Shown piece after piece: positions 1 through 64,000 of a DNA stretch of 64,000 nt; within the stretch, counting starts at the first letter, position 1, and each line of letters starts with the position of its first letter. The stretch comes from Algoriphagus sp. NG3. GTDB lineage: Bacteria > Bacteroidota > Bacteroidia > Cytophagales > Cyclobacteriaceae. The DNA is taken from NCBI RefSeq assembly GCF_034119865.1, contig NZ_CP139421.1, forward strand, positions 4,194,501-4,258,500, in the 5' to 3' direction. The notes under the pieces are model-generated. The model was not told where the DNA came from and made no database searches. It saw only the letters and a program-made list of their open reading frames with translations. Position numbers and translations under genes: made by a program.

Positions 1-3000
1 TACATTCCAGGTTAAATTAGTCCCAGGGGTAAGTGCCTGCAGCATCTCATACCCTACAGGGGAATTGGCCTCTCCATTATAACTGATTTCTATCAGCTTT
101 AAATTACCCGTCAATGTGGTTTTTATGGCTCTTGCAAATCGCATATCCACTCCCACTTGATGTAAATATGCGTTTTCTTCATATTCCACATTTGCGGAGT
201 TTACTTTGCCGGTAAAAGAGTATGATCCAGTAGTACGGAAATATGGAGTGGGTTGCCATGAAAACTCCGGACCAATCTGTTGCTGGTTAATCGAATAATT
301 TCTGTTGTCCAAAAAGTCCGATCCTGAAAATCTCTTTCCAGATCCCGCTAAGATCCTCAGGGTAGTTTGCCCTCCAAAATTAACTCTTGTATTTAATTTC
401 AAGTCTTTCTGGATCATGTCCTCAAATCCTCCGGATAGTAACTGCTTAAACTGCGAATCAAAAAAAGAAAAATCAAACCCATATTTGGCAGAAGCACGGT
501 TGAAGAAAAAGCTTGAGCGTATCACTTGACGAAGAGATAGAATATCCTCCCTGTTTACTCCCCTGACAAAAGGACTAACACGGTCTCTAAAATCATCAGA
601 AGTCACTTTTTTTTCTATACTTAGGCTTGTGGTATTGGAAAATTTTTGAAGGAAAGATTTTATCCCTCCAGATTCTTTCCACTGTTCAGGGAATTTTGCT
701 TGGAATCTATAGTTCAGAATACTGGTATAGGCTTGAATATACGTATCTGTGGGGACGAAAATCTTGATGTACTGCTTTTCTTCAGGGTTGATCGCAAGGT
801 AAAATTCATTCAACTGCTGCACACCGTCGCCATTATCATCCCTCCAGGTATGTGTGCCATCCCCATTTGGCGCCGGTAAAAAAACAAATTCCCGTTGCAG
901 TTCACGCCCATTTCCAATCGCATAGGAGATTTCATTTCGAATTAGATTTTTACCCAAACTGCCTTGATAGTCTAACTTACCCATCACGGTAAGTTCGGAA
1001 TCCAAATCCCGCTGCACAAACTCCAACTCCCGGTAAGTGAACGTACTGCTCAGGCTATGCTTACTCCATTGCTTCTTAAAAGTAAAATTCCCGGTAAACG
1101 CCCGTGTATCATCCAAGAGCCTTCCTGTGAACGGTGCTTTGTCCTCTCTCCACGCCGCATCTGCTATGAAGGAATAGCTCAAGGAATCATTACTACGCAA
1201 GTACACCAAATGTTGCTTGAAATTCATCGCTGTGCTCAGGACAGAATCGGTTTCAGCATTCCGTAGCGCGTTTTGGTCTAGCGAAAATTGATATCCAGGA
1301 ACAAGGGTTTTAGACTGAAAGCTCACGTCTCCCAAGTATCGGGTCCAGTCAGACTGGAGTGAATCCTGATCTGAATATAATTTGAAAAATTCTTGACGAA
1401 TCCTAAATCTCTTACCGAGTTCCATATTCCAATTGGCAGAATGCTGAGTCCCGTTAAGGACGTTGGCCCGGTTGCGTAGGTAAAAAAGGTAATCAAAGCG
1501 ATTTAAAATATCTTTTTCAAAAGCAATCCCCGCTCTAAAAAACTGTTCTGAGGCGGCATATTGTAAAGCTTCCGGATTCAGCCCCCAATCCCTATCAAAC
1601 TCTATGTACCGAAACCTATCGATAAAATTGAAGTTGGTGGAATTGTATTCGTATTCGGTCTGGCCTTTCATGGAGTACCCCTTGAAAAGCGTTGATTCCC
1701 TGCCTTCACTTTGCAGGCCTACTTTCACGCCTAACCCCTGATTGTCTTCATCATTAAGCTCTGAAAACAGGTTTTGATCAGTAGAAGACAATGCAAATTC
1801 TGTATACACTTTCTCATACTCATTTACTCTAATCCTGGTTCCGGCCGTCATCATACGCTTACTGTCAGGCAAAGGCAATTGTGATAAAATAGAATAATCC
1901 CCTTGTGGCCGACCGTTCAGCCGGGGGACATATTCATAAACAGTTCCATTTGTAAGCTGAGAAGATCTACGGTAATCCCCTAATCCCTGACCAACCTGGG
2001 AAAAGCCCAAATCGTAATGTGCTTTTTGCGGATCTGTAGAATAATCATAGTAGATCAGTTGATTGCCTAAATCATCTGTTTCAACTAGTTTCTCATAGAG
2101 TATTCGATTCATATCGAAAGCCACACTATCGATACGGGGAATCCTTGCCAACTCAGCACTGTCTCCCACCGATGCCAGTAGCGCTTGCTCATCTTGTGAA
2201 AAATCAGTAAACAATGGACGGTTACGGTTATCCTTCTCCTGATAGTAATTCAAATAAACATCTACCTTTCCATTGGTTTGGGTGTGGTTTGCCCCGATGA
2301 TGGATCGGGAATAATTTCTTTCTGCGTATTCAAAATCCACCCGGACACGGGAATATTGTGTAATCAGAACTTTTGGGGTGAAGGTGATCTCCGCCTGATT
2401 ATAATCGATCACATAATCCTCATTGAAGCCCCTTTTTAGTAGTTTCCCGTCCAAAAATACCCGCTCAGAGTTAGCCATGATAATGACATACCGCTCATTG
2501 TTAGGTCCACTCACCCGGTATGGGCCAAGTACCCCTTCTAATATGGGCAACTGAATGGACGCGAACTTTCCCTTGGCTATAGAAGCAAAGGCCTGGGAAC
2601 TTGCCGTCCAGTTTTCATTTAATTTGTATTTAGAAGTGAACTGTAGCCCTTGCACATTTTTGTAATAGCGCAAAAATTCGGACTGCCTTTGCTGTAGAAC
2701 CACGTCCCCGGCAGCTAAGCTGAAATCATCGTTGTACAATTCTATCAGCACATTGTCAAAATCCTGGATCTGCTGCGTATTCCCTTCAGGCTGGAAGGGG
2801 ACGTTCTGGTCAGTGATACTTGCTCGGATTTTAAGATTTTCGGATATATCACCTTCCATCTGTAGATTCAGTGCAGAATTGACAAAAACATTTTGGGTGT
2901 TCCCAAAGGAAATACCGCGTGTAAGGCTTCCCGATTTGTAAAGGTTAGTAGAAGGGAAAAGTTCTTCCCGAAAGTCAAAAGCCGGTAATTCCGCCATTCT

Positions 3001-3342
3001 ATTATCCCTAAACCTGGCCGAAGAGTCATAATCGGTGATCAACCTTCTTTTAGCGATTGACTGATCGAAACGTACTGCAAATGTACTATAACACAGCAAT
3101 AGAGAATCGGACTTGGCATCATTGTCAAAAATCACCTGAAGTTCATTGGCAGACAGGTCAAACACAAACGCATATTCCCGCCCTGCTTTATCAGAAATCC
3201 TGATGGTTTCTTCAAGCAAGGACAGTGAATCTGGAACCACCCTATTGCTTAGCAATTCAGACTGGACCCATCGGCATTTTTCCTGGGCTTTCACCGACGT
3301 GAAGCCACAAAACAATACACAGAAAAATAGCCAAATGCGCAT
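1..3342 (-). CDS. Large outer-membrane-type protein of unknown function (3' end beyond window)
   Basis: The frame is open from an ATG at 3342 to the left edge, at least 1114 codons, and its stop lies outside the window. The N-terminus is a signal peptide (MRIWLFF, hydrophobic core, cut after VKAQ). The body has many alternating polar/aromatic strands and the motif ITDQNVPFQPEGNTQ near residues 170-185. That phrase resembles segments of SprA-like proteins of the Bacteroidota gliding/type IX secretion system, but the overall protein is too short and I cannot call it SprA. A beta-barrel or surface-exposed outer-membrane location is inferred. It lies 46 nt downstream of the histidine kinase gene on the same strand and is probably cotranscribed. 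Function unknown. Confidence 0.75.
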   Translation of the reverse strand, partial: MRIWLFFCVLFCGFTSVKAQEKCRWVQSELLSNRVVPDSLSLLEETIRISDKAGREYAFVFDLSANELQVIFDNDAKSDSLLLCYSTFAVRFDQSIAKRRLITDYDSSARFRDNRMAELPAFDFREELFPSTNLYKSGSLTRGISFGNTQNVFVNSALNLQMEGDISENLKIRASITDQNVPFQPEGNTQQIQDFDNVLIELYNDDFSLAAGDVVLQQRQSEFLRYYKNVQGLQFTSKYKLNENWTASSQAFASIAKGKFASIQLPILEGVLGPYRVSGPNNERYVIIMANSERVFLDGKLLKRGFNEDYVIDYNQAEITFTPKVLITQYSRVRVDFEYAERNYSRSIIGANHTQTNGKVDVYLNYYQEKDNRNRPLFTDFSQDEQALLASVGDSAELARIPRIDSVAFDMNRILYEKLVETDDLGNQLIYYDYSTDPQKAHYDLGFSQVGQGLGDYRRSSQLTNGTVYEYVPRLNGRPQGDYSILSQLPLPDSKRMMTAGTRIRVNEYEKVYTEFALSSTDQNLFSELNDEDNQGLGVKVGLQSEGRESTLFKGYSMKGQTEYEYNSTNFNFIDRFRYIEFDRDWGLNPEALQYAASEQFFRAGIAFEKDILNRFDYLFYLRNRANVLNGTQHSANWNMELGKRFRIRQEFFKLYSDQDSLQSDWTRYLGDVSFQSKTLVPGYQFSLDQNALRNAETDSVLSTAMNFKQHLVYLRSNDSLSYSFIADAAWREDKAPFTGRLLDDTRAFTGNFTFKKQWSKHSLSSTFTYRELEFVQRDLDSELTVMGKLDYQGSLGKNLIRNEISYAIGNGRELQREFVFLPAPNGDGTHTWRDDNGDGVQQLNEFYLAINPEEKQYIKIFVPTDTYIQAYTSILNYRFQAKFPEQWKESGGIKSFLQKFSNTTSLSIEKKVTSDDFRDRVSPFVRGVNREDILSLRQVIRSSFFFNRASAKYGFDFSFFDSQFKQLLSGGFEDMIQKDLKLNTRVNFGGQTTLRILAGSGKRFSGSDFLDNRNYSINQQQIGPEFSWQPTPYFRTTGSYSFTGKVNSANVEYEENAYLHQVGVDMRFARAIKTTLTGNLKLIEISYNGEANSPVGYEMLQALTPGTNLTWNV

Positions 3343-3388
3343 ACTCACTCCGAAATGCCTTTTGATTTGAAGGTACTAAAAAGATGGA

Positions 3389-6300
3389 TTATCCTGCCAA
3401 TGGGAAGGTGAGGTAGAATGTCGTCCCTTTTCCTATTTCCGTCTCAAACCATATTTTACCGCCAGCTGTTTCCACCCCACTTTTTGCGATAGCTAAGCCC
3501 AGACCTGAGCCAGTGGATTTGGTGGAAAAATTAGGTATAAAGATTTTTTCTTTGAGCTCCTCGGAAATTCCTTTTCCATTATCAGCGATCTCGAGGAAAA
3601 CAGCCTGGTCTGTCATCCATAACCATATTTTTATCACTGGCTTCACTCCAGTCTCCACAGCCTGAACACCATTGATAATCAGGTTAGAAATCACACGCCC
3701 AAACAATTTATCATCTCCCATAATAGGGATATTCTGTGTGAAGGAATCGTCTTGAAAGATCAGCTCCACCTGAGGATCCCCACTAAATAGCTCCAGAACT
3801 TTGTTCAAGACCGATTTAAAATTCATCAGCTCATTACTTGGAAGCGGCATTTTAGCAAATGTGGAGAAAGAAGAAGCTATGCCGCTGAGTGCGTCCACCT
3901 GATGGATCAGGGTCTCCAGTGATCTTTTCAGCTTATCCGCATCATCTAATCTACCCGCATCCTGTAGCCTGATCAGATGCTGCAGGGTGAGCTTCATCGG
4001 GGTAAGTGGGTTTTTGATTTCATGTGCCACCTGCTTGGCCATTTCCCTCCAAGCGGACTCCTTCTCTGTAGATGCGAGAACTTTCTTGGAATTTTCCAGC
4101 TTGAACAACATATTGTTGTATTCATTTACAAGCAAGCCTATCTCATCCTTGGATCCCCAATACATAGGCTCATTATTTTCCAAGTTTGTAGCTTTAAGCT
4201 TCTGTGTCAGTAGCTTAAATGGAAAGGTGAGGTTAGTGGAAACTATGTAAGATATAAACAAAAAGAGGATAAAAATCACCACAAAAGTGTTGAAGATATT
4301 CCCTAGTACGTCTGCAATTAAAACATTCAATTCCGCTTCCGATTCAAAAAAAGGAACCGCCAGTATGCCTAAATTTCCTTGATTGAGTGTACTGGGAATA
4401 GCCAAATACACAGCCTTATATCTTAGCCTTCCTATTTGCTCATCAGCCAGATAGTGACTTTGTCCCATTTCCTGAATTTCTGCAATAGCTTTGGGATTGA
4501 TCAGAGGGGCAAGAATTTTCTTATCAAAAATATTCGGCCGGTTAGTGGATTCAAGCCTCCCTCCTACACTATAGACGTGAATATCACTTGCAGTGGTATT
4601 GGCGAGACTACTGACCTCTTCATTGAGTAGATCTCCATCTACTTGCTGCAGATTCTGATTATTGAGAAAACTGCCCAGATTTCCTCTAATAAGTGCAGCC
4701 CGTTGGATATATTGTCTGTCCAGATTATCCCTATATCCATTTGCCAGTAATCCTATGGTAATAACACTGATAATTATGATTGGAAAAAAGAATGCAAAAT
4801 TCAGGTAAAGCTGAAGCTTGGTGGAATAGTTGAACTCAAACTTTTTGACTCCGGTGATCAGCGTGTTCACCAAAATAGTAAGGAAAGTCATGACCACAAA
4901 CAGCACGAAAAACAGGGAAATATTCCCAAAAAAATGAGCCAAAGAGATATTTCTAGAGGAAATTACGATTAATTCCTCGCCATTCTTTATTCCAAAATGA
5001 TGATAACCTCCCTGATGTACACCATCTACCAACAATCCTGGGCGAGACAAGACCTTTTCAAAACCTTTGCTGAGGTAATTGTAAGTTCCTGAGTTTCTGA
5101 TAAAACCATCTCCCTTGAATATTGCATAATCATATAGCACTGGATCAAGCTTATCATTATATTTTTTATCCAATAAGAGTTTGGGGTAGACACTGGTGGG
5201 CTGAATGCGTAATTGACGTAACTCCAAAAATATGGTCCCTAACAAGCTATTGTCCCTATATACCGGAACGAATGCGATAAAGCGATTGCCAGTGTTGGAC
5301 TCTTTGCCACGGATGAAATAAAGATCCTTTATACTAGTAGCATAATCACTCTTGATGTATTCTTGCTGAATACTTTTAAGATTAGCAGAACTAGAAGACC
5401 CCAGTATTTGCTGACCCGAAGAGGCAAAAATCCTCACCTGTACATCAAATTGGTCAAAGTAATTGTCAAGATATATTCTCCTGATTTTAGTAACTATGGG
5501 ATCTTTAGAAAAAAGTGGATCGGCAATCCGGTTTTGAATAAAGAGATCATTTTTGATGCGTGTAAAAATCTCCCCTAAGAAGAATTCCGTCATCACATCA
5601 CTTTCGATTAAGTTCTGGTTTGCAAACCGGGTTTTGGATTGTAGCAATTCACTTTTTTCTGTCTGAAAAGTACTGACACCACATACTACTGCTGTAACCA
5701 GACAAGCAAAGAAAAAGGTGAGAAACGTATCCAGTCCTAGCTTGAATGCATTTTTGAAAAGCTCAAGACGGATGATAGTGGCTAAAAAAAACAGATGGAT
5801 AATCCATACCACACCAGTCCATACTGAAAAGAAGAATAAAATCGCTGCAATGGGAAGGCCTAAAAGCAATAACCACTGGTAATAATCCTTTTTAGCCGGA
5901 TTGATTTGCAGCAAAAGGCTAAACAAGGTGAGCGTAAGCAATACATACATCGCTCCCCATAAGAAAAGCATAAAAAAACTCAAACCCTTAAACCAATCAA
6001 ATGAAGGGACAGAGCTGATATCCAGGGCCCATTGGGAATTGATCATCAAATCCCGCGGTAAAGACCAAACCAAATACAAACCAACGGAGCTTATCAGGAA
6101 GGAGATAAGAAAGAATATCTGGAACTCCTTTTTTGTATTGAGAACCTTTATTTTTTCATGCATTACTCTGGAGGCAAGTTGAAAAATCACCATACCCAAA
6201 ATCAAAACCGCACAAAAGGTATTTAAAAGCAAATCACCCAGACTGGGATTGAACCATGAGGAAGCATAATTCACAGAATCAAAAAGAGGTGTTCTAAAAT

Positions 6301-7093
6301 AGTTTGCCGGAAAATCCAACAGAACCATCATCAACCTAAATGCCCCTAACACTACAATAGTTAACCCTATAGCCTGCCATCTCCGTCCCGACTTCCACTT
6401 AGTAAGGACAAAATCTGAACTTAGAAGGAAATAAAGCAGAAATATCGAAGTGAAGAAAATTAATACCGCAGGATTCACAACTCTTCCTGACGGGTTGTAC
6501 CCGAACTGAAAATTGACTCCAAATAGAGGGATTCCAGCAGGGTTTTTAACTATCATAGGTGCTTCTTCAGGATTGGCAAAGAGCACAAAACGGTCATTGC
6601 CAAAAAAATCAGGATTTGCTCCGGTGATCAGGTAGTTGTTTTCAATATTACCAGGAACGACAAGACGTAGCACGTGGAGTAACACATAATCAGCCCCTTG
6701 CCTTTTTACACTTCGTATCTTAAGTAATAAGGTGCCATAAGGGTCTTCCAGGAGTTGGTATTCCTTGGATAGATCTACTTGAGAAAAATCCAGTGTAAGT
6801 GTAAAATCCGACCAATACAGCAGTTCTTTTTTCGAACTTAAGATAAAAAATGGATGCTTATGAGATTGGGAACTCAATTGACTAAAGCTTAATGAGTCTG
6901 CAAGCTTTGCGTCCATCAGAATTTGGATAAAATCTTCATCAAATTCATGATCGACTTCTTGCACCCTATCCGCTAATGCCTTCAAATAGATCTCCTGATC
7001 ACTTTTTTGGAAGAAAAAGAAATTCAAGACTATTACAGCAAGAAGAGAGAAAATACTGATCAAGATGATCAGACGACGGGAATCATGCTTCAT
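3389..7093 (-). CDS. Large multi-pass membrane sensor histidine kinase
   Basis: The 1234-residue protein has an N-terminal membrane segment, an extracytoplasmic domain, a cluster of membrane helices (about residues 210-480), a second extracytoplasmic stretch, further helices and a HAMP-like linker from about residue 946. The kinase core follows: H-box VAHEIKNPLTPMKL with the phospho-accepting His near residue 1024, N-box SNLIINGVQA, G1 DNGKGIS and G2 GSGLGLAIAK. The H-box and its setting resemble NtrY-type kinases. No response regulator gene is adjacent. It starts just after the terminator of the respiratory cluster, so it should have its own promoter, which I could not place. The downstream neighbour is the large outer-membrane protein gene. 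The signal sensed is unknown. Confidence 0.9.
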   Translation of the reverse strand: MKHDSRRLIILISIFSLLAVIVLNFFFFQKSDQEIYLKALADRVQEVDHEFDEDFIQILMDAKLADSLSFSQLSSQSHKHPFFILSSKKELLYWSDFTLTLDFSQVDLSKEYQLLEDPYGTLLLKIRSVKRQGADYVLLHVLRLVVPGNIENNYLITGANPDFFGNDRFVLFANPEEAPMIVKNPAGIPLFGVNFQFGYNPSGRVVNPAVLIFFTSIFLLYFLLSSDFVLTKWKSGRRWQAIGLTIVVLGAFRLMMVLLDFPANYFRTPLFDSVNYASSWFNPSLGDLLLNTFCAVLILGMVIFQLASRVMHEKIKVLNTKKEFQIFFLISFLISSVGLYLVWSLPRDLMINSQWALDISSVPSFDWFKGLSFFMLFLWGAMYVLLTLTLFSLLLQINPAKKDYYQWLLLLGLPIAAILFFFSVWTGVVWIIHLFFLATIIRLELFKNAFKLGLDTFLTFFFACLVTAVVCGVSTFQTEKSELLQSKTRFANQNLIESDVMTEFFLGEIFTRIKNDLFIQNRIADPLFSKDPIVTKIRRIYLDNYFDQFDVQVRIFASSGQQILGSSSSANLKSIQQEYIKSDYATSIKDLYFIRGKESNTGNRFIAFVPVYRDNSLLGTIFLELRQLRIQPTSVYPKLLLDKKYNDKLDPVLYDYAIFKGDGFIRNSGTYNYLSKGFEKVLSRPGLLVDGVHQGGYHHFGIKNGEELIVISSRNISLAHFFGNISLFFVLFVVMTFLTILVNTLITGVKKFEFNYSTKLQLYLNFAFFFPIIIISVITIGLLANGYRDNLDRQYIQRAALIRGNLGSFLNNQNLQQVDGDLLNEEVSSLANTTASDIHVYSVGGRLESTNRPNIFDKKILAPLINPKAIAEIQEMGQSHYLADEQIGRLRYKAVYLAIPSTLNQGNLGILAVPFFESEAELNVLIADVLGNIFNTFVVIFILFLFISYIVSTNLTFPFKLLTQKLKATNLENNEPMYWGSKDEIGLLVNEYNNMLFKLENSKKVLASTEKESAWREMAKQVAHEIKNPLTPMKLTLQHLIRLQDAGRLDDADKLKRSLETLIHQVDALSGIASSFSTFAKMPLPSNELMNFKSVLNKVLELFSGDPQVELIFQDDSFTQNIPIMGDDKLFGRVISNLIINGVQAVETGVKPVIKIWLWMTDQAVFLEIADNGKGISEELKEKIFIPNFSTKSTGSGLGLAIAKSGVETAGGKIWFETEIGKGTTFYLTFPLAG

Positions 7094-7103
7094 TTAGACG
7101 TAA

Positions 7104-7138
7104 AATAAAAAAAGCAAAGTCCCTTATCAAACTTTGCT
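7104..7138 (-). terminator. Rho-independent terminator of the act-cox cluster
   Basis: On the minus strand AGCAAAGT and ACTTTGCT form an 8-bp stem with a 10-nt loop, followed by seven T. It lies 12 nt after the stop of the last small gene and just before the kinase ATG at 7093, so it closes the respiratory cluster. Confidence 0.8.
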
Positions 7139-7149
7139 CCTCTATTCGT

Positions 7150-7401
7150 TTAGTGCATTGCAATTTTTGCTTTCCTTTTTTTCGCATTTCTGTACCAAAA
7201 AAAGCCTAGAACCATAGCTATAAGATATGGCATTGCAAACAAGTACAAAATACCCATATTCAATCCGGCGCCTATACTTGTCTCTCCGTTACTCACATTG
7301 TTTTCTACTGAAGCACGGCACATGGCACACTGTGCAAAACTTGCTGAATGAAGCAAGAATGCCAATACGGTAAAGATTCCAGTTGTGAATACTTTCTTCA
7401 T
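7150..7401 (-). CDS. Small membrane protein with a CxxC motif, last gene of the cox cluster
   Basis: 83 residues. A signal peptide (MKKVFTTG, cut near SFAQ) is followed immediately by QCAMCRASVE, then a short loop and one membrane helix (about residues 48-68) with a basic tail RNAKKRKAK. The paired cysteines directly after the cleavage site would face the periplasm. The gene sits 33 nt downstream of the DUF420 gene and before the terminator, so it is the last gene of the oxidase operon. A role in copper or heme handling for oxidase assembly is a guess from position only. I do not recognise a characterised family. Confidence 0.75.
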   Translation of the reverse strand: MKKVFTTGIFTVLAFLLHSASFAQCAMCRASVENNVSNGETSIGAGLNMGILYLFAMPYLIAMVLGFFWYRNAKKRKAKIAMH

Positions 7402-7434
7402 AATATTTCCTACGATTGTAACTAGCGTAAGTTA

Positions 7435-7989
7435 TTAATGTGTGTAATATGGGCTAACCATCAAATAAACGATCACACCGGTGATTGTCACATATAGCCA
7501 GATCGGATAAGCATATTTTACTACTTTCCTATGCTTCACCCGCTGATCTGTATAGCCGTAATAGTATGCAAATAGAATAGGGAAAAGAGCAACAGCAGCT
7601 AAAACTATGTGAGTTAGTAACAGAAAGTAATAAAATCCACGGATCGCCCCTTCTCCACCAAATGTGGTGCTCTCAGCCGCAGCGTGATATATTACATAAG
7701 AGACTAAGAATATTGCGCCAAGCCCGAATGCCACTGACATAGAAGCCTGGTGATAGGGTATATTCCCTCTTTTGATAAAAAGAAGCCCTGCAACCAATGC
7801 AACAGTAGCTGCTGTATTGATTACAGCATTCAGATGGGGAAGAAAATATACCCAGTCGCTACCCAGATCAAGCTTAGAGGGCATAAATAGCAGTACCGCT
7901 ACGGCAACAGGGATCACCACAGAAATACCTATAATCCATCCTTTTACTTTGCCCTCATTTTGCAATAAATTATTTTCACTTACCTGCAT
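7435..7989 (-). CDS. DUF420 membrane protein, probable oxidase assembly factor
   Basis: 184 residues with about five hydrophobic helices and His residues near helix ends (HLNAVINT, HQASMSVAFG, HIVLAAVALF), the usual look and length of the DUF420 family. Firmicute members (CtaM/YozB) are needed for maturation of heme-copper oxidases. Here the gene overlaps the 3' end of the Sco gene by 14 nt, which supports translational coupling and an oxidase assembly role at the inner membrane. The family call is from the helix pattern and context; the molecular activity is not known from sequence. Confidence 0.8.
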   Translation of the reverse strand: MQVSENNLLQNEGKVKGWIIGISVVIPVAVAVLLFMPSKLDLGSDWVYFLPHLNAVINTAATVALVAGLLFIKRGNIPYHQASMSVAFGLGAIFLVSYVIYHAAAESTTFGGEGAIRGFYYFLLLTHIVLAAVALFPILFAYYYGYTDQRVKHRKVVKYAYPIWLYVTITGVIVYLMVSPYYTH

Positions 7990-8644
7990 GTAATAGCACT
8001 TTAGTTTCCAACATTAACAAATCCACATCTTCTCTGGATGTACCACTATAATACCCTCTGATCCGACCTAGTTCATCGATCAGGATAAACTTATCGCTAT
8101 GGACAAAATCATCGGGAATCCCCAAACCATCCTCCGCCGGAATCAGAAACCCGCACTGAGCCAATTCATAAGTTTCGTTTACTCCCCCTGTTAGGAAATC
8201 CCACTTCCCTGATTCCGCTTTATGTTTTTCAGCGTATGCTTTCAAAACCTCAGGGCTGTCATACGTTGGATCTATACTGATAGAAAAAATCCGAACTCTC
8301 TCTTCGTCCCTAAACATATCATTTACCCGCTCCATTTCTGAAGACATTTTGGGACAGATACTTGGACAGGATGTAAAGAAGAAATCTACAATTGTCAGTT
8401 TGCCTTCCATTTCAGCTCGACCTATCTGATCTCCATCCTGATTAGTGAATGTGAAATCAGGAATGTAATGCTGGGTGGTGTCCGCCAGAGGACATTCCAG
8501 AAATGGATTATCAACACCATTTTCGTAATAGACAGGGATATCGTAGGTGTTTGATCCAAAGCCCTTTAAGAACAGGAAAATCAGAATAGGAACTAGCAGA
8601 ATGCACACCAATACCATTCCCTGCAGTAATCTCAAACTTCTCAT
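7976..8644 (-). CDS. SCO1/SenC family copper chaperone for cytochrome oxidase
   Basis: 222 residues: one N-terminal membrane anchor (about 8-28), then a thioredoxin-like domain with the copper-binding FTSCPSICPKM (CxxxC) near residue 113 and the distal copper-ligand His in DDFVHSDKFILID. This is the full Sco signature. Sco proteins deliver copper to the CuA site of oxidase subunit II on the outer face of the membrane. The target is presumably the subunit II gene in the same cluster. It overlaps the DUF420 gene, and a 77-nt spacer separates it from the subunit IV gene. Confidence 0.93.
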   Translation of the reverse strand: MRSLRLLQGMVLVCILLVPILIFLFLKGFGSNTYDIPVYYENGVDNPFLECPLADTTQHYIPDFTFTNQDGDQIGRAEMEGKLTIVDFFFTSCPSICPKMSSEMERVNDMFRDEERVRIFSISIDPTYDSPEVLKAYAEKHKAESGKWDFLTGGVNETYELAQCGFLIPAEDGLGIPDDFVHSDKFILIDELGRIRGYYSGTSREDVDLLMLETKVLLHAGK

Positions 8645-8721
8645 ACTAGTGGTTTAACAAAAAAGAAGGTCAAAGTAATTCACTTCAACCTTCCTTTTAT
8701 ATACATTTTTAGAAATTCTGG

Positions 8722-9054
8722 TTAAAACCAGCGAAGGGCAAAAATATCCGAACCTTCCCTCACAAGCACTATAATTAACCAGAACAGAAAGGCTATTGGA
8801 ACTAGGATAGAATAGATTAATGGTTTCACCTCATCGCCAAGGTGCATGAACTCCATCATGATGTATTTAGCTTTCCAAACGGTCAAAGCCATGAACAACA
8901 CATAAAGAAGTATGCCTCTAGGCATAGTAAACGCCATTACAAATTCTGCTGCAGTGATCAATAGCAAAATGAGGGCTGTCTTCCAGATTTTCTTGATCTT
9001 ATCGTTATTTCTAGGAACAACGTTAAGTGTTGATTTGTTTTCTTGAATATCCAT
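8722..9054 (-). CDS. ctaF: Cytochrome c oxidase subunit IV-type protein
   Basis: 110 residues with three predicted membrane helices (about 25-43, 47-68 and 81-100) and a polar N-terminus. Size, topology and its place directly after the subunit III genes fit the prokaryotic subunit IV (CtaF/CyoD-like) that stabilises the catalytic subunits. Sequence motifs of this family are weak, so the call leans on topology and position. The spacer to the upstream subunit III gene is 18 nt. Confidence 0.82.
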   Translation of the reverse strand: MDIQENKSTLNVVPRNNDKIKKIWKTALILLLITAAEFVMAFTMPRGILLYVLFMALTVWKAKYIMMEFMHLGDEVKPLIYSILVPIAFLFWLIIVLVREGSDIFALRWF

Positions 9055-9072
9055 AATACGAATAGTTATAGC

Positions 9073-9849
9073 TTAGATCAGGTAGAATAGAGTAAATACA
9101 AAGACCCAAACCAGGTCAACAAAATGCCAGTACAAACCGACTTTTTCTACCATCTCATAATGTCCTCTTCTGTCATACACCCCAACTGCGGCTTGATAAA
9201 ACACCATAAAAAGAAGTACGACCCCTATAGTCACGTGGAATCCGTGGAATCCGGTAATAAAGAAGAACAGGTTTGCAAAAGAAGCAGGGCCATATTCATT
9301 CACAAGTAGATTGGCACCATGCACAGTTTCGGTTACATTTTGCCCTAGGGTGTTGATATATGTTAATACTACACCAGTATCAGAACCATGAATAAAGTGA
9401 CTCCACTCCCATGCCTGGCAGCTAAGGAAAGTAATACCTCCCAAAAGTGTCCAAAGCATCCACTTTACGACATCGTCTCGGTCATTTCTATGACCTGCTT
9501 CCACAGCTAGCACCATAGTCACAGAGCTGGCGATCAAAATGAACGTCATAATACCAACAAAAATCAATGGAAAATGCCCCCCGTGTACAAAAGGAATAGC
9601 ATCAAATACTAATTCAGGGACTGGCCAATACTCGTTTGATCCAACAAACTCGGTAGCAGGACCGGCATAGGCAGGATAGCTGACCCGGATTGCAATATAA
9701 GTAATCAAAAAAGCGGCAAAAGTAAAGATATCCGAAAGGAGGAAGAACCACATCATTAGTTTTCCATAACTGGCTTTGAGAGGTTCATTTCCACCTCCCC
9801 AAACGCCTCTTTTCGGGCTTACTCCTATAGCAGTAGAATGCGCAGACAT
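9073..9849 (-). CDS. ctaE: Cytochrome c oxidase subunit III (longer copy)
   Basis: 258 residues and about five to six membrane helices. Subunit III features are FFLLSDIFTFAAFL in the first helix, CQAWEWSHFIHG after an internal helix, FFFITGFHGFHVTIGV, and the C-terminal YWHFVDLVWVFVFTLFYL. The HFVDLVW motif is diagnostic of heme-copper oxidase subunit III, which supports proton uptake and enzyme stability without metal centres. It is one of two tandem subunit III genes; this copy carries a longer extramembrane insert (about 155-190) between helices. Confidence 0.92.
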   Translation of the reverse strand: MSAHSTAIGVSPKRGVWGGGNEPLKASYGKLMMWFFLLSDIFTFAAFLITYIAIRVSYPAYAGPATEFVGSNEYWPVPELVFDAIPFVHGGHFPLIFVGIMTFILIASSVTMVLAVEAGHRNDRDDVVKWMLWTLLGGITFLSCQAWEWSHFIHGSDTGVVLTYINTLGQNVTETVHGANLLVNEYGPASFANLFFFITGFHGFHVTIGVVLLFMVFYQAAVGVYDRRGHYEMVEKVGLYWHFVDLVWVFVFTLFYLI

Positions 9850-9876
9850 AAGATATTGATTTGTACTTGGTTTATT

Positions 9877-10458
9877 TTAATGATTCAAAAGCAAAAACAT
9901 AAATAGATACAACCACAAAGCAGCTAGAAAATGCCAGAATGTAGTTGCCATTTCAAGTGTATCCATAGACTTGGAGTGCACTTTATATTTATAGGTCGAA
10001 ATTAATACAATAATCAGAAATATCACACCGCTGATTAAGTGAACAGCATGTAATCCGGTAAACACATAAAGAAATGAGCCGGAAGGATTGCCCACGAAAA
10101 ACACATTCGCATCCACTAAGGCAACCCAGCTATACCACTGTCCAATTAGAAATGCAATTCCTAATAAAACAGCTAAGCCCAGACCAATTCTAAGTCCGCC
10201 CAGATTGTCTTTTTTAGCAGAAGCATACGCAAACTGCAGAAAAACACTGCTCAACACCACTATCCCCGAGGTATACCAGAAAATAGTCGGTAATTCGTAT
10301 TCAAGCCAATTCCCTTCAGATTGCCGCACAATATAAGCACTTGTAAGTGCCGCAAATATCATGACTATGGTCACTAAGAAGAGCCATAATGCAAACTTCT
10401 TAGGATGCATCGCAATAGGCTGCTCTACCATATCGACATATTTAAGTTCCTTTTCCAT
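9877..10458 (-). CDS. Heme-copper oxidase subunit III (shorter copy)
   Basis: 193 residues, five membrane helices, the compact form of subunit III. Motifs: KFALWLFLVTIVMIFAALTSAY, FTGLHAVHLISGVIF and the terminal TFWHFLAALWLYLF, equivalent to the HFVDLVW helix of the neighbouring copy. It lies 2 nt after the heme o synthase gene and 27 nt before the longer subunit III gene. Whether both copies enter the same complex cannot be decided from sequence. Confidence 0.9.
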   Translation of the reverse strand: MEKELKYVDMVEQPIAMHPKKFALWLFLVTIVMIFAALTSAYIVRQSEGNWLEYELPTIFWYTSGIVVLSSVFLQFAYASAKKDNLGGLRIGLGLAVLLGIAFLIGQWYSWVALVDANVFFVGNPSGSFLYVFTGLHAVHLISGVIFLIIVLISTYKYKVHSKSMDTLEMATTFWHFLAALWLYLFMFLLLNH

Positions 10459-10460
10459 AG

Positions 10461-11363
10461 TTAGGGTAGTTTATCCAATAAGTAAGCAATCTGTACTATA
10501 GGCAAATACAAAAAGGAACCAAACATAATTCTCAATGCTGATTTACGGGAACAGTCTTTCATTAAAGAGAAAGTCTGTGCCAAAAACAACACTCCGCATA
10601 CCGTAGCTACTATTCCGGAAGTCATCCCGGTAAGACCAAAATAGGTCGGTAGTAAGCCGAGTGGCAATAAGAATAAGGTATAAATCATGATTTGAATTGC
10701 CGTATTTAAATCCTTCCCACCACCACTGGGCAGAAGTTTGAAACCAGCAGCCTTGTAGTCTTCGTCGCCAACCCAGGCAATAGCCCAGAAATGAGGAAAC
10801 TGCCAAATAAACTGTATCCCGAAAATAATCAGGGCTTCGTGGGAGATAGCTCCAGTAGCAGCAGTCCAACCTAAAAGAGGAGGAAGCGCTCCCGGGATAG
10901 CACCTACAAAGACAGCGATAGGGCCTACACGCTTTAAGGGAGTATAACCGAATACGTAAAGGATCATACTCAACACCCCTAAACATGTGGTAAGCGGGTT
11001 GGTAAAAAACCAAAGCAAAGCCACACCAAAAAAGGCTACTAGAGAGGTAAACCAAAGTGCCTCTTGAAGGGAAATAAGTTTTAGTGGAAGAGGACGATTC
11101 TGGGTCCGCTTCATCAACTTGTCCAGATCACGCTCCAAAATTTCATTTGCAGCACAAGACGCACCACTGATCAAAAACCCTCCCAGAGCAAGCCCGATAA
11201 ACCCAGACCAACCGAAACTTATACCACGGTCACCAAGTATATAGCCAAACACTGCAGAAAAGGTAACTAATGCGGATAGTCTTAATTTAATCAAGTCAGC
11301 GTATGCCTTGATCTTATTAATTAATGAACTACTAAAATGGTCAGTTACTTCAACTGTCCTCAT
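10461..11363 (-). CDS. ctaB: Protoheme IX farnesyltransferase (heme o synthase)
   Basis: 300 residues, UbiA-type prenyltransferase with about nine helices. The two aspartate-rich sites are visible: NEILERDLDKLMKRTQNRPLP near residue 77 and VGDEDYKAAGFKLLP near residue 200. It farnesylates heme b to heme o, which CtaA converts to heme a for subunit I. The longest frame begins at a TTG at 11369, overlapping the ctaA stop; the ATG at 11363, 3 nt after that stop, is preferred. Confidence 0.94.
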   Translation of the reverse strand: MRTVEVTDHFSSSLINKIKAYADLIKLRLSALVTFSAVFGYILGDRGISFGWSGFIGLALGGFLISGASCAANEILERDLDKLMKRTQNRPLPLKLISLQEALWFTSLVAFFGVALLWFFTNPLTTCLGVLSMILYVFGYTPLKRVGPIAVFVGAIPGALPPLLGWTAATGAISHEALIIFGIQFIWQFPHFWAIAWVGDEDYKAAGFKLLPSGGGKDLNTAIQIMIYTLFLLPLGLLPTYFGLTGMTSGIVATVCGVLFLAQTFSLMKDCSRKSALRIMFGSFLYLPIVQIAYLLDKLP

Positions 11364-11365
11364 GA

Positions 11366-12442
11366 TCAATTTGTATTTAATCGAAACTGAATGTTCTCCC
11401 GGATTTCAAGAAGCAATATGACTTGAATACCGATAATCATTGCACCTAATAATAGATGGATAGGCTGCAGAAAAGGAGGAATACCAAAGTATGCCATACC
11501 CATTCCTGTTGCTATTTCCAATATGATCAGAATCATCAAGACCTGAGACCAAAGATTCACTTGGGATCTTCTAAGGGTATATTTAAATGCCCAAAAGAAG
11601 TACAGCACATGAATCCCCAATAACACTAGTGAAAAGGAACGGTGAATCAGGAATTCCAATCCTGTCCTACTTATCCAGTCCTCCCTGAGCATATCACCAA
11701 GTGATGATGAAATGATGTCTATCTGCTCACGAACCTGCGTACCTAATACGATCTGTATCAGCATTAGAACAGTGCCTATCACTAACACCCACTCAATCCT
11801 ACGGGGAACATGCGTTTTGACGCCTTTGGTTTTAATCAACCTACCAGACCTGTGATAAACGTAGATCAGTAAGGAGACCAAAAGCAGCGCTAGCAACATA
11901 TGGATGGTAATCATCCAGTGCAATAAGTTGGTAGATACTACAATAGAACCAATCCAGCCTATAAAGACGACAAGAATAAGGTTTAATACAGATAAGACAG
12001 GGATCATGCGATCATACTTCCTAAGAGGAAATGATTTCCACACCGTGAGCATAATCAAGAAACCAATCACAACTCCTGCCAATCGATTAAGATATTCTAT
12101 CCATGTTTTGACAGGATTAAATTCTTCTTCAATTAGAATTGATTTGTCATTGGCGATTTCCTTTGCCTTTTCGGAAAACCCAAGCTTTTCAAGCGTTGCC
12201 ACAAACCTTTCGTTTTTGGCCAATCTTTTCTGGAGATAGATTTCCTGATAATCTTCAGGTAATTGATCCACACTGGTGGGAGGAATTACACTACCAAAAC
12301 ACTTAGGCCAATCGGGACATCCCATCCCGGAACCTGTGCTTCTTACTATTCCACCGATAAGTATCAACAAATAAACAGCTATCACCGTGATAACACTTAC
12401 ACGGCGAAAGCTATTTAATGATCTATTAGTGGCTTGATCCAT
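11366..12442 (-). CDS. ctaA: Heme A synthase (COX15/CtaA family)
   Basis: 358 residues with eight predicted helices. Family marks are GGIVRSTGSGMGCPDWPKCFG at the N-terminus (paired Cys in the first loop), the EYLNRLAGVVIG helix, HWMITIHMLLALLLV, VLGTQVREQID and the C-terminal IHLLLGAMIIG. The long form with an extended first loop (about 55-110) is typical of Bacteroidota members. It converts heme o to heme a. The start overlaps the end of the subunit I gene by 17 nt, which suggests coupled translation. Confidence 0.93.
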   Translation of the reverse strand: MDQATNRSLNSFRRVSVITVIAVYLLILIGGIVRSTGSGMGCPDWPKCFGSVIPPTSVDQLPEDYQEIYLQKRLAKNERFVATLEKLGFSEKAKEIANDKSILIEEEFNPVKTWIEYLNRLAGVVIGFLIMLTVWKSFPLRKYDRMIPVLSVLNLILVVFIGWIGSIVVSTNLLHWMITIHMLLALLLVSLLIYVYHRSGRLIKTKGVKTHVPRRIEWVLVIGTVLMLIQIVLGTQVREQIDIISSSLGDMLREDWISRTGLEFLIHRSFSLVLLGIHVLYFFWAFKYTLRRSQVNLWSQVLMILIILEIATGMGMAYFGIPPFLQPIHLLLGAMIIGIQVILLLEIRENIQFRLNTN

Positions 12443-14309
12443 TAGAAACCAGCGCCTCCTCTTCTTCCTTCATTATCTCCAGCTCGACTTTAACCAATTC
12501 CTGCTCATGAGGTAAGTTGGATTCCGGAGTAGCAGAAAGAGGAACTGTCTGAGGAATAAAATCCTCCTCAGCACCTGGCTTGGAGTAATCATACGGCCAT
12601 CTATAGACAGCTGGTATTTCCCCTGGCCAGTTGCCATGTCCTGGTTCTACCGGAGTAGTCCACTCAAGGGTATTTGACCTCCATGGGTTCTGAGTTGCCT
12701 TTCTTCCTCTGTACATAGAATAGAAGAAATTGAACAGGAAGATAAATTGTGCGGCAAAGGTGATGATCGCAGCAGCTGACACAAACATGTTGAGATCTGT
12801 GTACATATTGGCAAACTCAAAGTTTGTCCAGGTATAGTATCTTCTAGGGAATCCGGCGATACCGATGTAATGCATAGGGAAGAACACCATATAAACTCCT
12901 ACAAAGGTAATCCAGAAGTGAACATAGCCCAATCTGGCATCCATCATTCGTCCAAACATCTTAGGGAACCAGTGATAAACCCCTGCCAACATGCCGAAGA
13001 ACGATGCTGACCCCATCACCAAGTGAAAGTGAGCTACTACAAAGTACGTATCATGCAGCTGAATATCGATAGCGGAATTACCAAGGAATATCCCTGTCAA
13101 CCCACCTGATATAAAGAAGGATACTAGCCCTATAGAGAACAACATCGCAGGTGTAAAGATCAAGTTGCCTCTCCAAAGAGTAGTCAAGTAATTAAAGACT
13201 TTCACTGCCGATGGTATCGCAATGATCAATGTCAGGAACATAAAGATCGATCCAAGGAATGGATTCATTCCAGACACGAACATGTGGTGAGCCCATACTA
13301 CGAAAGAGAGCACAGTAATTCCCAATAGGGAAATTATCATGGCCTTGTATCCGAAAATTGGCTTACGGGAATTTGTAGCGATCACTTCAGAAGTAATACC
13401 TAGAGCTGGAAGCAATACTATGTAAACTTCAGGGTGACCCAAGAACCAGAACAAATGTTGATATAGTACTGGACTACCGCCTGTATTAGGAAGAGCTTCG
13501 CCTCCTATATATATATCAGAAAGATAAAAGGAGGTTCCAAAACTACGATCGAACACAAGTAACAAGGCAGCGGAGAAAAGCACCGGGAACGAAAGTAAGC
13601 CGATAACAGCTGTCAAGAAGAACGCCCAGATAGTCAAAGGAAGTCTTGAAAATGACATTCCTTTTGTTCTAAGGTTAATCACAGTCGTGATGTAATTGAT
13701 CCCTCCCAATAAGGATGAGGCAATAAAGAAAGTCATCGCAATCAGCCACAAAGTCATGCCCAATCCTGAACCGGGTATAGCTTGCTCAAGTGCTGATAGA
13801 GGTGGATACACCACCCATCCCCCTGATGCTGGGCCAGTTTTCAGGAATAAGGAAATAAACATGATCACTCCGGAAAGAAAAAACAACCAGTATGAAAGCA
13901 TGTTCATAAATCCAGAAGCCATATCCCTTGCACCGATTTGCAATGGAATAAGGAAGTTGGAGAAAGTACCACTTAATCCAGCCGTCAAAACAAAGAATAC
14001 CATAATGGTACCATGCATGGTGACGAGAGCCAAGTAAAACGTAGGATCCAGTTTCCCCCCTTCATCCAACCAACCCCCAAGAATAGGGCGTAGGAAAGAC
14101 AAATCCATTTCAGGAAATCCTAATTGCAATCTAAATAGGATCGAAAGAAATCCCCCAATAAGTGCCCAAAACATGCCCGTTACCAAGTATTGTTTTGCGA
14201 TCATCTTATGATCTTGGGAGAAAATATATTTCGTTACAAAATTATCATGGTGCTCATGGTCGTGATGATCGTGTGCTGCGTCATGATTTGCGACAGATGC
14301 TGTTGACAT
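12426..14309 (-). CDS. ctaD: Cytochrome c oxidase subunit I (aa3 type)
   Basis: 627 residues, at least twelve helices, the catalytic subunit that reduces oxygen and pumps protons. Seen: heme a ligand His in TMHGTIMVFF, the GHPEVYIVLLPALGI helix carrying the CuB His, the cross-linked Tyr and the D-channel Glu (A1-type oxidase), the CuB HH pair in WAHHMFVSGM, and HDTYFVVAHFHLVMG with the heme a3 and heme a ligands. A histidine-rich N-terminus (HDAAHDHHDHEHHD) is not part of the catalytic fold. The gene follows subunit II by 18 nt. Confidence 0.97.
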   Translation of the reverse strand: MSTASVANHDAAHDHHDHEHHDNFVTKYIFSQDHKMIAKQYLVTGMFWALIGGFLSILFRLQLGFPEMDLSFLRPILGGWLDEGGKLDPTFYLALVTMHGTIMVFFVLTAGLSGTFSNFLIPLQIGARDMASGFMNMLSYWLFFLSGVIMFISLFLKTGPASGGWVVYPPLSALEQAIPGSGLGMTLWLIAMTFFIASSLLGGINYITTVINLRTKGMSFSRLPLTIWAFFLTAVIGLLSFPVLFSAALLLVFDRSFGTSFYLSDIYIGGEALPNTGGSPVLYQHLFWFLGHPEVYIVLLPALGITSEVIATNSRKPIFGYKAMIISLLGITVLSFVVWAHHMFVSGMNPFLGSIFMFLTLIIAIPSAVKVFNYLTTLWRGNLIFTPAMLFSIGLVSFFISGGLTGIFLGNSAIDIQLHDTYFVVAHFHLVMGSASFFGMLAGVYHWFPKMFGRMMDARLGYVHFWITFVGVYMVFFPMHYIGIAGFPRRYYTWTNFEFANMYTDLNMFVSAAAIITFAAQFIFLFNFFYSMYRGRKATQNPWRSNTLEWTTPVEPGHGNWPGEIPAVYRWPYDYSKPGAEEDFIPQTVPLSATPESNLPHEQELVKVELEIMKEEEEALVSNGSSH

Positions 14310-14327
14310 AATCTATAATTTTGTTTA

Positions 14328-15359
14328 TTACTTTTCGCTTATTTGAATTTCCGCAAGCTCTTTAGCCTCAGCGGACAGCCCCGCAGCAAGTGCTGGATTG
14401 TTTTGAATGAAAGACTTTTGAGATGCATACCATTCCTGATATGCCTCAGGCTCTACTACCTCTATCACTTTTCGCATAGAGAAGTGCCCATTGCCACATA
14501 TCTCTGTACAGGCAATCTCATAGTTGAACTCAGGGTTTCCTGTTTCCTCCCTCATCTCAGCAGTAGTCTTGGTTGGCACAAACCAAAAACGGGTAGGCAT
14601 ACCTGGCACTGCATCCATTTTCAATCTCATGTGTGGGGCAAAAACGGAATGTAATACATCTCTTGCTCTTATCTTAAATAAAACAGGCTCTCCTTTAGGT
14701 ATCACTACCACAGGTGAAGCGAAATCATCTAAAGCATTTTTATCCGTGAAGTCTATACCATGAGAATTTGTGGCAGTAATCAATCGGTAATCGTAATTTC
14801 CCAACACTTGATCCTTACCTGGATATCTCACTTCCCACGCAAACTGATACCCCATAATTTCAACGGTATGCGCATTTTCAGGGGCGGGCGCTGTAATATC
14901 AGACCAAGCCATCCATCCTGATATTACTAATCCAGCCAGTACAATAGCAGGTACTATCGTCCAAATAATCTCCAATTTGTTGTTATCTGGATAGAATGAA
15001 GCCTTTCTCGTTTCGCTATACTGATACTTATATGGGAATATGAACAACAACACGTGCGTGATCAAAAACACAATGCCTGTAATCGCCATAGACCACCAGA
15101 AAAGAGAATCAGTGACCACGCCATGCTCAGAGGCAATTGGTAATTGATAATTATCAAACTCTTTGATTGAATACCAGAACATCAATGCTCCGGCACCCAC
15201 CAAGAATACTATAAATAAAATCGCGTTAACCTTATTACTCCCTGAAGCGATCTTCTTGTCAGATCCTTTTACCACAGAGACCAATGTTTGGATTCTATAT
15301 ACCATCCATATGATAGAAAGCAATAAAAGAACCCCTACTCCAATCAGAAATCCGTACAT
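14328..15359 (-). CDS. ctaC: Cytochrome c oxidase subunit II with CuA site
   Basis: 343 residues: an additional N-terminal helix (4-24), two further helices (about 47-64 and 90-110), then a cupredoxin domain. The CuA ligands are present: HSVFAPH, and the C-terminal ACTEICGNGHFSMRKV (C-x3-C-x3-H-x2-M). There is no fused cytochrome c domain after the CuA domain, so this is aa3 rather than caa3 and electrons must arrive from separate carriers such as ActE or the N-terminal heme domain of ActA (inference). Sco and DUF420 proteins at the end of the cluster likely assemble this site. Confidence 0.95.
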   Translation of the reverse strand: MYGFLIGVGVLLLLSIIWMVYRIQTLVSVVKGSDKKIASGSNKVNAILFIVFLVGAGALMFWYSIKEFDNYQLPIASEHGVVTDSLFWWSMAITGIVFLITHVLLFIFPYKYQYSETRKASFYPDNNKLEIIWTIVPAIVLAGLVISGWMAWSDITAPAPENAHTVEIMGYQFAWEVRYPGKDQVLGNYDYRLITATNSHGIDFTDKNALDDFASPVVVIPKGEPVLFKIRARDVLHSVFAPHMRLKMDAVPGMPTRFWFVPTKTTAEMREETGNPEFNYEIACTEICGNGHFSMRKVIEVVEPEAYQEWYASQKSFIQNNPALAAGLSAEAKELAEIQISEK

Positions 15360-15381
15360 ACCTTAATTATTTCGGCTATTA

Positions 15382-16674
15382 TTAAATGTGATGATGATAG
15401 CTTTCTTCAAGCATAGGATGGTTTTTAGGAACTAGATTTCCTTTTGCCAATCCCGAAAGCACTACAAATGTGAAAGCTGCTCCATAGACTAAGAACATAC
15501 CAACTTCCATAAACCCTACTCCTCCGTTATGGCCTAAGGTACCCGGCTGTACCATCAGGAAGAAATCAACCCAATGACCAGCTATAATCAATGCACAAAC
15601 CAGTTTCAAGAATACTCCATGTCTCTTTGAATCTCTCGTCATTAGTAACAGGAAAGGAAGCACAAAGTTCATGGCTAAATTCACAAAAATGAATGGCCCA
15701 TAAATATCACTTGACAATCGCTCAATGAAGTAAACCGATTCTTCAGGAATATTGGCGTAGTAGATTAACAGGAACTGGGAAAACCATAAGTAGGTCCAGA
15801 AAATTGTAAATCCAAAAATGAATTTCCCCAAATCATGTACGTGATTTTCATTGACCATTTCCAATAAACCCTGGCTTTTCAAGAAAATAGTAATCAAGGT
15901 AATCGCAGAAAGGCCTGCTACAAACCATGAGGAGAACACATACCATCCAAACAAAGTGGAGAACCAGTGAGTATCGATAGACATCACCCAGTCCCAGGCT
16001 GCGATAGAAGATGATACAGCGAAGAAAATCAGGAAAAATGCTGACCAGCTTCTGATTTTGTACCAAGAAGAGGTACCGCCAATAACATCCTCATTGTAGG
16101 TGAACTGTTGGAATTTCTTGAAAAAGAAAACCCAGAATCCAAAGAACAACACCATTCTAAGGATATAGAAAATAGGGAACGTTCCTTTTGCCATTGGCCA
16201 ATAGAAGAATGCTCCTTTTCCATCAATGATTTTGTCATATTCTGGAGAAGCCTTATCAAAAAGATAAGCATGGGTCCAGTGGAACAAATCGTGATTGGCT
16301 ACAAAAAAGGTGACAATCATCAAAACCCCGGCTATTGGCAACCAGTTACCAAGAGAAAGCATCACTCTGATGATGGCAGTCGACCAGCCAGCCTGAGCCG
16401 CATACTGAATGGCAAAGAAGAAAACACCAATGATAGCTATACCTGTGAAATAAACATTGTTTATCCAAAGGTTGGCATATAGACGCTGATACCAGTGGAA
16501 AGCATGTCCTTCAGCCTCAGCCGCCTCATGATGGCCTCCACCAAACATTGCCATTACAATACCTATTACCAGTAGTGCCGCACCGATACCTAAAACCGTA
16601 AAAACGCTTTTCTTGATCGCTGCTGTGAAATCAAATTTTTGATCCAGATTATAGTGTTGTGCGTGATGAGCCAT
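15382..16674 (-). CDS. actF: Alternative complex III subunit ActF
   Basis: 430 residues with about ten predicted helices. ActF is the second NrfD/PsrC-like quinone-side membrane subunit of ACIII, the quinol:electron-acceptor oxidoreductase that replaces bc1 in Bacteroidota. His-rich ends (MAHHAQHYN and ESYHHHI) and the WDWVMSIDTHWFSTLFGWYVFSSWF region are typical of ActF. It lies between actE and oxidase subunit II in the conserved order, with a 22-nt gap to subunit II. Confidence 0.93.
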   Translation of the reverse strand: MAHHAQHYNLDQKFDFTAAIKKSVFTVLGIGAALLVIGIVMAMFGGGHHEAAEAEGHAFHWYQRLYANLWINNVYFTGIAIIGVFFFAIQYAAQAGWSTAIIRVMLSLGNWLPIAGVLMIVTFFVANHDLFHWTHAYLFDKASPEYDKIIDGKGAFFYWPMAKGTFPIFYILRMVLFFGFWVFFFKKFQQFTYNEDVIGGTSSWYKIRSWSAFFLIFFAVSSSIAAWDWVMSIDTHWFSTLFGWYVFSSWFVAGLSAITLITIFLKSQGLLEMVNENHVHDLGKFIFGFTIFWTYLWFSQFLLIYYANIPEESVYFIERLSSDIYGPFIFVNLAMNFVLPFLLLMTRDSKRHGVFLKLVCALIIAGHWVDFFLMVQPGTLGHNGGVGFMEVGMFLVYGAAFTFVVLSGLAKGNLVPKNHPMLEESYHHHI

Positions 16675-16676
16675 AA

Positions 16677-17399
16677 TTAATTCGCTGGAGTTTCTTGTTG
16701 TGTAACTTCTTGGTCTGCTTCTTCCTCCGCAGCGACTTCTGCTGTCGCTGTAGCATTATCAGCATTCTGTCCGCCTTGGAGTTCTTGCTTCACATAGTGA
16801 ACAATTTTCCATCTGTTTTCAGGAGTTATCTGAGAGCCGTGAGCTCCCATTCTTCCTTTTCCCTTGGTAATGACGTGATATATATGTCCTTCAGAAAGAG
16901 CTGTATATGCTCCACCTGTAAGGTTGGCCACACCACCGATGATCTCACCTACTTTACCGTCACCTTGCCCGCTGTTTCCATGACATGGGGTACAGTACAG
17001 TTGGTATAATCGCTTTCCTTCTGTCAACACCTCGTCATTCAATGGAATAGGGTTTTTCATAGCAGCTCCAGCCTCCTCTACTTCAAAAGCTTTATATCGG
17101 TAAGGCAGATAGCCTTGCTTATTCCTAGGCACTGTATTGGCCACAGGCTCCCGCATGTTCATGCTATGCGGATTATTGATATTACTGTTGAAATATTCTC
17201 CCTTACCATCTTCTCTATTAGAGATAAGGTTACCTTTTGTCTCAGAATCCACGATTTGAGTCAAGGGCTCATACGCCACAGAATGGTACATCTGAGGGGC
17301 GAATTCCAAGCCTTGATTTTCACCTCCGGCTCTACAGCCAGCAAGTACAATCCCTGCTACAGAAATCCCCAAAATACTTAGTGTCTTAGCAATCTTCAT
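16677..17399 (-). CDS. actE: Alternative complex III monoheme cytochrome c subunit ActE
   Basis: 240 residues from the chosen start. Lipoprotein signal with lipobox VLAGC, so it is expected to be membrane-anchored by lipid on the periplasmic side. One heme site, LYCTPCHGNSGQGDGK, and a likely distal Met in GRMGAHGS. The C-terminus is a low-complexity Ala/Glu/Gln tail. The longest frame starts with a TTG at 17420 inside the actD stop region; the ATG at 17399 starts directly with a basic MKIAKTLS signal and is preferred. ActE passes electrons from ActA toward the oxidase. Confidence 0.92.
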   Translation of the reverse strand: MKIAKTLSILGISVAGIVLAGCRAGGENQGLEFAPQMYHSVAYEPLTQIVDSETKGNLISNREDGKGEYFNSNINNPHSMNMREPVANTVPRNKQGYLPYRYKAFEVEEAGAAMKNPIPLNDEVLTEGKRLYQLYCTPCHGNSGQGDGKVGEIIGGVANLTGGAYTALSEGHIYHVITKGKGRMGAHGSQITPENRWKIVHYVKQELQGGQNADNATATAEVAAEEEADQEVTQQETPAN

Positions 17400-17412
17400 T
17401 TTTCCAGATTTA

Positions 17413-17943
17413 CTATTCAAAACTTTTTTTATTAACCTCTGATGCTCCAGAAGATTTCAATATTTCTTCTATCCTTGCCAATTCTACAGCTGAATTATTA
17501 GCTATATCAATCGCCATGACATGCTTATCATCAGTGATTCTCAAATCAAAGATTCTAGGCTGTGCCCAAGGCTTTAGATTAGTGCTTACCATAAACACAC
17601 CTACCATCCCGAATGAAGCCAATAGTACGGTCAATTCGAAAGTCACAGGTATGAAATCAGGAAAAGCTGCGAAGTCTTTACCCCCTATTATCATAGGCCA
17701 GTCAAACCTCATCATATAAAACTGCATCGTCAAGGCCAAAGTAGTGCCCAACAGTCCGAAAAGGAAAGCAGCGATAGGCAACTTACTTCTCTTATACCCT
17801 AGGTAATCATCTATCCCGTGAACAGGGTAAGGTGAATAAACCTCATGAATTTTAATTCCTGAAGATCTTACTTCTTTAATAGCCTGAAGTAAAACATCCT
17901 CATCTTCATAAACTCCAGTAACAAAATGTGTATCTCTTTCCAT
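17413..17943 (-). CDS. actD: Alternative complex III subunit ActD (DUF3341)
   Basis: 176 residues. N-terminal cytoplasmic domain with the usual VTGVYEDEDVLLQAIKEVRSSGI and YSPYPVHGID motifs of DUF3341/ActD, then two helices (about 58-78 and 100-122), and a soluble tail. ActD has no cofactor and helps hold the ActB/ActC part together. It is 2 nt after actC, indicating tight coupling. Confidence 0.93.
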   Translation of the reverse strand: MERDTHFVTGVYEDEDVLLQAIKEVRSSGIKIHEVYSPYPVHGIDDYLGYKRSKLPIAAFLFGLLGTTLALTMQFYMMRFDWPMIIGGKDFAAFPDFIPVTFELTVLLASFGMVGVFMVSTNLKPWAQPRIFDLRITDDKHVMAIDIANNSAVELARIEEILKSSGASEVNKKSFE

Positions 17944-17945
17944 GA

Positions 17946-19310
17946 TTATTTATGCACTTTATCAGATGATGACTTCAATACAGATTTCACTTCAGCCATG
18001 TTGATCACCGGGAAGAATTTGGCAAACAAGAAGAACAGCGTGAAGAACAAACCAAATGTAAATAGGTAAACTCCGACATCAGCCCATGTTGGATAGAACA
18101 TCGCCCAAGAAGATGGAAGATAATCTCTGTGAAGGGAGGTTACGATAATTACAAATCGCTCAAACCACATACCTATGTTTACTACTATAGATAGTGCAAA
18201 GGTGGCAACAATGGAAGTACGGATTTTTTTAAACCAGAATAGCTGAGGAGAAATCACATTACAGGTCATCATCGACCAGTATGCCCACCAGTATGGGCCG
18301 GTAGCACGGTTGATAAACGCATATTGCTCTGCTTCTACTCCTGAGTACCATGCGATGAAGAATTCAGTGATATAGGCGATACCCACTATGGAACCTGTGA
18401 TGATGATTACAATATTCATCAACTCGATGTGACCAATAGTGATGTAGTCCTCCAGTTTGTACACCTTTCTGGTAATAATCATCAAAGTCAGTACCATGGC
18501 AAAACCTGAGAAGATCGCACCCGCCACAAAGTATGGAGGGAAAATCGTTGTGTGCCAACCAGGGATCACGGAGGTAGCAAAGTCAAAGGATACTATCGTA
18601 TGTACAGAAAGTACAAGAGGAGTAGCCAAACCTGCCAGAATTAATGAAACTGATTCGTATCGGCTCCAAGATTTGGCGGCGCCATCCCATCCAAAAGAAA
18701 GTGCTCCATAAATAATTTTTCTCAATCCTGTAGCTCTATCTCTGATGGTAGCGAAATCAGGAATCAATCCAATGTACCAGAATACAAGTGATACAGAGAA
18801 ATAAGTCGAAATCGCAAATACGTCCCACAGAAGCGGAGAATTGAAGTTTACCCAAAGAGAACCGAAAACGTTTGGTAGTGGAAGTGCCCAATAAGCACCT
18901 AACCACGGACGTCCCATGTGAAGTACCGGGAACATCGCCGCACAGATAACAGCGAAAATAGTCATCGCCTCTGCAGCACGGTTAATGGATGTTCTCCACT
19001 TCTGTCTGAAAAGTAACAATACTGCTGAAATAAGCGTACCAGCGTGACCAATACCTACCCACCAAACAAAGTTGGTAATATCCCAAGCCCAACCTACGGT
19101 TTTGTTTAGCCCCCACATACCAATACCTTCCCAAACGGTGGCGATAACGGCAATGGATCCTAAAGCCAAAACCCCGGCAGAGGTAAGGAAAGCCAGAAAC
19201 CACCTGATGTTTGGTTTTGCTTCTACATGGCGCGACACATCATTTGTCACGTCATGGTAGGATTTCCCACCGGTAACTAACGGCTCGCGTACGGATGAAG
19301 TAACCTGCAT
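17946..19310 (-). CDS. actC: Alternative complex III subunit ActC (NrfD/PsrC-like)
   Basis: 454 residues, about ten helices, the membrane partner of the iron-sulfur subunit ActB and likely site of quinol oxidation. NrfD-family marks: [35 protein letters not shown], and [35 protein letters not shown] in two parts. The start [10 protein letters not shown] lies 17 nt downstream of actB. Confidence 0.95.
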
Positions 19311-19327
19311 AGTTTAATAAATTTTGA

Positions 19328-22300
19328 TTACGCTTCGTTTTTGTCTTTATTTCTGATTTTTGTGAAGTACCAAATGTTTGGACTCACATTGATCTCCTCC
19401 AGTACGTGGTAGGCTCTTTCCTCATTCACCTCTTTAGTGGCTGAAGTAGTGTTCTCCTCGATCTTCAACATTTTGGAAACTCTACTGTTCGCATCATTTA
19501 GATCCCCAAAAACAAGGGCATCAGTAGAACAAGCAACAGCACAGGCTACATTGATATCTCCATCCTTCACTTTACGTTTCTCACGTTTAGCCTCAAGTTT
19601 ACCGGCCTGAATTCTCTGTACACACATAGAGCATTTTTCCATCACACCGCGTGAGCGAACGGTCACGTCAGGGTTTAGTACCATTTTGCCCAAATCATCA
19701 TTTTGTGCGACATTGACTCCGGCAAAGTCCTTATTATCGTGGTATTTGAACCAGTTGAATCGACGTACTTTATACGGACAGTTGTTGGCACAATACCTTG
19801 TACCTATACATCTGTTGTAAGTCATCTGGTTAAGACCTTCAGTTGAGTGAGTTGTTGCTGCCACAGGACAAACAGTCTCACAAGGAGCATTGTTACACTG
19901 CTGACACATCATTGGCTGGAAAGTAACCTCAGGGTTCTGAGCTGCCACTTCCATTTGTTTCAAATCATCAGCAGGAGCATCAGATGAGTAATAGCGGTCA
20001 ATTCTGATCCATGCCATTTCTCTTCTGTTCAATACTTCTTGCTTACCTACTACGGCAACGTTATTCTCTACCTGGCAAGCTACAGTACATGCGCCACAAC
20101 CGATACATGAGTTCATATCGATGGCAAGTCCCCAGTGATGGTTAGAATACTGATGTCCTGACCAAAGTGAGATTTTAGATGGCTTTACAAACTCACCATC
20201 CTTATATATTTCCGGATGGTATCGACCAGCCGAAGGATCCGCTTTATAATCAGCAAGCGTAGCTTCCTGGATTACATTCTCACGACCCATAAATGTCTGA
20301 TGGGTTTGTGTGCGAGCTATTCTATAAGATTCACCTGTTGCAGAAACTTCTACTCCTGTAATCTCAGCATTGACAAAGCCTTTGGAAATATCAAGTAAGT
20401 TATAGGCATTTACTCCTACACCGTTTCCGACACGGCCAGCTTTTGTCCTGCCATATCCCAATGCCAAACCAAATGTTCCTTCCGCCTGGCCCGGTTGAAT
20501 TAATATAGGGACGATCAAGGACTTACCGTTTACAGAAAGGGAAGCCTTAGAAGTTTCACCTTCATTCATGGTTACCCCATTATCAGAAGCCCATTTTTGG
20601 GATACTGTCAAATAATTGTCCCATGTTGCCTTCGAAATAGGATCCGACATTTCCTGTAGCCAAGGGTTGTTGGCATAAGTACCATCGCCTAAGCCTATCT
20701 TCTGGTAAATTACCAACTCTGCTCCTTCACCGGCAGCGGATGCAGCCTTGGTCACAGCAGCAGCGGCTGCACTTAGGTCTGCGCCTATTCCCGAAACTGC
20801 TTCAGTAGAAGCAAGTGGAGTGGAATAAAACCCATTGTAAAGCGCTTTGTCCCAGAACTCCTGGAAATTACCGGATTCAGTCTGTGCAGAGAAGAATGGC
20901 TGCCAGTTACTCTGAATGAAATCATAGTAGCTTGATCCCGAACCAGACCATTTCAAGAAAGAATCCTGCGCCTGTCTGGTATCAAAAAGTGGGGAAATAG
21001 TAGGCTGAGATAAACTGTACTCACCTACCTGTGGGTTAAAGTCATTCCAAGACTCAAGGTAATGATGGTCTGGAGCTACATATTGCACCAAGGAAGCCGT
21101 TTCGTCTAAAGTCAGATTAGTCGCTACAGAAACTTTGGCTTTGCTGATATTCTGGCCTAATGCTTCCCCTTGGGCATGATCATATACCGGGTTACAGTTG
21201 TAGAAAATCACTCCTCCTACTTTGCCCGCAGCAAGATCAGCTATAAACTGGTTCATCGCCCGGTCATCTCCTTTTTTATAGTTACTGGTCTTTACCAGAT
21301 CTACAGTAGTCCCTACGTTACCAAGCAATTCATTGATTGCATTGATGACAATTTGTACGTTGGGGTCATTGGAACCTGATACTACAAGAGATTTACCTCT
21401 TTTAGTCCAAAGATCTTCAGCCGCTTTTGCTAGGTGCGCAAATTCTGATGCAGGAGCTGAAACTGCAGCTGCACCAGCTTTCTTTGCCAATAAATTATAC
21501 AATCCCAAAACAGCCAGTCCACTTTGTGATGCTTTGACAGGAGTACGGTAATCCGCATTAGCCCCTGACAAAGAAAGGTTAGACTCAAACTGATAATGCC
21601 GGGACATCTCAGGCTTCTCCTTAGATACTTTTCTACCAATACCGTACTGCTTGGAGAACTCAATCGGTGCGATCCATGTGCCAAGGAAATCAGCTCCGAA
21701 GCTGACAATAGTCTCGGCACGGTCAAAGCGGTAAGTTGGCAATACTGATTTGCCAAAATAAACTTCATTTGCACGGATAATGCCGTATGCAGAAGAAGTA
21801 TCGTAAGTCACCACATCTATCCCTCCCAAAGAATCTGAAAGTGCTTGGATAGCCTTTTCGGTAGATGGAGAAAGGATGGTGTTTGTCACAAGCTTAACTG
21901 ACCCTGCAGACTTCAACTTAGAAGCTACTTCAGCATCCAATGTTGCCCAGTCAGATTGTTGGCCAGCTACAAATGGCCCTGTTAATCTAGCCTTATCATA
22001 CAAGGAAAGAACGGAAGCCTCAACTATTGCACTGGTTCCTCCTTTTGTCACTGGAGAAAGTGTGTTGCCATCGACTTTAATAGGTCGTCCCTCACGGGTT
22101 TTGACTACTACTGAAGCATATTCTCCTCCAGAAAAATAACTTGATGCATAGTAATTAGGAATAGACGGGTTGATATCAACCGGTTTATTCACATAAGGGA
22201 TCATCTTTCTTACAGGAGCCTCACATGCCGCCAAAGAAGCGGCAGCTAAGCTGAATCCCATTACTTTAAGAAAATCCCTCCTGGAAGCACTACCCTCTTC

Positions 22301-22411
22301 GTTGAGTGTAGAAGGAAGCTCAGGAAATTCCCTGTCAGCGTTCTTTACAAACTCTGGATCGTTGCTGAGCTGCTCAAGCCCTTTCCAGTACGTTTTTTTA
22401 TTTTCCTTCAT
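19328..22411 (-). CDS. actB: Alternative complex III iron-sulfur subunit ActB
   Basis: 1027 residues. A Tat motif (SRRDFLKVMGFSL) is followed by a lipobox-like SLAAC, so export by Tat and possible lipidation. Residues of about 60-740 form a molybdopterin-oxidoreductase-like domain that in ACIII carries no cofactor. From about residue 765 come four cysteine clusters: CIGCGACTVACQ, CQQCNNAPCETVCPV, CIGTRYCANNCPY and CSMCVQRIQAGK, giving the expected three [4Fe-4S] and one [3Fe-4S] centres. It transfers electrons from the quinol site in ActC to the ActA hemes. Confidence 0.96.
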   Translation of the reverse strand: MKENKKTYWKGLEQLSNDPEFVKNADREFPELPSTLNEEGSASRRDFLKVMGFSLAAASLAACEAPVRKMIPYVNKPVDINPSIPNYYASSYFSGGEYASVVVKTREGRPIKVDGNTLSPVTKGGTSAIVEASVLSLYDKARLTGPFVAGQQSDWATLDAEVASKLKSAGSVKLVTNTILSPSTEKAIQALSDSLGGIDVVTYDTSSAYGIIRANEVYFGKSVLPTYRFDRAETIVSFGADFLGTWIAPIEFSKQYGIGRKVSKEKPEMSRHYQFESNLSLSGANADYRTPVKASQSGLAVLGLYNLLAKKAGAAAVSAPASEFAHLAKAAEDLWTKRGKSLVVSGSNDPNVQIVINAINELLGNVGTTVDLVKTSNYKKGDDRAMNQFIADLAAGKVGGVIFYNCNPVYDHAQGEALGQNISKAKVSVATNLTLDETASLVQYVAPDHHYLESWNDFNPQVGEYSLSQPTISPLFDTRQAQDSFLKWSGSGSSYYDFIQSNWQPFFSAQTESGNFQEFWDKALYNGFYSTPLASTEAVSGIGADLSAAAAAVTKAASAAGEGAELVIYQKIGLGDGTYANNPWLQEMSDPISKATWDNYLTVSQKWASDNGVTMNEGETSKASLSVNGKSLIVPILIQPGQAEGTFGLALGYGRTKAGRVGNGVGVNAYNLLDISKGFVNAEITGVEVSATGESYRIARTQTHQTFMGRENVIQEATLADYKADPSAGRYHPEIYKDGEFVKPSKISLWSGHQYSNHHWGLAIDMNSCIGCGACTVACQVENNVAVVGKQEVLNRREMAWIRIDRYYSSDAPADDLKQMEVAAQNPEVTFQPMMCQQCNNAPCETVCPVAATTHSTEGLNQMTYNRCIGTRYCANNCPYKVRRFNWFKYHDNKDFAGVNVAQNDDLGKMVLNPDVTVRSRGVMEKCSMCVQRIQAGKLEAKREKRKVKDGDINVACAVACSTDALVFGDLNDANSRVSKMLKIEENTTSATKEVNEERAYHVLEEINVSPNIWYFTKIRNKDKNEA

Positions 22412-22450
22412 TTTATTATATAAGAATGAATTTGCGAAAAGAATAATGAA

Positions 22451-23713
22451 TTAATAGTGGCATTTAGCACACTCCAAACCTCCGATGTCTTTTACTTTCA
22501 AAGCATCTTTGGAGTCAGAGTGAATCTGAACCAACTTATCATAATAGGCATTGCCCTCAGTAGTAACTTCTGTCTGCCTGTGACAGTCTATACACCAGCC
22601 CATAGTAAGGGAACTGTGTTGTCCTACTACTTCCATTTCCTGAATAGGACCATGGCAAGTCTGACATTCAATTTGACCTACCGCTACATGTTGTGAATGA
22701 TTGAAATAGGCCAAATCAGGTAAGTTGTGAACTCTTACCCATTCGATTGGCTGGTTATTATCCACCGCATCGTAGATTTTTTGTATCTCTGGAGAAACTC
22801 CTTCTTGGCCAGCAATATTCTGTACATGTGTGTGGCAGTTCATACAGATGTTAGCCGAAGGAATATTTGCTGATTTTCCTATTTCTACTCCAGTGTGGCA
22901 ATACTGGCATTCGATCTCCAAGGTACCCGCATGAAGTGCATGAGAATAGGCTATCGGCTGTGATGGAGCATATCCTTGTTGGATACCAACGGAATAGAGA
23001 CCATCCAAAGCAGTTTTGGCGACCAATGCGATTACAAGTGCAGTGACAATCACCACAAACATGTCGCTTTTGAAGACCTTACTTAGATTGGTTTTTTGGG
23101 AAACAAACTCCTTATCATCTTCATCAAGCTCTTGCTTTGACAAGTATTTGGACAAAACTGAAATAATCAGCCCCAAAACGACCAAAATCAAAAGAAGGAC
23201 AACTACCAATACACCCAGGATAACTGTAAGGTACTCATTTGGAATACCCCCTCCTGCCGATACGGCTCCCCCTTCTGCACCTCCCCCATCTGTAGCAGCC
23301 GCTGCATCCGCAGTGTCCCCATACTCAATGTAAGAAAGAAGATTATCCAAGTCCTCGTCTGACAAGAACTCATGTGCGACCATCACCGTGTTATTATACT
23401 CCTTAAAGAGATTGGAGTAATACGTATTGCCAGATGCAATGACAGCCTGAGAGTTTTTGATAAAACTCTTAACAAGATCAGCAGGTTGTCTATCGGAAGC
23501 TCCTCTCAAAGCCGGGCCAATCATCTTCTGATCTAACTTATGGCATGTCTTACAATTGGTATTGAAAAGAGCCTTGCCTGCTGCTACTGCTTCGTCGCTA
23601 CTATCAACCGCAGGATCTGCAGCATAAAGCTGCGTCCCGATCAGCATGAAAAACAGCACTGCCAGTGTGTGGAAATTCATTCGAACCCCTACTAACGAGC
23701 GTTTGGATAACAT
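22451..23713 (-). CDS. actA: Alternative complex III multiheme cytochrome ActA with extra N-terminal cytochrome c domain
   Basis: 420 residues from the ATG at 23713 (an alternative ATG lies at 23680). A signal peptide ends near QLYA. Then a class I cytochrome c domain with CKTCH, a first membrane helix (about 155-180), a second helix (about 215-238), and the pentaheme part with CQYCH, CMNCH, CQTCH, CIDCH and CAKCH: six hemes in total. The frame extends up to a TTG at 23779, but that codon lies inside the promoter -33/-7 region, so it cannot be the start. ActA anchors ACIII electron output; the added heme domain may act as a built-in carrier to the oxidase (inference). Confidence 0.93.
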   Translation of the reverse strand: MLSKRSLVGVRMNFHTLAVLFFMLIGTQLYAADPAVDSSDEAVAAGKALFNTNCKTCHKLDQKMIGPALRGASDRQPADLVKSFIKNSQAVIASGNTYYSNLFKEYNNTVMVAHEFLSDEDLDNLLSYIEYGDTADAAAATDGGGAEGGAVSAGGGIPNEYLTVILGVLVVVLLLILVVLGLIISVLSKYLSKQELDEDDKEFVSQKTNLSKVFKSDMFVVIVTALVIALVAKTALDGLYSVGIQQGYAPSQPIAYSHALHAGTLEIECQYCHTGVEIGKSANIPSANICMNCHTHVQNIAGQEGVSPEIQKIYDAVDNNQPIEWVRVHNLPDLAYFNHSQHVAVGQIECQTCHGPIQEMEVVGQHSSLTMGWCIDCHRQTEVTTEGNAYYDKLVQIHSDSKDALKVKDIGGLECAKCHY

Positions 23714-23757
23714 ATTATAGCTAATTAAATAGTTTAAGCGGTTTTTTATAACCCCTG

Positions 23758-23788
23758 CAAAGGTACTACCCGAAGCCAATTTTTCAAA
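23758..23788 (-). promoter_or_regulatory. Bacteroidota-type promoter of the act-cox cluster
   Basis: On the minus strand TTTG (23785-23788), 19 nt, then TACCTTTG (23758-23765), a perfect match to the -33/-7 pattern TTTG-N19-TAnnTTTG of the Bacteroidota housekeeping sigma factor. The start of transcription would fall near 23752, about 40 nt before the actA ATG at 23713. Confidence 0.8.
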
Positions 23789-24032
23789 CTTGTACTAGCA
23801 GATGAGATTAAGTAGGACTTGATGCCGAATAAAATTTTATAGAGTTGTTATTCAGAGACTTAAGCCCTATTCATGCACCAAAAATCAATTTAGAATCTTT
23901 ATAAATAGAATGTATTTTCCATCCCTTCTAAACTTCTGCAACAATCCCACGATATAGTACTTCCAATAATTAAAATCAAATTATCGAAGAAGCTCTATTC
24001 CTCTGAAAAAATTAAAATAATTAAGTCCTTTA

Positions 24033-24062
24033 TTGCAAGGATAAAGATAATAACTACATTTG
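24033..24062 (+). promoter_or_regulatory. Promoter of tRNA-Cys
   Basis: TTG (24033-24035), 19 nt, TACATTTG (24055-24062). Transcription would begin near 24069, ten bases before the mature tRNA. The rest of the 23789-24032 stretch is A/T-rich and shows no gene. Confidence 0.75.
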
Positions 24063-24078
24063 CATTCCAATTCTGATT

Positions 24079-24149
24079 GGTCGAGTGGCCGAGTGGCTAG
24101 GCAGAGGTCTGCAAAACCTTCTACAGCGGTTCGAATCCGCTCTCGACCT
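24079..24149 (+). tRNA. tRNA-Cys (anticodon GCA)
   Basis: The acceptor arms GGTCGAG and CTCGACC pair over 7 bp. The anticodon stem GAGGT/ACCTT encloses loop CTGCAAA, so the anticodon is GCA. The T arm contains GGTTCGAATCC. The discriminator base is T, the identity base of cysteine tRNAs. CCA is not encoded. The gene is alone, with its own promoter and terminator. Confidence 0.96.
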
Positions 24150-24154
24150 CATCT

Positions 24155-24187
24155 AAAAAAGCATTCGCCTCGGTGAATGCTTTTTTA
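24155..24187 (+). terminator. Terminator after tRNA-Cys
   Basis: AAAAAAGCATTC and GAATGCTTTTTT form a 12-bp stem around an 8-nt loop (GCCTCGGT), ending in a T run. The flanking A and T tracts make it possibly bidirectional. Confidence 0.85.
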
Positions 24188-24313
24188 TTTTCGCCCTAGC
24201 TACTTTTTATCAGCTATTCCCACCATTTATATCCCAATCACCCAACTCGCTGCAATTTACCATTGTAATTCAAGCATACTTTCTTTAGTTTAAAAATTAA
24301 ACCACTGATAGTC

Positions 24314-24790
24314 ATGTCACAACAAATTATCCTGAAGGTAAATGGTGAATCAAAATCCATTTCCGCTGACCCTGAAGAACCACTGCTCTATATCCTTCGT
24401 GAAGAATTTGGACTGAAAGGGGTAAAATATGGCTGTGGCCTTCACCAATGCGGTGCATGTATGGTGATAGCGGACTCCAAGGCTGAGCCAACCTGTCTTA
24501 AACCCTGTGCCAGTTTTGAAAACTCAAATATCACAACATTGGAAGGACTGAAACAAAAAGGAGATCTTCACCCTGTCCAGGCTGCCTTCATAGATACCCA
24601 AGCTGCACAATGTGGCTATTGTCTAAATGGCATGATCATATCAGCGGTAGCCCTATTGGAAAACAGTCCTAATCCAAGCGAGCATGAAATTCGTACAGCG
24701 CTAAATCCTGTCATCTGTCGCTGTGGTACACATTCACGGTTTATCAAAGCCGTAAAACTGGCATCTGAAAGAATAAATTCCAAGCCATGA
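24314..24790 (+). CDS. iorA: [2Fe-2S] subunit of an isoquinoline 1-oxidoreductase-type molybdenum hydroxylase
   Basis: 158 residues, the usual size of the small iron-sulfur subunit of the xanthine dehydrogenase/CO dehydrogenase superfamily. Plant-type cluster motif YGCGLHQCGACMV near residue 40 with a further Cys at EPTCLKPC; second cluster QCGYCLNGM near 100 and VICRCGTHSRF near 135. Together with the next gene it forms a two-subunit enzyme without FAD domain. The ATGA overlap with the large subunit indicates coupled translation. A perfect 15-nt inverted repeat (GTTTAA-AAA-TTAAAC, 24288-24302) lies 11 nt before the start and may be an operator. Confidence 0.9.
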   Translation: MSQQIILKVNGESKSISADPEEPLLYILREEFGLKGVKYGCGLHQCGACMVIADSKAEPTCLKPCASFENSNITTLEGLKQKGDLHPVQAAFIDTQAAQCGYCLNGMIISAVALLENSPNPSEHEIRTALNPVICRCGTHSRFIKAVKLASERINSKP

Positions 24791-27027
24791 AAGACAGACA
24801 CGTAAATCAAGCTAGCAGACGATCCTTTCTCCGTACATCGGGGCATTTGATGATAGGCTTTAACCTTTTACCGCTCTCATTTTGCCATAGCAAGGCTGAG
24901 CAAAATGACACAATTCCCTATTCAGCAATCCCAGTCCGCCCTACGATAGACAATAAGCTTGTGGATTCTTGGATCCGGCTGGATGCCGAGGGATATCTCA
25001 CTGTACTTTCTGGCAAGCAGGAACTGGGGCAGGGGATTAAAATCGCATTGATCCAAATCGCAGCTGAAGAACTCGATTTATCTCCACAACGATGTCATAT
25101 AATCAATTCCGACACAGGACAAACACCCAATGAGGGGTTTACCGCAGGGAGTAATTCGGTGGAAGGAAGTGGTAGCGCAATCAGGCAGGCTGCTGCAGAA
25201 GCCAGACAATACCTCATAAAAATGGCCGCCATAAAATGGGGGCTTTCCCCTGAAACCTTACAGGTAGATGACGGCACGGTTAAGTCCCCCGCCGGAGACG
25301 AAGTAAGCTACTGGCAACTACTAAATGGGAAATACATCGAAGAAAACATCTCCGGAGAGGCTCCCTTGAAAGCCCCAAAAGATTATCAATATGTAGGAAA
25401 GCCCCTAGAAAGAGAAGATATCGCCAAAATGGTGAGAGGGGAATCCCATTTTGTGCATGATCTCAGCATGCCGGGAATGCTTCATGCCCGAATCCTGCAC
25501 CCGCCTTCCTACCATGACAAGCTGCTTTCAATAGACTTAAGCGAAGTGGAGGCGATAAGCGGAGTCATCAAAGTAATCAAAAACGGAAGTTTTATTGCTG
25601 TGGTAGCTGAACGGGAATATCAAGCTGTAAAAGCCCGAAATTTGTTAAAATCATTAGCGGTGTGGGATAAGAATCCACATGATGTTCTTCCCGAAACACT
25701 TTTTGGCTCAATCAAAAACACACCTGGAGAACCTGAGCAAGTGAAACTCTCACCGGGCATTGTGAAAACCATAAACGGTGCTGCCATAAGCCATCAAGCA
25801 GAATACTTCAAACCATATCACATGCATGCTTCCATGGGGCCTTCTTGTGCGGTGGCAATTTGGGATGACGAAAAGCTTACGGTATGGACTGCCACGCAAG
25901 GCGTGTACCCGGTACGCTCGACCTTATCAGACCTGTTTTCAATCGATGCGGAAAAAATAAGATGCATAGGTGTACCCGGAGCTGGATGCTATGGGCATAA
26001 TGGAGCGGATGATGTCTCTGCAGAAGCCGCGCTGATTGCCAAAGAATTGCCGGGAAAACACATCCGGCTGCAATGGATGCGGGAAGATGAAAACAAATGG
26101 GAACCATATGGTACTGCTATGGCATTTCGGCTTTCTGCGGGCATAGATTCTAATGGCAAACTTATGGCTTGGGATAGCACGGTATGGTCTGACTCCCATA
26201 GTACAAGACCAAACGGTAGAGCAGGCAGCTTTGTATCCGCAAGGCAATTGGATCCACCGGTTGAGTTTCGAAAAGGTGGATTTTCTGGCGGTTCACATCG
26301 AAATGGGATTCCGGAATACAGCTTCGCCGCCAAGCAACTTCACCTTTACAACTATGACGGGCCACTGCGCACATCTTCCCTCCGTGGATTAGGGGCTTAT
26401 GGGAATACCTTTGCGATGGAGTCATTTATAGATGAATTGGCTAATAAATCAAATAATGATCCTATAGAATTCCGGATCAATAATCTGGAAGACCCCCGTG
26501 CAAGAGCCGTTTTGGAAGAATTGGCAATAAAAACCAACTGGAAATCACGACAAAAAACCACTACAAATGGATTTGGTGTGGCATACGCAAGGTATAAAAA
26601 TGCAACTTCCTATTTTGCGGTACATGCTGAGGTAGTAATAAATATAGAGACAAAACAATATAGACTTAAAAAGCTAACCGGAGTAATCGACTCTGGACTC
26701 ACCATCAATCCTGATGGGCTTATAAACCAGACTGAAGGAGGAATGATCCAATCCGCTAGCTGGACTATGCTGGAAGAAGTAGCTTTTGACAGGACAGGGA
26801 TCACCAGTACGGATTGGGAATCTTACCCGATAATGAGAATGAAAGATGTGCCGGAAGTAGAAGTCCACATCATCGACAGGCCAGAAACCAAGCCTATGGG
26901 AGCAGGAGAAGCAGCAATGGGTCCCGTGGCAGCAGCTATCGCCAATGCGGTATTTGATGCTACCGGGAGTAGGGTTCGGAATTTACCTATTAAGCCCAAA
27001 AAGATTGATTGGGACTCAATCGGTTAA
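24787..27027 (+). CDS. iorB: Molybdopterin-binding subunit of an isoquinoline 1-oxidoreductase-type hydroxylase
   Basis: 746 residues. A Tat signal (SRRSFLRTSGHLMIGF) implies export of the folded enzyme to the periplasm. Xanthine-dehydrogenase-type large subunit with GQGIKIALIQIAAEEL, GNTFAMESFIDELA and the C-terminal MGAGEAAMGPVAAAIANAVFDATG carrying the expected active-site Glu. The short length and Tat signal fit the IorB class of aldehyde or N-heterocycle oxidising enzymes. The substrate cannot be predicted. No cytochrome c subunit gene and no XdhC-type maturation gene is adjacent, so the electron acceptor is unknown. Confidence 0.88.
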   Translation: MKDRHVNQASRRSFLRTSGHLMIGFNLLPLSFCHSKAEQNDTIPYSAIPVRPTIDNKLVDSWIRLDAEGYLTVLSGKQELGQGIKIALIQIAAEELDLSPQRCHIINSDTGQTPNEGFTAGSNSVEGSGSAIRQAAAEARQYLIKMAAIKWGLSPETLQVDDGTVKSPAGDEVSYWQLLNGKYIEENISGEAPLKAPKDYQYVGKPLEREDIAKMVRGESHFVHDLSMPGMLHARILHPPSYHDKLLSIDLSEVEAISGVIKVIKNGSFIAVVAEREYQAVKARNLLKSLAVWDKNPHDVLPETLFGSIKNTPGEPEQVKLSPGIVKTINGAAISHQAEYFKPYHMHASMGPSCAVAIWDDEKLTVWTATQGVYPVRSTLSDLFSIDAEKIRCIGVPGAGCYGHNGADDVSAEAALIAKELPGKHIRLQWMREDENKWEPYGTAMAFRLSAGIDSNGKLMAWDSTVWSDSHSTRPNGRAGSFVSARQLDPPVEFRKGGFSGGSHRNGIPEYSFAAKQLHLYNYDGPLRTSSLRGLGAYGNTFAMESFIDELANKSNNDPIEFRINNLEDPRARAVLEELAIKTNWKSRQKTTTNGFGVAYARYKNATSYFAVHAEVVINIETKQYRLKKLTGVIDSGLTINPDGLINQTEGGMIQSASWTMLEEVAFDRTGITSTDWESYPIMRMKDVPEVEVHIIDRPETKPMGAGEAAMGPVAAAIANAVFDATGSRVRNLPIKPKKIDWDSIG

Positions 27028-27066
27028 TTCGACACGTTGATAGCCTATTCGCCACAAAATTTATAT

Positions 27067-28335
27067 TCACAATAAGGAAGAAACATCGACCACGACCATT
27101 TTTGTACCCCCTTGCGAATCCTGGGTGCTACAATACAATTTCTCCCCAAACCAACTCAGCCCTACAATCCCTGTATTTATCCACTCATTTTCCTGGAAGT
27201 CCGTCACCTGAATCAACCTCCCTGTGGTGGAATTCCTGATCCATAATTGCGCAACTCCGGAACGATCCGAAATAAAAGCCAACAGATCCGGATCAGTCGG
27301 AGAAAAAGCCGGGTTGCTATCGTTCCAATCTGACACCACCCAGTTTATCAAAACAGAAGGACTATTCAGCGCAAACCCAACGATGTCGTAAGCAGATCCA
27401 GTATTCGTTTCTTTCGCGGTAGCAAGCCCATAAGCCAGATTATTTCCCTCGGCTTCATAAGACATTCCGAGCATTGGAGTCACAGAATTTTCTGGATATA
27501 ACACCGCTCTAACAGGATTTTTTGGGTTGGTAGCCTTTTTATCCAGATTGTAAACAATCATCCGTCGATTGCCTTCGTCCAAGCTATCCAAAAAATAAAC
27601 CAAGGTGGTATCGGCTACAGCAAAAACGGGAAAATACTGTTTGAATGAGTCTCTGACTATTTCCTCCACCTTAGTTGATGCAAAACTATACATCTTGATT
27701 ACAGACTGAGCTTCGTCATTCTTTACCAAAACCAGCTTGTCACCGGCAGCTGACCAGGAAGGATAATTCCCGTCCGCAGGAATTTCCGTATGCGTTTTGG
27801 ACTGAAGGTTATAGAGGAAAACCTCTTGGGAAGTGAATACTGAAGCAGATTCGGAGACAGTATAGGCGATTTGGTCACCTTTTGGAGAAATTTGTGGATG
27901 TGTGATATAATCAAAACCCTCCTTTTCAAAAATGCTCTCTACCTCGGGCAGTTCATTGGGAACGACCATCACCCGGTTGCTTTTGTTGCTGACATTGGCC
28001 CGCTTTGCCACCACATAGAACTCCTGCCTCACGCCTGGCTCCAATCCTTCCACCAAGAATGTCATTTCTCCAGCTTGCACTTCAGCAAATTTATAGTTTG
28101 TACTAGAAGTAAGTGACTTTGTCCAGATTTCATAAGTTGTTGCTGGAACTGTAGGAGTACAGAACCCAGCACAAAGCTGGACTGATGACCAAGTAAGCTG
28201 AATCTTGTTGTCATCCACTAATTTAGTGCTGAGAGTAGGGGTTTCCAGAAAACTGCCTTCTGGAATAGGATCATCGAAGCTTTCGCAGGATGAAAAAATA
28301 AGAATTGAAATAAAGAGTAATGTATAATACTTCAT
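27067..28335 (-). CDS. Lipoprotein with fibronectin-III-like domain and TolB/PD40 repeats
   Basis: 422 residues. Lipobox FSSC near residue 17. Residues of about 30-125 look like a fibronectin type III domain (TPTLSTKLVDDNKIQLTWSS). From about 130 there are WD40-like PD40 repeats, for example HPQISPKGDQIAYTV, YPSWSAAGDKLVLV and NPAFSPTDPDLLAFISDRSG, forming a beta-propeller. Probably exposed on the cell surface or in the periplasm and involved in protein or glycan interaction; the ligand is unknown. It converges with iorB, with only 39 nt between stops. Confidence 0.8.
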   Translation of the reverse strand: MKYYTLLFISILIFSSCESFDDPIPEGSFLETPTLSTKLVDDNKIQLTWSSVQLCAGFCTPTVPATTYEIWTKSLTSSTNYKFAEVQAGEMTFLVEGLEPGVRQEFYVVAKRANVSNKSNRVMVVPNELPEVESIFEKEGFDYITHPQISPKGDQIAYTVSESASVFTSQEVFLYNLQSKTHTEIPADGNYPSWSAAGDKLVLVKNDEAQSVIKMYSFASTKVEEIVRDSFKQYFPVFAVADTTLVYFLDSLDEGNRRMIVYNLDKKATNPKNPVRAVLYPENSVTPMLGMSYEAEGNNLAYGLATAKETNTGSAYDIVGFALNSPSVLINWVVSDWNDSNPAFSPTDPDLLAFISDRSGVAQLWIRNSTTGRLIQVTDFQENEWINTGIVGLSWFGEKLYCSTQDSQGGTKMVVVDVSSLL

Positions 28336-28374
28336 AAGTTTATCTAGATAAAACCTGTACGTTTTTCAATGAAT

Positions 28375-28382
28375 CAAAGATA
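28375..28382 (-). promoter_or_regulatory. Possible -7 box for the PD40 lipoprotein gene
   Basis: TATCTTTG on the minus strand matches TAnnTTTG, 39 nt before the ATG at 28335. No TTG at the right distance was found, so this is weak. Confidence 0.35.
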
Positions 28383-28395
28383 CGCACAGGGCATT

Positions 28396-28995
28396 TTAGA
28401 ATTGATATCCAACACTGAGCTGAACGCCCAGTTCCTGCAAGATCTGTTTATAGTTTCCTTCTTTTTCAAATGGAATTACATTATGCCTTTTGTAATTGGG
28501 AAAAAGAGAAAAGATAAACTTGTCAGTATTGACTTTTGTCCCTAGGCCAACCAAATAACCAACCCCACTTTGATCTGAGAAATTATTCCCTTCAGAAAGC
28601 TGAAAATCCAGAATTGGGCCAGCGGCTGCATAAAAAATCTTACCTAAAGCATATTCAGTATAGACTGGAATTGAAAGCATCTTGAAATCTGGATTATGTG
28701 AATAAGAAGTTTGTGCGGGATAGCAATCAAAGCAATAGACAGGGCTAACCTCCACGTTTGCAAAAGAATAATTCAGACCTCCAGTGAGTGAGAATTTCTC
28801 ACTAATACTTTTCGAAAACAAAACACCGACCTCCATTAAATTCTCAATACCTACAGAGCTAGCTCCATCTAGATTTTCTTTCCAATTGGCCGATGCTCCA
28901 GAAACGCCATAATAGCCTTTCACATCTAACCCAGATTGTGCTGTGACCGAAAAACTTATTACAAGGATAATTGATAGTAAAAGTATATTTTTCAT
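28396..28995 (-). CDS. Small outer-membrane beta-barrel protein
   Basis: 199 residues from the ATG at 28995; the frame extends upstream to 29046, but the basic start MKNILLLS and signal peptide ending in VTAQ favour the inner ATG. Alternating strands such as FSLTGGLNYSFANVEVSPVY and a C-terminal ELGVQLSVGYQF ending in Phe are typical of small outer-membrane barrels (porin family in Bacteroidota). It carries a Cys pair, CFDC, in an external loop. Function unknown. The gene reads toward the PD40 lipoprotein gene on the same strand, 60 nt apart. Confidence 0.75.
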   Translation of the reverse strand: MKNILLLSIILVISFSVTAQSGLDVKGYYGVSGASANWKENLDGASSVGIENLMEVGVLFSKSISEKFSLTGGLNYSFANVEVSPVYCFDCYPAQTSYSHNPDFKMLSIPVYTEYALGKIFYAAAGPILDFQLSEGNNFSDQSGVGYLVGLGTKVNTDKFIFSLFPNYKRHNVIPFEKEGNYKQILQELGVQLSVGYQF

Positions 28996-29117
28996 AAGAT
29001 CGAAATTACTGATAAAACCAGTTAAGCTAAGACGGAAGTAGTACATAAAATGCTACAAATACAATTATGAGAGCTTCAGAATTAGGCCTGATATTATGCT
29101 TCGAATAGCATAGATGG

Positions 29118-29167
29118 GCAGTCTGAAGACTGCATTGCCTCCCGGCACAAGTCATGAGACTTGCGCC
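29118..29167. repeat. Two adjacent palindromic repeats (REP-like)
   Basis: GCAGTCT-GA-AGACTGC (29118-29133) is followed by a hairpin CAAGTC-ATGA-GACTTG (29148-29163) inside GGC...GCC. The first palindrome recurs at 53981-53994. Downstream, near 29212, CTTTGTG...CTTTGTG...GGTTAAAA resembles a phrase at 31321. No gene is seen in the gap 28996-29237. Confidence 0.6.
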
Positions 29168-29237
29168 AAAGTTGAAAAGATGGATAACTATTATCAGCTG
29201 CGTTCTTTGTGTGACCTTTGTGTCATCCGTGGTTAAA

Positions 29238-29268
29238 ACAAAAAAAACGCCGACTTTTCAGCCGGCGT
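29238..29268 (-). terminator. Terminator of rpsA
   Basis: Minus strand ACGCCG and CGGCGT pair as a stem around a 10-nt loop, then a run of T. It lies 54 nt after the rpsA stop. Confidence 0.85.
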
Positions 29269-29321
29269 CTTCCATTATATAGAGTAATAAGTCTTGATTC
29301 TAAATTACAGAATCCAACTTC

Positions 29322-31097
29322 TTACTTCTTTCCTTCCATTTGCTCTTTCAACTGAGTCAATGCGTCCAAGTCACCTAGGGTTGACTTCTCAGCTGGAGCT
29401 GAAGTAGTAGAAGCAGAACCTGAATCAGATTTTTTCTTCGCATCCTTCTTAGCTGGCTTAGCAGACGCATCTTCTCTGAACATAGCAGTGTGAGAAAGAA
29501 CGATTCTCTTATCATCTTTAGAGAATTCAGTTACTTTGAAATCCAAAGACTCACCAACCTCTACTTGAGATCCGTCTTCTTTTTCCAGATTTTTCACTGT
29601 AGCGAATCCTTCCAGACCGTAAGGCAATTCAAGAACTGCTCCTTTGTCGTTTTTAGAAACTACAGTACACTTATGAACTGATCCGATTGGGAATACACCT
29701 TCGAAAGTATCCCAAGGATTCTCTTCCAATTGCTTATGACCAAGAGCCAATCTTCTGTTGTCTACATCAAGCTCAAGAACCGCTACTTCTAGCTCGTCTC
29801 CTACTTTTACAAACTCAGATGGATGCTTGATTTTCTTAGTCCAAGAAAGGTCAGATACGTGAACCAAACCGTCTATTCCTTCTTCCAATTCAAGGAATAG
29901 ACCGAAGTTAGTCAAGTTTCTTACCACACCTTTGTGCTTAGAACCCACAGCGTACTTAGTACCCATGTCGTTCTTAGTCCAAGGATCCTCAGTCAATTGC
30001 TTGATACCAAGAGACATTTTTCTGTCGTCCTTATCAAGAGTCAACACTACAGCTTCGATTTCGTCACCTACTTTCACGAAGTCAGCAGGGTTTCTCAAAT
30101 GCTGAGACCAGCTCATTTCAGACACGTGGATCAAACCTTCAACACCTGGAGCAAGCTCAAGGAACGCGCCGTAGTCTGCTACGTTTACGATCTTACCTTT
30201 CACTCTAGATCCGATTTCAAGGCTAGACGCCAAAGAATCCCAAGGATGAGCAGTAAGCTGCTTCATACCCAAAGAAATTCTCTTCTTATCATCATCAAAG
30301 TCAAGAACCACAATCTGAACTTTCTGGTCAAGCTGCAATACTTCTTCTGGATGATTGATACGTCCCCAAGAGATATCTGTAATGTGAAGAAGACCATCTA
30401 CACCACCTAGATCGATGAATACACCGAAGTTGGTCATGTTCTTGATCACACCTTCCAATACCTGACCTTTCTCAAGGTTGTTTAGGATCTCAGCTTTTTG
30501 CTTCTCAAGGTCTTTCTCGATGAGCACTTTGTGAGATACTACTACGTTATCATTTGCGTGGTTGATTTTCACCACTTTCACTTCCATTTTCTTACCTACA
30601 TAGATATCAAAATCCCTGATAGGCTTCACGTCGATCTGAGAACCTGGCAAGAATGCTTCTACACCGTAGATATCCACGATCAAGCCACCTTTAGTTCTTC
30701 TTTTCACCAAACCTTCGATCACGTTGTCATGCTCAAGGGCATCTTCGATGTCCTGCCATGCACGTACGATCTTAGCTTTCTTACGGGAAAGGATCAACTG
30801 TCCTAGTGCGTTTTCCTGCTCTTCGATGAACACTTCTACAGTATCACCTGGTTGGATAGACTCAAGATCTCTGAATTCTGAAAGAGGAACCAATCCATCA
30901 GATTTGAAGCCGATGTTGATGATTACGTCCTTTTCATTCACACCTACTACGGTGCCTTTGATTACTTCTTTCTCAGTGATCTCGCCCAATGTACCTTCGT
31001 ACATCGCAGCCATCTGCTCACGCTGTTCTTTGGAATAGCCTTCTCCAAAACCTTTGGTTTCGAAGTTGTCCCAGTTAAAATCTTCTTTGTTAGACAT
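29322..31097 (-). CDS. rpsA: 30S ribosomal protein S1
   Basis: 591 residues from the ATG at 31097; the longest frame begins earlier, at 31121, but MSNKEDFNWDNF is the expected start. Six S1 RNA-binding domains follow in order, with core motifs KGTVVGVNEKDVIINIG, IEGLVKRRTKGGLIVDI, LEGVIKNMTNFGVFIDLG, VKGKIVNVADYGAFLEL, HKGVVRNLTNFGLFLEL and HKCTVVSKNDKGAVLEL. The C-terminus is a Lys/Ala/Ser-rich tail. S1 binds mRNA on the small subunit; in Bacteroidota, which rarely use Shine-Dalgarno pairing, it is thought important for initiation. Confidence 0.97.
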   Translation of the reverse strand: MSNKEDFNWDNFETKGFGEGYSKEQREQMAAMYEGTLGEITEKEVIKGTVVGVNEKDVIINIGFKSDGLVPLSEFRDLESIQPGDTVEVFIEEQENALGQLILSRKKAKIVRAWQDIEDALEHDNVIEGLVKRRTKGGLIVDIYGVEAFLPGSQIDVKPIRDFDIYVGKKMEVKVVKINHANDNVVVSHKVLIEKDLEKQKAEILNNLEKGQVLEGVIKNMTNFGVFIDLGGVDGLLHITDISWGRINHPEEVLQLDQKVQIVVLDFDDDKKRISLGMKQLTAHPWDSLASSLEIGSRVKGKIVNVADYGAFLELAPGVEGLIHVSEMSWSQHLRNPADFVKVGDEIEAVVLTLDKDDRKMSLGIKQLTEDPWTKNDMGTKYAVGSKHKGVVRNLTNFGLFLELEEGIDGLVHVSDLSWTKKIKHPSEFVKVGDELEVAVLELDVDNRRLALGHKQLEENPWDTFEGVFPIGSVHKCTVVSKNDKGAVLELPYGLEGFATVKNLEKEDGSQVEVGESLDFKVTEFSKDDKRIVLSHTAMFREDASAKPAKKDAKKKSDSGSASTTSAPAEKSTLGDLDALTQLKEQMEGKK

Positions 31098-31208
31098 AAT
31101 AGTACAAACCCTGATTAGCAATAGCCCTCGGGTCAGGTGGCCATCGTTTTTAGTTGTAAATCAGCGTATTAAGCAAGCAAAACACACTCCATTCACCCGA
31201 ACGGACTG

Positions 31209-31216
31209 CAAAGGTA
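31209..31216 (-). promoter_or_regulatory. Probable -7 box of the rpsA promoter
   Basis: TACCTTTG on the minus strand, identical to the box of the act cluster. The -33 TTG is not evident. It implies a leader of roughly 105 nt before the rpsA ATG, long enough for autoregulation. Confidence 0.55.
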
Positions 31217-31282
31217 AGGAAATATTGATAAAGGAGGAATTTCTGGGGAAAAATTAGAATTGAAACACCTTGATGTACTGTT

Positions 31283-31494
31283 TTTTAACCACACTGTTCG
31301 ACTTTTCGTAAGCTTTATACCTTTGTGGTTAAAATGGCTCAACATTCAAAGCCCACAAGGTAGTGGCAGAGAAACTAATTTCTGCATGAAAACTATGATT
31401 CTATGCGGTTGAAAAAGCAACACCACAAAGATTCTCCTGAAGCAGGACTATTAAATTTATCTTTGCTCTATGCTGCTTCTGGAGAAGCAGCATA
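31283..31494. repeat. Intergenic stretch with two inverted repeats
   Basis: An 11-bp inverted repeat TTTTAACCACA (31283-31293) / TGTGGTTAAAA (31324-31334) and a perfect 12-bp hairpin TATGCTGCTTCT-GG-AGAAGCAGCATA (31469-31494). A TACCTTTG lies on the plus strand at 31318-31325 but no gene follows. No reading frame looks real in 31217-31495. Confidence 0.5.
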
Positions 31495-31495
31495 A

Positions 31496-31522
31496 CAAAA
31501 AAAGCCAACGTTTCCGCTGGCT
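31496..31522 (-). terminator. Terminator of the trp operon
   Basis: Minus strand AGCCAGCG-GAAA-CGTTGGCT (8 bp with one G-T pair, GNRA-like loop), then seven T. It lies 13 nt after the aroF stop. Confidence 0.85.
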
Positions 31523-31534
31523 CCAGTAATTTAT

Positions 31535-32554
31535 CTACAACAAATCAAACCCCTTTCGCATCGCAAAACTCTCTCTGATCCAGCTCGCAAGTCTTGCACT
31601 TTGCGCAAAATCCAAAGTTTGCTGTCCATCGGAATAAGCTTTCTCCGGTACTTCGTGTGATTCGTAGATAATCCCATCCGCGCCTGACATCACTCCTGCC
31701 AATGCCATCTGCGATACATACGCCCGAATGCCGATACCATGCGAAGGATCCACAATTACAGGTAAGTGGGATTTAGCCTTCAAAATCGGGATAGCGTTCA
31801 GATCCAATGTATTCCTTGATGCCCGTTCGTAAGTCCGGATCCCTCTTTCACAGAGGATCAGTTTCTCATTTCCTCCAGAGAACACATATTCTGCAGACTG
31901 CAAAAGCTCTTCAATCGTGCCGGAAATACCCCGCTTGATCATCACCGCTTTATCTACTTTCCCAAGCTCATCCAAGAGATTGAAATTCTGGGAATTCCTG
32001 GCTCCCACCTGATAAATATCCACATAAGGATACATTTCTTCGATCTGGGAAGTCTGCATCACTTCCGTAACGATCTTAATTCCGGCTTCGCTGGCGATAT
32101 CGTGCCATAGTTTCAGCCCCTCCAGCCCTAAACCACGGAATGCATACGGACTGCTTCTTGGCTTGAACACCCCTCCACGCATCATCTTGATATCATTCTC
32201 TACGCAGTGTGCCACCACAGCCCGGATTTGCTCTTCGGATTCTATGGAACAAGGCCCCGTGATCACAGCCATCTCTCCGTCTTTGATAAACACATTATCT
32301 CCCAAATCCACGGAAGTCGGCTTAACTTTCCACTTTTTGGACACCAATTTATACTCATCAGAGACAATATGGATATCAATGATACCGTCCATTTGACCGA
32401 TTTTTCGGATGTCAAAGTCCTTTTTACCAATGCCGATCAGGTAGTCTCCCAGTTGGGTTTTTACTTCGGTGGTTTTATAACCGATTCCATTGACCTCCTG
32501 GATCAATTTGTCCTTTTGGCTGTCGGAAATATCGGGTTGAAGCTGAATAATCAT
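31535..32554 (-). CDS. aroF: 3-deoxy-7-phosphoheptulonate synthase (DAHP synthase)
   Basis: 339 residues: an N-terminal ferredoxin-like regulatory domain (about 1-70, MIIQLQPDISDSQKD start) and a type I-beta TIM barrel with ITGPCSIESEEQ, MMRGGVFKPRSSPYAFRG, VGARNSQNFNLLDELG, KRGISGTIEE and VIVDPSHGIGIR. It joins phosphoenolpyruvate and erythrose 4-phosphate, the first step of the shikimate pathway. As last gene of the trp operon, a feedback- and attenuation-controlled entry step dedicated to Trp supply is likely. The 134-nt spacer to trpA is filled with degenerate simple-repeat phrases (GTCCACTGTCAACAGTCC). Confidence 0.95.
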   Translation of the reverse strand: MIIQLQPDISDSQKDKLIQEVNGIGYKTTEVKTQLGDYLIGIGKKDFDIRKIGQMDGIIDIHIVSDEYKLVSKKWKVKPTSVDLGDNVFIKDGEMAVITGPCSIESEEQIRAVVAHCVENDIKMMRGGVFKPRSSPYAFRGLGLEGLKLWHDIASEAGIKIVTEVMQTSQIEEMYPYVDIYQVGARNSQNFNLLDELGKVDKAVMIKRGISGTIEELLQSAEYVFSGGNEKLILCERGIRTYERASRNTLDLNAIPILKAKSHLPVIVDPSHGIGIRAYVSQMALAGVMSGADGIIYESHEVPEKAYSDGQQTLDFAQSARLASWIRESFAMRKGFDLL

Positions 32555-32688
32555 TTGAAGTACGAATTATGATTTTTGATTGTAGAATTAAAGGTGTCCA
32601 CTGTCAACAGTCCATGGTCCACAGTCATGGGAAGAAAATTTCAATGTTCTCGGGACTTGCTGTCGTCTGTGGACGGTGGGCAGTTGAC

Positions 32689-33465
32689 TCACCCACTGAC
32701 AACTTTTGTAAGGTACTCTTGAATATCCGAACTGAGATTCTTCGAATCTTTTACTGTCTTGATAAAAGCTGACCCTATGATCGCACCCTGACTATATTCT
32801 GATGCTTTGGCGAAGGTTTCTGAATCAGAAATCCCAAAACCAATCAACCTGGGATTCTTCAGGTTCATGGCTTTAACCCGCTCAAAATAAGCTACCTGCT
32901 CATCACTAATTCCGGCCTTCGCTCCCGTGATGCTATGGGAGGAAACCATATAGATAAAGCCATTGGTGTTTTCGTCAATTTCCCGGATACGCTTTTCGGA
33001 AGTTTGAGGAGAGATCAAAAAGGTATTCACCAAGCCATATTCCTCAAAAAGCTCCTTATAATCATCAATAAATTGCTGCATAGGAAGATCCGGAAGAATC
33101 AATCCATCCACGCCCACTTCCTTGCACTTTTTGCAAAATGCTTCCATGCCGTACTGCATGATAGGATTGAGATAGCCCATCATCACTACAGGGATATGGA
33201 TTTTGGCACGAAAGCCTTTAAGTTGCTCAAAGATCTTTTTAAGGGAAATCCCATTTTCCAACGCAATCATATTGCTGTCCTGTATGGTAGGGCCATCAGC
33301 CACAGGATCGGAATAAGGCACACCGATTTCTATGATGTCTGCTCCTCCCGCTTGGATCGCTTCCATGATCTCCATGGTACTTTCCAATGCAGGGAAACCC
33401 GCTGTAAAATAAATGGAGAGAACGCGCTCCTTTTTGGTATTAAATAGTGTATGTATTCGGTTCAT
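32689..33465 (-). CDS. trpA: Tryptophan synthase alpha subunit
   Basis: 258 residues from the ATG at 33465 (MNRIHTLF); the frame upstream to 33489 starts with TTG and is rejected. Catalytic Glu in GGADIIEIGVPYSDPVADGPTIQ, second catalytic Asp in GVDGLILPDLPMQ, and the phosphate-binding VSSHSITGAK and GFGISDSE. It cleaves indole-3-glycerol phosphate to indole, channelled to TrpB. The gene order trpB-trpA is normal. Confidence 0.95.
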   Translation of the reverse strand: MNRIHTLFNTKKERVLSIYFTAGFPALESTMEIMEAIQAGGADIIEIGVPYSDPVADGPTIQDSNMIALENGISLKKIFEQLKGFRAKIHIPVVMMGYLNPIMQYGMEAFCKKCKEVGVDGLILPDLPMQQFIDDYKELFEEYGLVNTFLISPQTSEKRIREIDENTNGFIYMVSSHSITGAKAGISDEQVAYFERVKAMNLKNPRLIGFGISDSETFAKASEYSQGAIIGSAFIKTVKDSKNLSSDIQEYLTKVVSG

Positions 33466-33606
33466 TTTTTCGGTATTGAAAAATTGCAAAATTGAAAGAT
33501 TGGAAAATTGGTTGGAAGGCAGGGGTGCTTCATTATTCGAAATTCTTTATTTAAATGGTCAATTCTGGAAAAACAGACTGGAGCTACAAAAGACTGCGTC
33601 AATCGT

Positions 33607-33648
33607 ACTTCCTACTTCTCACTTCCTACTTCTCACTTCGTACTTCCT
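33607..33648. repeat. Tandem 14-bp repeat between trpB and trpA
   Basis: Two exact copies of ACTTCCTACTTCTC (33607-33634) and one degenerate copy (33635-33648), running up to the trpB stop. The neighbouring spacer (33490-33606) holds similar low-complexity sequence and no gene. Confidence 0.8.
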
Positions 33649-34826
33649 CAATATCCGCCCCACTTAATATAAGTCTCCAGATCCTTGTCTCCTCTTCCTG
33701 AAAGGTTCACAACTATCACATCATCTTTGGAATACTCAATCATGTTCAAAGCATACAATGCATGGGCAGATTCTATCGCAGGAATTATCCCCTCCAGCTT
33801 GCTCAATTCCACTCCAGCTGCCATAGCATCCTTATCATCTACAGCTACAAATTCACCCCTTCCCACATCAAATAAATGGGCGTGAACTGGGCCTATCCCC
33901 GGGTAATCCAATCCCGCAGAAATGGAATGAGGCTCGACTACCTGTCCGTCCTCAGTCTGCATCAGGATTGTTTTCGAACCATGCAAAATCCCCGGAGTTC
34001 CTTTCGCAGTAGTTGCGGCGGTTTTCCCGGAATTTATCCCTAATCCTCCTGCTTCAGCAGCTACCAGGCGGACTTTTGGGGTATTGTAATAATGATAAAA
34101 TGCTCCTGCAGCATTGGAACCTCCTCCCACACAGGCGATGACGATATCTGGATTTTCTCTTCCTTCTTTTTCATTCAACTGCCATTTGATCTCCTCAGAG
34201 ATCACAGACTGAAACCTGGCAACCATCTCTGGATATGGATGTGGCCCGACCACCGACCCGATGATGTAATGCGTATCCACAGGGTTATTGATCCAGGCAC
34301 GCATGGCTTCGTTGGTAGCATCTTTCAGTGTTTTCGAACCTGATGTAGCAGGGACTACTGTCGCACCTAAGATCTTCATGCGTTCTACGTTCGGATGCTG
34401 CCGGGCGATGTCTATTTCCCCCATGTAAACCGTACACTCCATTCCCATCAGTGCACAAACTGTCGCAGTAGCCACCCCATGTTGTCCAGCTCCTGTTTCG
34501 GCAATAATCCGCTTTTTCCCAAGCTTCTTTGCCAAGATGATCTGACCAATAGTATTGTTCACTTTATGAGCACCTGTATGACAGAGATCCTCACGCTTCA
34601 GGTAAATTTTAGCGCCATACTTTTCAGAAAGTCGGGAAGCAAAATAGAGAGGGGTTGGACGACCTACATAGTCCTTAAGCAATCCTCTGAATTCATCCTG
34701 AAACTCCTTAGAAGCCATGATTGACTCGTAATTCTCTTTCAGTTCCTCGACATTCGGATGCAGCATCTCAGGGATGTAAGCGCCACCAAATTTGCCGTAA
34801 AATCCTTTTTCATCTACTTTGATCAT
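33648..34826 (-). CDS. trpB: Tryptophan synthase beta subunit
   Basis: 392 residues from the ATG at 34826 ([20 protein letters not shown], the usual N-terminus); an ATG at 34856 adds ten unlikely residues. The pyridoxal-phosphate Lys is in [18 protein letters not shown], the catalytic Glu in [13 protein letters not shown], and the phosphate loop is [10 protein letters not shown]. It condenses indole with serine to tryptophan. The spacer to trpF is short. Confidence 0.95.
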
Positions 34827-34873
34827 ATATTTTTTAGTTGATGGTTGATAGGCCATGGCATCTCAACCTAATT

Positions 34874-35500
34874 CTAACTCAACAATTTATCTTTAAATCT
34901 TTTCAGCTTTTCAATGTTCTTCATTCCAGGAGCATCTTCGAATTTCGAATTCAAATCGATTCCTTTAACCAAAGGAGAATTTTCCGCAAATCGCAGTAGC
35001 TCTTCAGCAGAATCCTCATCAATGCCCCCACTTAAAAGAAACGGGACTTCAAATGGATAATTTGCCAGAATCTGCCAGTTAAATTTCTCTCCAGAGCCCC
35101 CATGGTGTTTGGTAGCAGTATCAAAAAGAAAACAATCTACCAACCCCAGATATTCATGCAAATCATCCCAATCAACAGAATCTCCCACTGATACTACTTT
35201 CCAAAGTTCTTTATCCGTTTTTAGCTTCAGTTCGCGGACGTAATCCGGACTTTCGCTCCCATGCAGCTGTACTGCCGAAAGGGCAAAGCGATCAATTTTG
35301 TCAAGTACATTTGCTATTCCCTCATTCACAAACACCCCTACCTTTGGCTGTGGGATTTTAGCTATTTCCACTGCCTTTTCCTCTGTGACAAAGCGTGGAG
35401 ATTTGGCGTAAAAAATCAATCCCATCCAGTCTGGATGAATGACTTTTTCCAATTCCTCAATATTCTCAGGATCGCGCATCCCACAGACTTTGATTTGCAT
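34874..35500 (-). CDS. trpF: Phosphoribosylanthranilate isomerase
   Basis: 208 residues from the ATG at 35500 (MQIKVCGMRDPENI), the standard start; the frame upstream to 35554 is spacer. KVCGM carries the general-base Cys; VQLHGSE, DTATKHHGGSGEKFNW (general-acid Asp), LSGGIDEDSAEEL and KGIDLNSKFE follow. Third enzymatic step of Trp synthesis from anthranilate. TrpF is a separate protein here, not fused to TrpC. Confidence 0.95.
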   Translation of the reverse strand: MQIKVCGMRDPENIEELEKVIHPDWMGLIFYAKSPRFVTEEKAVEIAKIPQPKVGVFVNEGIANVLDKIDRFALSAVQLHGSESPDYVRELKLKTDKELWKVVSVGDSVDWDDLHEYLGLVDCFLFDTATKHHGGSGEKFNWQILANYPFEVPFLLSGGIDEDSAEELLRFAENSPLVKGIDLNSKFEDAPGMKNIEKLKRFKDKLLS

Positions 35501-35606
35501 CTGCTTAGTTTTATTTTCAAAGGTTAGATCGAATCTCGCATTATTGATAGTCAACCTGCTATTTGTCTTTATTTCACATGCCTGCCTCAGGCTGGCTCAA
35601 TTTCCA

Positions 35607-36428
35607 TTAGGCCTTATCCAATGCTGTTTCTTTGGCAAGCAGCTTTTTGTACTCTTTGATGAATGTGTATGCGGCTTGTTCTGGCCGGGCGGATTTCATG
35701 AAGTTTTCCCCGATCAGGAATCCATCAAATCCTGCGGATTTCAACTCCACCAGAGTTTCCGGTTTGGAAATTCCACTTTCTGATATTTTCAAGAAGGAGG
35801 AAGGAATCCTGCTCACCAGCTCCAAGGAAGTATCTAAAGAGACCTCGAATGTTTTCAGGTTCCGGTTGTTTACCCCCACCAGATCCAGGTCATCACAGAG
35901 ACTACGGTCAAGCTCCTCACCATCATGCACTTCCATCAAGACTTCGAGTCCCAGGCTTTTGGCGAATGCGGCAAGTTCTTTGAGCCTAGCTGGCTCCAAT
36001 GCTGCAGCGATCAATAGAATACAGTCCGCACCGATGGATTTTGCTTCTAATATCTGATACTCATCTACCACAAAATCCTTTCTGAGGATAGGGCAATAGT
36101 TATATTTCCGGGCGGACTTGAGATCCTCATTGGCACCGCCAAAGAAATCTTTATCAGTCAAAATAGATAAAGCCGAGGCTCCAGCCTGCATATATCCAAT
36201 ACTTACACTTTCCACCGATGCAGTCCCATTGATCCATCCTTTAGAAGGAGACTTACGCTTAAACTCCGAGATGATTCCCGACTTGTCAGGATTAGTCACA
36301 TAGGACTTCATAGACACCACTTTGCTTTCAAAGTAGATGCTTTGCTCGAGTAACTTCACTGGCACCAAGCTGCTTTTCTCAGCCACTTCAGCATGTTTCT
36401 GAGCAATGATTCTATCTAAAATATTCAT
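35607..36428 (-). CDS. trpC: Indole-3-glycerol phosphate synthase
   Basis: 273 residues from the ATG at 36428, 3 nt after the trpD stop; the longer frame starts with a TTG at 36434. The TIM barrel motifs are ISEFKRKSPSKGWI, ALSILTDKDFFGGANED, ILRKDFVVDEYQI, LMEVHDGEEL, VGVNNRNLKTFEV, ISESGISKPE and GFLIGENFMKS, with the catalytic Lys and Glu present. It closes the indole ring. A 106-nt spacer separates it from trpF. Confidence 0.95.
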   Translation of the reverse strand: MNILDRIIAQKHAEVAEKSSLVPVKLLEQSIYFESKVVSMKSYVTNPDKSGIISEFKRKSPSKGWINGTASVESVSIGYMQAGASALSILTDKDFFGGANEDLKSARKYNYCPILRKDFVVDEYQILEAKSIGADCILLIAAALEPARLKELAAFAKSLGLEVLMEVHDGEELDRSLCDDLDLVGVNNRNLKTFEVSLDTSLELVSRIPSSFLKISESGISKPETLVELKSAGFDGFLIGENFMKSARPEQAAYTFIKEYKKLLAKETALDKA

Positions 36429-36430
36429 AA

Positions 36431-37441
36431 TCAATTAAGTGAAACTGTTGTTTTAGGGTTTACCAGCCCATTGAATACTTTCAGTGCTTTCTTACTTAGC
36501 AAAACCTCCTCTGCCAAGGCCACTGCATCAGGGAAACCCAAGCCCTCTCCGGCAGTAACGAGTGCAGCAGCAGAATTGGCTATGACCACTTCATTTTGTT
36601 GTTTGCTGCCTTTCCCCTTCAAAATATTCTCAAAAATCTTTGCAGAATCCTGGATGGTCTGCCCTCCTTGGATCGAATTAGCTGCTAGCCTTGACAGTCC
36701 TATATTTTCTGGACTGAAAACTTTTTCCCCGGAATTAGAAATCATTTTGAAATCCCCAGTAAGAGAAATCTCATCGTATCCATCTAAGGAATGGAGAATC
36801 GAAAATCTTCCTGGCATATCCTGATACAGGTAGCCATACAGGCGGGCCAACTCAAGACTAAAGACACCCACCAATTGTTTTTGCGGAAAACTAGGATTGA
36901 CCATAGGGCCGAGCATATTGAAAAAAGTTTTTACCCCAAGGTCTTTCCTGATCGGCCCCACATGCTTCATTGCAGGATGGAATAGCGGTGCGTGAAGGAA
37001 ACAAATCCCTGCGTCGTCCAGGCTTCTTCTGATTTCATCCATATCATTGGTGAATTCATAGCCAAAATAGGCAAGCAAATTAGATGATCCGCAAATAGAG
37101 GAGACGCCGTTATTGCCGTGTTTAGCTACATTTTGACCAGCTCCTGCCACCACAAAGGATGAAAGTGTGGAAATATTGAAAGTATCTTTACCGTCACCGC
37201 CTGTACCACAGAGATCCATGGCGTCATATTCGGCTATTTCTACCGGAATGCAGCGCTCAAGCATTGCCTCACGGAAGCCAGACAGCTCTTCTACGGTAAT
37301 ACTACGCATCAGATATACCGTCATAAATGCAGCGATCTGGCTCGTATTGTAATTTCCGGCTGTAATATTCTTTAGAACCTCCTTTGCATCTGCTCTGCTG
37401 AGTGTCCTGTGCTCGATGAGGTGATTGAGTATTTCTTTCAT
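36431..37441 (-). CDS. trpD: Anthranilate phosphoribosyltransferase
   Basis: 336 residues. MDLCGTGGDGKDTFNISTLSS binds the pyrophosphate of PRPP, NVAKHGNNGVSSICGSSNLL follows, and the family's FFNMLGPMVNPS and VFSLELARL blocks are intact. Transfers phosphoribose to anthranilate. Overlaps the trpC TTG frame but not the chosen trpC ATG. Confidence 0.95.
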   Translation of the reverse strand: MKEILNHLIEHRTLSRADAKEVLKNITAGNYNTSQIAAFMTVYLMRSITVEELSGFREAMLERCIPVEIAEYDAMDLCGTGGDGKDTFNISTLSSFVVAGAGQNVAKHGNNGVSSICGSSNLLAYFGYEFTNDMDEIRRSLDDAGICFLHAPLFHPAMKHVGPIRKDLGVKTFFNMLGPMVNPSFPQKQLVGVFSLELARLYGYLYQDMPGRFSILHSLDGYDEISLTGDFKMISNSGEKVFSPENIGLSRLAANSIQGGQTIQDSAKIFENILKGKGSKQQNEVVIANSAAALVTAGEGLGFPDAVALAEEVLLSKKALKVFNGLVNPKTTVSLN

Positions 37442-37478
37442 TGCTTGAGGTGTTGTAGGGTAAGTGCTTTGCTTATTT

Positions 37479-38045
37479 TTAACTTTCCATCCAGTTTTTG
37501 ATTATCTGCACACCGTTTTCGGTGAGGATACTTTCCGGATGAAACTGTACGCCCCGGACATCATATTTCTTGTGCCGAATCGCCATAATCTGATGATCAG
37601 GCGTTCGGGCGATTACTTCCAGATCCGGAGAAAGAGTTGCCTCATTAATTACCCACGAATGGTATCTACCTATACTAAACGTATCGGGCACTTCATCGAA
37701 AAGCAAATCGGACTCTGCCTTGACCACAGAGGCCACTCCGTGAAGTACTTCTGATAGATTAATCAAAGTACCTCCGAAGGCTTCCCCGATCGCCTGATGC
37801 CCCAGACAAACTCCAAGAATGGATTTTGTAGCAGCATATTTCTCTAACAGCGCTGGCATAATTCCGGCATCCTTAGGGACACCTGGGCCAGGGGAGAGGA
37901 TTATTTTATCATACTTCCCCACATCTTCCAGACTTATTTTGTCATTGCGAAAGACATCCATGCTTGCCCCATAACCTAATTGCCGGACGATATATACCAA
38001 GTTGTATGTGAAGGAGTCGTAATTATCGAGGACGAGTATTTTCAT
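37479..38045 (-). CDS. trpG: Anthranilate synthase glutaminase subunit
   Basis: 188 residues, class I amidotransferase: LDNYDSFTYNLV start, oxyanion loop LSPGPGVPKDAG, nucleophile Cys in ILGVCLGHQAIGEAFGG, and the His-Glu pair in GVQFHPESILT. It supplies ammonia from glutamine to TrpE. It could in principle also serve p-aminobenzoate synthesis, as in other bacteria. It is separated from trpE by an inserted S23-type gene. Confidence 0.94.
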   Translation of the reverse strand: MKILVLDNYDSFTYNLVYIVRQLGYGASMDVFRNDKISLEDVGKYDKIILSPGPGVPKDAGIMPALLEKYAATKSILGVCLGHQAIGEAFGGTLINLSEVLHGVASVVKAESDLLFDEVPDTFSIGRYHSWVINEATLSPDLEVIARTPDHQIMAIRHKKYDVRGVQFHPESILTENGVQIIKNWMES

Positions 38046-38146
38046 TTGTTATGATTGAAATATTGGAAGATTGGTAATTTGGGTATAAAGGTGGTAAAGT
38101 GGAAAAGTTGTAAAGTCTGCCTAAACCAATTTAACTTCCTTCCAAA

Positions 38147-38521
38147 TCACGCTAAGTCTTTTTTGTTTTTTAGATAGTTTATTAAAGCTTTGATCTGTCG
38201 GGAAAGAACAATTAACTCTTCCCTTAAACTTAAATATGTTGTTTCTGATACTCTCCCCACTTTCACTAAAAGAGCTAATTGACTTCTTAACTCACCTGCC
38301 GAACCTTTTGCATACCCCAAAAATCTTATGAATTGAAGCCTATTATTGTATTCAAATCCTTCTGCGATATTGTTTGAAATGGATATTGCGGATCCAATCA
38401 ATTGATCTCTAGATTTATAGTCATTTTTAAGTGGTATTTGATCAGCTAAACTATAGATCTTAACCCCTATTTCAATTGCCTTTTGCCAAATGAGTAACTC
38501 TTCAAAACTGTTTACTTTCAT
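38147..38521 (-). CDS. Four-helix bundle protein (S23 / intervening-sequence family) inside the trp operon
   Basis: 124 residues from the ATG at 38521. The sequence has the family hallmarks: ELLIWQKAIEIGVKIYSLAD, IGSAISISNNIAEGFEY, FIRFLGYAKGSAGELRSQLALL and a final amphipathic helix RQIKALINYLKNKK. The family includes proteins encoded in 23S rRNA intervening sequences and the related Avd accessory protein of diversity-generating retroelements; no reverse transcriptase or template repeat is seen here. It has no known role in Trp synthesis and sits between trpE and trpG in the same direction. Both flanking spacers carry matching A/G-rich sequence in inverted orientation (38084-38107 and 38575-38598), consistent with insertion of a mobile unit. 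Confidence 0.85.
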   Translation of the reverse strand: MKVNSFEELLIWQKAIEIGVKIYSLADQIPLKNDYKSRDQLIGSAISISNNIAEGFEYNNRLQFIRFLGYAKGSAGELRSQLALLVKVGRVSETTYLSLREELIVLSRQIKALINYLKNKKDLA

Positions 38522-38599
38522 ATCCAAAGATTTATTTATCCCTATCTAGACTGCTCATCCCACCACCTTAGAACCTTCCCACTTTATAACCTTTAAAAC

Positions 38600-40012
38600 T
38601 CAAATCCCCTCCGCCGCTCTCAGTGCCACTCTCAACGCTTCCAGTTTATTCGCCACCTCTTGCAACTCTGACGGGATAGTGGATTTGGCTACTACCCCTG
38701 CTCCTGCCTGGAATCGGAGCTGATTGTTTTCAGACACAAATGACCTGATCAATATGGCATGGTTAAAATCACCATTAAATCCTAAATAGCCTATGGCACC
38801 ACCATAGAATTGCCTCGATACATTTTCCAATTCATCTATCAATTCCATAGCCCGATACTTGGGAGCACCGGAAAGGGTACCTGCAGGAAAGGTATCTGCT
38901 ACCAATTGAAGTGGATTTGTGTTATCCGGCAGTTCTCCAGTCACCTTAGATACCAAGTGGATCACATGGGAGTAGTATTGAATTTCCTTAAATACCTCCA
39001 CAGTAACTTTTTCAGATGACCTGCTTAGATCATTTCTAGCCAGATCCACGAGCATGACATGTTCTGAGTTTTCTTTGGGATCATCGTATAGTTTGCGGGC
39101 CAAGGCCGCATCTTCCTGGTCATTGCCTGTTCTCCTGAATGTACCGGCTATGGGATAGATGGTGGCTTTTTTATCCTTGACCACAATCTGCGCTTCCGGA
39201 GAGCTGCCAAAGACTTTAAACGAACCATAATCAAAATAGAAGAGATAGGGTGAAGGGTTTACAGAACGAAGTGCACGGTAGACATTAAATTCATCTCCTT
39301 TAAACCCAGTGCTGAACCTACGTGAAAGCACGATCTGGAACACATCACCCCGGAAGCAATGCTCCCTTCCCTGATTCAGAATCTTAAGAAATTCCTCGTC
39401 TGTGTAGTTGGATTCTTCCTCTCCCACCCGCTGAAACGTATAGCTGGGTATATTCTTATTGTTCAAAAGGCGCTCAATCTCCTCCATCTTCTCGCTGTTT
39501 TCAGCGCCAGCCACCCGGTGTTCCAATAGATGAAGTTCATTCTTATAGTGATCCACTACAATGACATTCTGGTATACAGAATACTGCATCGTAGGCACTT
39601 CAGTGGGCGCTGTATTTTGAAGTTGGATATCTTCGAAATACGCCACTGTATCGTACTGGATATAGCCAAAAAGACCGTTGGTGCTAAATTTAAAGTTGTC
39701 AGGGGCAACGTCAAATTTATTCCCGAAAGCTCTTAGGCACTGCATCAGTTTCTGGTCTGAGCTCACTTCATAACTTTCTTTTAGACCAGAAGGCAAGCTT
39801 TCCACCACCTTGCCTGCATTGAAGCTAAAGGTAGCCAGTGGATTGAAGCAGATGTATGAAAAACTATTTTCCTGCCCATGATAATCAGAGCTTTCCAGCA
39901 AAATCGGATTGGCAAATCGATCCCTGATCTGCAGGTAAATACTCACCGGAGTAATCGTATCCGCAAGTCTTTTTCGGTACGTAGTGAGGATGGGAAATTT
40001 AATTTGAGTCAT
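38600..40012 (-). CDS. trpE: Anthranilate synthase component I
   Basis: 470 residues from the ATG at 40012 (MTQIKFPI); another ATG lies at 40030. The longest frame runs to a TTG at 40078 through the attenuator hairpin and cannot be right. The Trp feedback-binding LLES motif is at about residue 37. Chorismate-binding core: FQIVLSRRFS, FGSSPEAQIVVKD, PIAGTFRRTG, LVDLARNDL, VTGELPDNTNPLQL, TFPAGTLSGAPKYRAMELID and FQAGAGVVAKS. With TrpG it converts chorismate to anthranilate. First structural gene of the operon, controlled by the upstream attenuator and by Trp feedback. Confidence 0.95.
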   Translation of the reverse strand: MTQIKFPILTTYRKRLADTITPVSIYLQIRDRFANPILLESSDYHGQENSFSYICFNPLATFSFNAGKVVESLPSGLKESYEVSSDQKLMQCLRAFGNKFDVAPDNFKFSTNGLFGYIQYDTVAYFEDIQLQNTAPTEVPTMQYSVYQNVIVVDHYKNELHLLEHRVAGAENSEKMEEIERLLNNKNIPSYTFQRVGEEESNYTDEEFLKILNQGREHCFRGDVFQIVLSRRFSTGFKGDEFNVYRALRSVNPSPYLFYFDYGSFKVFGSSPEAQIVVKDKKATIYPIAGTFRRTGNDQEDAALARKLYDDPKENSEHVMLVDLARNDLSRSSEKVTVEVFKEIQYYSHVIHLVSKVTGELPDNTNPLQLVADTFPAGTLSGAPKYRAMELIDELENVSRQFYGGAIGYLGFNGDFNHAILIRSFVSENNQLRFQAGAGVVAKSTIPSELQEVANKLEALRVALRAAEGI

Positions 40013-40030
40013 TCGTGGTTGATTTTGCAT

Positions 40031-40064
40031 GAAAAAAGGCTTACCGGAAATCCAGTAAGCCTTT
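40031..40064 (-). terminator. Attenuator terminator of the trp leader (3:4 hairpin)
   Basis: Minus strand AAAGGCTTAC and GTAAGCCTTT form a 10-bp stem around an 11-nt loop (TGGATTTCCG), then six T. It lies directly before the trpE start region and after the leader peptide gene. A terminator here, upstream of the first structural gene, is the mark of attenuation. Confidence 0.9.
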
Positions 40065-40109
40065 GCTATGTGTAACACAAAATAGTACGCAGGGGCTTGC
40101 TAAACTTCC
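40046..40109 (-). promoter_or_regulatory. trp antiterminator (2:3 pairing)
   Basis: Region 2, GGAAGTTTAGCAAGCC (40094-40109), pairs with region 3, GGCTTACTGGATTTCC (40046-40061): 16 positions with three G-T pairs and one mismatch. Region 3 also contains the left arm of the terminator, so the two structures exclude each other. Region 2 overlaps the leader-peptide stop codon, so a ribosome finishing the peptide would cover it. CTTCC just upstream (region 1) can pair with GGAAG of region 2. Confidence 0.82.
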
Positions 40110-40162
40110 GTTTGGGAAGAGTAAGAATGCCACCACCAGTATTTATTTGCGTTTGTTTTCAT
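40100..40162 (-). CDS. trpL: trp leader peptide with three consecutive Trp codons
   Basis: A 20-codon frame read as MKTNANKYWWWHSYSSQTEV, then TAG. The three TGG codons are at 40130-40138. The predicted transcription start lies only a few bases upstream of the ATG. A ribosome stalled at the Trp codons leaves region 2 (40094-40109) free for the antiterminator; a ribosome that reaches the stop covers it and lets the terminator form. The frame is too short for ordinary gene calling. Confidence 0.9.
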   Translation of the reverse strand: MKTNANKYWWWHSYSSQTEV

Positions 40163-40173
40163 AAGAATGAGGG

Positions 40174-40203
40174 CAAATTTAGGAAGGGATTGTTAAGTAC
40201 AAA
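40174..40203 (-). promoter_or_regulatory. Promoter of the trp operon
   Basis: Minus strand TTTG (40200-40203), 18 nt, TAAATTTG (40174-40181). Transcription would start near 40169, about 7 nt before the trpL ATG. Confidence 0.75.
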
Positions 40204-40556
40204 GCATAGAAAGGATTTTTTTTGAAAAAGTCTAAAATATTTTTTCTCGCAAAACGGAATGCCGGCCATCCCTGGAAAAACAAAATGAGATTAATTAACA
40301 CCACTCAAACAGCAATATCTTCTTTGCCCTAAAGCTGTCTAACTTATCTGCTGGAGCCCTCAGCCTGTTTTCTCCGATTTAAAATACATGAATAACTATT
40401 TACTTCTGGAAGAGACCTGCTAGATCTAAAGTGAAAGCAATTCCCATCTGATCTCAAAATGCCTTATATTCTTTAGGTTAACCTATTTTTTTCATCAACA
40501 GAAGTCCAAACTAATTTTTCGTTAAGTCGTTGATACGAAAAACAATACCCCACGCT
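40204..40556. other. Divergent intergenic region with a 12-bp palindrome
   Basis: A/T-rich, no gene seen. It holds a perfect palindrome TAGGTTAACCTA at 40474-40485, about 70 nt before the next plus-strand gene, which may be an operator. No convincing TAnnTTTG box was found for that gene. Confidence 0.4.
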
Positions 40557-41114
40557 ATGAAACGGATCAGCTCTCTTTTAACAATGATTATGCTGGCAGG
40601 TATTTGCACAGCCTATGCGCAACAAACTTCAGAATGGAAATCCCCAATGCATGAAGTACAGTTCATATCCGAATCCGGTGATGATGTGAAAATGGAAGTG
40701 GACAAGGGGTATAAATATGCCAATTTGGAATTTGAAGGAAGAAAGTTCCACCTATTCTATGACCGGGATATGAACCAGATAAAAAAGGCAAGGATAGTAG
40801 AACCTGAAACCAAATTAGAAATTGCCCGTGGCAGAGGCAGTTATTTTTGGGGATCTGCGCGCTTTGAATTTGTAGATGGGGACATTGTAAAAGTGAAAAG
40901 AAAAAGGAATGCCAATGGATACGAGATCACAGGCCCATCCGGACCACTTTTCATAGTGGAGAACCATGCCATCACTCCCGTTAAGACCTACAATGAAAAA
41001 GAGTTTATGACCCAAGCATTTTATGTATTCGAGCGGATCAAATTAACCCAAAACAGCCCTTCAGACGTAATGATATTTTACTCAAATTATTATCAAACCA
41101 GTTCAAATAAGTAG
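40557..41114 (+). CDS. Exported protein of unknown function
   Basis: 185 residues from the ATG at 40557; the longest frame starts at a TTG at 40530. Signal peptide MKRISSLLTM..., cut near AYAQ. The mature part is small, charged and strand-rich (EFEGRKFHLFYDRDMNQIKKARIVEPETK), with SYFWGSARFEF in the middle. No recognised domain. Its stop is 12 nt before the next small gene, so the two may form an operon. Confidence 0.7.
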   Translation: MKRISSLLTMIMLAGICTAYAQQTSEWKSPMHEVQFISESGDDVKMEVDKGYKYANLEFEGRKFHLFYDRDMNQIKKARIVEPETKLEIARGRGSYFWGSARFEFVDGDIVKVKRKRNANGYEITGPSGPLFIVENHAITPVKTYNEKEFMTQAFYVFERIKLTQNSPSDVMIFYSNYYQTSSNK

Positions 41115-41126
41115 TTTTGATAAAAT

Positions 41127-41357
41127 ATGGCAAAAACATTTCCACAGTATTTCAAGCGCATTTTTGACGATTATCAGGTTCTAGTCCAAGTTGACCCTGA
41201 TACATTTACAGGCATAGAGCTAATTGTACATCCTAACGGAAAAATAGAAAAAACCGAAATGGAATTTGATGAGGAAATTTTTGAGGATCTGGCGGAAGAT
41301 GATTTCATTCACTGCAATGTGCTGGAATTCCAGATGCATTTGGCAAAAACACGCTGA
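41127..41357 (+). CDS. Small acidic protein of unknown function
   Basis: 76 residues, no signal peptide, acidic C-terminal half (FDEEIFEDLAEDDFIHCNVLE). The start is an ATG 12 nt after the previous gene. It looks like a conserved cytoplasmic hypothetical protein. I do not recognise the family. It is the last gene before the ffs promoter. Confidence 0.6.
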   Translation: MAKTFPQYFKRIFDDYQVLVQVDPDTFTGIELIVHPNGKIEKTEMEFDEEIFEDLAEDDFIHCNVLEFQMHLAKTR

Positions 41358-41443
41358 ACCAAACCTCAGAATCCAGATTTAAAAACAAACTTCCTCACAG
41401 TCAGTGGTGAAAGCGTTAAATACACAAATGGGGAGGAAGAATA

Positions 41444-41473
41444 TTGCAAACATTGATTTTCTACTTACCTTTG
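41444..41473 (+). promoter_or_regulatory. Promoter of the SRP RNA gene
   Basis: TTG (41444-41446), 19 nt, TACCTTTG (41466-41473), a full match to the Bacteroidota pattern, 4 nt before the predicted 5' end of the RNA. Confidence 0.85.
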
Positions 41474-41477
41474 CACC

Positions 41478-41562
41478 GGCGGCACGACCAGCTCCTGCTG
41501 AATCCCCCAGGTCCGGAAGGAAGCAAGGGTAGGTGGTTGAGCGGTGCGATGCCGCTTCTTTT
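41478..41562 (+). ncRNA. ffs: 4.5S signal recognition particle RNA
   Basis: The invariant domain IV block AGGTCCGGAAGGAAGCA is at 41509-41525, with the GGAA tetraloop and the asymmetric loop that bind Ffh. The ends pair (GCGGCA with TGCCGC), with inner GACCA/TGGTT pairing, so the molecule is a single hairpin of about 80 nt. A T run (41557-41564) ends it. It guides membrane and secretory proteins to the translocon together with Ffh and FtsY, which are not in this window. No protein gene overlaps it on either strand. Confidence 0.94.
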
Positions 41563-41618
41563 TTGCCCTATTTTTTCCTCAGGCATCCCAATCAAGTTCC
41601 AATTCTTGATTAATCTTC

Positions 41619-41626
41619 TAACTTTG
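41619..41626 (+). promoter_or_regulatory. Possible -7 box for the transaldolase-like gene
   Basis: TAACTTTG matches TAnnTTTG. It would give a leader of about 120 nt. No TTG lies at the usual spacing, so confidence is low. Confidence 0.35.
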
Positions 41627-41752
41627 TTTCCCACAATCAAATCCATTTGGATTTATCCTATTTGGAGCTTTTACCCCTTCCTGAGAACTAGAATCCGCAA
41701 GGTATATAAGAGTAAGAAATAGCTGAATCCATACCTATTAAACAATTCAAAC

Positions 41753-42412
41753 ATGAAATTCTTTATTGACACAGCCAATCTAAGTGACATCCGCGAGGCA
41801 TATGACCTTGGAGTTTTAGACGGCGTAACTACCAACCCTTCCTTGATGGCCAAAGAAGGTATCAGTGGAGACGAGAAAGTAAGAGCACATTACAAAGCAA
41901 TCTGCGATATTGTAGATGATAAAGTAAGTGCAGAAGTGATCGCTACTGACTTTGAGGGAATGGTGAAAGAAGGAAAAGAGCTGGCAAAGATCGATGACAA
42001 AATCGTAGTTAAAATACCTATGGTCAAAGACGGTCTAAAAGCACTTAAATACTTTCAAAGTGAAGGAATCAGAACCAACTGTACGTTGATTTTCTCCGCA
42101 GGCCAGGCGCTTTTGGCTGCCAAAGCCGGAGCTTCTTATGTTTCTCCATTTATCGGAAGACTGGATGATATCGCGTTTGACGGAATGGATCTTATCGCCC
42201 AGATCGTACACATTTATGGCAACTATGGCTTCGAGACTGAAGTGTTGGCAGCATCTGTTAGACACACCATGCACTTGTTGAAATGTGCTGAAGTAGGAGC
42301 TGATGTGGTGACTTGCCCACTAAAAGTAATCACCGGCTTATTGAACCACCCGTTAACGGATTCTGGTTTGGCAACGTTTTTGGCAGATCATGCCAAAGCA
42401 GCCGGAAAATAA
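41753..42412 (+). CDS. fsa: Transaldolase-like / fructose-6-phosphate aldolase (TalC type)
   Basis: 219 residues, the short single-barrel TalC/Fsa size. Start MKFFIDTANLSDIREA and DGVTTNPSLMAKEG are diagnostic; the Schiff-base Lys is in KIVVKIPMVKDG; further blocks are TNCTLIFSAGQALLAAKAGASYVSPFIGRLDD and the C-terminal hydrophobic helix. Short members are either transaldolases of the pentose phosphate pathway or fructose-6-phosphate aldolases; sequence reading alone does not decide. It supplies or consumes erythrose 4-phosphate, the aroF substrate (a known pathway link, not an operon link). Confidence 0.92.
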   Translation: MKFFIDTANLSDIREAYDLGVLDGVTTNPSLMAKEGISGDEKVRAHYKAICDIVDDKVSAEVIATDFEGMVKEGKELAKIDDKIVVKIPMVKDGLKALKYFQSEGIRTNCTLIFSAGQALLAAKAGASYVSPFIGRLDDIAFDGMDLIAQIVHIYGNYGFETEVLAASVRHTMHLLKCAEVGADVVTCPLKVITGLLNHPLTDSGLATFLADHAKAAGK

Positions 42413-42417
42413 GTAAC

Positions 42418-42446
42418 AAAGGCCGGCTTTTGTCGGCCTTTTTTTA
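42418..42446 (+). terminator. Terminator after the transaldolase-like gene
   Basis: AAAGGCCG and CGGCCTTT form an 8-bp stem with an 8-nt loop, followed by a T run, 6 nt after the stop codon. Confidence 0.9.
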
Positions 42447-42456
42447 AATTTCCCCT

Positions 42457-42660
42457 ATGTATATTATCAAAGTAAAAGGCAAAGCAAAAATCCCTGATTA
42501 CATTCAGATCAGAGATGAGAACTTTGTTTTGGTAGCCTACTTCAGAGCGGATAGGCCACTGAAGAAAATTGAAAAGTTCGGCCTGGAGGGTAAGGAAAAA
42601 GAATTGGAGGCGTTAATCCTGGATCTTCCTTTTGGGAAATTGCAAAAATTAGAATTATAA
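42457..42660 (+). CDS. Small protein of unknown function upstream of ftsE
   Basis: 67 residues, mixed charge, beginning MYIIKVKGKAKIPDYIQIRD, predicted strand-rich. The gene ends 7 nt before ftsE on the same strand, so it is probably cotranscribed and translationally linked. No recognisable domain. Its regular position before ftsE would be worth checking in relatives. Confidence 0.65.
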   Translation: MYIIKVKGKAKIPDYIQIRDENFVLVAYFRADRPLKKIEKFGLEGKEKELEALILDLPFGKLQKLEL

Positions 42661-42667
42661 GATAAGA

Positions 42668-43378
42668 ATGGATTTCAGCACTCAGCCTGTATTGCAGGTA
42701 AATCAAGCGACGATCTTTCAAGGCATCGACCCGATCCTAACTGATGTCAACTTCTCCGTGGAACAACATGAATTTGTGTTTCTAATCGGTAGAACCGGAA
42801 GCGGTAAAAGCTCCTTATTAAAAACACTTTACGCCGATTTGGCGTTAAGAAATGGCAGTGCTGAAGTGGCAGGTTTTGATCTGAGGTCTATCAAAACCAA
42901 AGACGTTCCATTTTTGAGAAGGAAAATCGGAATAATATTTCAGGATTTTCAGTTATTCAATGACAGAAGTGTAGCCGAAAACCTTGTCTTTGTCATGAAA
43001 GCCACCGGATGGAAGGACAAGGCAAAAATCAATGCACGAATGTCCGAGGTTCTTCTACAGGTAGGACTGCATAATGCCTCAAGTAAAATGCCTCACCAAC
43101 TATCTGGGGGAGAACAGCAAAGGGTAGTGATAGCCAGGGCTCTACTAAATGAACCTTCTATACTGCTAGCTGATGAGCCTACTGGGAATCTAGATCCGGA
43201 TGTGGCAGATGGGATTTTCAAGCTCTTCCAGGATATCAATAAAAAAGGAACAGCTATCTTGATGGCAACCCATAATTATGATTTACTTCGTAAATATCCT
43301 TACAGAGTCCTGAAATGTGAAAATGGAGAATTAAAGGATAGTCAGACGCATGATGTCTCTTATGGGACATCCTATTGA
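42668..43378 (+). CDS. ftsE: Cell division ABC transporter ATP-binding protein FtsE
   Basis: 236 residues, one ABC ATPase domain: Walker A LIGRTGSGKSSLLK, Q-loop FQDFQLF, signature QLSGGEQQRVVIARAL, Walker B ILLADEPTGNLDPDV, His switch MATHNYDLL. FtsE-specific features are the RRKIGIIFQDFQLFNDRSVAENL block and the NLDP after Walker B. With FtsX it controls septal peptidoglycan hydrolases. ftsX is not adjacent. A related MacB/LolD-type ATPase is a lesser alternative. Confidence 0.88.
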   Translation: MDFSTQPVLQVNQATIFQGIDPILTDVNFSVEQHEFVFLIGRTGSGKSSLLKTLYADLALRNGSAEVAGFDLRSIKTKDVPFLRRKIGIIFQDFQLFNDRSVAENLVFVMKATGWKDKAKINARMSEVLLQVGLHNASSKMPHQLSGGEQQRVVIARALLNEPSILLADEPTGNLDPDVADGIFKLFQDINKKGTAILMATHNYDLLRKYPYRVLKCENGELKDSQTHDVSYGTSY

Positions 43379-43464
43379 AAGAGGGCCTTCCCATTAAAAA
43401 ATCTGTACTCAAAATCAAATATAGTATAAGGTCAGTTCGTTTATTTCACTCTTAAATTCGCACG

Positions 43465-44859
43465 ATGAAAACAGCCATTATATCCAAAACTTCCTTATTG
43501 CTTTGCTTGATTATATTGTTGGGCTCTTGCGACAAAAAGGATGATCCTACACCCCGCATAGCACCTGACTCCAATGAAGCAGCAAATAATTGGATACTGG
43601 CATTAATGAATGAAGTGTATTATTGGCGTGATGATATAAGAACTCCTATAGCTGCCTCCTCTGATCCTACCCAATATTTCAACTCCCTTTTAAATAAACC
43701 AACGGATCGGTTTTCTGCAATCTTTCCTGATTATCAAGAATTACTCAATAGCCTCAGCGGAGTTTCACTGGACGCCGGGTATGAATTCACATTATTTAGG
43801 GCTTCTGAGTCCAGTAATGATGTAGTTGGAGAAATAACCTATATCAAGAAAAACAGCCCTGCAGCATCTGCCGGGCTGGTTCGTGGAGACGTTTTTACCG
43901 CGATCAACGGAACCACTCTGACTGAAGATAATTACCAAGACGTTTTAGGTCAAACCCAAGAAGCACACACCATTTCATATCTTAGCTATAATGAGGGGCT
44001 GGAAGGCTATCAAGCCCAGGAAGACATATCACTGACTCCTATAGAACTACAGGAAAACCCAATATATCTGGACACGGTATACACTATAGGTTCACAGAAA
44101 ATCGGTTATTTAGTATATAATTTTTTCGCACCTGACCCGGGAAACTCTTCCAATAGTTACGATCTTGAATTAGATCAAATATTTGCCTCTTTTAAGTCTC
44201 AGAATATCAATAATCTCATAATTGATTTCAGGTATAATGGTGGAGGCTATGTCGGCTCTGCTATTAATTTAGCAAGTCTTATTGCACCTGGAGTATCTAG
44301 CTCCTCCGTTTTCTCAATCACGAAATACAATGAATTACTTTCATCTAATTTCCCTGAATTAAAGGATGTAGAGACCGCATTCTTAAACAAATCCCAAAAC
44401 CTCGGAGCTACTCTGGATGGAAATACAGTATATGTGCTTACTTCCAGGCGTACAGCTTCTGCATCAGAGCTTATAATCAATGGCCTTAAACCCTATATGG
44501 AGGTCTTTATGATTGGAGATATTACTACCGGTAAGAATGTGGGCTCTGTAACATTTGGAGACGAGGAAAATCCCAAGAACCGGTATGGTTTGCTTCCTAT
44601 TGTATCTCAAAGTTTCAATAGCCTAGATGAGTCCGATTATTCAAATGGCTTTACCCCAAACATCCCGGCCTTGGAATATGAGGAAAGGCTAAGACCTCTT
44701 GGGGATGTCAATGAAGTCTTACTTCGCAAAGCCCTAGAGCAGATCACCGGAACCCCATCTTCCACACGATTCAATAAACTAGACAGAGTGGAACAGGGAA
44801 GCTCACTTGATTCCAAGATCAGAAATGGCAGGATGATTGAAAATAATATCCTGAAATAG
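43465..44859 (+). CDS. S41 family (C-terminal processing) peptidase lipoprotein
   Basis: 464 residues. Lipobox LLGSC near residue 22. An N-terminal cap region (about 35-100) with YYWRDDI is followed by a PDZ domain (about 110-190; ASAGLVRGDVFTAINGTTL) and an S41 catalytic domain. The nucleophile Ser is in TASASELI and the general-base Lys in TTGKNVGSV, the standard Ser-Lys dyad. It should act in the periplasm or on the surface, on unknown substrates. Typical of tail-specific proteases of Bacteroidota. Confidence 0.9.
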   Translation: MKTAIISKTSLLLCLIILLGSCDKKDDPTPRIAPDSNEAANNWILALMNEVYYWRDDIRTPIAASSDPTQYFNSLLNKPTDRFSAIFPDYQELLNSLSGVSLDAGYEFTLFRASESSNDVVGEITYIKKNSPAASAGLVRGDVFTAINGTTLTEDNYQDVLGQTQEAHTISYLSYNEGLEGYQAQEDISLTPIELQENPIYLDTVYTIGSQKIGYLVYNFFAPDPGNSSNSYDLELDQIFASFKSQNINNLIIDFRYNGGGYVGSAINLASLIAPGVSSSSVFSITKYNELLSSNFPELKDVETAFLNKSQNLGATLDGNTVYVLTSRRTASASELIINGLKPYMEVFMIGDITTGKNVGSVTFGDEENPKNRYGLLPIVSQSFNSLDESDYSNGFTPNIPALEYEERLRPLGDVNEVLLRKALEQITGTPSSTRFNKLDRVEQGSSLDSKIRNGRMIENNILK

Positions 44860-44885
44860 GAAAACAATATAGTACCATAGTTAAG

Positions 44886-44911
44886 TAGCGGCTCCTTTGA
44901 GTCGCTATTTT
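44886..44911 (+). terminator. Terminator of the S41 peptidase gene
   Basis: TAGCGGCTC-CTTT-GAGTCGCTA, 9 bp with one G-T pair, then four T, 26 nt after the stop. Confidence 0.8.
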
Positions 44912-44950
44912 CTTTCATTATCAAATCGTTAAGTTTCAATTCTGAGAAGG

Positions 44951-44977
44951 TTGACTGAAGTTTTGCTGTTAAATTTG
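44951..44977 (+). promoter_or_regulatory. Possible promoter of the small membrane protein gene
   Basis: TTG (44951-44953), 16 nt, TAAATTTG (44970-44977); the -7 box is a full match but the spacing is short. The ATG follows 20 nt later. Confidence 0.5.
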
Positions 44978-44996
44978 ACGCTCAATAATAAAAGTC

Positions 44997-45209
44997 ATGG
45001 AGATCGCAGCAAGTTTTGTCCTTATCTTATCTATATATTTTTTAGGCTGCCTGGCGCTTGTACAAGAGATCATCAGACCAAGAAGACAGCTGATTATAGA
45101 GAACAACAAAAAGAGCCAATGGGTAACTAATTATTCTAAAATCATTTCATTGAGCTTTGGCATATCTTTATTGACCACTTTCTTAGCTTACTTATTGTTT
45201 CTAAGCTGA
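44997..45209 (+). CDS. Small two-helix membrane protein
   Basis: 70 residues with helices at about 4-23 and 50-69, joined by a charged loop (RPRRQLIIENNKKSQW). Own promoter-like element upstream. Not a recognised family. Two-pass proteins of this size are often regulators or toxins, but nothing here points to either. Confidence 0.6.
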   Translation: MEIAASFVLILSIYFLGCLALVQEIIRPRRQLIIENNKKSQWVTNYSKIISLSFGISLLTTFLAYLLFLS

Positions 45210-45442
45210 TAAAATAATCCTATTGCATTACCAGAAAGAGGATCCACCTTTATTTTTTAGCCAGTTTTTTCATAAGATCTTCAAGGGATCATATAGTGTC
45301 AATTATGCTTATGATCCAACGGCAAAAGTAGCTGCTCAGTAATTTGTGCCAGGATAACAGCAAATCCGCGTTTTCCTGCTTACCGTACAGAGTAGCTGCC
45401 CTTGATTAATCAAAGAATAGACATACCTCAGGAAACAATACA
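45210..45442. other. Intergenic region without a gene
   Basis: No complete gene is seen. A plus-strand frame without a start codon (about 45216-45341), ending SVNYAYDPTAKVAAQ, might be a decayed 3' end, but is short enough to be chance. An 8-bp inverted repeat GGATCATA/TATGATCC spans about 45287-45319. Confidence 0.4.
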
Positions 45443-45487
45443 AAATATAAAGGGCTGCCAAAATCCATCTGGCAGCCCTTTATATTT
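45443..45487 (-). terminator. Strong terminator after the TonB receptor gene (bidirectional)
   Basis: A 17-bp perfect stem (AAATATAAAGGGCTGCC with its complement) around an 11-nt loop, A/T tracts on both ends, 13 nt after the receptor stop codon. Confidence 0.9.
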
Positions 45488-45500
45488 TTAACTATACTAT

Positions 45501-48269
45501 CTATTCAAACAAGTCAAACTTCAACCCAAAGTTAAATCTGGCATTATAATACTCAGCTTGCATAGTCCGTGATCTTATGCCTTGATAGTATCTCAGCGGC
45601 TGATTGGTCAAATTGTTTCCTTCAAGGAAAACCCGCCACTTTGGGGTAATCGCATAGGAAGCGTTCACATCCAAAAATGTCTGCTTGTCGTAATAGCGAT
45701 CTTCAAATGACTCACCGCCCAATTCGTCCAAGTAATCTGAGGCATAGTTCAATGATACTCTCATAACCAAGCGTTTGTTTTCGTACGACAAGGAGGCATT
45801 GAACATGTTATCTGCTGTCCCTGGCAATTCAATAGAATCATTTTCCCTGCCCTCAACTCCGTCTGTGGACGATTTGGTATAGGTATAGTTCAAATAGATC
45901 CCAAATCCTTTCCATATCTGGCGCTGAATAGATGCCTCCAAACCATAAACTTTTGCTGAACCACCATTCTCAGGTCTGGAATATTCCAGTCCAGATCCAA
46001 ATAAAGGATCTGTATAGCCTTGGGTGGTGATTGTATATACGAAGTCATCCAAGTTTTTATAAAAACCACCCAAGGAAATCAAGCCTATATTCTGAAAATA
46101 TTGCTCTCCCATCAAATCAAAATTCATGGAAGTTGTGGGCTTAAGATTTGGATTTCCTCGGGACAACTCCTCATCTTCAGGGCTAAACTCCGCATAGGGA
46201 ACCAAGTCGAAATAATTAGGCCTGGCTATGGTATTAGTCCACGCAAACCTCAAAACACTGTTTTGATTCCAATTATACTTTAGGTGCACACCGGGCATTA
46301 CATTAGTATAATTTTGCTCACCCTCAGCAGAAGAAAACTCTTCATTATCCAAGTCGAAAATATTTCCCACATAATCTATAGAAGTATGTTCCAGTCTCAC
46401 TCCTACTACGGCAGATAGTTTATCGGTAAACTGGTGATCTGCCATTACATATCCACCTGTAATATTCTCATTGGCTTTATAATTCCCAGGCACATATTCC
46501 CCTGGCTCATCCCCCTCTTCAAACAAACCGATATTCTTTAAATTCAAGCCGCCCAAATATTTTGGTGACATAAAATTGCCTACCTGATATTGAGAGCCTG
46601 CCAGAAAATCAGGATCAGAATAATCAGTATTCGGCACGGCCCCAATACTTTCACCAAATGCTTCCTCATCCAAGGGCTCATATGTGAAGAAGTTATTGTC
46701 ACGTTCTTTAGTTTTGCCTCTATATCTGGCTCCAAACTGAAGTATGCCTCTAGAGCTATAGGGCAATTTGAAATCAATTTTACCATTTAGATCACGGTCA
46801 AACGTATAGCCATATTGTTCTGAAAGCTCGTTAAACCCAATACCAAGATTGTCTGATGGATTTGTCAAATTTGCATAAGGCTGATCCGGATTGGAGACAT
46901 CTACAGTCACATCCTGATTTGAAGATCTAAAGGACACATATCGTTCAAAAGGCCTTTCTTCTGATGCTTTGGCATAAGTGGCAGACCAATCCATTTTCAA
47001 TTTATTGAACAGATGGCTACCCCCCAATGTGGCATTGTACACCCGCTGATCTTCCAGTCTTGCGGCCTTATTCCTATCACTGTCCACGCCTCCCTTGGTC
47101 TGATACTCTACCCGGCCTTTGGTCAGATATCTATCAGGACTGATCTCAGTGAAATCCCCTCCTTCAAATGACCGGTCAAGCTGACTTACCCTCATCCTGA
47201 ACCTATTTTCCCAATCATCCCGGTGATTATACATCCCGGAGAGGAACAGGGTATGATTGTCGTTGATATCATAGTCCAGAGCTAAGGTCGCAGATCTACG
47301 GACACGCTGAACTGTGTATTTTCTGATATCGAACTCTTCTAGCGCAGCTCCATTATCGTAATTTTTCCATACCGCCTCAATATTATCAGAACCAAAACGA
47401 TGGTTGCTGTATGATCCTGAAAATATCACACCCAGCTTATCATTAAGGAAACGGTTGCCGATAATCACCCCCCCGGTCCAAATCGGCTTATTGGAAAGCA
47501 AATTGACACCTGAAGCGGCTGTGCCAGAGACCCTCAGGGCATTTGGAGCCTGGCGGGTGACAAGGTTTACCGAACCACCTATCGCATCAGCATCCATACT
47601 TGGAAGAACCGCCTTATTGACCTCTATGGTCTGGATCATGTCCGAAGGTATCAGATCCATCTGTACGTTTCTATTATCTCCTTCTGCGGATGGAATCCTT
47701 TCACCATTCAAAGTCACCGAATTCAGATGGGGCGCCATTCCACGGATGATGATGTCCCTGGCTTCCCCCTGATCATTTTGCATGGTGACTCCTGGAATCC
47801 GCTTTAATGCATCACCAATATTCGCATCGGGAAATCTACCTATCTGATCAGAAGACACCACATTTGTAATATTTGCATTATTCTTCTGCTGGTTGAGTGC
47901 CTTGGCCTGGCCTTTTAAGCGGTCACCTATTACGACAAACTCCAAGCTTTCTATCGTTGTCTCACCCAATTTAAAATTCAAAGTAGATGTCTCCCCTTTC
48001 TCTATGGACACTTTATGGGTTACAGATCCATATCCTAAGTAGGAAACCTGAACCTCGTACGATCCTTCCTGAAGATCTACTATGGAATAATCTCCATTTT
48101 GATTGGTGACTGTACCTAGCGTAGTATTTTTCAAAATCACATTTGCGCCAGGTAAAGATAGATTTTCAGAATCTATCACACGTCCTTTCAAAACTCCTTG
48201 CCCTAGCACCTGATTGCCCAGGCAAAAAACAAGAAGCAATGTAAATGCACTAAGTAGTTGCTTTTTCAT
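45501..48269 (-). CDS. TonB-dependent outer-membrane receptor, phytase-linked
   Basis: 922 residues. Signal peptide (MKKQLLSAF, cut near VLGQ); N-terminal carboxypeptidase-like regulatory domain (about 25-105, VLKGRVIDSENLSLPGANV); plug domain (about 125-240, with IGDALKRIPGVTMQNDQGE and IIIRGM); then a barrel ending in a typical aromatic C-terminus (FGLKFDLFE). It is not a SusC-type protein (no SusD partner gene). It lies 17 nt after the phytase gene on the same strand and is almost certainly cotranscribed. Import of inositol phosphate, released phosphate compounds or a metal complex is inferred from that partner; the ligand is unknown. Confidence 0.93.
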   Translation of the reverse strand: MKKQLLSAFTLLLVFCLGNQVLGQGVLKGRVIDSENLSLPGANVILKNTTLGTVTNQNGDYSIVDLQEGSYEVQVSYLGYGSVTHKVSIEKGETSTLNFKLGETTIESLEFVVIGDRLKGQAKALNQQKNNANITNVVSSDQIGRFPDANIGDALKRIPGVTMQNDQGEARDIIIRGMAPHLNSVTLNGERIPSAEGDNRNVQMDLIPSDMIQTIEVNKAVLPSMDADAIGGSVNLVTRQAPNALRVSGTAASGVNLLSNKPIWTGGVIIGNRFLNDKLGVIFSGSYSNHRFGSDNIEAVWKNYDNGAALEEFDIRKYTVQRVRRSATLALDYDINDNHTLFLSGMYNHRDDWENRFRMRVSQLDRSFEGGDFTEISPDRYLTKGRVEYQTKGGVDSDRNKAARLEDQRVYNATLGGSHLFNKLKMDWSATYAKASEERPFERYVSFRSSNQDVTVDVSNPDQPYANLTNPSDNLGIGFNELSEQYGYTFDRDLNGKIDFKLPYSSRGILQFGARYRGKTKERDNNFFTYEPLDEEAFGESIGAVPNTDYSDPDFLAGSQYQVGNFMSPKYLGGLNLKNIGLFEEGDEPGEYVPGNYKANENITGGYVMADHQFTDKLSAVVGVRLEHTSIDYVGNIFDLDNEEFSSAEGEQNYTNVMPGVHLKYNWNQNSVLRFAWTNTIARPNYFDLVPYAEFSPEDEELSRGNPNLKPTTSMNFDLMGEQYFQNIGLISLGGFYKNLDDFVYTITTQGYTDPLFGSGLEYSRPENGGSAKVYGLEASIQRQIWKGFGIYLNYTYTKSSTDGVEGRENDSIELPGTADNMFNASLSYENKRLVMRVSLNYASDYLDELGGESFEDRYYDKQTFLDVNASYAITPKWRVFLEGNNLTNQPLRYYQGIRSRTMQAEYYNARFNFGLKFDLFE

Positions 48270-48286
48270 AAGTTAGGATTAAAAGA

Positions 48287-49372
48287 CTATTTTCTTGATT
48301 TTAAAATATCCCCAGCCATATCCTCCCATCGGTAGATCTGGAAGGTTTTGTCATCAGACATGGCCACAAAAAGGCCATGGGGAAAACTAGCTCCTAACGC
48401 CTGACTGATAGACTCTGATCCATCACTGGAAACCGTACTGGTTGCGATCTTGGTGATCAATACATGCTCATGAGGATTTGAAGCACTTCCTTCTCTTGGG
48501 AAAACATGGAAAAGGTCAGCTCCCTGATCAGAAACCAAGATATATCCTGTAGTATCATCCAGTTTGTAGATGGAAATACCTTCGTGATCGTCAGAAAACC
48601 CCTCCTGGGCAAAAAATGCCAGTTCTTCATTCCCTTTCTCAGGGTCAGCAAAGTATTTCTTTACGCCTACTCCTTCATCAGAATAGTAGATATACCCCAG
48701 TTCGGAATCTACGGCTATGGCTTCAATCTCTTTTTTGCCAGAGTAAGAGCCAAATTTTCTGACTAGGTTTAAGGTGATTTCACCATTCTGCCCCAGGATT
48801 TCATATTGCCACAAATAAGTCCCGTCAGTAGGGCCATTTTTTCTTCCTGCAATCACAAAATTCTTTCCGGTGGTTTTGTCTTGGAAAACAGCCACACCCA
48901 TTAAATCCCTATAGTCTGGGCCAGTTTCACCTTGATAGACTTCTATACCTCCAGCATTGATTTCATTCATATCCGGAAGGCTATAGAATCTTAACTTAGA
49001 AGTCATACGCTCGCCTGTGACCGCAAAGTCAACTATACGGTCTCCCAGATCCAGGCCGTAGCCCACATCCACATTATTTGGACGCTGAATATCCCGGACA
49101 ATAAGTGAGTCAATGGCATTCCCCCTCAGATCAAACACATATAATGCTCCATCTGCATCCTTATCAGTACCAATGATGAGGCTTTTGGCCGGGTCACTAG
49201 AGTTTACCCAGACAGCAGGATCATCAGTGTCGTGGACTACTGAATCTGTCACATACATTGGCTTTACCAAACTTTGCGATCCAGTTTCTACTTGTTGTTG
49301 GATTGGTTTGCTACAGGAACTAATGAAAAGTCCCATTGCAGTCAATCCATAAATCAGTCTGTTTGTTATCAT
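48287..49372 (-). CDS. 3-phytase, beta-propeller type, lipoprotein
   Basis: 361 residues. Lipobox FISSC (Cys near residue 20). The family motif DTDDPAVWVNSSDP is near residues 48-61, followed by GTDKDADGALYVFDLRG, RPNNVDVGYG, DYRDLMGVAVF and DDHEGISIYKL, the blade pattern of calcium-dependent beta-propeller phytases. It removes phosphate from phytate (myo-inositol hexakisphosphate) at the cell surface. Partner of the TonB receptor gene that follows, and of the HTH regulator upstream. Confidence 0.93.
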   Translation of the reverse strand: MITNRLIYGLTAMGLFISSCSKPIQQQVETGSQSLVKPMYVTDSVVHDTDDPAVWVNSSDPAKSLIIGTDKDADGALYVFDLRGNAIDSLIVRDIQRPNNVDVGYGLDLGDRIVDFAVTGERMTSKLRFYSLPDMNEINAGGIEVYQGETGPDYRDLMGVAVFQDKTTGKNFVIAGRKNGPTDGTYLWQYEILGQNGEITLNLVRKFGSYSGKKEIEAIAVDSELGYIYYSDEGVGVKKYFADPEKGNEELAFFAQEGFSDDHEGISIYKLDDTTGYILVSDQGADLFHVFPREGSASNPHEHVLITKIATSTVSSDGSESISQALGASFPHGLFVAMSDDKTFQIYRWEDMAGDILKSRK

Positions 49373-49565
49373 AAAATTTTGAGTGGTTTTGATGCTACAA
49401 TGTTAGCTTAGTCTGCAGCTAGAGACTAGAAATGCCTGTTATCAATTGGGCAACAACGAGGAATGCGACCGTTAACAAAACCTAAACAGAATCTCAAAAA
49501 ATGACCATAAAATACTGAAAACAAACTGCTTACACAATGTTAAAAAGAGATTAACAAATTGTAAA
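49373..49565. other. Intergenic region upstream of the phytase gene
   Basis: A/T-rich. TAACATTG, a one-mismatch form of the -7 box, occurs twice on the minus strand (near 49398 and 49540). No gene is seen. Regulatory sites for the adjacent HTH protein are plausible but not identifiable. Confidence 0.3.
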
Positions 49566-51209
49566 TCATATACAAAGCAGAAATTGCTGTAAACTATCCT
49601 CCTTTTGAAGATTCAATTTCTTCCGAAGTCTATAGCGGGAAATCCGAAGACTATCCATGGAGATCCCTAGCGACGAGGCGATCTCCTTTGAGCTTAGGTT
49701 TAGACGCATCAGACTTGCAAGTTTCATTTCGGCGGGGGTCAGACCTCCAGAACGGGCCTGAATCGTTACAAAGAAATCCTGATGAACCTTTTCAAATGTT
49801 TGTTTGAAATCATCCCAATCTGCATCATGAGAAAAATTGAAATCAATCTGTTTGATCAAGTTTCTGATCTTTTTCCTCTGTTCTTTCTGTTCTTCTTCCA
49901 GAATGCTTTTCAGTTTTGACTGGATATCTTCCAGCATCCGGTTTTTATCAATGACGTGAAGTGTTTGGGCAGTAAGGGATTTTGAATGAGCCTGATCTTC
50001 AGTATCCATTTTTAATTCCAACAATCTGAGATTTTCCTTCTCGGTAGTGATCAGCTGCTCCTTCACCAGTAGAAGTTCCTCCTGACGCTGTAGTAGTTCT
50101 TTATTTCCCCTTATTTTGAGCTTTTGCCTATTGAACACCACCCAGCTTAGAGCAATCAAAAGAATCACTAAAGTCAGTAGCAACCATCTCATTCTTGTAT
50201 CAAAATTCCGGGCTTGCTCCAGCTCCTTGATCTGTTGATTTTTGGTAAAGAGATTGTATTGAGCTTCCTGAATAGCCAGCTGTCGGGTGGATTCTTCAGA
50301 ATAAACCAGATCACTAAGTCTGCGGCTTTGCTCAAGGAAATGGAAAGCATCTTCAAATTCTCCTAATGCTGCATATGCCTTGGAAACATCTACTATTGCG
50401 GATTTCTGCTGATAAATCATACCCAGCCTCTCACTCATCTCGGCCGCTTTGGTAGAGAACTCTAATCCCCTTCTAACTTCACCTGTCTTCCGAAACACAT
50501 CGCCTAGATTGTTTAGATTTCCTATCACTCTTAGGCTATCGCCTAATTCAGAATTCAGCAGAAATGCTTTATGGAAATTAGAATAGGCTGAATCGTATTT
50601 TTCCAGGTCTTCATATATGCTACCAATATTTTCGCGCACAAAAGCAATTTGAGACTTCATCCCCAAAGACTCAAAAAGACGAAGCGATTCACCCTGATAC
50701 TCCAAAGCCCTTGAATATTCCCCGCTTTTTTCAAACATCCCACCAATAAAGCTCTTGGTTTCTGCCTCACCTGCTTCATCTCTAATTTCTTCATAGATCT
50801 TCAAGGCATTTTCATGCCTCTGAAGGGCACTTTCAGAGCTCTTCAATTTGTAATAAACCTCTCCAAGTACATTGTTTACTTGGGCAAGCAACTTCTTGTT
50901 CCCGCTTTTTTCAAAGATATGTTCAGCTTCATAAAGTGCTTCAGTGGCATCCTGAAACATCCCAAATTGAAAAAGTATATAGCCCCGGAGCAGCTGACAC
51001 TGACCGGTAAAGGAGTCTTCCTCAGCCGATCTGCTTTTCTCCAATAGCTCGCTGGCGAGTATAAAGGCGGATTCCGGGGCGCTTTTGGAAACGATCCACG
51101 CAGAATCAAGAGCTGCAACTGAAGATTGGGAGATTTGTGCCAAAGAGGCAACCGATAAAAAACAAACAAGAATTAAAGCAAAACCATAGATATGTATCAG
51201 ACCTTTCAT
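49566..51209 (-). CDS. TPR-containing membrane protein with C-terminal LuxR-type HTH
   Basis: 547 residues from the ATG at 51209; the frame upstream starts with TTG. Signal sequence, then about eight TPR-like repeats (residues 60-330, for example ALEYQGESLRLFESLGMKSQ), a membrane helix (about 345-365, WLLLTLVILLIALSWVVF), a coiled coil, and a C-terminal HTH: LTPAEMKLASLMRLNLSSKEIASSLGISMDSLRISRYRLRKKL. This arrangement is a common Bacteroidota type of membrane-tethered transcription factor. It is on the same strand directly upstream of the phytase-receptor pair, so it may regulate them. Signal unknown. Confidence 0.88.
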   Translation of the reverse strand: MKGLIHIYGFALILVCFLSVASLAQISQSSVAALDSAWIVSKSAPESAFILASELLEKSRSAEEDSFTGQCQLLRGYILFQFGMFQDATEALYEAEHIFEKSGNKKLLAQVNNVLGEVYYKLKSSESALQRHENALKIYEEIRDEAGEAETKSFIGGMFEKSGEYSRALEYQGESLRLFESLGMKSQIAFVRENIGSIYEDLEKYDSAYSNFHKAFLLNSELGDSLRVIGNLNNLGDVFRKTGEVRRGLEFSTKAAEMSERLGMIYQQKSAIVDVSKAYAALGEFEDAFHFLEQSRRLSDLVYSEESTRQLAIQEAQYNLFTKNQQIKELEQARNFDTRMRWLLLTLVILLIALSWVVFNRQKLKIRGNKELLQRQEELLLVKEQLITTEKENLRLLELKMDTEDQAHSKSLTAQTLHVIDKNRMLEDIQSKLKSILEEEQKEQRKKIRNLIKQIDFNFSHDADWDDFKQTFEKVHQDFFVTIQARSGGLTPAEMKLASLMRLNLSSKEIASSLGISMDSLRISRYRLRKKLNLQKEDSLQQFLLCI

Positions 51210-51412
51210 AACCAACAAAGATCAATAATACAGACGCTAGAGCTGTTAAGAAAAGGTTGTGATACAATTAATTTTCACTTGGAATATCACGTTCGATTTT
51301 CAAAAAAAGATCATGAATCCCTCATCATTTCATCTCAGATTTCAAGTAAGCTTGACTTTAAATTCAACTTGAGTTTTTGCTGGAATCTTATTTTTAGATA
51401 GAAAATCATTCT

Positions 51413-52117
51413 ATGAAAAAGAAGAAATACTCGGCTCCCGTTTTTGCGTTTTTGTATTACCAACTACTCATCATTCTACTTGTACTTTTGCTTCGAGAAG
51501 AAAAAGGAAGTGTGGAATTAGCTATGAACAACTACCACCATTGGACAGCTGATTATTTCTTCAAAAACATCACCCATCTAGGAGACGGAATTGTTCTGGC
51601 TGTCCCAATTTCACTTTTGCTGTTTGTCCGCTACAGCCATGCGATTTTACTTTTCACAGCAACCTTAATCCATTTGGTTATAATCACTCTGGGAAAAAGA
51701 ATTCTATTTCCAGGGATGCCTAGGCCGGCCGAATATCTCAAATACGTAGATTTCCACACAGTCCCCGGAGTAGATATCCATCATTGGAACAGCTTTCCTT
51801 CCGGCCACACAGCCACCGCGTTTATGCTTGCCTGCGTTTTTGCTATGATATTTTCCAAGAAGGGCTCCATACAGTTATTTTTATTGTGCCTGGCCGGGTT
51901 AATCGGCTTCAGTAGAGTTTATCTGATGCAACATTTTTATATGGACGTACTCGCTGGATCTCTCGTGGGCGTGTGGTCAGCTTTTGCGGCGAGATGGGTA
52001 ACACTCAGCTATTTCTCTGCCAAGAAGTATAAACGGAGTCTTTATCCTAAACGAAAAGTCAGCTTACAGGAATTGACGGTGTCACAGGCAGTTCTCCAGA
52101 ATTCCAGAGCTACTTAG
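51413..52117 (+). CDS. PAP2-family membrane phosphatase
   Basis: 234 residues with about six helices. The PAP2 signatures are KRILFPGMPRP, PSGHTATAF (catalytic His), and SRVYLMQHFYMDVLAG (SR-x5-H-x3-D). It removes phosphate from lipid or soluble phosphate esters at the membrane, such as phosphatidic acid, undecaprenyl diphosphate or phosphatidylglycerophosphate. Divergent from the HTH gene. Its stop TAG is made at the junction with an inserted element (T from the flank, AG from the element). Confidence 0.92.
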   Translation: MKKKKYSAPVFAFLYYQLLIILLVLLLREEKGSVELAMNNYHHWTADYFFKNITHLGDGIVLAVPISLLLFVRYSHAILLFTATLIHLVIITLGKRILFPGMPRPAEYLKYVDFHTVPGVDIHHWNSFPSGHTATAFMLACVFAMIFSKKGSIQLFLLCLAGLIGFSRVYLMQHFYMDVLAGSLVGVWSAFAARWVTLSYFSAKKYKRSLYPKRKVSLQELTVSQAVLQNSRAT

Positions 52118-52313
52118 GGCTTGCTGAAAAAGTCTCAGGCATGCTAGGCCTGCCTACCCGACAGGCAGGTTCTAGGCGGCTGAGTGAAGATGTATGCTTA
52201 TACTTCGAATGAGGCTAACGTAAAAGATGGTATGGCTGAGGCTAGCATGAAAAATGAGCTAATCAGTCAAGATGATAGCTTATAATTTATTTTTGCGTTT
52301 TTCAGCATGCCCT
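52116..52313. mobile_element. 198-bp MITE-like element with terminal inverted repeats and 4-bp target duplication
   Basis: Left end AGGGCTTGCTGAAAAA (52116-52131) and right end, read inward on the minus strand, AGGGCATGCTGAAAAA (52298-52313): 15 of 16 identical. Both sides carry the direct repeat ACTT (52112-52115 and 52314-52317). Inside lies a hairpin CTGCCT-ACCCGAC-AGGCAG (52150-52168). No transposase frame, so it would be moved in trans. It lies exactly between two convergent genes. Confidence 0.8.
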
Positions 52314-53868
52314 ACTTAATCCGCAGCAAAACAGTAGTAGGTTTTTCAAACAAATCCCGCCCCTCAAAAATCACATCGTATGAGTACCCAAGTTTTACAA
52401 ACTCCTCCATATTCCCCTTTCTTAAGATTACGATACCCTCCTTTGGTTTGTCATCAAGCTTTTGTAGATCCACGATTGTTTTCTTTACTAAAAACACAAA
52501 AGAAGGATTGAACTCTCCAAAGTGATAAAAATCCAACTCTGAAAGCTCTGAAGCCTCTGATGCAATCACCGGATTCCTGTTATCCAACACTGGAAATGCC
52601 CAGATTAAGAAAATCAGGCTCACCGTCAAAAAACCTATGCAAAGACTTACATAATGGCTTCTCCATCTTCCCAGGAACCAATAGTATAAGCTTACTATTC
52701 CTATACCACTGCCTACAAGAAAATACCATCCTGCATAGGCACTGTCTGAATAAGTAGCATCTCCCCTAAGTCCGAAATATACTGCGATCGGCAAACTGAT
52801 TAAAACCAAAAGGGAGATAAGCCCTCCCCATCTCACCTGCTTCCATCCTCCTGGCCGGGCAATCACCCAACCGATCATGATGGCTAAAAACGGATAAGCT
52901 GGCGCAGTATAGTTTGGCAATTTGGTACCCGATAACATAAAAAACATAATTGTAAGAGCAGAGAAAATCAGGGAAATTTTCACCAAAGTAGGTGCATTGG
53001 CATAAGTGAGTACTGACCTCCATGAGGCTACCAAAACCATCGAACCGGGCATCATTCCCACCAACACAAAGAGTAATGTAAGGTGAAAACCTCCCCCATG
53101 ACCCTCCATAGGTGATGCAAAACGGCTGACATTATGCTTGAAAAAAAATTCCTGTACCCAAACCCCATCCGTTTTCCACGCAATAAGAAGGTACCAGGGA
53201 AGTGATACAAGCAGGAAAATAAGTATAGCAAAAGGATCCAAGACGAATTTGAAATCCCTCCAGAATCCCCCTTTTTGGAATAATATAAAGAGCACTATTG
53301 TACCTACTATAAGAACAATTGCAACCGGGCCTTTGCTTAGCACGGCAAGCCCCAACACTAACCCCATCCATCTTAACCATGTTTTTCTAAGACGATTACC
53401 TTCCCAAAACCTAGTGAAACACAATAATGAGGCTGTAAGAAAGAAAATCAGAAATGGATCTGGTACTGCCAAATGAAACTGGATAACCCAATGAACAGAG
53501 GCGAGCAGAGCGAAGCCTGAAACCAATCCGGCCTCTATTCCGAACTTCCGCTTCATTGTAAAAAAAACCATGCATATAGTCCACCAGCCCATCAACGCAG
53601 GAAAAAACCGTGCAGCGAAAGGAGTAATCTCAAATAGCTCGTATGCCAACCCGAAAAAATAATAATGGAGCGGCGGCTTGTCATATCTGGGAAGTCCATT
53701 GAAAGTAGGCAAAACCCATTCAGAAGTCTGCCACATTTCCATCGCAGCGCTTGCATTCTTGGCTTCGTCCAGAATATATATGCTTAGATTTCCTATCTGG
53801 GCAAAATGAACAAAGAAGGCAGCAAGCAGAAAAATAACTGATATCCAGATGTGCTCGATTTTCTTCAT
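52312..53868 (-). CDS. ArnT/PMT-like membrane glycosyltransferase (GT39/GT83 type)
   Basis: 518 residues from the ATG at 53868 (MKKIEHIW); the frame upstream is spacer. About eleven helices. The first periplasmic loop has the catalytic-type Asp-Glu in ILDEAKNASAAMEMW and FNGLPRYDKPPLHYYFFG, the pattern of ArnT and related polyprenyl-phosphate-sugar transferases. It probably transfers a sugar from a lipid carrier to lipid A, a protein or another lipid; donor and acceptor are unknown. Its stop codon TAG is formed at the junction with the MITE-like element. Confidence 0.88.
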   Translation of the reverse strand: MKKIEHIWISVIFLLAAFFVHFAQIGNLSIYILDEAKNASAAMEMWQTSEWVLPTFNGLPRYDKPPLHYYFFGLAYELFEITPFAARFFPALMGWWTICMVFFTMKRKFGIEAGLVSGFALLASVHWVIQFHLAVPDPFLIFFLTASLLCFTRFWEGNRLRKTWLRWMGLVLGLAVLSKGPVAIVLIVGTIVLFILFQKGGFWRDFKFVLDPFAILIFLLVSLPWYLLIAWKTDGVWVQEFFFKHNVSRFASPMEGHGGGFHLTLLFVLVGMMPGSMVLVASWRSVLTYANAPTLVKISLIFSALTIMFFMLSGTKLPNYTAPAYPFLAIMIGWVIARPGGWKQVRWGGLISLLVLISLPIAVYFGLRGDATYSDSAYAGWYFLVGSGIGIVSLYYWFLGRWRSHYVSLCIGFLTVSLIFLIWAFPVLDNRNPVIASEASELSELDFYHFGEFNPSFVFLVKKTIVDLQKLDDKPKEGIVILRKGNMEEFVKLGYSYDVIFEGRDLFEKPTTVLLRIK

Positions 53869-54209
53869 TAGAGTAAATAAACATTGAATAAATGCCAGAT
53901 ATGTCAAGTTTAGATTAAGGATATATTAGCTTTTAAGATTATCCGAAATGATGCCAGCAAAGATATTTCCCGTGCATAGCCAGTCTGAAGACTGATACTT
54001 CGGCCTCGCTCAGTAAAATTGACGATATTCCGAAGCTCATACTACTTTAGTCTCTTTACAGGGAGGAAAACAAAAATTCTTTTCAAAGTATACGCTTGGG
54101 GAAAAACCAAAGCATCTTCCTTCTCCAAAGCTAAAGCCAGAAGACTGTTACGAACAAGACAGATTTTTACTACAGACAATCCCATTGGTTTTCTTTATCT
54201 TCAAAGCTT
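53869..54209. repeat. Intergenic region with a second copy of the CAGTCTGAAGACTG palindrome
   Basis: CAGTCT-GA-AGACTG at 53981-53994 repeats the palindrome at 29119-29132, in both cases after GCATAG. The rest of the gap shows no gene and no clear promoter. Confidence 0.55.
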
Positions 54210-55265
54210 ATGGAGGAGCAAACCATTTCGTTGGAGGAATACTGGGATCTAAAAAATCAATATCCGTTGATAGATGCGCGAAGTGAAGGTGAATTTGCCC
54301 AAAGCCATATTCCCGGGGCGGTGAATATTCCCATTCTGAACAATCAGGAAAGAATAGAAGTAGGCACCTTGTATAAAGACCAAGGTTCTGAAGAAGCTAC
54401 TATTAAAGGGTTTGAACTGGTTGGGCCTCGATTTCATTTGATTCTCAAAGAGACCCTAAATAGATTCCCAGAAAAGAAAATTATACTCTATTGCTGGCGA
54501 GGAGGAATGCGAAGCCAAATCCTGTCATGGCTGTTGACTATGGTCGGATTCGAAGTATATAGACTAAAAGGAGGCTACAAAACTTACCGGACTTATACTT
54601 ATGAACTGGTCAGAAAACAATGGGATTTCATCGTTTTAGGGGGAAAAACCGGAACAGGAAAAACACATCTCCTAAAAAAAATGCAGGAGAAGGGCGAGCA
54701 GGTTATAGATCTGGAGGGACTGGCTAAACACAAAGGTTCTTCATTTGGAGCAATAGGTCAACCAGCTCAACCCACAGTAGAACAGTTTGAAAATAAGCTG
54801 GCCGAAGAGCTCCGAAAACTCGATCCTGAAAAGCCTATATGGGTAGAAAATGAAAGCAGAAAAATCGGAAGAGTGATTCTTCCTGACCTGTTCTACCAGC
54901 AGATGCTGAGAGCACCATTAATAGATGTGATAAAATCAGAAAAAGAGCGCACACTGCTGATAAAGGAAGAATATGCCAGGCTACCCACTGATGACTTAAT
55001 ATTTGCTGTATTAAGGTTGAAAAAGCGGTTGGGTGGACTTCGGACTTCCCAAGCTATAGAGGCCATAGTAGAGGGGAATCATGAAGCATGGATTTCCAAT
55101 TTACTGGTTTACTACGATAAAGCTTACACGTTTGATTTAGACAAACATGCCGATGATAATATCCTTAGACTAGACCTTACAGGTCTATCCTCCGATACAT
55201 CTATCCAAAAATTACTGGAAACAAAACATCAAATCCATGGAAAGCACTCCCAAACGTCTGACTGA
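54210..55265 (+). CDS. mnmH: tRNA 2-selenouridine synthase (SelU/MnmH)
   Basis: 351 residues: an N-terminal rhodanese domain (about 1-130) with DARSEGEFAQSHIPGAVNIP and active-site Cys in YCWRGGMRSQ, then a P-loop domain with GGKTGTGKTHLL near residue 147. It replaces sulfur of 2-thiouridine at the wobble base of certain tRNAs by selenium from selenophosphate, through a geranylated intermediate. It overlaps selD by 29 nt, the enzyme that makes selenophosphate. Confidence 0.94.
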   Translation: MEEQTISLEEYWDLKNQYPLIDARSEGEFAQSHIPGAVNIPILNNQERIEVGTLYKDQGSEEATIKGFELVGPRFHLILKETLNRFPEKKIILYCWRGGMRSQILSWLLTMVGFEVYRLKGGYKTYRTYTYELVRKQWDFIVLGGKTGTGKTHLLKKMQEKGEQVIDLEGLAKHKGSSFGAIGQPAQPTVEQFENKLAEELRKLDPEKPIWVENESRKIGRVILPDLFYQQMLRAPLIDVIKSEKERTLLIKEEYARLPTDDLIFAVLRLKKRLGGLRTSQAIEAIVEGNHEAWISNLLVYYDKAYTFDLDKHADDNILRLDLTGLSSDTSIQKLLETKHQIHGKHSQTSD

Positions 55266-56280
55266 ATGGAGCGAAGGCTCTGGCTGTGGTTGTAAAATTG
55301 CCCCTGCAGTACTGGATGAGATTTTGAGCAAAAGCGGGCCATCCGGTTTTTCGGATGTCAATGTTTTGGTCGGCAATAGTAGTAAAGACGATGCCGCCGT
55401 ATATCAGGTATCTCCAGAATTGGCGGTGATCAATACGGTGGATTTCTTCACACCGATTGTGGACGATCCTTACGACTTTGGAAGAATAGCCGCTGCCAAT
55501 GCCATTTCAGATGTATATGCCATGGGAGGGAAACCGATATTTGCCAATGCTATTCTCAGCTGGCCGGTGGAAAAACTTGCACCGGAACTAGCAGCCAAAG
55601 TCATGGAAGGCGCTAAGGCAATCTGCAAAGCGGCCGGAATAGAACTGGCTGGAGGCCATTCTATAGCAGCCAAAGATCCCATCTTTGGACTTTCAGTCAA
55701 TGGAATTATACATCCACATAAAATCAAAACCAACCAGGGAGCCAAAGCAGGAGACATCATCTACCTCACCAAACCACTCGGCATTGGCGTATTGGCTACT
55801 GCATTAAAGCGACAAAAGATCTCAGACGCAGATTATTTAAGCTTGATTGACACCGCTTGCCGGTTAAATTCAATAGGAGAAATCCTTGGGAACCATGAAG
55901 AAGTCCATGCCATGACAGATGTTACAGGATTTGGCTTGTTGGGACATCTGATAGAAATGTGTGAAGGTGCGGGACTTTCTGCACAGCTTGAACTCCATAA
56001 GCTTCCAATGATAGCAGGGGTTCAGGAATACATCAATCAGTTTATTTTTCCTGACAATACCTATCGTAACTGGAATGCATACAGTGCTAAAACCAAAGGA
56101 GTGGTAGGCATGGACTTAGTAAAACTCTGTGATCCCCAGACTAGTGGAGGGTTAATGATTGCCATAGATCCGGAAAACCAAGCTTGGTTTGAAGAGGCAA
56201 TGAAGCAGCACAATCAAACTACCTGGGAAATTGGTCTCTTTATAGAAAAAAATGAATCTTTGGTAGAAGTGACACAATAA
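55237..56280 (+). CDS. selD: Selenide, water dikinase (selenophosphate synthase)
   Basis: 347 residues. Active-site loop EGSGCGCKIAP with the expected Cys and Lys near residue 17-20; a Cys rather than selenocysteine form. Further: DDAAVYQV, TVDFFTPIVDDPYDFGRIAAANAISDVYAMGG, GGHSIAAKDPIFGLSV, TDVTGFGLLGHL and DPQTSGGL. ATP-dependent production of selenophosphate. The overlap with mnmH suggests that selenium here serves tRNA modification; selA, selB and a tRNA-Sec are not in the window. Confidence 0.95.
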   Translation: MESTPKRLTEWSEGSGCGCKIAPAVLDEILSKSGPSGFSDVNVLVGNSSKDDAAVYQVSPELAVINTVDFFTPIVDDPYDFGRIAAANAISDVYAMGGKPIFANAILSWPVEKLAPELAAKVMEGAKAICKAAGIELAGGHSIAAKDPIFGLSVNGIIHPHKIKTNQGAKAGDIIYLTKPLGIGVLATALKRQKISDADYLSLIDTACRLNSIGEILGNHEEVHAMTDVTGFGLLGHLIEMCEGAGLSAQLELHKLPMIAGVQEYINQFIFPDNTYRNWNAYSAKTKGVVGMDLVKLCDPQTSGGLMIAIDPENQAWFEEAMKQHNQTTWEIGLFIEKNESLVEVTQ

Positions 56281-56291
56281 ATTTATTCACA

Positions 56292-56318
56292 GTTGCTTAT
56301 CTTAAGAGAATAAGCAAC
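56292..56318 (+). terminator. Inverted repeat after selD
   Basis: GTTGCTTAT and ATAAGCAAC form a perfect 9-bp stem around 9 nt, 12 nt after the selD stop. No T run follows, so it is either a weak terminator or a site affecting the next gene. Confidence 0.45.
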
Positions 56319-56329
56319 ATAGACCCATC

Positions 56330-57241
56330 ATGTCCAAGATTAAAGTTCTTTTCGCAATCATCTTTTTGTTTCTATCTATGAAAGTGAATGCTCAGCAAGT
56401 CCCCGAGGGAACTTACAGTGAGCTAGTAATACTTAACATCAATTCAGGAGAGCAAAGAACAATTATTAAAGAAAACAGACACTTTGAAGCTCCAAATTGG
56501 TCGAGAGATGGAGAATTCTTGATTATTAATTCCAGTGGTTTTCTGGAAAAAATAGATTTGGCAGGAAAAAAGTTAGGCCAAATCTTACCTGATAAAATCA
56601 CCCGTGCAAACAATGACCATGGGCTTAGCTTTGATGGAAAGCTTCTTGTAATAAGCAAAAGCGATGAGGGCACTAGCTCACGTATTTATACCGTTCCTCT
56701 TGCAGGTGGTGAGCCAAAGTTAATCACCCCAAATCATCCCAGCTATTGGCATGGGATAAGTCCAGATGGAAAAACACTGGTATACTGCGCTGAGCGCGAT
56801 GGAGCATGGGACATTTACGCCATCCCTTCAGCAGGAGGTGATGAAAAAAGACTGACTGACACTGAAGGCCTAGATGATGGCCCAGAATATTCCTACGATG
56901 GAAAATGGATTTATTTCAACTCCAACCGTACAGGAAGAATGCAGGCCTATCGCATGCGGCCTGATGGATCTGGTGCTGAGCAACTCACAAAAGATTCGCT
57001 GGATAATTGGTTTCCCCATCCATCTCCGGATAATAAGTCAGCCGTAATTATATCTTATCTCGAAGATCAGAAAGGTGCCCATCCTTTTGGAAAGGACGTC
57101 AAGCTGCGTCTGCTCAATGTAGAGACAAAGGAAATCCGGGATTTAACAGACATATTCTATGGGGGACAAGGCACAATCAATGTGCATAGCTGGTCACCGG
57201 ATGGCGAATGGATAGCTTTTGTGAGATATCATAAGCCTTAA
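56330..57241 (+). CDS. Exported TolB/PD40 beta-propeller protein
   Basis: 303 residues. Signal peptide MSKIKVLFAIIFLFL..., cut near VNAQ. Repeats APNWSRDGEFLIINSSG, HGISPDGKTLVYCAERDGAWDIYAIP, GPEYSYDGKWIYFNSNRTGRMQAYRMRPDG and HSWSPDGEWIAFVRYH form a propeller. Unlike the PD40 lipoprotein earlier in the window it is not a lipoprotein. Similar propellers are found as TolB-like or glycan-binding proteins; the role is unknown. Confidence 0.85.
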   Translation: MSKIKVLFAIIFLFLSMKVNAQQVPEGTYSELVILNINSGEQRTIIKENRHFEAPNWSRDGEFLIINSSGFLEKIDLAGKKLGQILPDKITRANNDHGLSFDGKLLVISKSDEGTSSRIYTVPLAGGEPKLITPNHPSYWHGISPDGKTLVYCAERDGAWDIYAIPSAGGDEKRLTDTEGLDDGPEYSYDGKWIYFNSNRTGRMQAYRMRPDGSGAEQLTKDSLDNWFPHPSPDNKSAVIISYLEDQKGAHPFGKDVKLRLLNVETKEIRDLTDIFYGGQGTINVHSWSPDGEWIAFVRYHKP

Positions 57242-57796
57242 TCAATTCAGTGGGGAAACTCCCCCAGACACCATAAATTTCATCACATCAGAGCTTTTGA
57301 TCCCAACAAGCGGAGTCACTTTATCTCTAGGAACTAAAAATACATTTCCTGAAACGTTATAACTATGAGGAAAATAAACGGCTACCATGTCCGGTTCTCC
57401 CACAATGGACATATCTTCTTGGGTAATGAAGCCCAGCCGGATAAAAGTATCGCTGAGTTGGACTTTGACAGGGGAAGAGAATTTCTTCTTATCTCCCACA
57501 AAAGCACCCATCAAGTCCTTGATACTGGTATAGATAAGATTTACTAAAGGAATCCGTATCAAGCCTCTTTCAAACCAATCAAATATCGGCTTGGCAAAAA
57601 ACAGACTTGCCAGATAGCCCACAAAGGTGATCAAAGCCAAAACCATCAAAATCCCAATTCCAGGCAGTGGAACAGGTATCAAATTATCCAAAAACAAAAT
57701 GGTCTGAAAAATAATATAGAGGGTAACTGCCACCGGAGTGATAAACAGCAGCCCCCTAAGAAAATAAGAGAAAATACGTTTGTAAGTGAATGCCAT
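57242..57796 (-). CDS. DUF502 membrane protein
   Basis: 184 residues from the ATG at 57796 (MAFTYKRIFS); the frame upstream lies in a hairpin. Two helices at about 12-35 and 45-70, then a soluble domain. Family marks: FLRGLLFITPVAVTLYII, PGIGILMVLALITFVGYLAS, RIPLVNLIYTSIKDLMGAF, AVYFPHSYNVSGNVFLVP and MKFMVSGGVS. DUF502 function is unknown. The gene is tail-to-tail with the PD40 protein gene, stops abutting. Confidence 0.88.
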   Translation of the reverse strand: MAFTYKRIFSYFLRGLLFITPVAVTLYIIFQTILFLDNLIPVPLPGIGILMVLALITFVGYLASLFFAKPIFDWFERGLIRIPLVNLIYTSIKDLMGAFVGDKKKFSSPVKVQLSDTFIRLGFITQEDMSIVGEPDMVAVYFPHSYNVSGNVFLVPRDKVTPLVGIKSSDVMKFMVSGGVSPLN

Positions 57797-57805
57797 GATT
57801 AGAAA

Positions 57806-57848
57806 ATCAAAATCCTGATTAATGTTCAATATTAATCAGGATTTTGAT
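57806..57848 (-). terminator. 18-bp perfect inverted repeat between DUF1080 and DUF502 genes
   Basis: ATCAAAATCCTGATTAAT and its exact complement, 7-nt loop, then T-rich sequence on the minus strand. It serves as terminator of the DUF1080 gene; as it ends 9 nt before the DUF502 ATG, it could also affect translation of that gene. Confidence 0.7.
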
Positions 57849-57875
57849 GTGAAGTAAGGGAATTAAGAAGAATTA

Positions 57876-58505
57876 TCAGTCAGGTAAAATCCTCACTTTT
57901 ACACTTCTAAAATAAATTACTGATTTAGGATCGTGAGCCTGAAGTGCAATGGTGCCATGATCAACTTTTTTAGTACCAAGATCACCTTTGCGCTTTTCAT
58001 CTTTGGACTGATCATACACATTTATTGTTTCACCATTGATCTTTACCGTAACTACATCTCCCTGTACGATGATATGCTCTGTGTACCATTCACCATCCTG
58101 GACGTACACGTCTTTTACATCTTGGAAGGAATATACGCTTCCAGTCTTCCTCCAATCACCATGGCTCTGATTTACTTGGATCTCATAACCTACATTTGGC
58201 CAGCCATCTTCCTGATATTCGGTATGAATAAAAATCCCAGAGTTAGCACCAGGCATTGTTTTCACTTCTGCTATCACTTCAAAGTTGTTGAAATCATGGT
58301 TAGCAACCTCACCATCGTAAAATGCATGTCCCCGAGGGCCTGCTACTTTGATCACACCATCCTCTACCTGGAAAGATTGAGAGTTTTCAGAAATTTTCCA
58401 GCCATCCAGATTCTTACCATTAAATAGCTCGATCCACTCACCATCCTGAGCCGAAACAGAAAGTCTAAGTGCCAGAAAACAGCAAATTGTTAAAAGGGTT
58501 TTCAT
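57876..58505 (-). CDS. DUF1080 (3-keto-disaccharide hydrolase family) secreted protein
   Basis: 209 residues from the ATG at 58505 (MKTLLTICC); the frame upstream to 58586 overlaps the nqr terminator and is rejected. Signal peptide cut near SVSAQ. Family pattern: WIELFNGKNLDGWKI, FEVIAEVKTMPGANSGIFIHTEYQ, YEIQVNQSH, HIIVQGDVVTVKINGETI and GTIALQAHDPKSVIYFRSVKVRIL, a concanavalin-like sandwich. Members hydrolyse 3-keto-glycosides. The gene stands between two terminators and is monocistronic. Confidence 0.88.
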   Translation of the reverse strand: MKTLLTICCFLALRLSVSAQDGEWIELFNGKNLDGWKISENSQSFQVEDGVIKVAGPRGHAFYDGEVANHDFNNFEVIAEVKTMPGANSGIFIHTEYQEDGWPNVGYEIQVNQSHGDWRKTGSVYSFQDVKDVYVQDGEWYTEHIIVQGDVVTVKINGETINVYDQSKDEKRKGDLGTKKVDHGTIALQAHDPKSVIYFRSVKVRILPD

Positions 58506-58579
58506 AAAATTCAGAATTGATAATATAATAAGTTTGCAGGCACAAGTTACAAGCAAATTATCAAACCCAATTACCGCTA

Positions 58580-58614
58580 AAAACAAAAGCTCTGGGATGA
58601 CTTCCCAGAGCTTT
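58580..58614 (-). terminator. Terminator of the nqr operon
   Basis: Minus strand AAAGCTCTGGGA and TCCCAGAGCTTT, a 12-bp perfect stem with a 5-nt loop, then T-rich tract TTTTGTTTTT. It is 25 nt after the nqrE stop. Confidence 0.9.
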
Positions 58615-58639
58615 ACAATTTCAGTTAAACTGAAAGATA

Positions 58640-59251
58640 TTACAGGTCAATTCCCATGAAGGACATAAAGGCTAACCCCATCAGTCCTGTCAATAGCATG
58701 GTAATACCCAAACCTTTCAGTCCGTTTGGCACATGGGAATACTTCAGTTTCTCACGGATTGCAGCCAATGCCACTATAGCCAAAAAGAATCCAGTACCGG
58801 AGCCAAATCCATAAACTGCTGATTCGGCCAGTGTATAATCTCTTTGAGCCATAAATAATGATCCACCAAGAATGGCACAGTTTACAGCAATCAAAGGAAG
58901 AAAGATCCCGAGCGCTCCATAAAGAGCTGGAGCAAATTTCTCAACGATCATTTCCACCAACTGCACCATGGCTGCAATAATTGCAATAAACATGATAAAT
59001 CTCAGGAATGTTAAATCTATGGTTGCAAGACTTGCATTCACCCAAGATAAACCACCTTCTTTAAGCACAAATTCATTTAGAAGCCAGTTCACAGGAACTG
59101 TCACAGTCAATACAAAGATTACTGCTGCCCCAAGACCAAGTGCAGTACTTACTTTTTTAGAAACTGCCAAAAAAGAACACATTCCAAGGAAGTAAGCAAA
59201 AACCATATTGTCGATGAAGATCGACCGAATACCTAAATTAAATAAATCCAT
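58640..59251 (-). CDS. nqrE: Na+-translocating NADH:quinone oxidoreductase subunit E
   Basis: 203 residues, six helices. NqrE marks: [20 protein letters not shown] (with one of the Cys that share the membrane iron centre), [18 protein letters not shown] and [14 protein letters not shown]. Homologous to NqrD in inverted topology and to RnfA. Usual length. It is the last gene before the operon terminator; nqrF does not follow. Confidence 0.95.
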
Positions 59252-59265
59252 TTCTTCAGCTTGTT

Positions 59266-59937
59266 TTAGTGTTCAACATATCCTGTTTTGGTACGCTGGA
59301 TCCATATAATCAATCCAAGAACCATAAATGCTCCCACTGGGGATACCATCAGGCCGTTTGTTGCCAGTTTGAAATCAGGCCCGAATAGGCTAGAAACATA
59401 TTCGTAAATAGGAACACCAAATACAGCTCCTGAACCCAATAACTCTCTAAAGAATGCAACTGTAAGGATGATCCATGAGTATCCTAATGCTGATCCAAAA
59501 CCATCGAGGATAGAATCATAAGGTTTGTTGCCCAAAGCAAAAGCTTCAAGACGTCCCATCACAATGCAATTAGTAATAATCAATCCTACGAATACAGAAA
59601 GTTCTTTATACATATCGTATGCAAAAGCTTTCAGCACTTCATTCACCAAGGTCACCAAGGTAGCAACTACCGCCAACTGCACGATAATACGTACTCTGCT
59701 TGGGATGGTATTTCTCAGCAATGAAATCAATAAATTGGACATAACAATTACAAAAATTACTGCAATTGCCATCACCAAGGTTGGCTTCATCTGTGTAGTA
59801 ACAGCCAAGGCAGAGCATATACCCAATACCTGAATGGTGATTGGATTGTCATCAACCAAAGGGTCACTAACTAGTTTTTTTCTGCGTTTGGATAGCAACG
59901 CCTCTGCAGGCTTTTTTTCAATAGTTTCAGCACTCAT
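59266..59937 (-). CDS. nqrD: Na+-translocating NADH:quinone oxidoreductase subunit D
   Basis: 223 residues, six helices, preceded by a Lys-rich cytoplasmic N-terminus. Marks: [20 protein letters not shown] with the metal-centre Cys, [20 protein letters not shown], and [13 protein letters not shown]. Homologous to RnfE. Gap to nqrE 14 nt. Confidence 0.95.
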
Positions 59938-59967
59938 ATTTAAATAATTCTTGAGTTGATGTTTCGA

Positions 59968-60732
59968 TTAAAGCACAGCTACTTGAGAGGACGATTTCTG
60001 ACTCTTAATGTAAGATTCATAATAGCCCAAGTAGTTTTTAAGCATACTATTAACTCCTTTCGCTGTAATGGTGGCCCCTGAAAGCCCATCTACTTGATGA
60101 GGATTGCCGGAATAGTCCTTCCCCTCACCTTTTTGCATTTCCACTGCTACCAATTCGCCAGATTCATCATAAATAGATTTACCTTCAAATCTGCTTTGCA
60201 CACCAGACTCAGTGATTCTTGCTCCAAGTCCCGGAGTCTCTCCAGCGTGGGCCAAAGTGATTCCACCCACAGTATTCATATCAGTATCCAAGGCTATGTA
60301 ACCCCAGATGGCATCCCAAAGACCGGCTCCATATAAAGGAAAAATATAAGACTGAACTTTATCTTTATCTCCTTCCTCATGATAAATGAAAACAGGATAA
60401 AGTCTTTTATCTGCCGGCTTTTTGTAATTCTTTGCAATATCCACGTTTTCAGCGGTAACCGGAGCGCCATCCTGTTCTGTGATCTCCTCCCCGTTAATAT
60501 CTACTACTATAGAAGCAATGTGGCTTTCATAATATTGATTTACCTCCTCAGGCTTCATCACATCAATTTCCTCTACTGGAATCACCGCACCTAATATTTG
60601 CTTTTTTGTGTCTAGTTCAATGGCTTCTTTCTGCATTGGCCCCAGCACCTGTGAGGTCCCTGAAAGAAGTAACCCTAAGACCACCGTCAAAATAACGGAG
60701 AACGTAATAATATAAGTATTAGACTGTTGCAC
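59968..60732 (-). CDS. nqrC: Na+-translocating NADH:quinone oxidoreductase subunit C
   Basis: 254 residues. One N-terminal helix and a periplasmic FMN-binding domain. The Thr that holds FMN by a phosphoester bond is in LSGATITAKGVNSML near residue 225. GAGLWDAIWGYIALDTD and HAGETPGLGARI are the expected family blocks. It overlaps nqrB by 14 nt. Confidence 0.95.
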   Translation of the reverse strand: MQQSNTYIITFSVILTVVLGLLLSGTSQVLGPMQKEAIELDTKKQILGAVIPVEEIDVMKPEEVNQYYESHIASIVVDINGEEITEQDGAPVTAENVDIAKNYKKPADKRLYPVFIYHEEGDKDKVQSYIFPLYGAGLWDAIWGYIALDTDMNTVGGITLAHAGETPGLGARITESGVQSRFEGKSIYDESGELVAVEMQKGEGKDYSGNPHQVDGLSGATITAKGVNSMLKNYLGYYESYIKSQKSSSQVAVL

Positions 60733-61936
60733 GTTGTAACCTCCTTGTTTTGTTTGCTTTAACTACATAATAATCGATCAATGGAGCGAACACGTTCATA
60801 AATAGAACTGCAAGCATGATTCCCTCAGGATATGCGGGATTTGTCACTCTAATGATCACCGTGAGGATACCGATAAGAAGACCATATATCCATTTCCCTG
60901 TTTCAGTTTGCGAGGCAGACACCGGGTCAGTAGCCATAAAGACAATACCAAATGCCAATCCACCCATCACCCAGTGATATTGAGGTGGCAGCGCCATGTA
61001 TTCATTTACCGCAAATAGGTTCATCACTACTCCCATCAAGTAAGCTCCCGCAAATCCAGAAACTATGATTTTCCAGCTTGCAACCCCTGTACCAATCAAT
61101 ATCGCGGCGCCTATCAGAGCCATCAAGGTAGAGGTCTCACCTATAGATCCTGGAATCCATCCCATGAACAGATTCGCAAATTCATACAATCCAGATCCTA
61201 GCTCAACATTATGCTCTGCTAAAGCCTGTACAGCTGATTTGGTACCATCTACACCAGCATTGTAAACTACAGAAAGAGCAGTAGCTCCAGAAAAGCCATC
61301 AACAGGTGTTTTATCACCTAGATATGTCCAAACCTGGTCACCGGAAATCTGTGCCGGATATGCGAAATACAAGAATGCTCTTGCCGTCATGGCTACGTTC
61401 AGCACGTTCATACCAGTACCACCAAATACTTCTTTGGCGATTACTACAGCAAATACAGTGGCCAAAGCCACTTGCCATAATGGCGTAGTCGCAGGTACAA
61501 CTAATGGAATCAACATACCCGTCACCAAAAAACCTTCGTTTATTGGGTGTTTACGAACTACTGCGAAAATTGCCTCAACTATCCCGCCAGCAGCATAGGC
61601 TACGATGATGATAGGAAGAACAAGTTTTATACCTATCCAGGTTTTATCACCAAAATCTTCCCAAAGACCTGCGGTGCCTCCAGTCGCCAATAAATGCTGA
61701 TGCCCTGTATTGTATATGCCAAACAGCAAACAAGGTATCATGGCGATTACCACTGTAATCATCATCCGTTTTAGATCAATCGCATCTTTTACCTGCGCTC
61801 CTTTGATCCCTGTGGTATGGTTTGGGCTAAACATAAATGTCTCTCCCGCTTCAAATGCATAATATAATTTTTCAAGCTTGCCTCCTTTTTCGAATAGCGG
61901 CTTCTGCTTGTCCAATAAATCTCTTAGAAACTTCAT
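60719..61936 (-). CDS. nqrB: Na+-translocating NADH:quinone oxidoreductase subunit B
   Basis: 405 residues, about ten helices. The second covalent FMN site is DGFSGATALSVVY near residue 220; GGTGMNVLNVAMTARAFLYF and FMGWIPGSIGETSTLMALIGA are typical. NqrB holds the quinone site and the sodium path. Gap to nqrA 5 nt. Confidence 0.96.
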   Translation of the reverse strand: MKFLRDLLDKQKPLFEKGGKLEKLYYAFEAGETFMFSPNHTTGIKGAQVKDAIDLKRMMITVVIAMIPCLLFGIYNTGHQHLLATGGTAGLWEDFGDKTWIGIKLVLPIIIVAYAAGGIVEAIFAVVRKHPINEGFLVTGMLIPLVVPATTPLWQVALATVFAVVIAKEVFGGTGMNVLNVAMTARAFLYFAYPAQISGDQVWTYLGDKTPVDGFSGATALSVVYNAGVDGTKSAVQALAEHNVELGSGLYEFANLFMGWIPGSIGETSTLMALIGAAILIGTGVASWKIIVSGFAGAYLMGVVMNLFAVNEYMALPPQYHWVMGGLAFGIVFMATDPVSASQTETGKWIYGLLIGILTVIIRVTNPAYPEGIMLAVLFMNVFAPLIDYYVVKANKTRRLQRATV

Positions 61937-61941
61937 ATGGA

Positions 61942-63294
61942 TTAACTGTATTGGATTAATTCAATTCCTTTTCTCACTAGCTCCTGCACTGGATGCTTGG
62001 ACACATCCACAAACTCGCACAGGGCTAAATCTTCTTCCACGATCTCATAGATCCCCAATTCTTCAATTTCATCAAAATCCTCTGCCATGATGGCTTTCAG
62101 AAGGTACACCGGAAGGATATCCATAGGAGTAACGGACTCAAATACACCAGTCTGTACAAATGCCCTTTCTTCTCCCCTACCGTTTGAATCCAAAACGAAC
62201 TCCTTCTTTGGAGTAAGGAATGAAAGCAAACCTAGTGCTCTGTGATAACTCAGCCTGGTGGTAGGCTTAGCCCATCCCATAAATTCGTAATAATCACCCT
62301 CCGGAATAACAGTGATCTGGTTGTGATAGAATCCCAGAAAACCATCCAATGAGATTTTCTCCCCGGTAAGCACATTTCCAGACACCACTCTTACATGGCC
62401 TGAGTTAAGGTTGCCTTTTACGAAGGTAGAGACATTTGCTCCCATGTAAGTTTTTACATAAGCCGCCTTAGTCAGTTCAGAACCTGTCACCGCCACCACT
62501 TTAGAAGCATCATAGATACCTTCTAGCACGAATTTACCGATCTGGGCTACTCCATAGGGAGTGACAGTCCATGCAATTTCGCCCTTGTTGATAGGATCAA
62601 CGTGGTGGATCTGAACACCTACGTTACCCGCAGGGTGTGGGCCTGAAAATTTATTCACTTGCACACCTTTTAAATCAGAAAAAGGAGCCGGAACAGCTTT
62701 AGAACCATCCACATTTAAGTGAACCTTACCGCTGGTAAGTTTTGCCAAGGCCTGGATCCCTGCCTGAAGATATTTTTCCTGTCCTTTCAACGCAAAAGCA
62801 TAATCGGGAGCCAAAGGATGTGTATCAAAAGCAGATATGAAAATACTCTTTGGAGTATCTGCAGGATTCGCTACTATACCGAATGGGCGTTGGATGATAT
62901 TAGGCCAGGTGCCACTAGCTGCCAGTGCAGCAGCCAAGGCATCTCTTTCCACGGACGCTAAGTCTATCTGGTCAAAATGCTCATGGGCGATGGAATCATC
63001 GGCCAGAATCTTGATCTCAAGCAGTTTACGTCGTTCTCCCCTCTTAATTTCGGCAATTTTGCCAGAAACAGGAGCTGCATAAATCACTTGATCCAATGCT
63101 TTGTCGATCAGGATTGGAGTACCTGCCTTTACGGTATCTCCTTCATTGACAAGGACTTTTGGGCGTTGCAGCCCTATAAAGTCTGTCGGCTTAATTGCGA
63201 AGGTTTGCGCCGGGGCGAAATCAGCTAACTCTTGCTTAGCCTTTCCCACCATATTGATGTCAAAACCTTTCTTAAGCTTCACTATTTTAGACAT
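61942..63294 (-). CDS. nqrA: Na+-translocating NADH:quinone oxidoreductase subunit A
   Basis: 450 residues, soluble cytoplasmic subunit near the quinone site. Marks: KLKKGFDINMVGKAKQEL, VNEGDTVKAGTPIL, FVSAFDTHPLAPD-type block (here FISAFDTHPLAPDY), PHPAGNVGVQIHHVDPINKGE and GFLGFYHNQITVIPEG. First gene of the operon. Confidence 0.96.
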   Translation of the reverse strand: MSKIVKLKKGFDINMVGKAKQELADFAPAQTFAIKPTDFIGLQRPKVLVNEGDTVKAGTPILIDKALDQVIYAAPVSGKIAEIKRGERRKLLEIKILADDSIAHEHFDQIDLASVERDALAAALAASGTWPNIIQRPFGIVANPADTPKSIFISAFDTHPLAPDYAFALKGQEKYLQAGIQALAKLTSGKVHLNVDGSKAVPAPFSDLKGVQVNKFSGPHPAGNVGVQIHHVDPINKGEIAWTVTPYGVAQIGKFVLEGIYDASKVVAVTGSELTKAAYVKTYMGANVSTFVKGNLNSGHVRVVSGNVLTGEKISLDGFLGFYHNQITVIPEGDYYEFMGWAKPTTRLSYHRALGLLSFLTPKKEFVLDSNGRGEERAFVQTGVFESVTPMDILPVYLLKAIMAEDFDEIEELGIYEIVEEDLALCEFVDVSKHPVQELVRKGIELIQYS

Positions 63295-63329
63295 ATCTGT
63301 TTTTAACTATGAGCTTTTGAAAAACGCCT

Positions 63330-63337
63330 CAAATCTA
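63330..63337 (-). promoter_or_regulatory. Probable -7 box of the nqr operon
   Basis: TAGATTTG on the minus strand matches TAnnTTTG, 36 nt before the nqrA ATG. A -33 TTG at the usual distance is absent. Confidence 0.45.
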
Positions 63338-63425
63338 ATAAATAACCTTTTTAAATTGAGGGTATATGAAATTTAATGTTCGAACTTTTGGAAGAATGGC
63401 TTCCTGCTTTTTTAATTATAAGGGA

Positions 63426-64000
63426 CTATACCGGAAGAACGCTTTCTTCAAGTGACTCCACGTGGGATTTCACCTGCTCCATCAGCCACATAGGCGTGGA
63501 AGTGGCGCCGCAAATACCCACCTTCTCATTTCTGTGAAACCAGTCAGGATCTATTTCAGTCTCGTTTTCTATGAAATAACTCCGCTCATTCTGAGCTAAG
63601 CACACCTGATACAAAGCCTTCCCATTGGAACTTTTCTTGCCAGACACAAACAAGACCACGTCATTTTCCTGAGCAAATCGATGTAATTGTGGCTCTCTGT
63701 TTGAAACCTGTCGGCAAATGGAATCATTCGCATTGAAGGTTTCTCTGCTCAATTCCTGTTTTGCAGCCTGAATACGCTCCTCGATTTTCTGTGAAATCTC
63801 ATAAAATCCCTTGGTGCTTTTAGTTGTCTGACTGAAAAGCGTCACGGGACGTGTATAATCAATCTTTTCCAGATCGGCATCTTCCATGACTACAATAGCT
63901 TTCTCTAATGTCTGACCAGTCAGCCCGATCACCTCAGCATGGCCTTTTTTGCCATAAATGACGATCTGTCCTTCTTCACGCTCCATCTTATCAAATGCAC
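63426..64000 (-). CDS. ispH: 4-hydroxy-3-methylbut-2-enyl diphosphate reductase (5' end beyond window)
   Basis: The C-terminal part of IspH, at least 191 codons, open to the right edge. Seen: YGKKGHAEVIGLTGQT, SQTTKSTKGFYEI, the third iron-sulfur Cys in DSICRQVSNRE, the substrate loop SGKKSSNGKALY, and the C-terminal DWFHRNEKVGICGATSTPMWL. Two further cluster cysteines are expected outside the window. Last enzyme of the MEP isoprenoid pathway. The internal ATG at 63986 is not a start. Confidence 0.95.
   Translation of the reverse strand, partial: AFDKMEREEGQIVIYGKKGHAEVIGLTGQTLEKAIVVMEDADLEKIDYTRPVTLFSQTTKSTKGFYEISQKIEERIQAAKQELSRETFNANDSICRQVSNREPQLHRFAQENDVVLFVSGKKSSNGKALYQVCLAQNERSYFIENETEIDPDWFHRNEKVGICGATSTPMWLMEQVKSHVESLEESVLPV

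Follow-up and report, generated by a model that had tools for sequence, protein, structure and literature searches.

The tryptophan biosynthesis genes of this locus, together with the promoter and the putative attenuator that precede them, all lie on the minus strand of the window (the whole 64-kb stretch of DNA that was analysed, to which all coordinates refer). In the direction of transcription, the features are as follows.

40174..40203, minus strand: Bacteroidota-type promoter, with TTTG at 40203-40200, an 18-nt spacer and TAAATTTG at 40181-40174 (read directly)
40100..40162, minus strand: leader ORF MKTNANKYWWWHSYSSQTEV, 20 codons plus TAG, with its ATG at 40162 and its stop codon at 40102-40100
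40130..40138, minus strand: three consecutive Trp codons, TGG TGG TGG (read directly), the predicted ribosome stall site
40105..40119, minus strand: local 1:2 hairpin, 40119-40115 (CUUCC) with 40109-40105 (GGAAG), sequestering region 2 (from covariation and folding)
40094..40109, minus strand: region 2, the antiterminator 5' arm, which holds the leader stop codon
40046..40061, minus strand: region 3, the antiterminator 3' arm and also the 5' arm and loop of the terminator
40031..40064, minus strand: intrinsic terminator, a 13-pair hairpin (40064-40035) and a six-T run (40037-40032)
38600..40012, minus strand: trpE, anthranilate synthase component I (best NCBIfam match TIGR00564, 426.8 bits, below the cut-off of 517.7)
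38147..38527, minus strand: four-helix-bundle protein gene between trpE and trpG (TIGR02436)
37479..38045, minus strand: trpG (TIGR00566, a subfamily model)
36431..37441, minus strand: trpD (NCBIfam)
35607..36434, minus strand: trpC (NCBIfam)
34874..35554, minus strand: trpF (NCBIfam; all model matches below their cut-offs)
33648..34856, minus strand: trpB (NCBIfam)
32689..33489, minus strand: trpA (NCBIfam)
31535..32554, minus strand: DAHP synthase, the probable last gene of the operon (TIGR01361)

The trpE gene probably begins at ATG 40012 and not at ATG 40030 beside the T run, from which the frame is also open; the former is preferred because an in-frame TAA lies between the two ATGs in the relative L003, and L009 and L011 lack an equivalent of the first. 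The order given by the earlier sequence-only reading, with the terminator before trpE, is right, but the gene probably starts at 40012 instead of 40030.

The DAHP synthase gene is followed by a terminator-like site (31524-31501, simple scan). Near-full-length homologues (54% identity or more) were found in 28 genomes, leaving out G001, in which the gene is split over two contigs; in 23 of the 28, the window's own genome included, trpE is followed within 9 kb by the gene on the same strand. The other five have the two genes on different contigs (G031, G028, G052), far apart (G039), or on opposite strands (G048), and twelve same-genus draft genomes of 2.2–2.8 Mb contain distant DAHP synthase matches only. 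DAHP synthase might instead form its own transcription unit. The gap between trpA and DAHP synthase contains a sigma-70-like match (32607-32579, 11 of 12 positions), which would fit a separate unit, but the region has fewer such matches than shuffled sequence (18 versus 23.3), Bacteroidota use a promoter type other than the sigma-70-like one, and no exact Bacteroidota promoter pattern occurs in the gap. No terminator was listed there by the simple scan, which also missed the attenuator's own. Control of the DAHP synthase gene by the attenuator is thus plausible from the gene arrangement. The 134-nt gap (32555-32688, minus strand) also shows, by eye, repeated GTGGAC/GTCCAC-like words, while a repeat search found none of at least 12 nt.

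Upstream of trpE, the leader is the sole ATG-initiated ORF of 8–45 codons with three adjacent Trp codons (WWW) on either strand of the window, and when the 350 nt that lie upstream of 40030 were dinucleotide-shuffled 5,000 times, no WWW leader arose. The 20-codon leader with its three Trp codons had been described from the letters alone, and its coordinates are correct, as is the position of its TAG (40102-40100) inside region 2 (40109-40094). To look for a second Trp attenuator in the same genome (G000), we searched for ATGA-N5..35-TGGTGGTGG, a pattern that covers ORFs beginning with ATGA only. Of its 18 occurrences, five are in frame and open, namely the window leader and those at 233564, 1069429, 3884503, and 5314038; by eye, none of the latter four is followed by a hairpin with a T run in the 130 nt after the ORF, and a second attenuator was rejected on this basis. 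A covariance model built from Cyclobacteriaceae only (R1) likewise had, among the matches listed for this genome, one strong place (98.8 bits), the others being weak (30.3 and 28.8 bits) and taken as chance terminators.

The leader RNA folds with −41.8 kcal/mol, a value that none of 200 shuffles equalled (z −4.79). Its antiterminator, 40109-40094 with 40061-40046, is pairable at 15 of 16 positions, with three G-T pairs and one mismatch as previously counted, and the terminator at 40031-40064 was also confirmed by direct reading as a 13-pair hairpin with a T run. The 2:3 antiterminator and the 3:4 terminator share region 3 and are mutually exclusive. The simple terminator scan did not list the terminator (40064-40031), probably because three T belong to the stem and the tail is left with under five. 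The best 2:3 duplex (−13.1 kcal/mol) was matched in 11 of 100 spacer shuffles and so is not exceptional by itself; complementarity within the window sequence was rejected as proof, and a cross-clade permutation and modelled ribosome states were used instead (below).

About 20 nt separate the end of the terminator hairpin from the likely trpE start at 40012, close enough to ask if the element mainly controls trpE translation, by hiding or freeing the start region, in place of transcription. We consider this quite unlikely, as the T run at 40037-40032, typical of intrinsic termination, follows the hairpin in the window and also in nearly all of the relatives displayed.

Conservation of these elements was followed in two samples. 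The window's TrpE was searched for in 58 related genomes, giving 53 upstream regions (window included) from 52 genomes, with two from G020; the other six had weak TrpE-like matches or none. A second set consists of 80 loci, the best 80 of 584 TrpE matches in named contigs, from Algoriphagus, other Cyclobacteriaceae, Flammeovirgaceae-type MAGs, Hymenobacter and relatives, and Flavobacterium. Algoriphagus heads these matches, and the window's genome was accordingly taken as Algoriphagus-like. The two sets overlap, 13 of the 52 genome-set loci having a stretch identical to one in the second set. By tblastn, 12 of the 80 second-set loci (best 80 of 584) carry a relative of the four-helix-bundle protein beyond their trpE match.

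Both a Trp-run leader and a terminator are found in each of the 36 trpE upstream regions from the genus (window included), 34 of which have WWW; none of these relatives has lost either the Trp codons or the terminator hairpin, a loss that would have spoken against an attenuator. More broadly, the combination of a terminator and a leader whose Trp codons are adjacent (or spaced as W-x-W) is present in 46 of the 53 genome-set regions (window included) and in 77 of the 80 second-set loci (best 80 of 584), 65 of which keep WWW. The expectation that a WWW leader precedes trpE in relatives is thus borne out in the genus and only in part beyond it: a recognisable Trp leader is absent from seven of the 16 order-level regions outside the genus (L047, L048, L049, L050, L054, L056, L060). 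As to the three second-set misses, L101 and L107 have, by eye, a TGG run and a hairpin with a T run with no in-frame ATG by our rule, and L140 is truncated at the start of its contig.

Leaving one outlier aside, the stop codon begins at positions ranging from ten nt ahead of region 2 to thirty nt beyond the start of that region. The distance from the last Trp codon to region 2, by contrast, is 17–22 nt in 106 of 123 loci. This spacing and the retention of WWW bear on the idea that the terminator is constitutive, or ends an upstream transcript, with the Trp-rich ORF being incidental. The terminator is indeed the most stable element in all modelled states of the full RNA, but an incidental ORF would be at odds with the retention of WWW, seen in 34 of the 36 regions from the genus and in 65 of the 80 second-set loci (best 80 of 584), and with a near-constant distance to region 2. 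Nor is there an evident upstream transcript to end, as the list of ORFs of at least 80 aa has no minus-strand ORF just upstream of the site and the next, 40530-41114, is on the plus strand. This idea is accordingly very improbable. Farther upstream, a Small SRP RNA (RF04183) is encoded at 41472-41562 on the plus strand, about 1.4 kb upstream of trpE; a Small SRP RNA upstream of trpE on the opposite strand was also seen in L061, L082, L094, L012, L029, and L039.

Around the Trp run, the leader sequences differ widely among clades, for example MKTIANKYWWWHS..., MNNTWWWNNLRQTS, and MKKTIQIWWWLTYFF. This variation matters for the possibility that a protein senses Trp, or that free tryptophan is the signal, through TRAP-like binding or TnaC-like nascent-peptide arrest, and not tRNA charging. 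Nascent-peptide arrest would likewise require translated Trp codons, but stalling at codons fits such variable leaders better than an arrest peptide does. TRAP sites consist of GAG/UAG repeats, and no such array was seen by eye at the site. Sensing of either kind is hardly credible here.

The promoter TTTG-N18-TAAATTTG is present at 40203-40174 as had been described. Matches to TTTG-N17..21-TAnnTTTG number two in the window against 2.18 expected, so the motif was rejected as proof and its conservation alone is counted. In Cyclobacteriaceae, each of the 59 distinct sequences has TAnnTTTG no more than 60 nt ahead of its leader ATG, and so do 40 of 50 sequences from elsewhere. The gap between the two measures 11 nt in the window and 10–11 nt in 43 of the 59 Cyclobacteriaceae sequences; outside this family it is often longer, being 30 nt in nine of the 40 loci with the motif. 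Transcription is predicted to start a few nt past this promoter motif, so that only a few nt would precede the leader ATG, which would make the leader gene near-leaderless in Cyclobacteriaceae. No Shine-Dalgarno sequence was seen at the leader gene, and Bacteroidota mostly initiate without Shine-Dalgarno pairing. PMC9723704 gives Flavobacterium psychrophilum a median 5' UTR of 24 bp, with leaderless mRNAs at 5.5%.

Covariation was assessed in an alignment of 56 distinct Cyclobacteriaceae sequences (A1). In the terminator, 97.0% of cells are paired and four of 13 pairs have double-sided changes; the 11 double-sided cells compare with 1.8 in shuffles (0 of 500 as high) and 1–4 when the register is slid. 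The 1:2 hairpin is paired in 94.6% of cells, with double-sided changes in four of five pairs and 11 double-sided cells versus 3.7 in shuffles (0 of 500 as high); sliding it by −1 gives 13 such cells against 11 in register, but with 75.0% of cells paired against 94.6%. The 2:3 helix is paired in 80.6% of cells, versus 20–55% when slid, with double-sided changes in two of 15 pairs (2.2 in shuffles) and 14 double-sided cells against 11.1, a value reached by 58 of 500 shuffles. Compensatory changes, sought in regions 2, 3, and 4 to follow up the earlier reading, are therefore found for the terminator and the 1:2 hairpin, but the 2:3 helix has little covariation.

An alignment-free test, in which region 2 of 35 representatives was paired with its own and with others' region 3, bears on the same helix. 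The own-partner duplex energy is −12.40, compared with −9.78 (sd 0.42) for permuted partners, and none of 10,000 permutations was as low. Ranked among all 35 candidates, the own partner comes only ninth at the median; for the window it comes 13th, region 3 of 12 of the 34 other representatives fitting the window's region 2 better than the window's own does.

Ribosome states were modelled with assumed footprint edges of 13 nt past the first A-site base. For the window transcript ended at region 3, the model gives a 2:3 probability of 0.99 with a ribosome on any of the Trp codons, which by geometry and folding under this footprint leaves region 2 free, and values of 0.71 for 1:2 and 0.28 for 2:3 with no ribosome; a ribosome at the stop codon is predicted to cover region 2. 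Folding in both states, suggested earlier as a check, gives this alternation in the model for the transcript ended at region 3. In 100 of 103 distinct sequences, stalling the modelled ribosome at Trp raises 2:3 pairing by more than 0.1 over the stop state, and in 95 it does so over the ribosome-free state; with the ribosome at the stop codon, this pairing falls below 0.1 in only 81 of the 103, the window having 0.14 by that measure. Each state is thermodynamically feasible. In the full-length RNA at equilibrium, the model has the terminator winning in every ribosome state, so the switch must be co-transcriptional. In E. coli, trp attenuation is decided during transcription.

We are therefore highly confident that this is a ribosome-mediated transcription attenuator of the classical trp type that controls the trp operon; conservation in 36 of 36 same-genus regions and modelled ribosome-dependent 2:3 pairing in 100 of 103 sequences give this interpretation, already proposed from the letters, its computational support. 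From these elements we infer translation of the leader, the transcript start site, termination in vivo, and a response to Trp, in the following way. RNA polymerase would start a few nt before the leader ATG, followed by a ribosome. When charged tRNA-Trp is scarce, the ribosome would stall on the Trp codons (40138-40130), allowing region 2 (40109-40094) to pair with region 3 (40061-40046) once the latter has been made; the terminator would then not form, and trpE and the downstream genes, probably including DAHP synthase, would be transcribed. When Trp is plentiful, the ribosome would reach the stop codon inside region 2 and cover this region, leaving region 3 to pair with region 4, and transcription would end at 40037-40031. 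If the leader is not translated, the 1:2 hairpin would tend to hold region 2, resulting in termination.

The E. coli trp leader has a Trp-run leader peptide, a stop codon in region 2, and a terminator before trpE. Its Rfam family (RF00513, Trp_leader) shares the four-region logic of the window attenuator, but the leader peptide and the promoter type of the latter differ, and few nt are predicted before its ATG. RF00513 has no match in 39980-40260 at E values up to 10. Weak RF00513 matches occur in the relatives L106 (40.3 bits, cut-off 41) and L099 (30.4 bits); the former, L106:1620-1717 (E 5.4e-05), is the upstream attenuator of a Bacteroidota genome.

A closer counterpart is RF01692 (Bacteroid-trp), listed in 2010 among cis-regulatory RNAs of Bacteroidetes (Weinberg et al., PMC2864571, Table 1) and described in Rfam as Bacteroidete tryptophan peptide leader RNA, with a curated cut-off of 49 bits. 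RF01692 and the window attenuator share the phylum, the place before trpE, and the order of parts. A scan of the window with Rfam 15 gave no gathering-level match at the attenuator; the best permissive match was RF01692, at 33.4 bits and thus below the cut-off of 49 (E 0.028 for a 281-base stretch). The alignment spans model positions 1–131, with the ATG, UGGUGGUGG, and the terminator start all in register, and the model as aligned ends within the terminator 5' arm. Among the 13 same-genus relatives in the genome set compared with RF01692, only L010 passes (50.3 bits; TrpE 95% identical), and L016 has no match even at E 0.1. The cut-off is also passed by L118 (Flavobacterium) and by L051. The latter (G020:C173) is a second trpE in a same-genus draft genome, 57% identical to the window's and with a Flavobacterium-type leader, and its contig is perhaps contamination.

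Across 296 genomes of the phylum, RF01692 matches 29 (27 over the cut-off) and none in the window's order; it also matches one of 14 control genomes, Bacteroides ihuae. The R1 model recovers 19 of the 29 RF01692 sites, in matching positions (compared by eye), and the two were therefore read as one family. R1 itself matches 80 of the 296 genomes, many of these matches being weak and possibly plain terminators; it was rejected as a phylum-wide counter for this reason and used only for its coincidence with RF01692 sites. By score, the window copy is outside RF01692, while by homology and predicted mechanism it is of that kind. It is a sub-threshold case of a known kind and not the first in the phylum. 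The sequence-only reading had left it undecided if this leader had been described: its kind has, as RF01692, whereas the window copy falls below that model's cut-off (33.4 versus 49 bits).

In the literature, PMC6414381 describes Bacteroid-Trp RNA as conserved before the trp operon of Flavobacterium psychrophilum, a species from a different order of the phylum than the window, and as structured like the E. coli leader. PMC9723704 gives strong indications of leader-peptide attenuation upstream of operons for amino-acid biosynthesis. Among the matches listed in the open-licence literature, none concerned a trp attenuator in Algoriphagus or Cyclobacteriaceae, and a search of PMC2965389 yielded no Bacteroidota passage.

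Two Trp-run leaders, each with its own terminator, occur in series before trpE in L102, L106, L114, and L161. The first three, from Fulvivirga marina, a Flammeovirgaceae MAG, and Rufibacter latericius, respectively, were found among 133 screened regions, with W codons at −286/−135 (L102), −375/−153 (L106), and −281/−123 (L114) from the trpE match. L161 is from a genome of the same family as the window, on the reverse strand, with two WWW leaders followed by trpE. Among the open-licence literature matches listed, none dealt with tandem trp attenuators.

These observations suggest, tentatively, that the phylum may have its own form of coupled attenuation, in which Cyclobacteriaceae combine a near-leaderless leader with a fixed ruler of about 19 nt from the stall site to region 2 and a freely moving stop codon, with tandem stacking elsewhere. 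If this somewhat doubtful hypothesis is correct, tandem attenuators in series would multiply the Trp response. The survey indicates that the public model underreports Bacteroid-trp-like attenuators in Cyclobacteriaceae and related families. It also adds a finer anatomy, consisting of the near-constant stall-to-region-2 spacing, the movable stop codon, and the conserved promoter, which aids annotation. The system offers a means to probe transcription-translation coupling in a phylum mostly lacking Shine-Dalgarno initiation, and the tandem versions are a natural test of attenuators in series.
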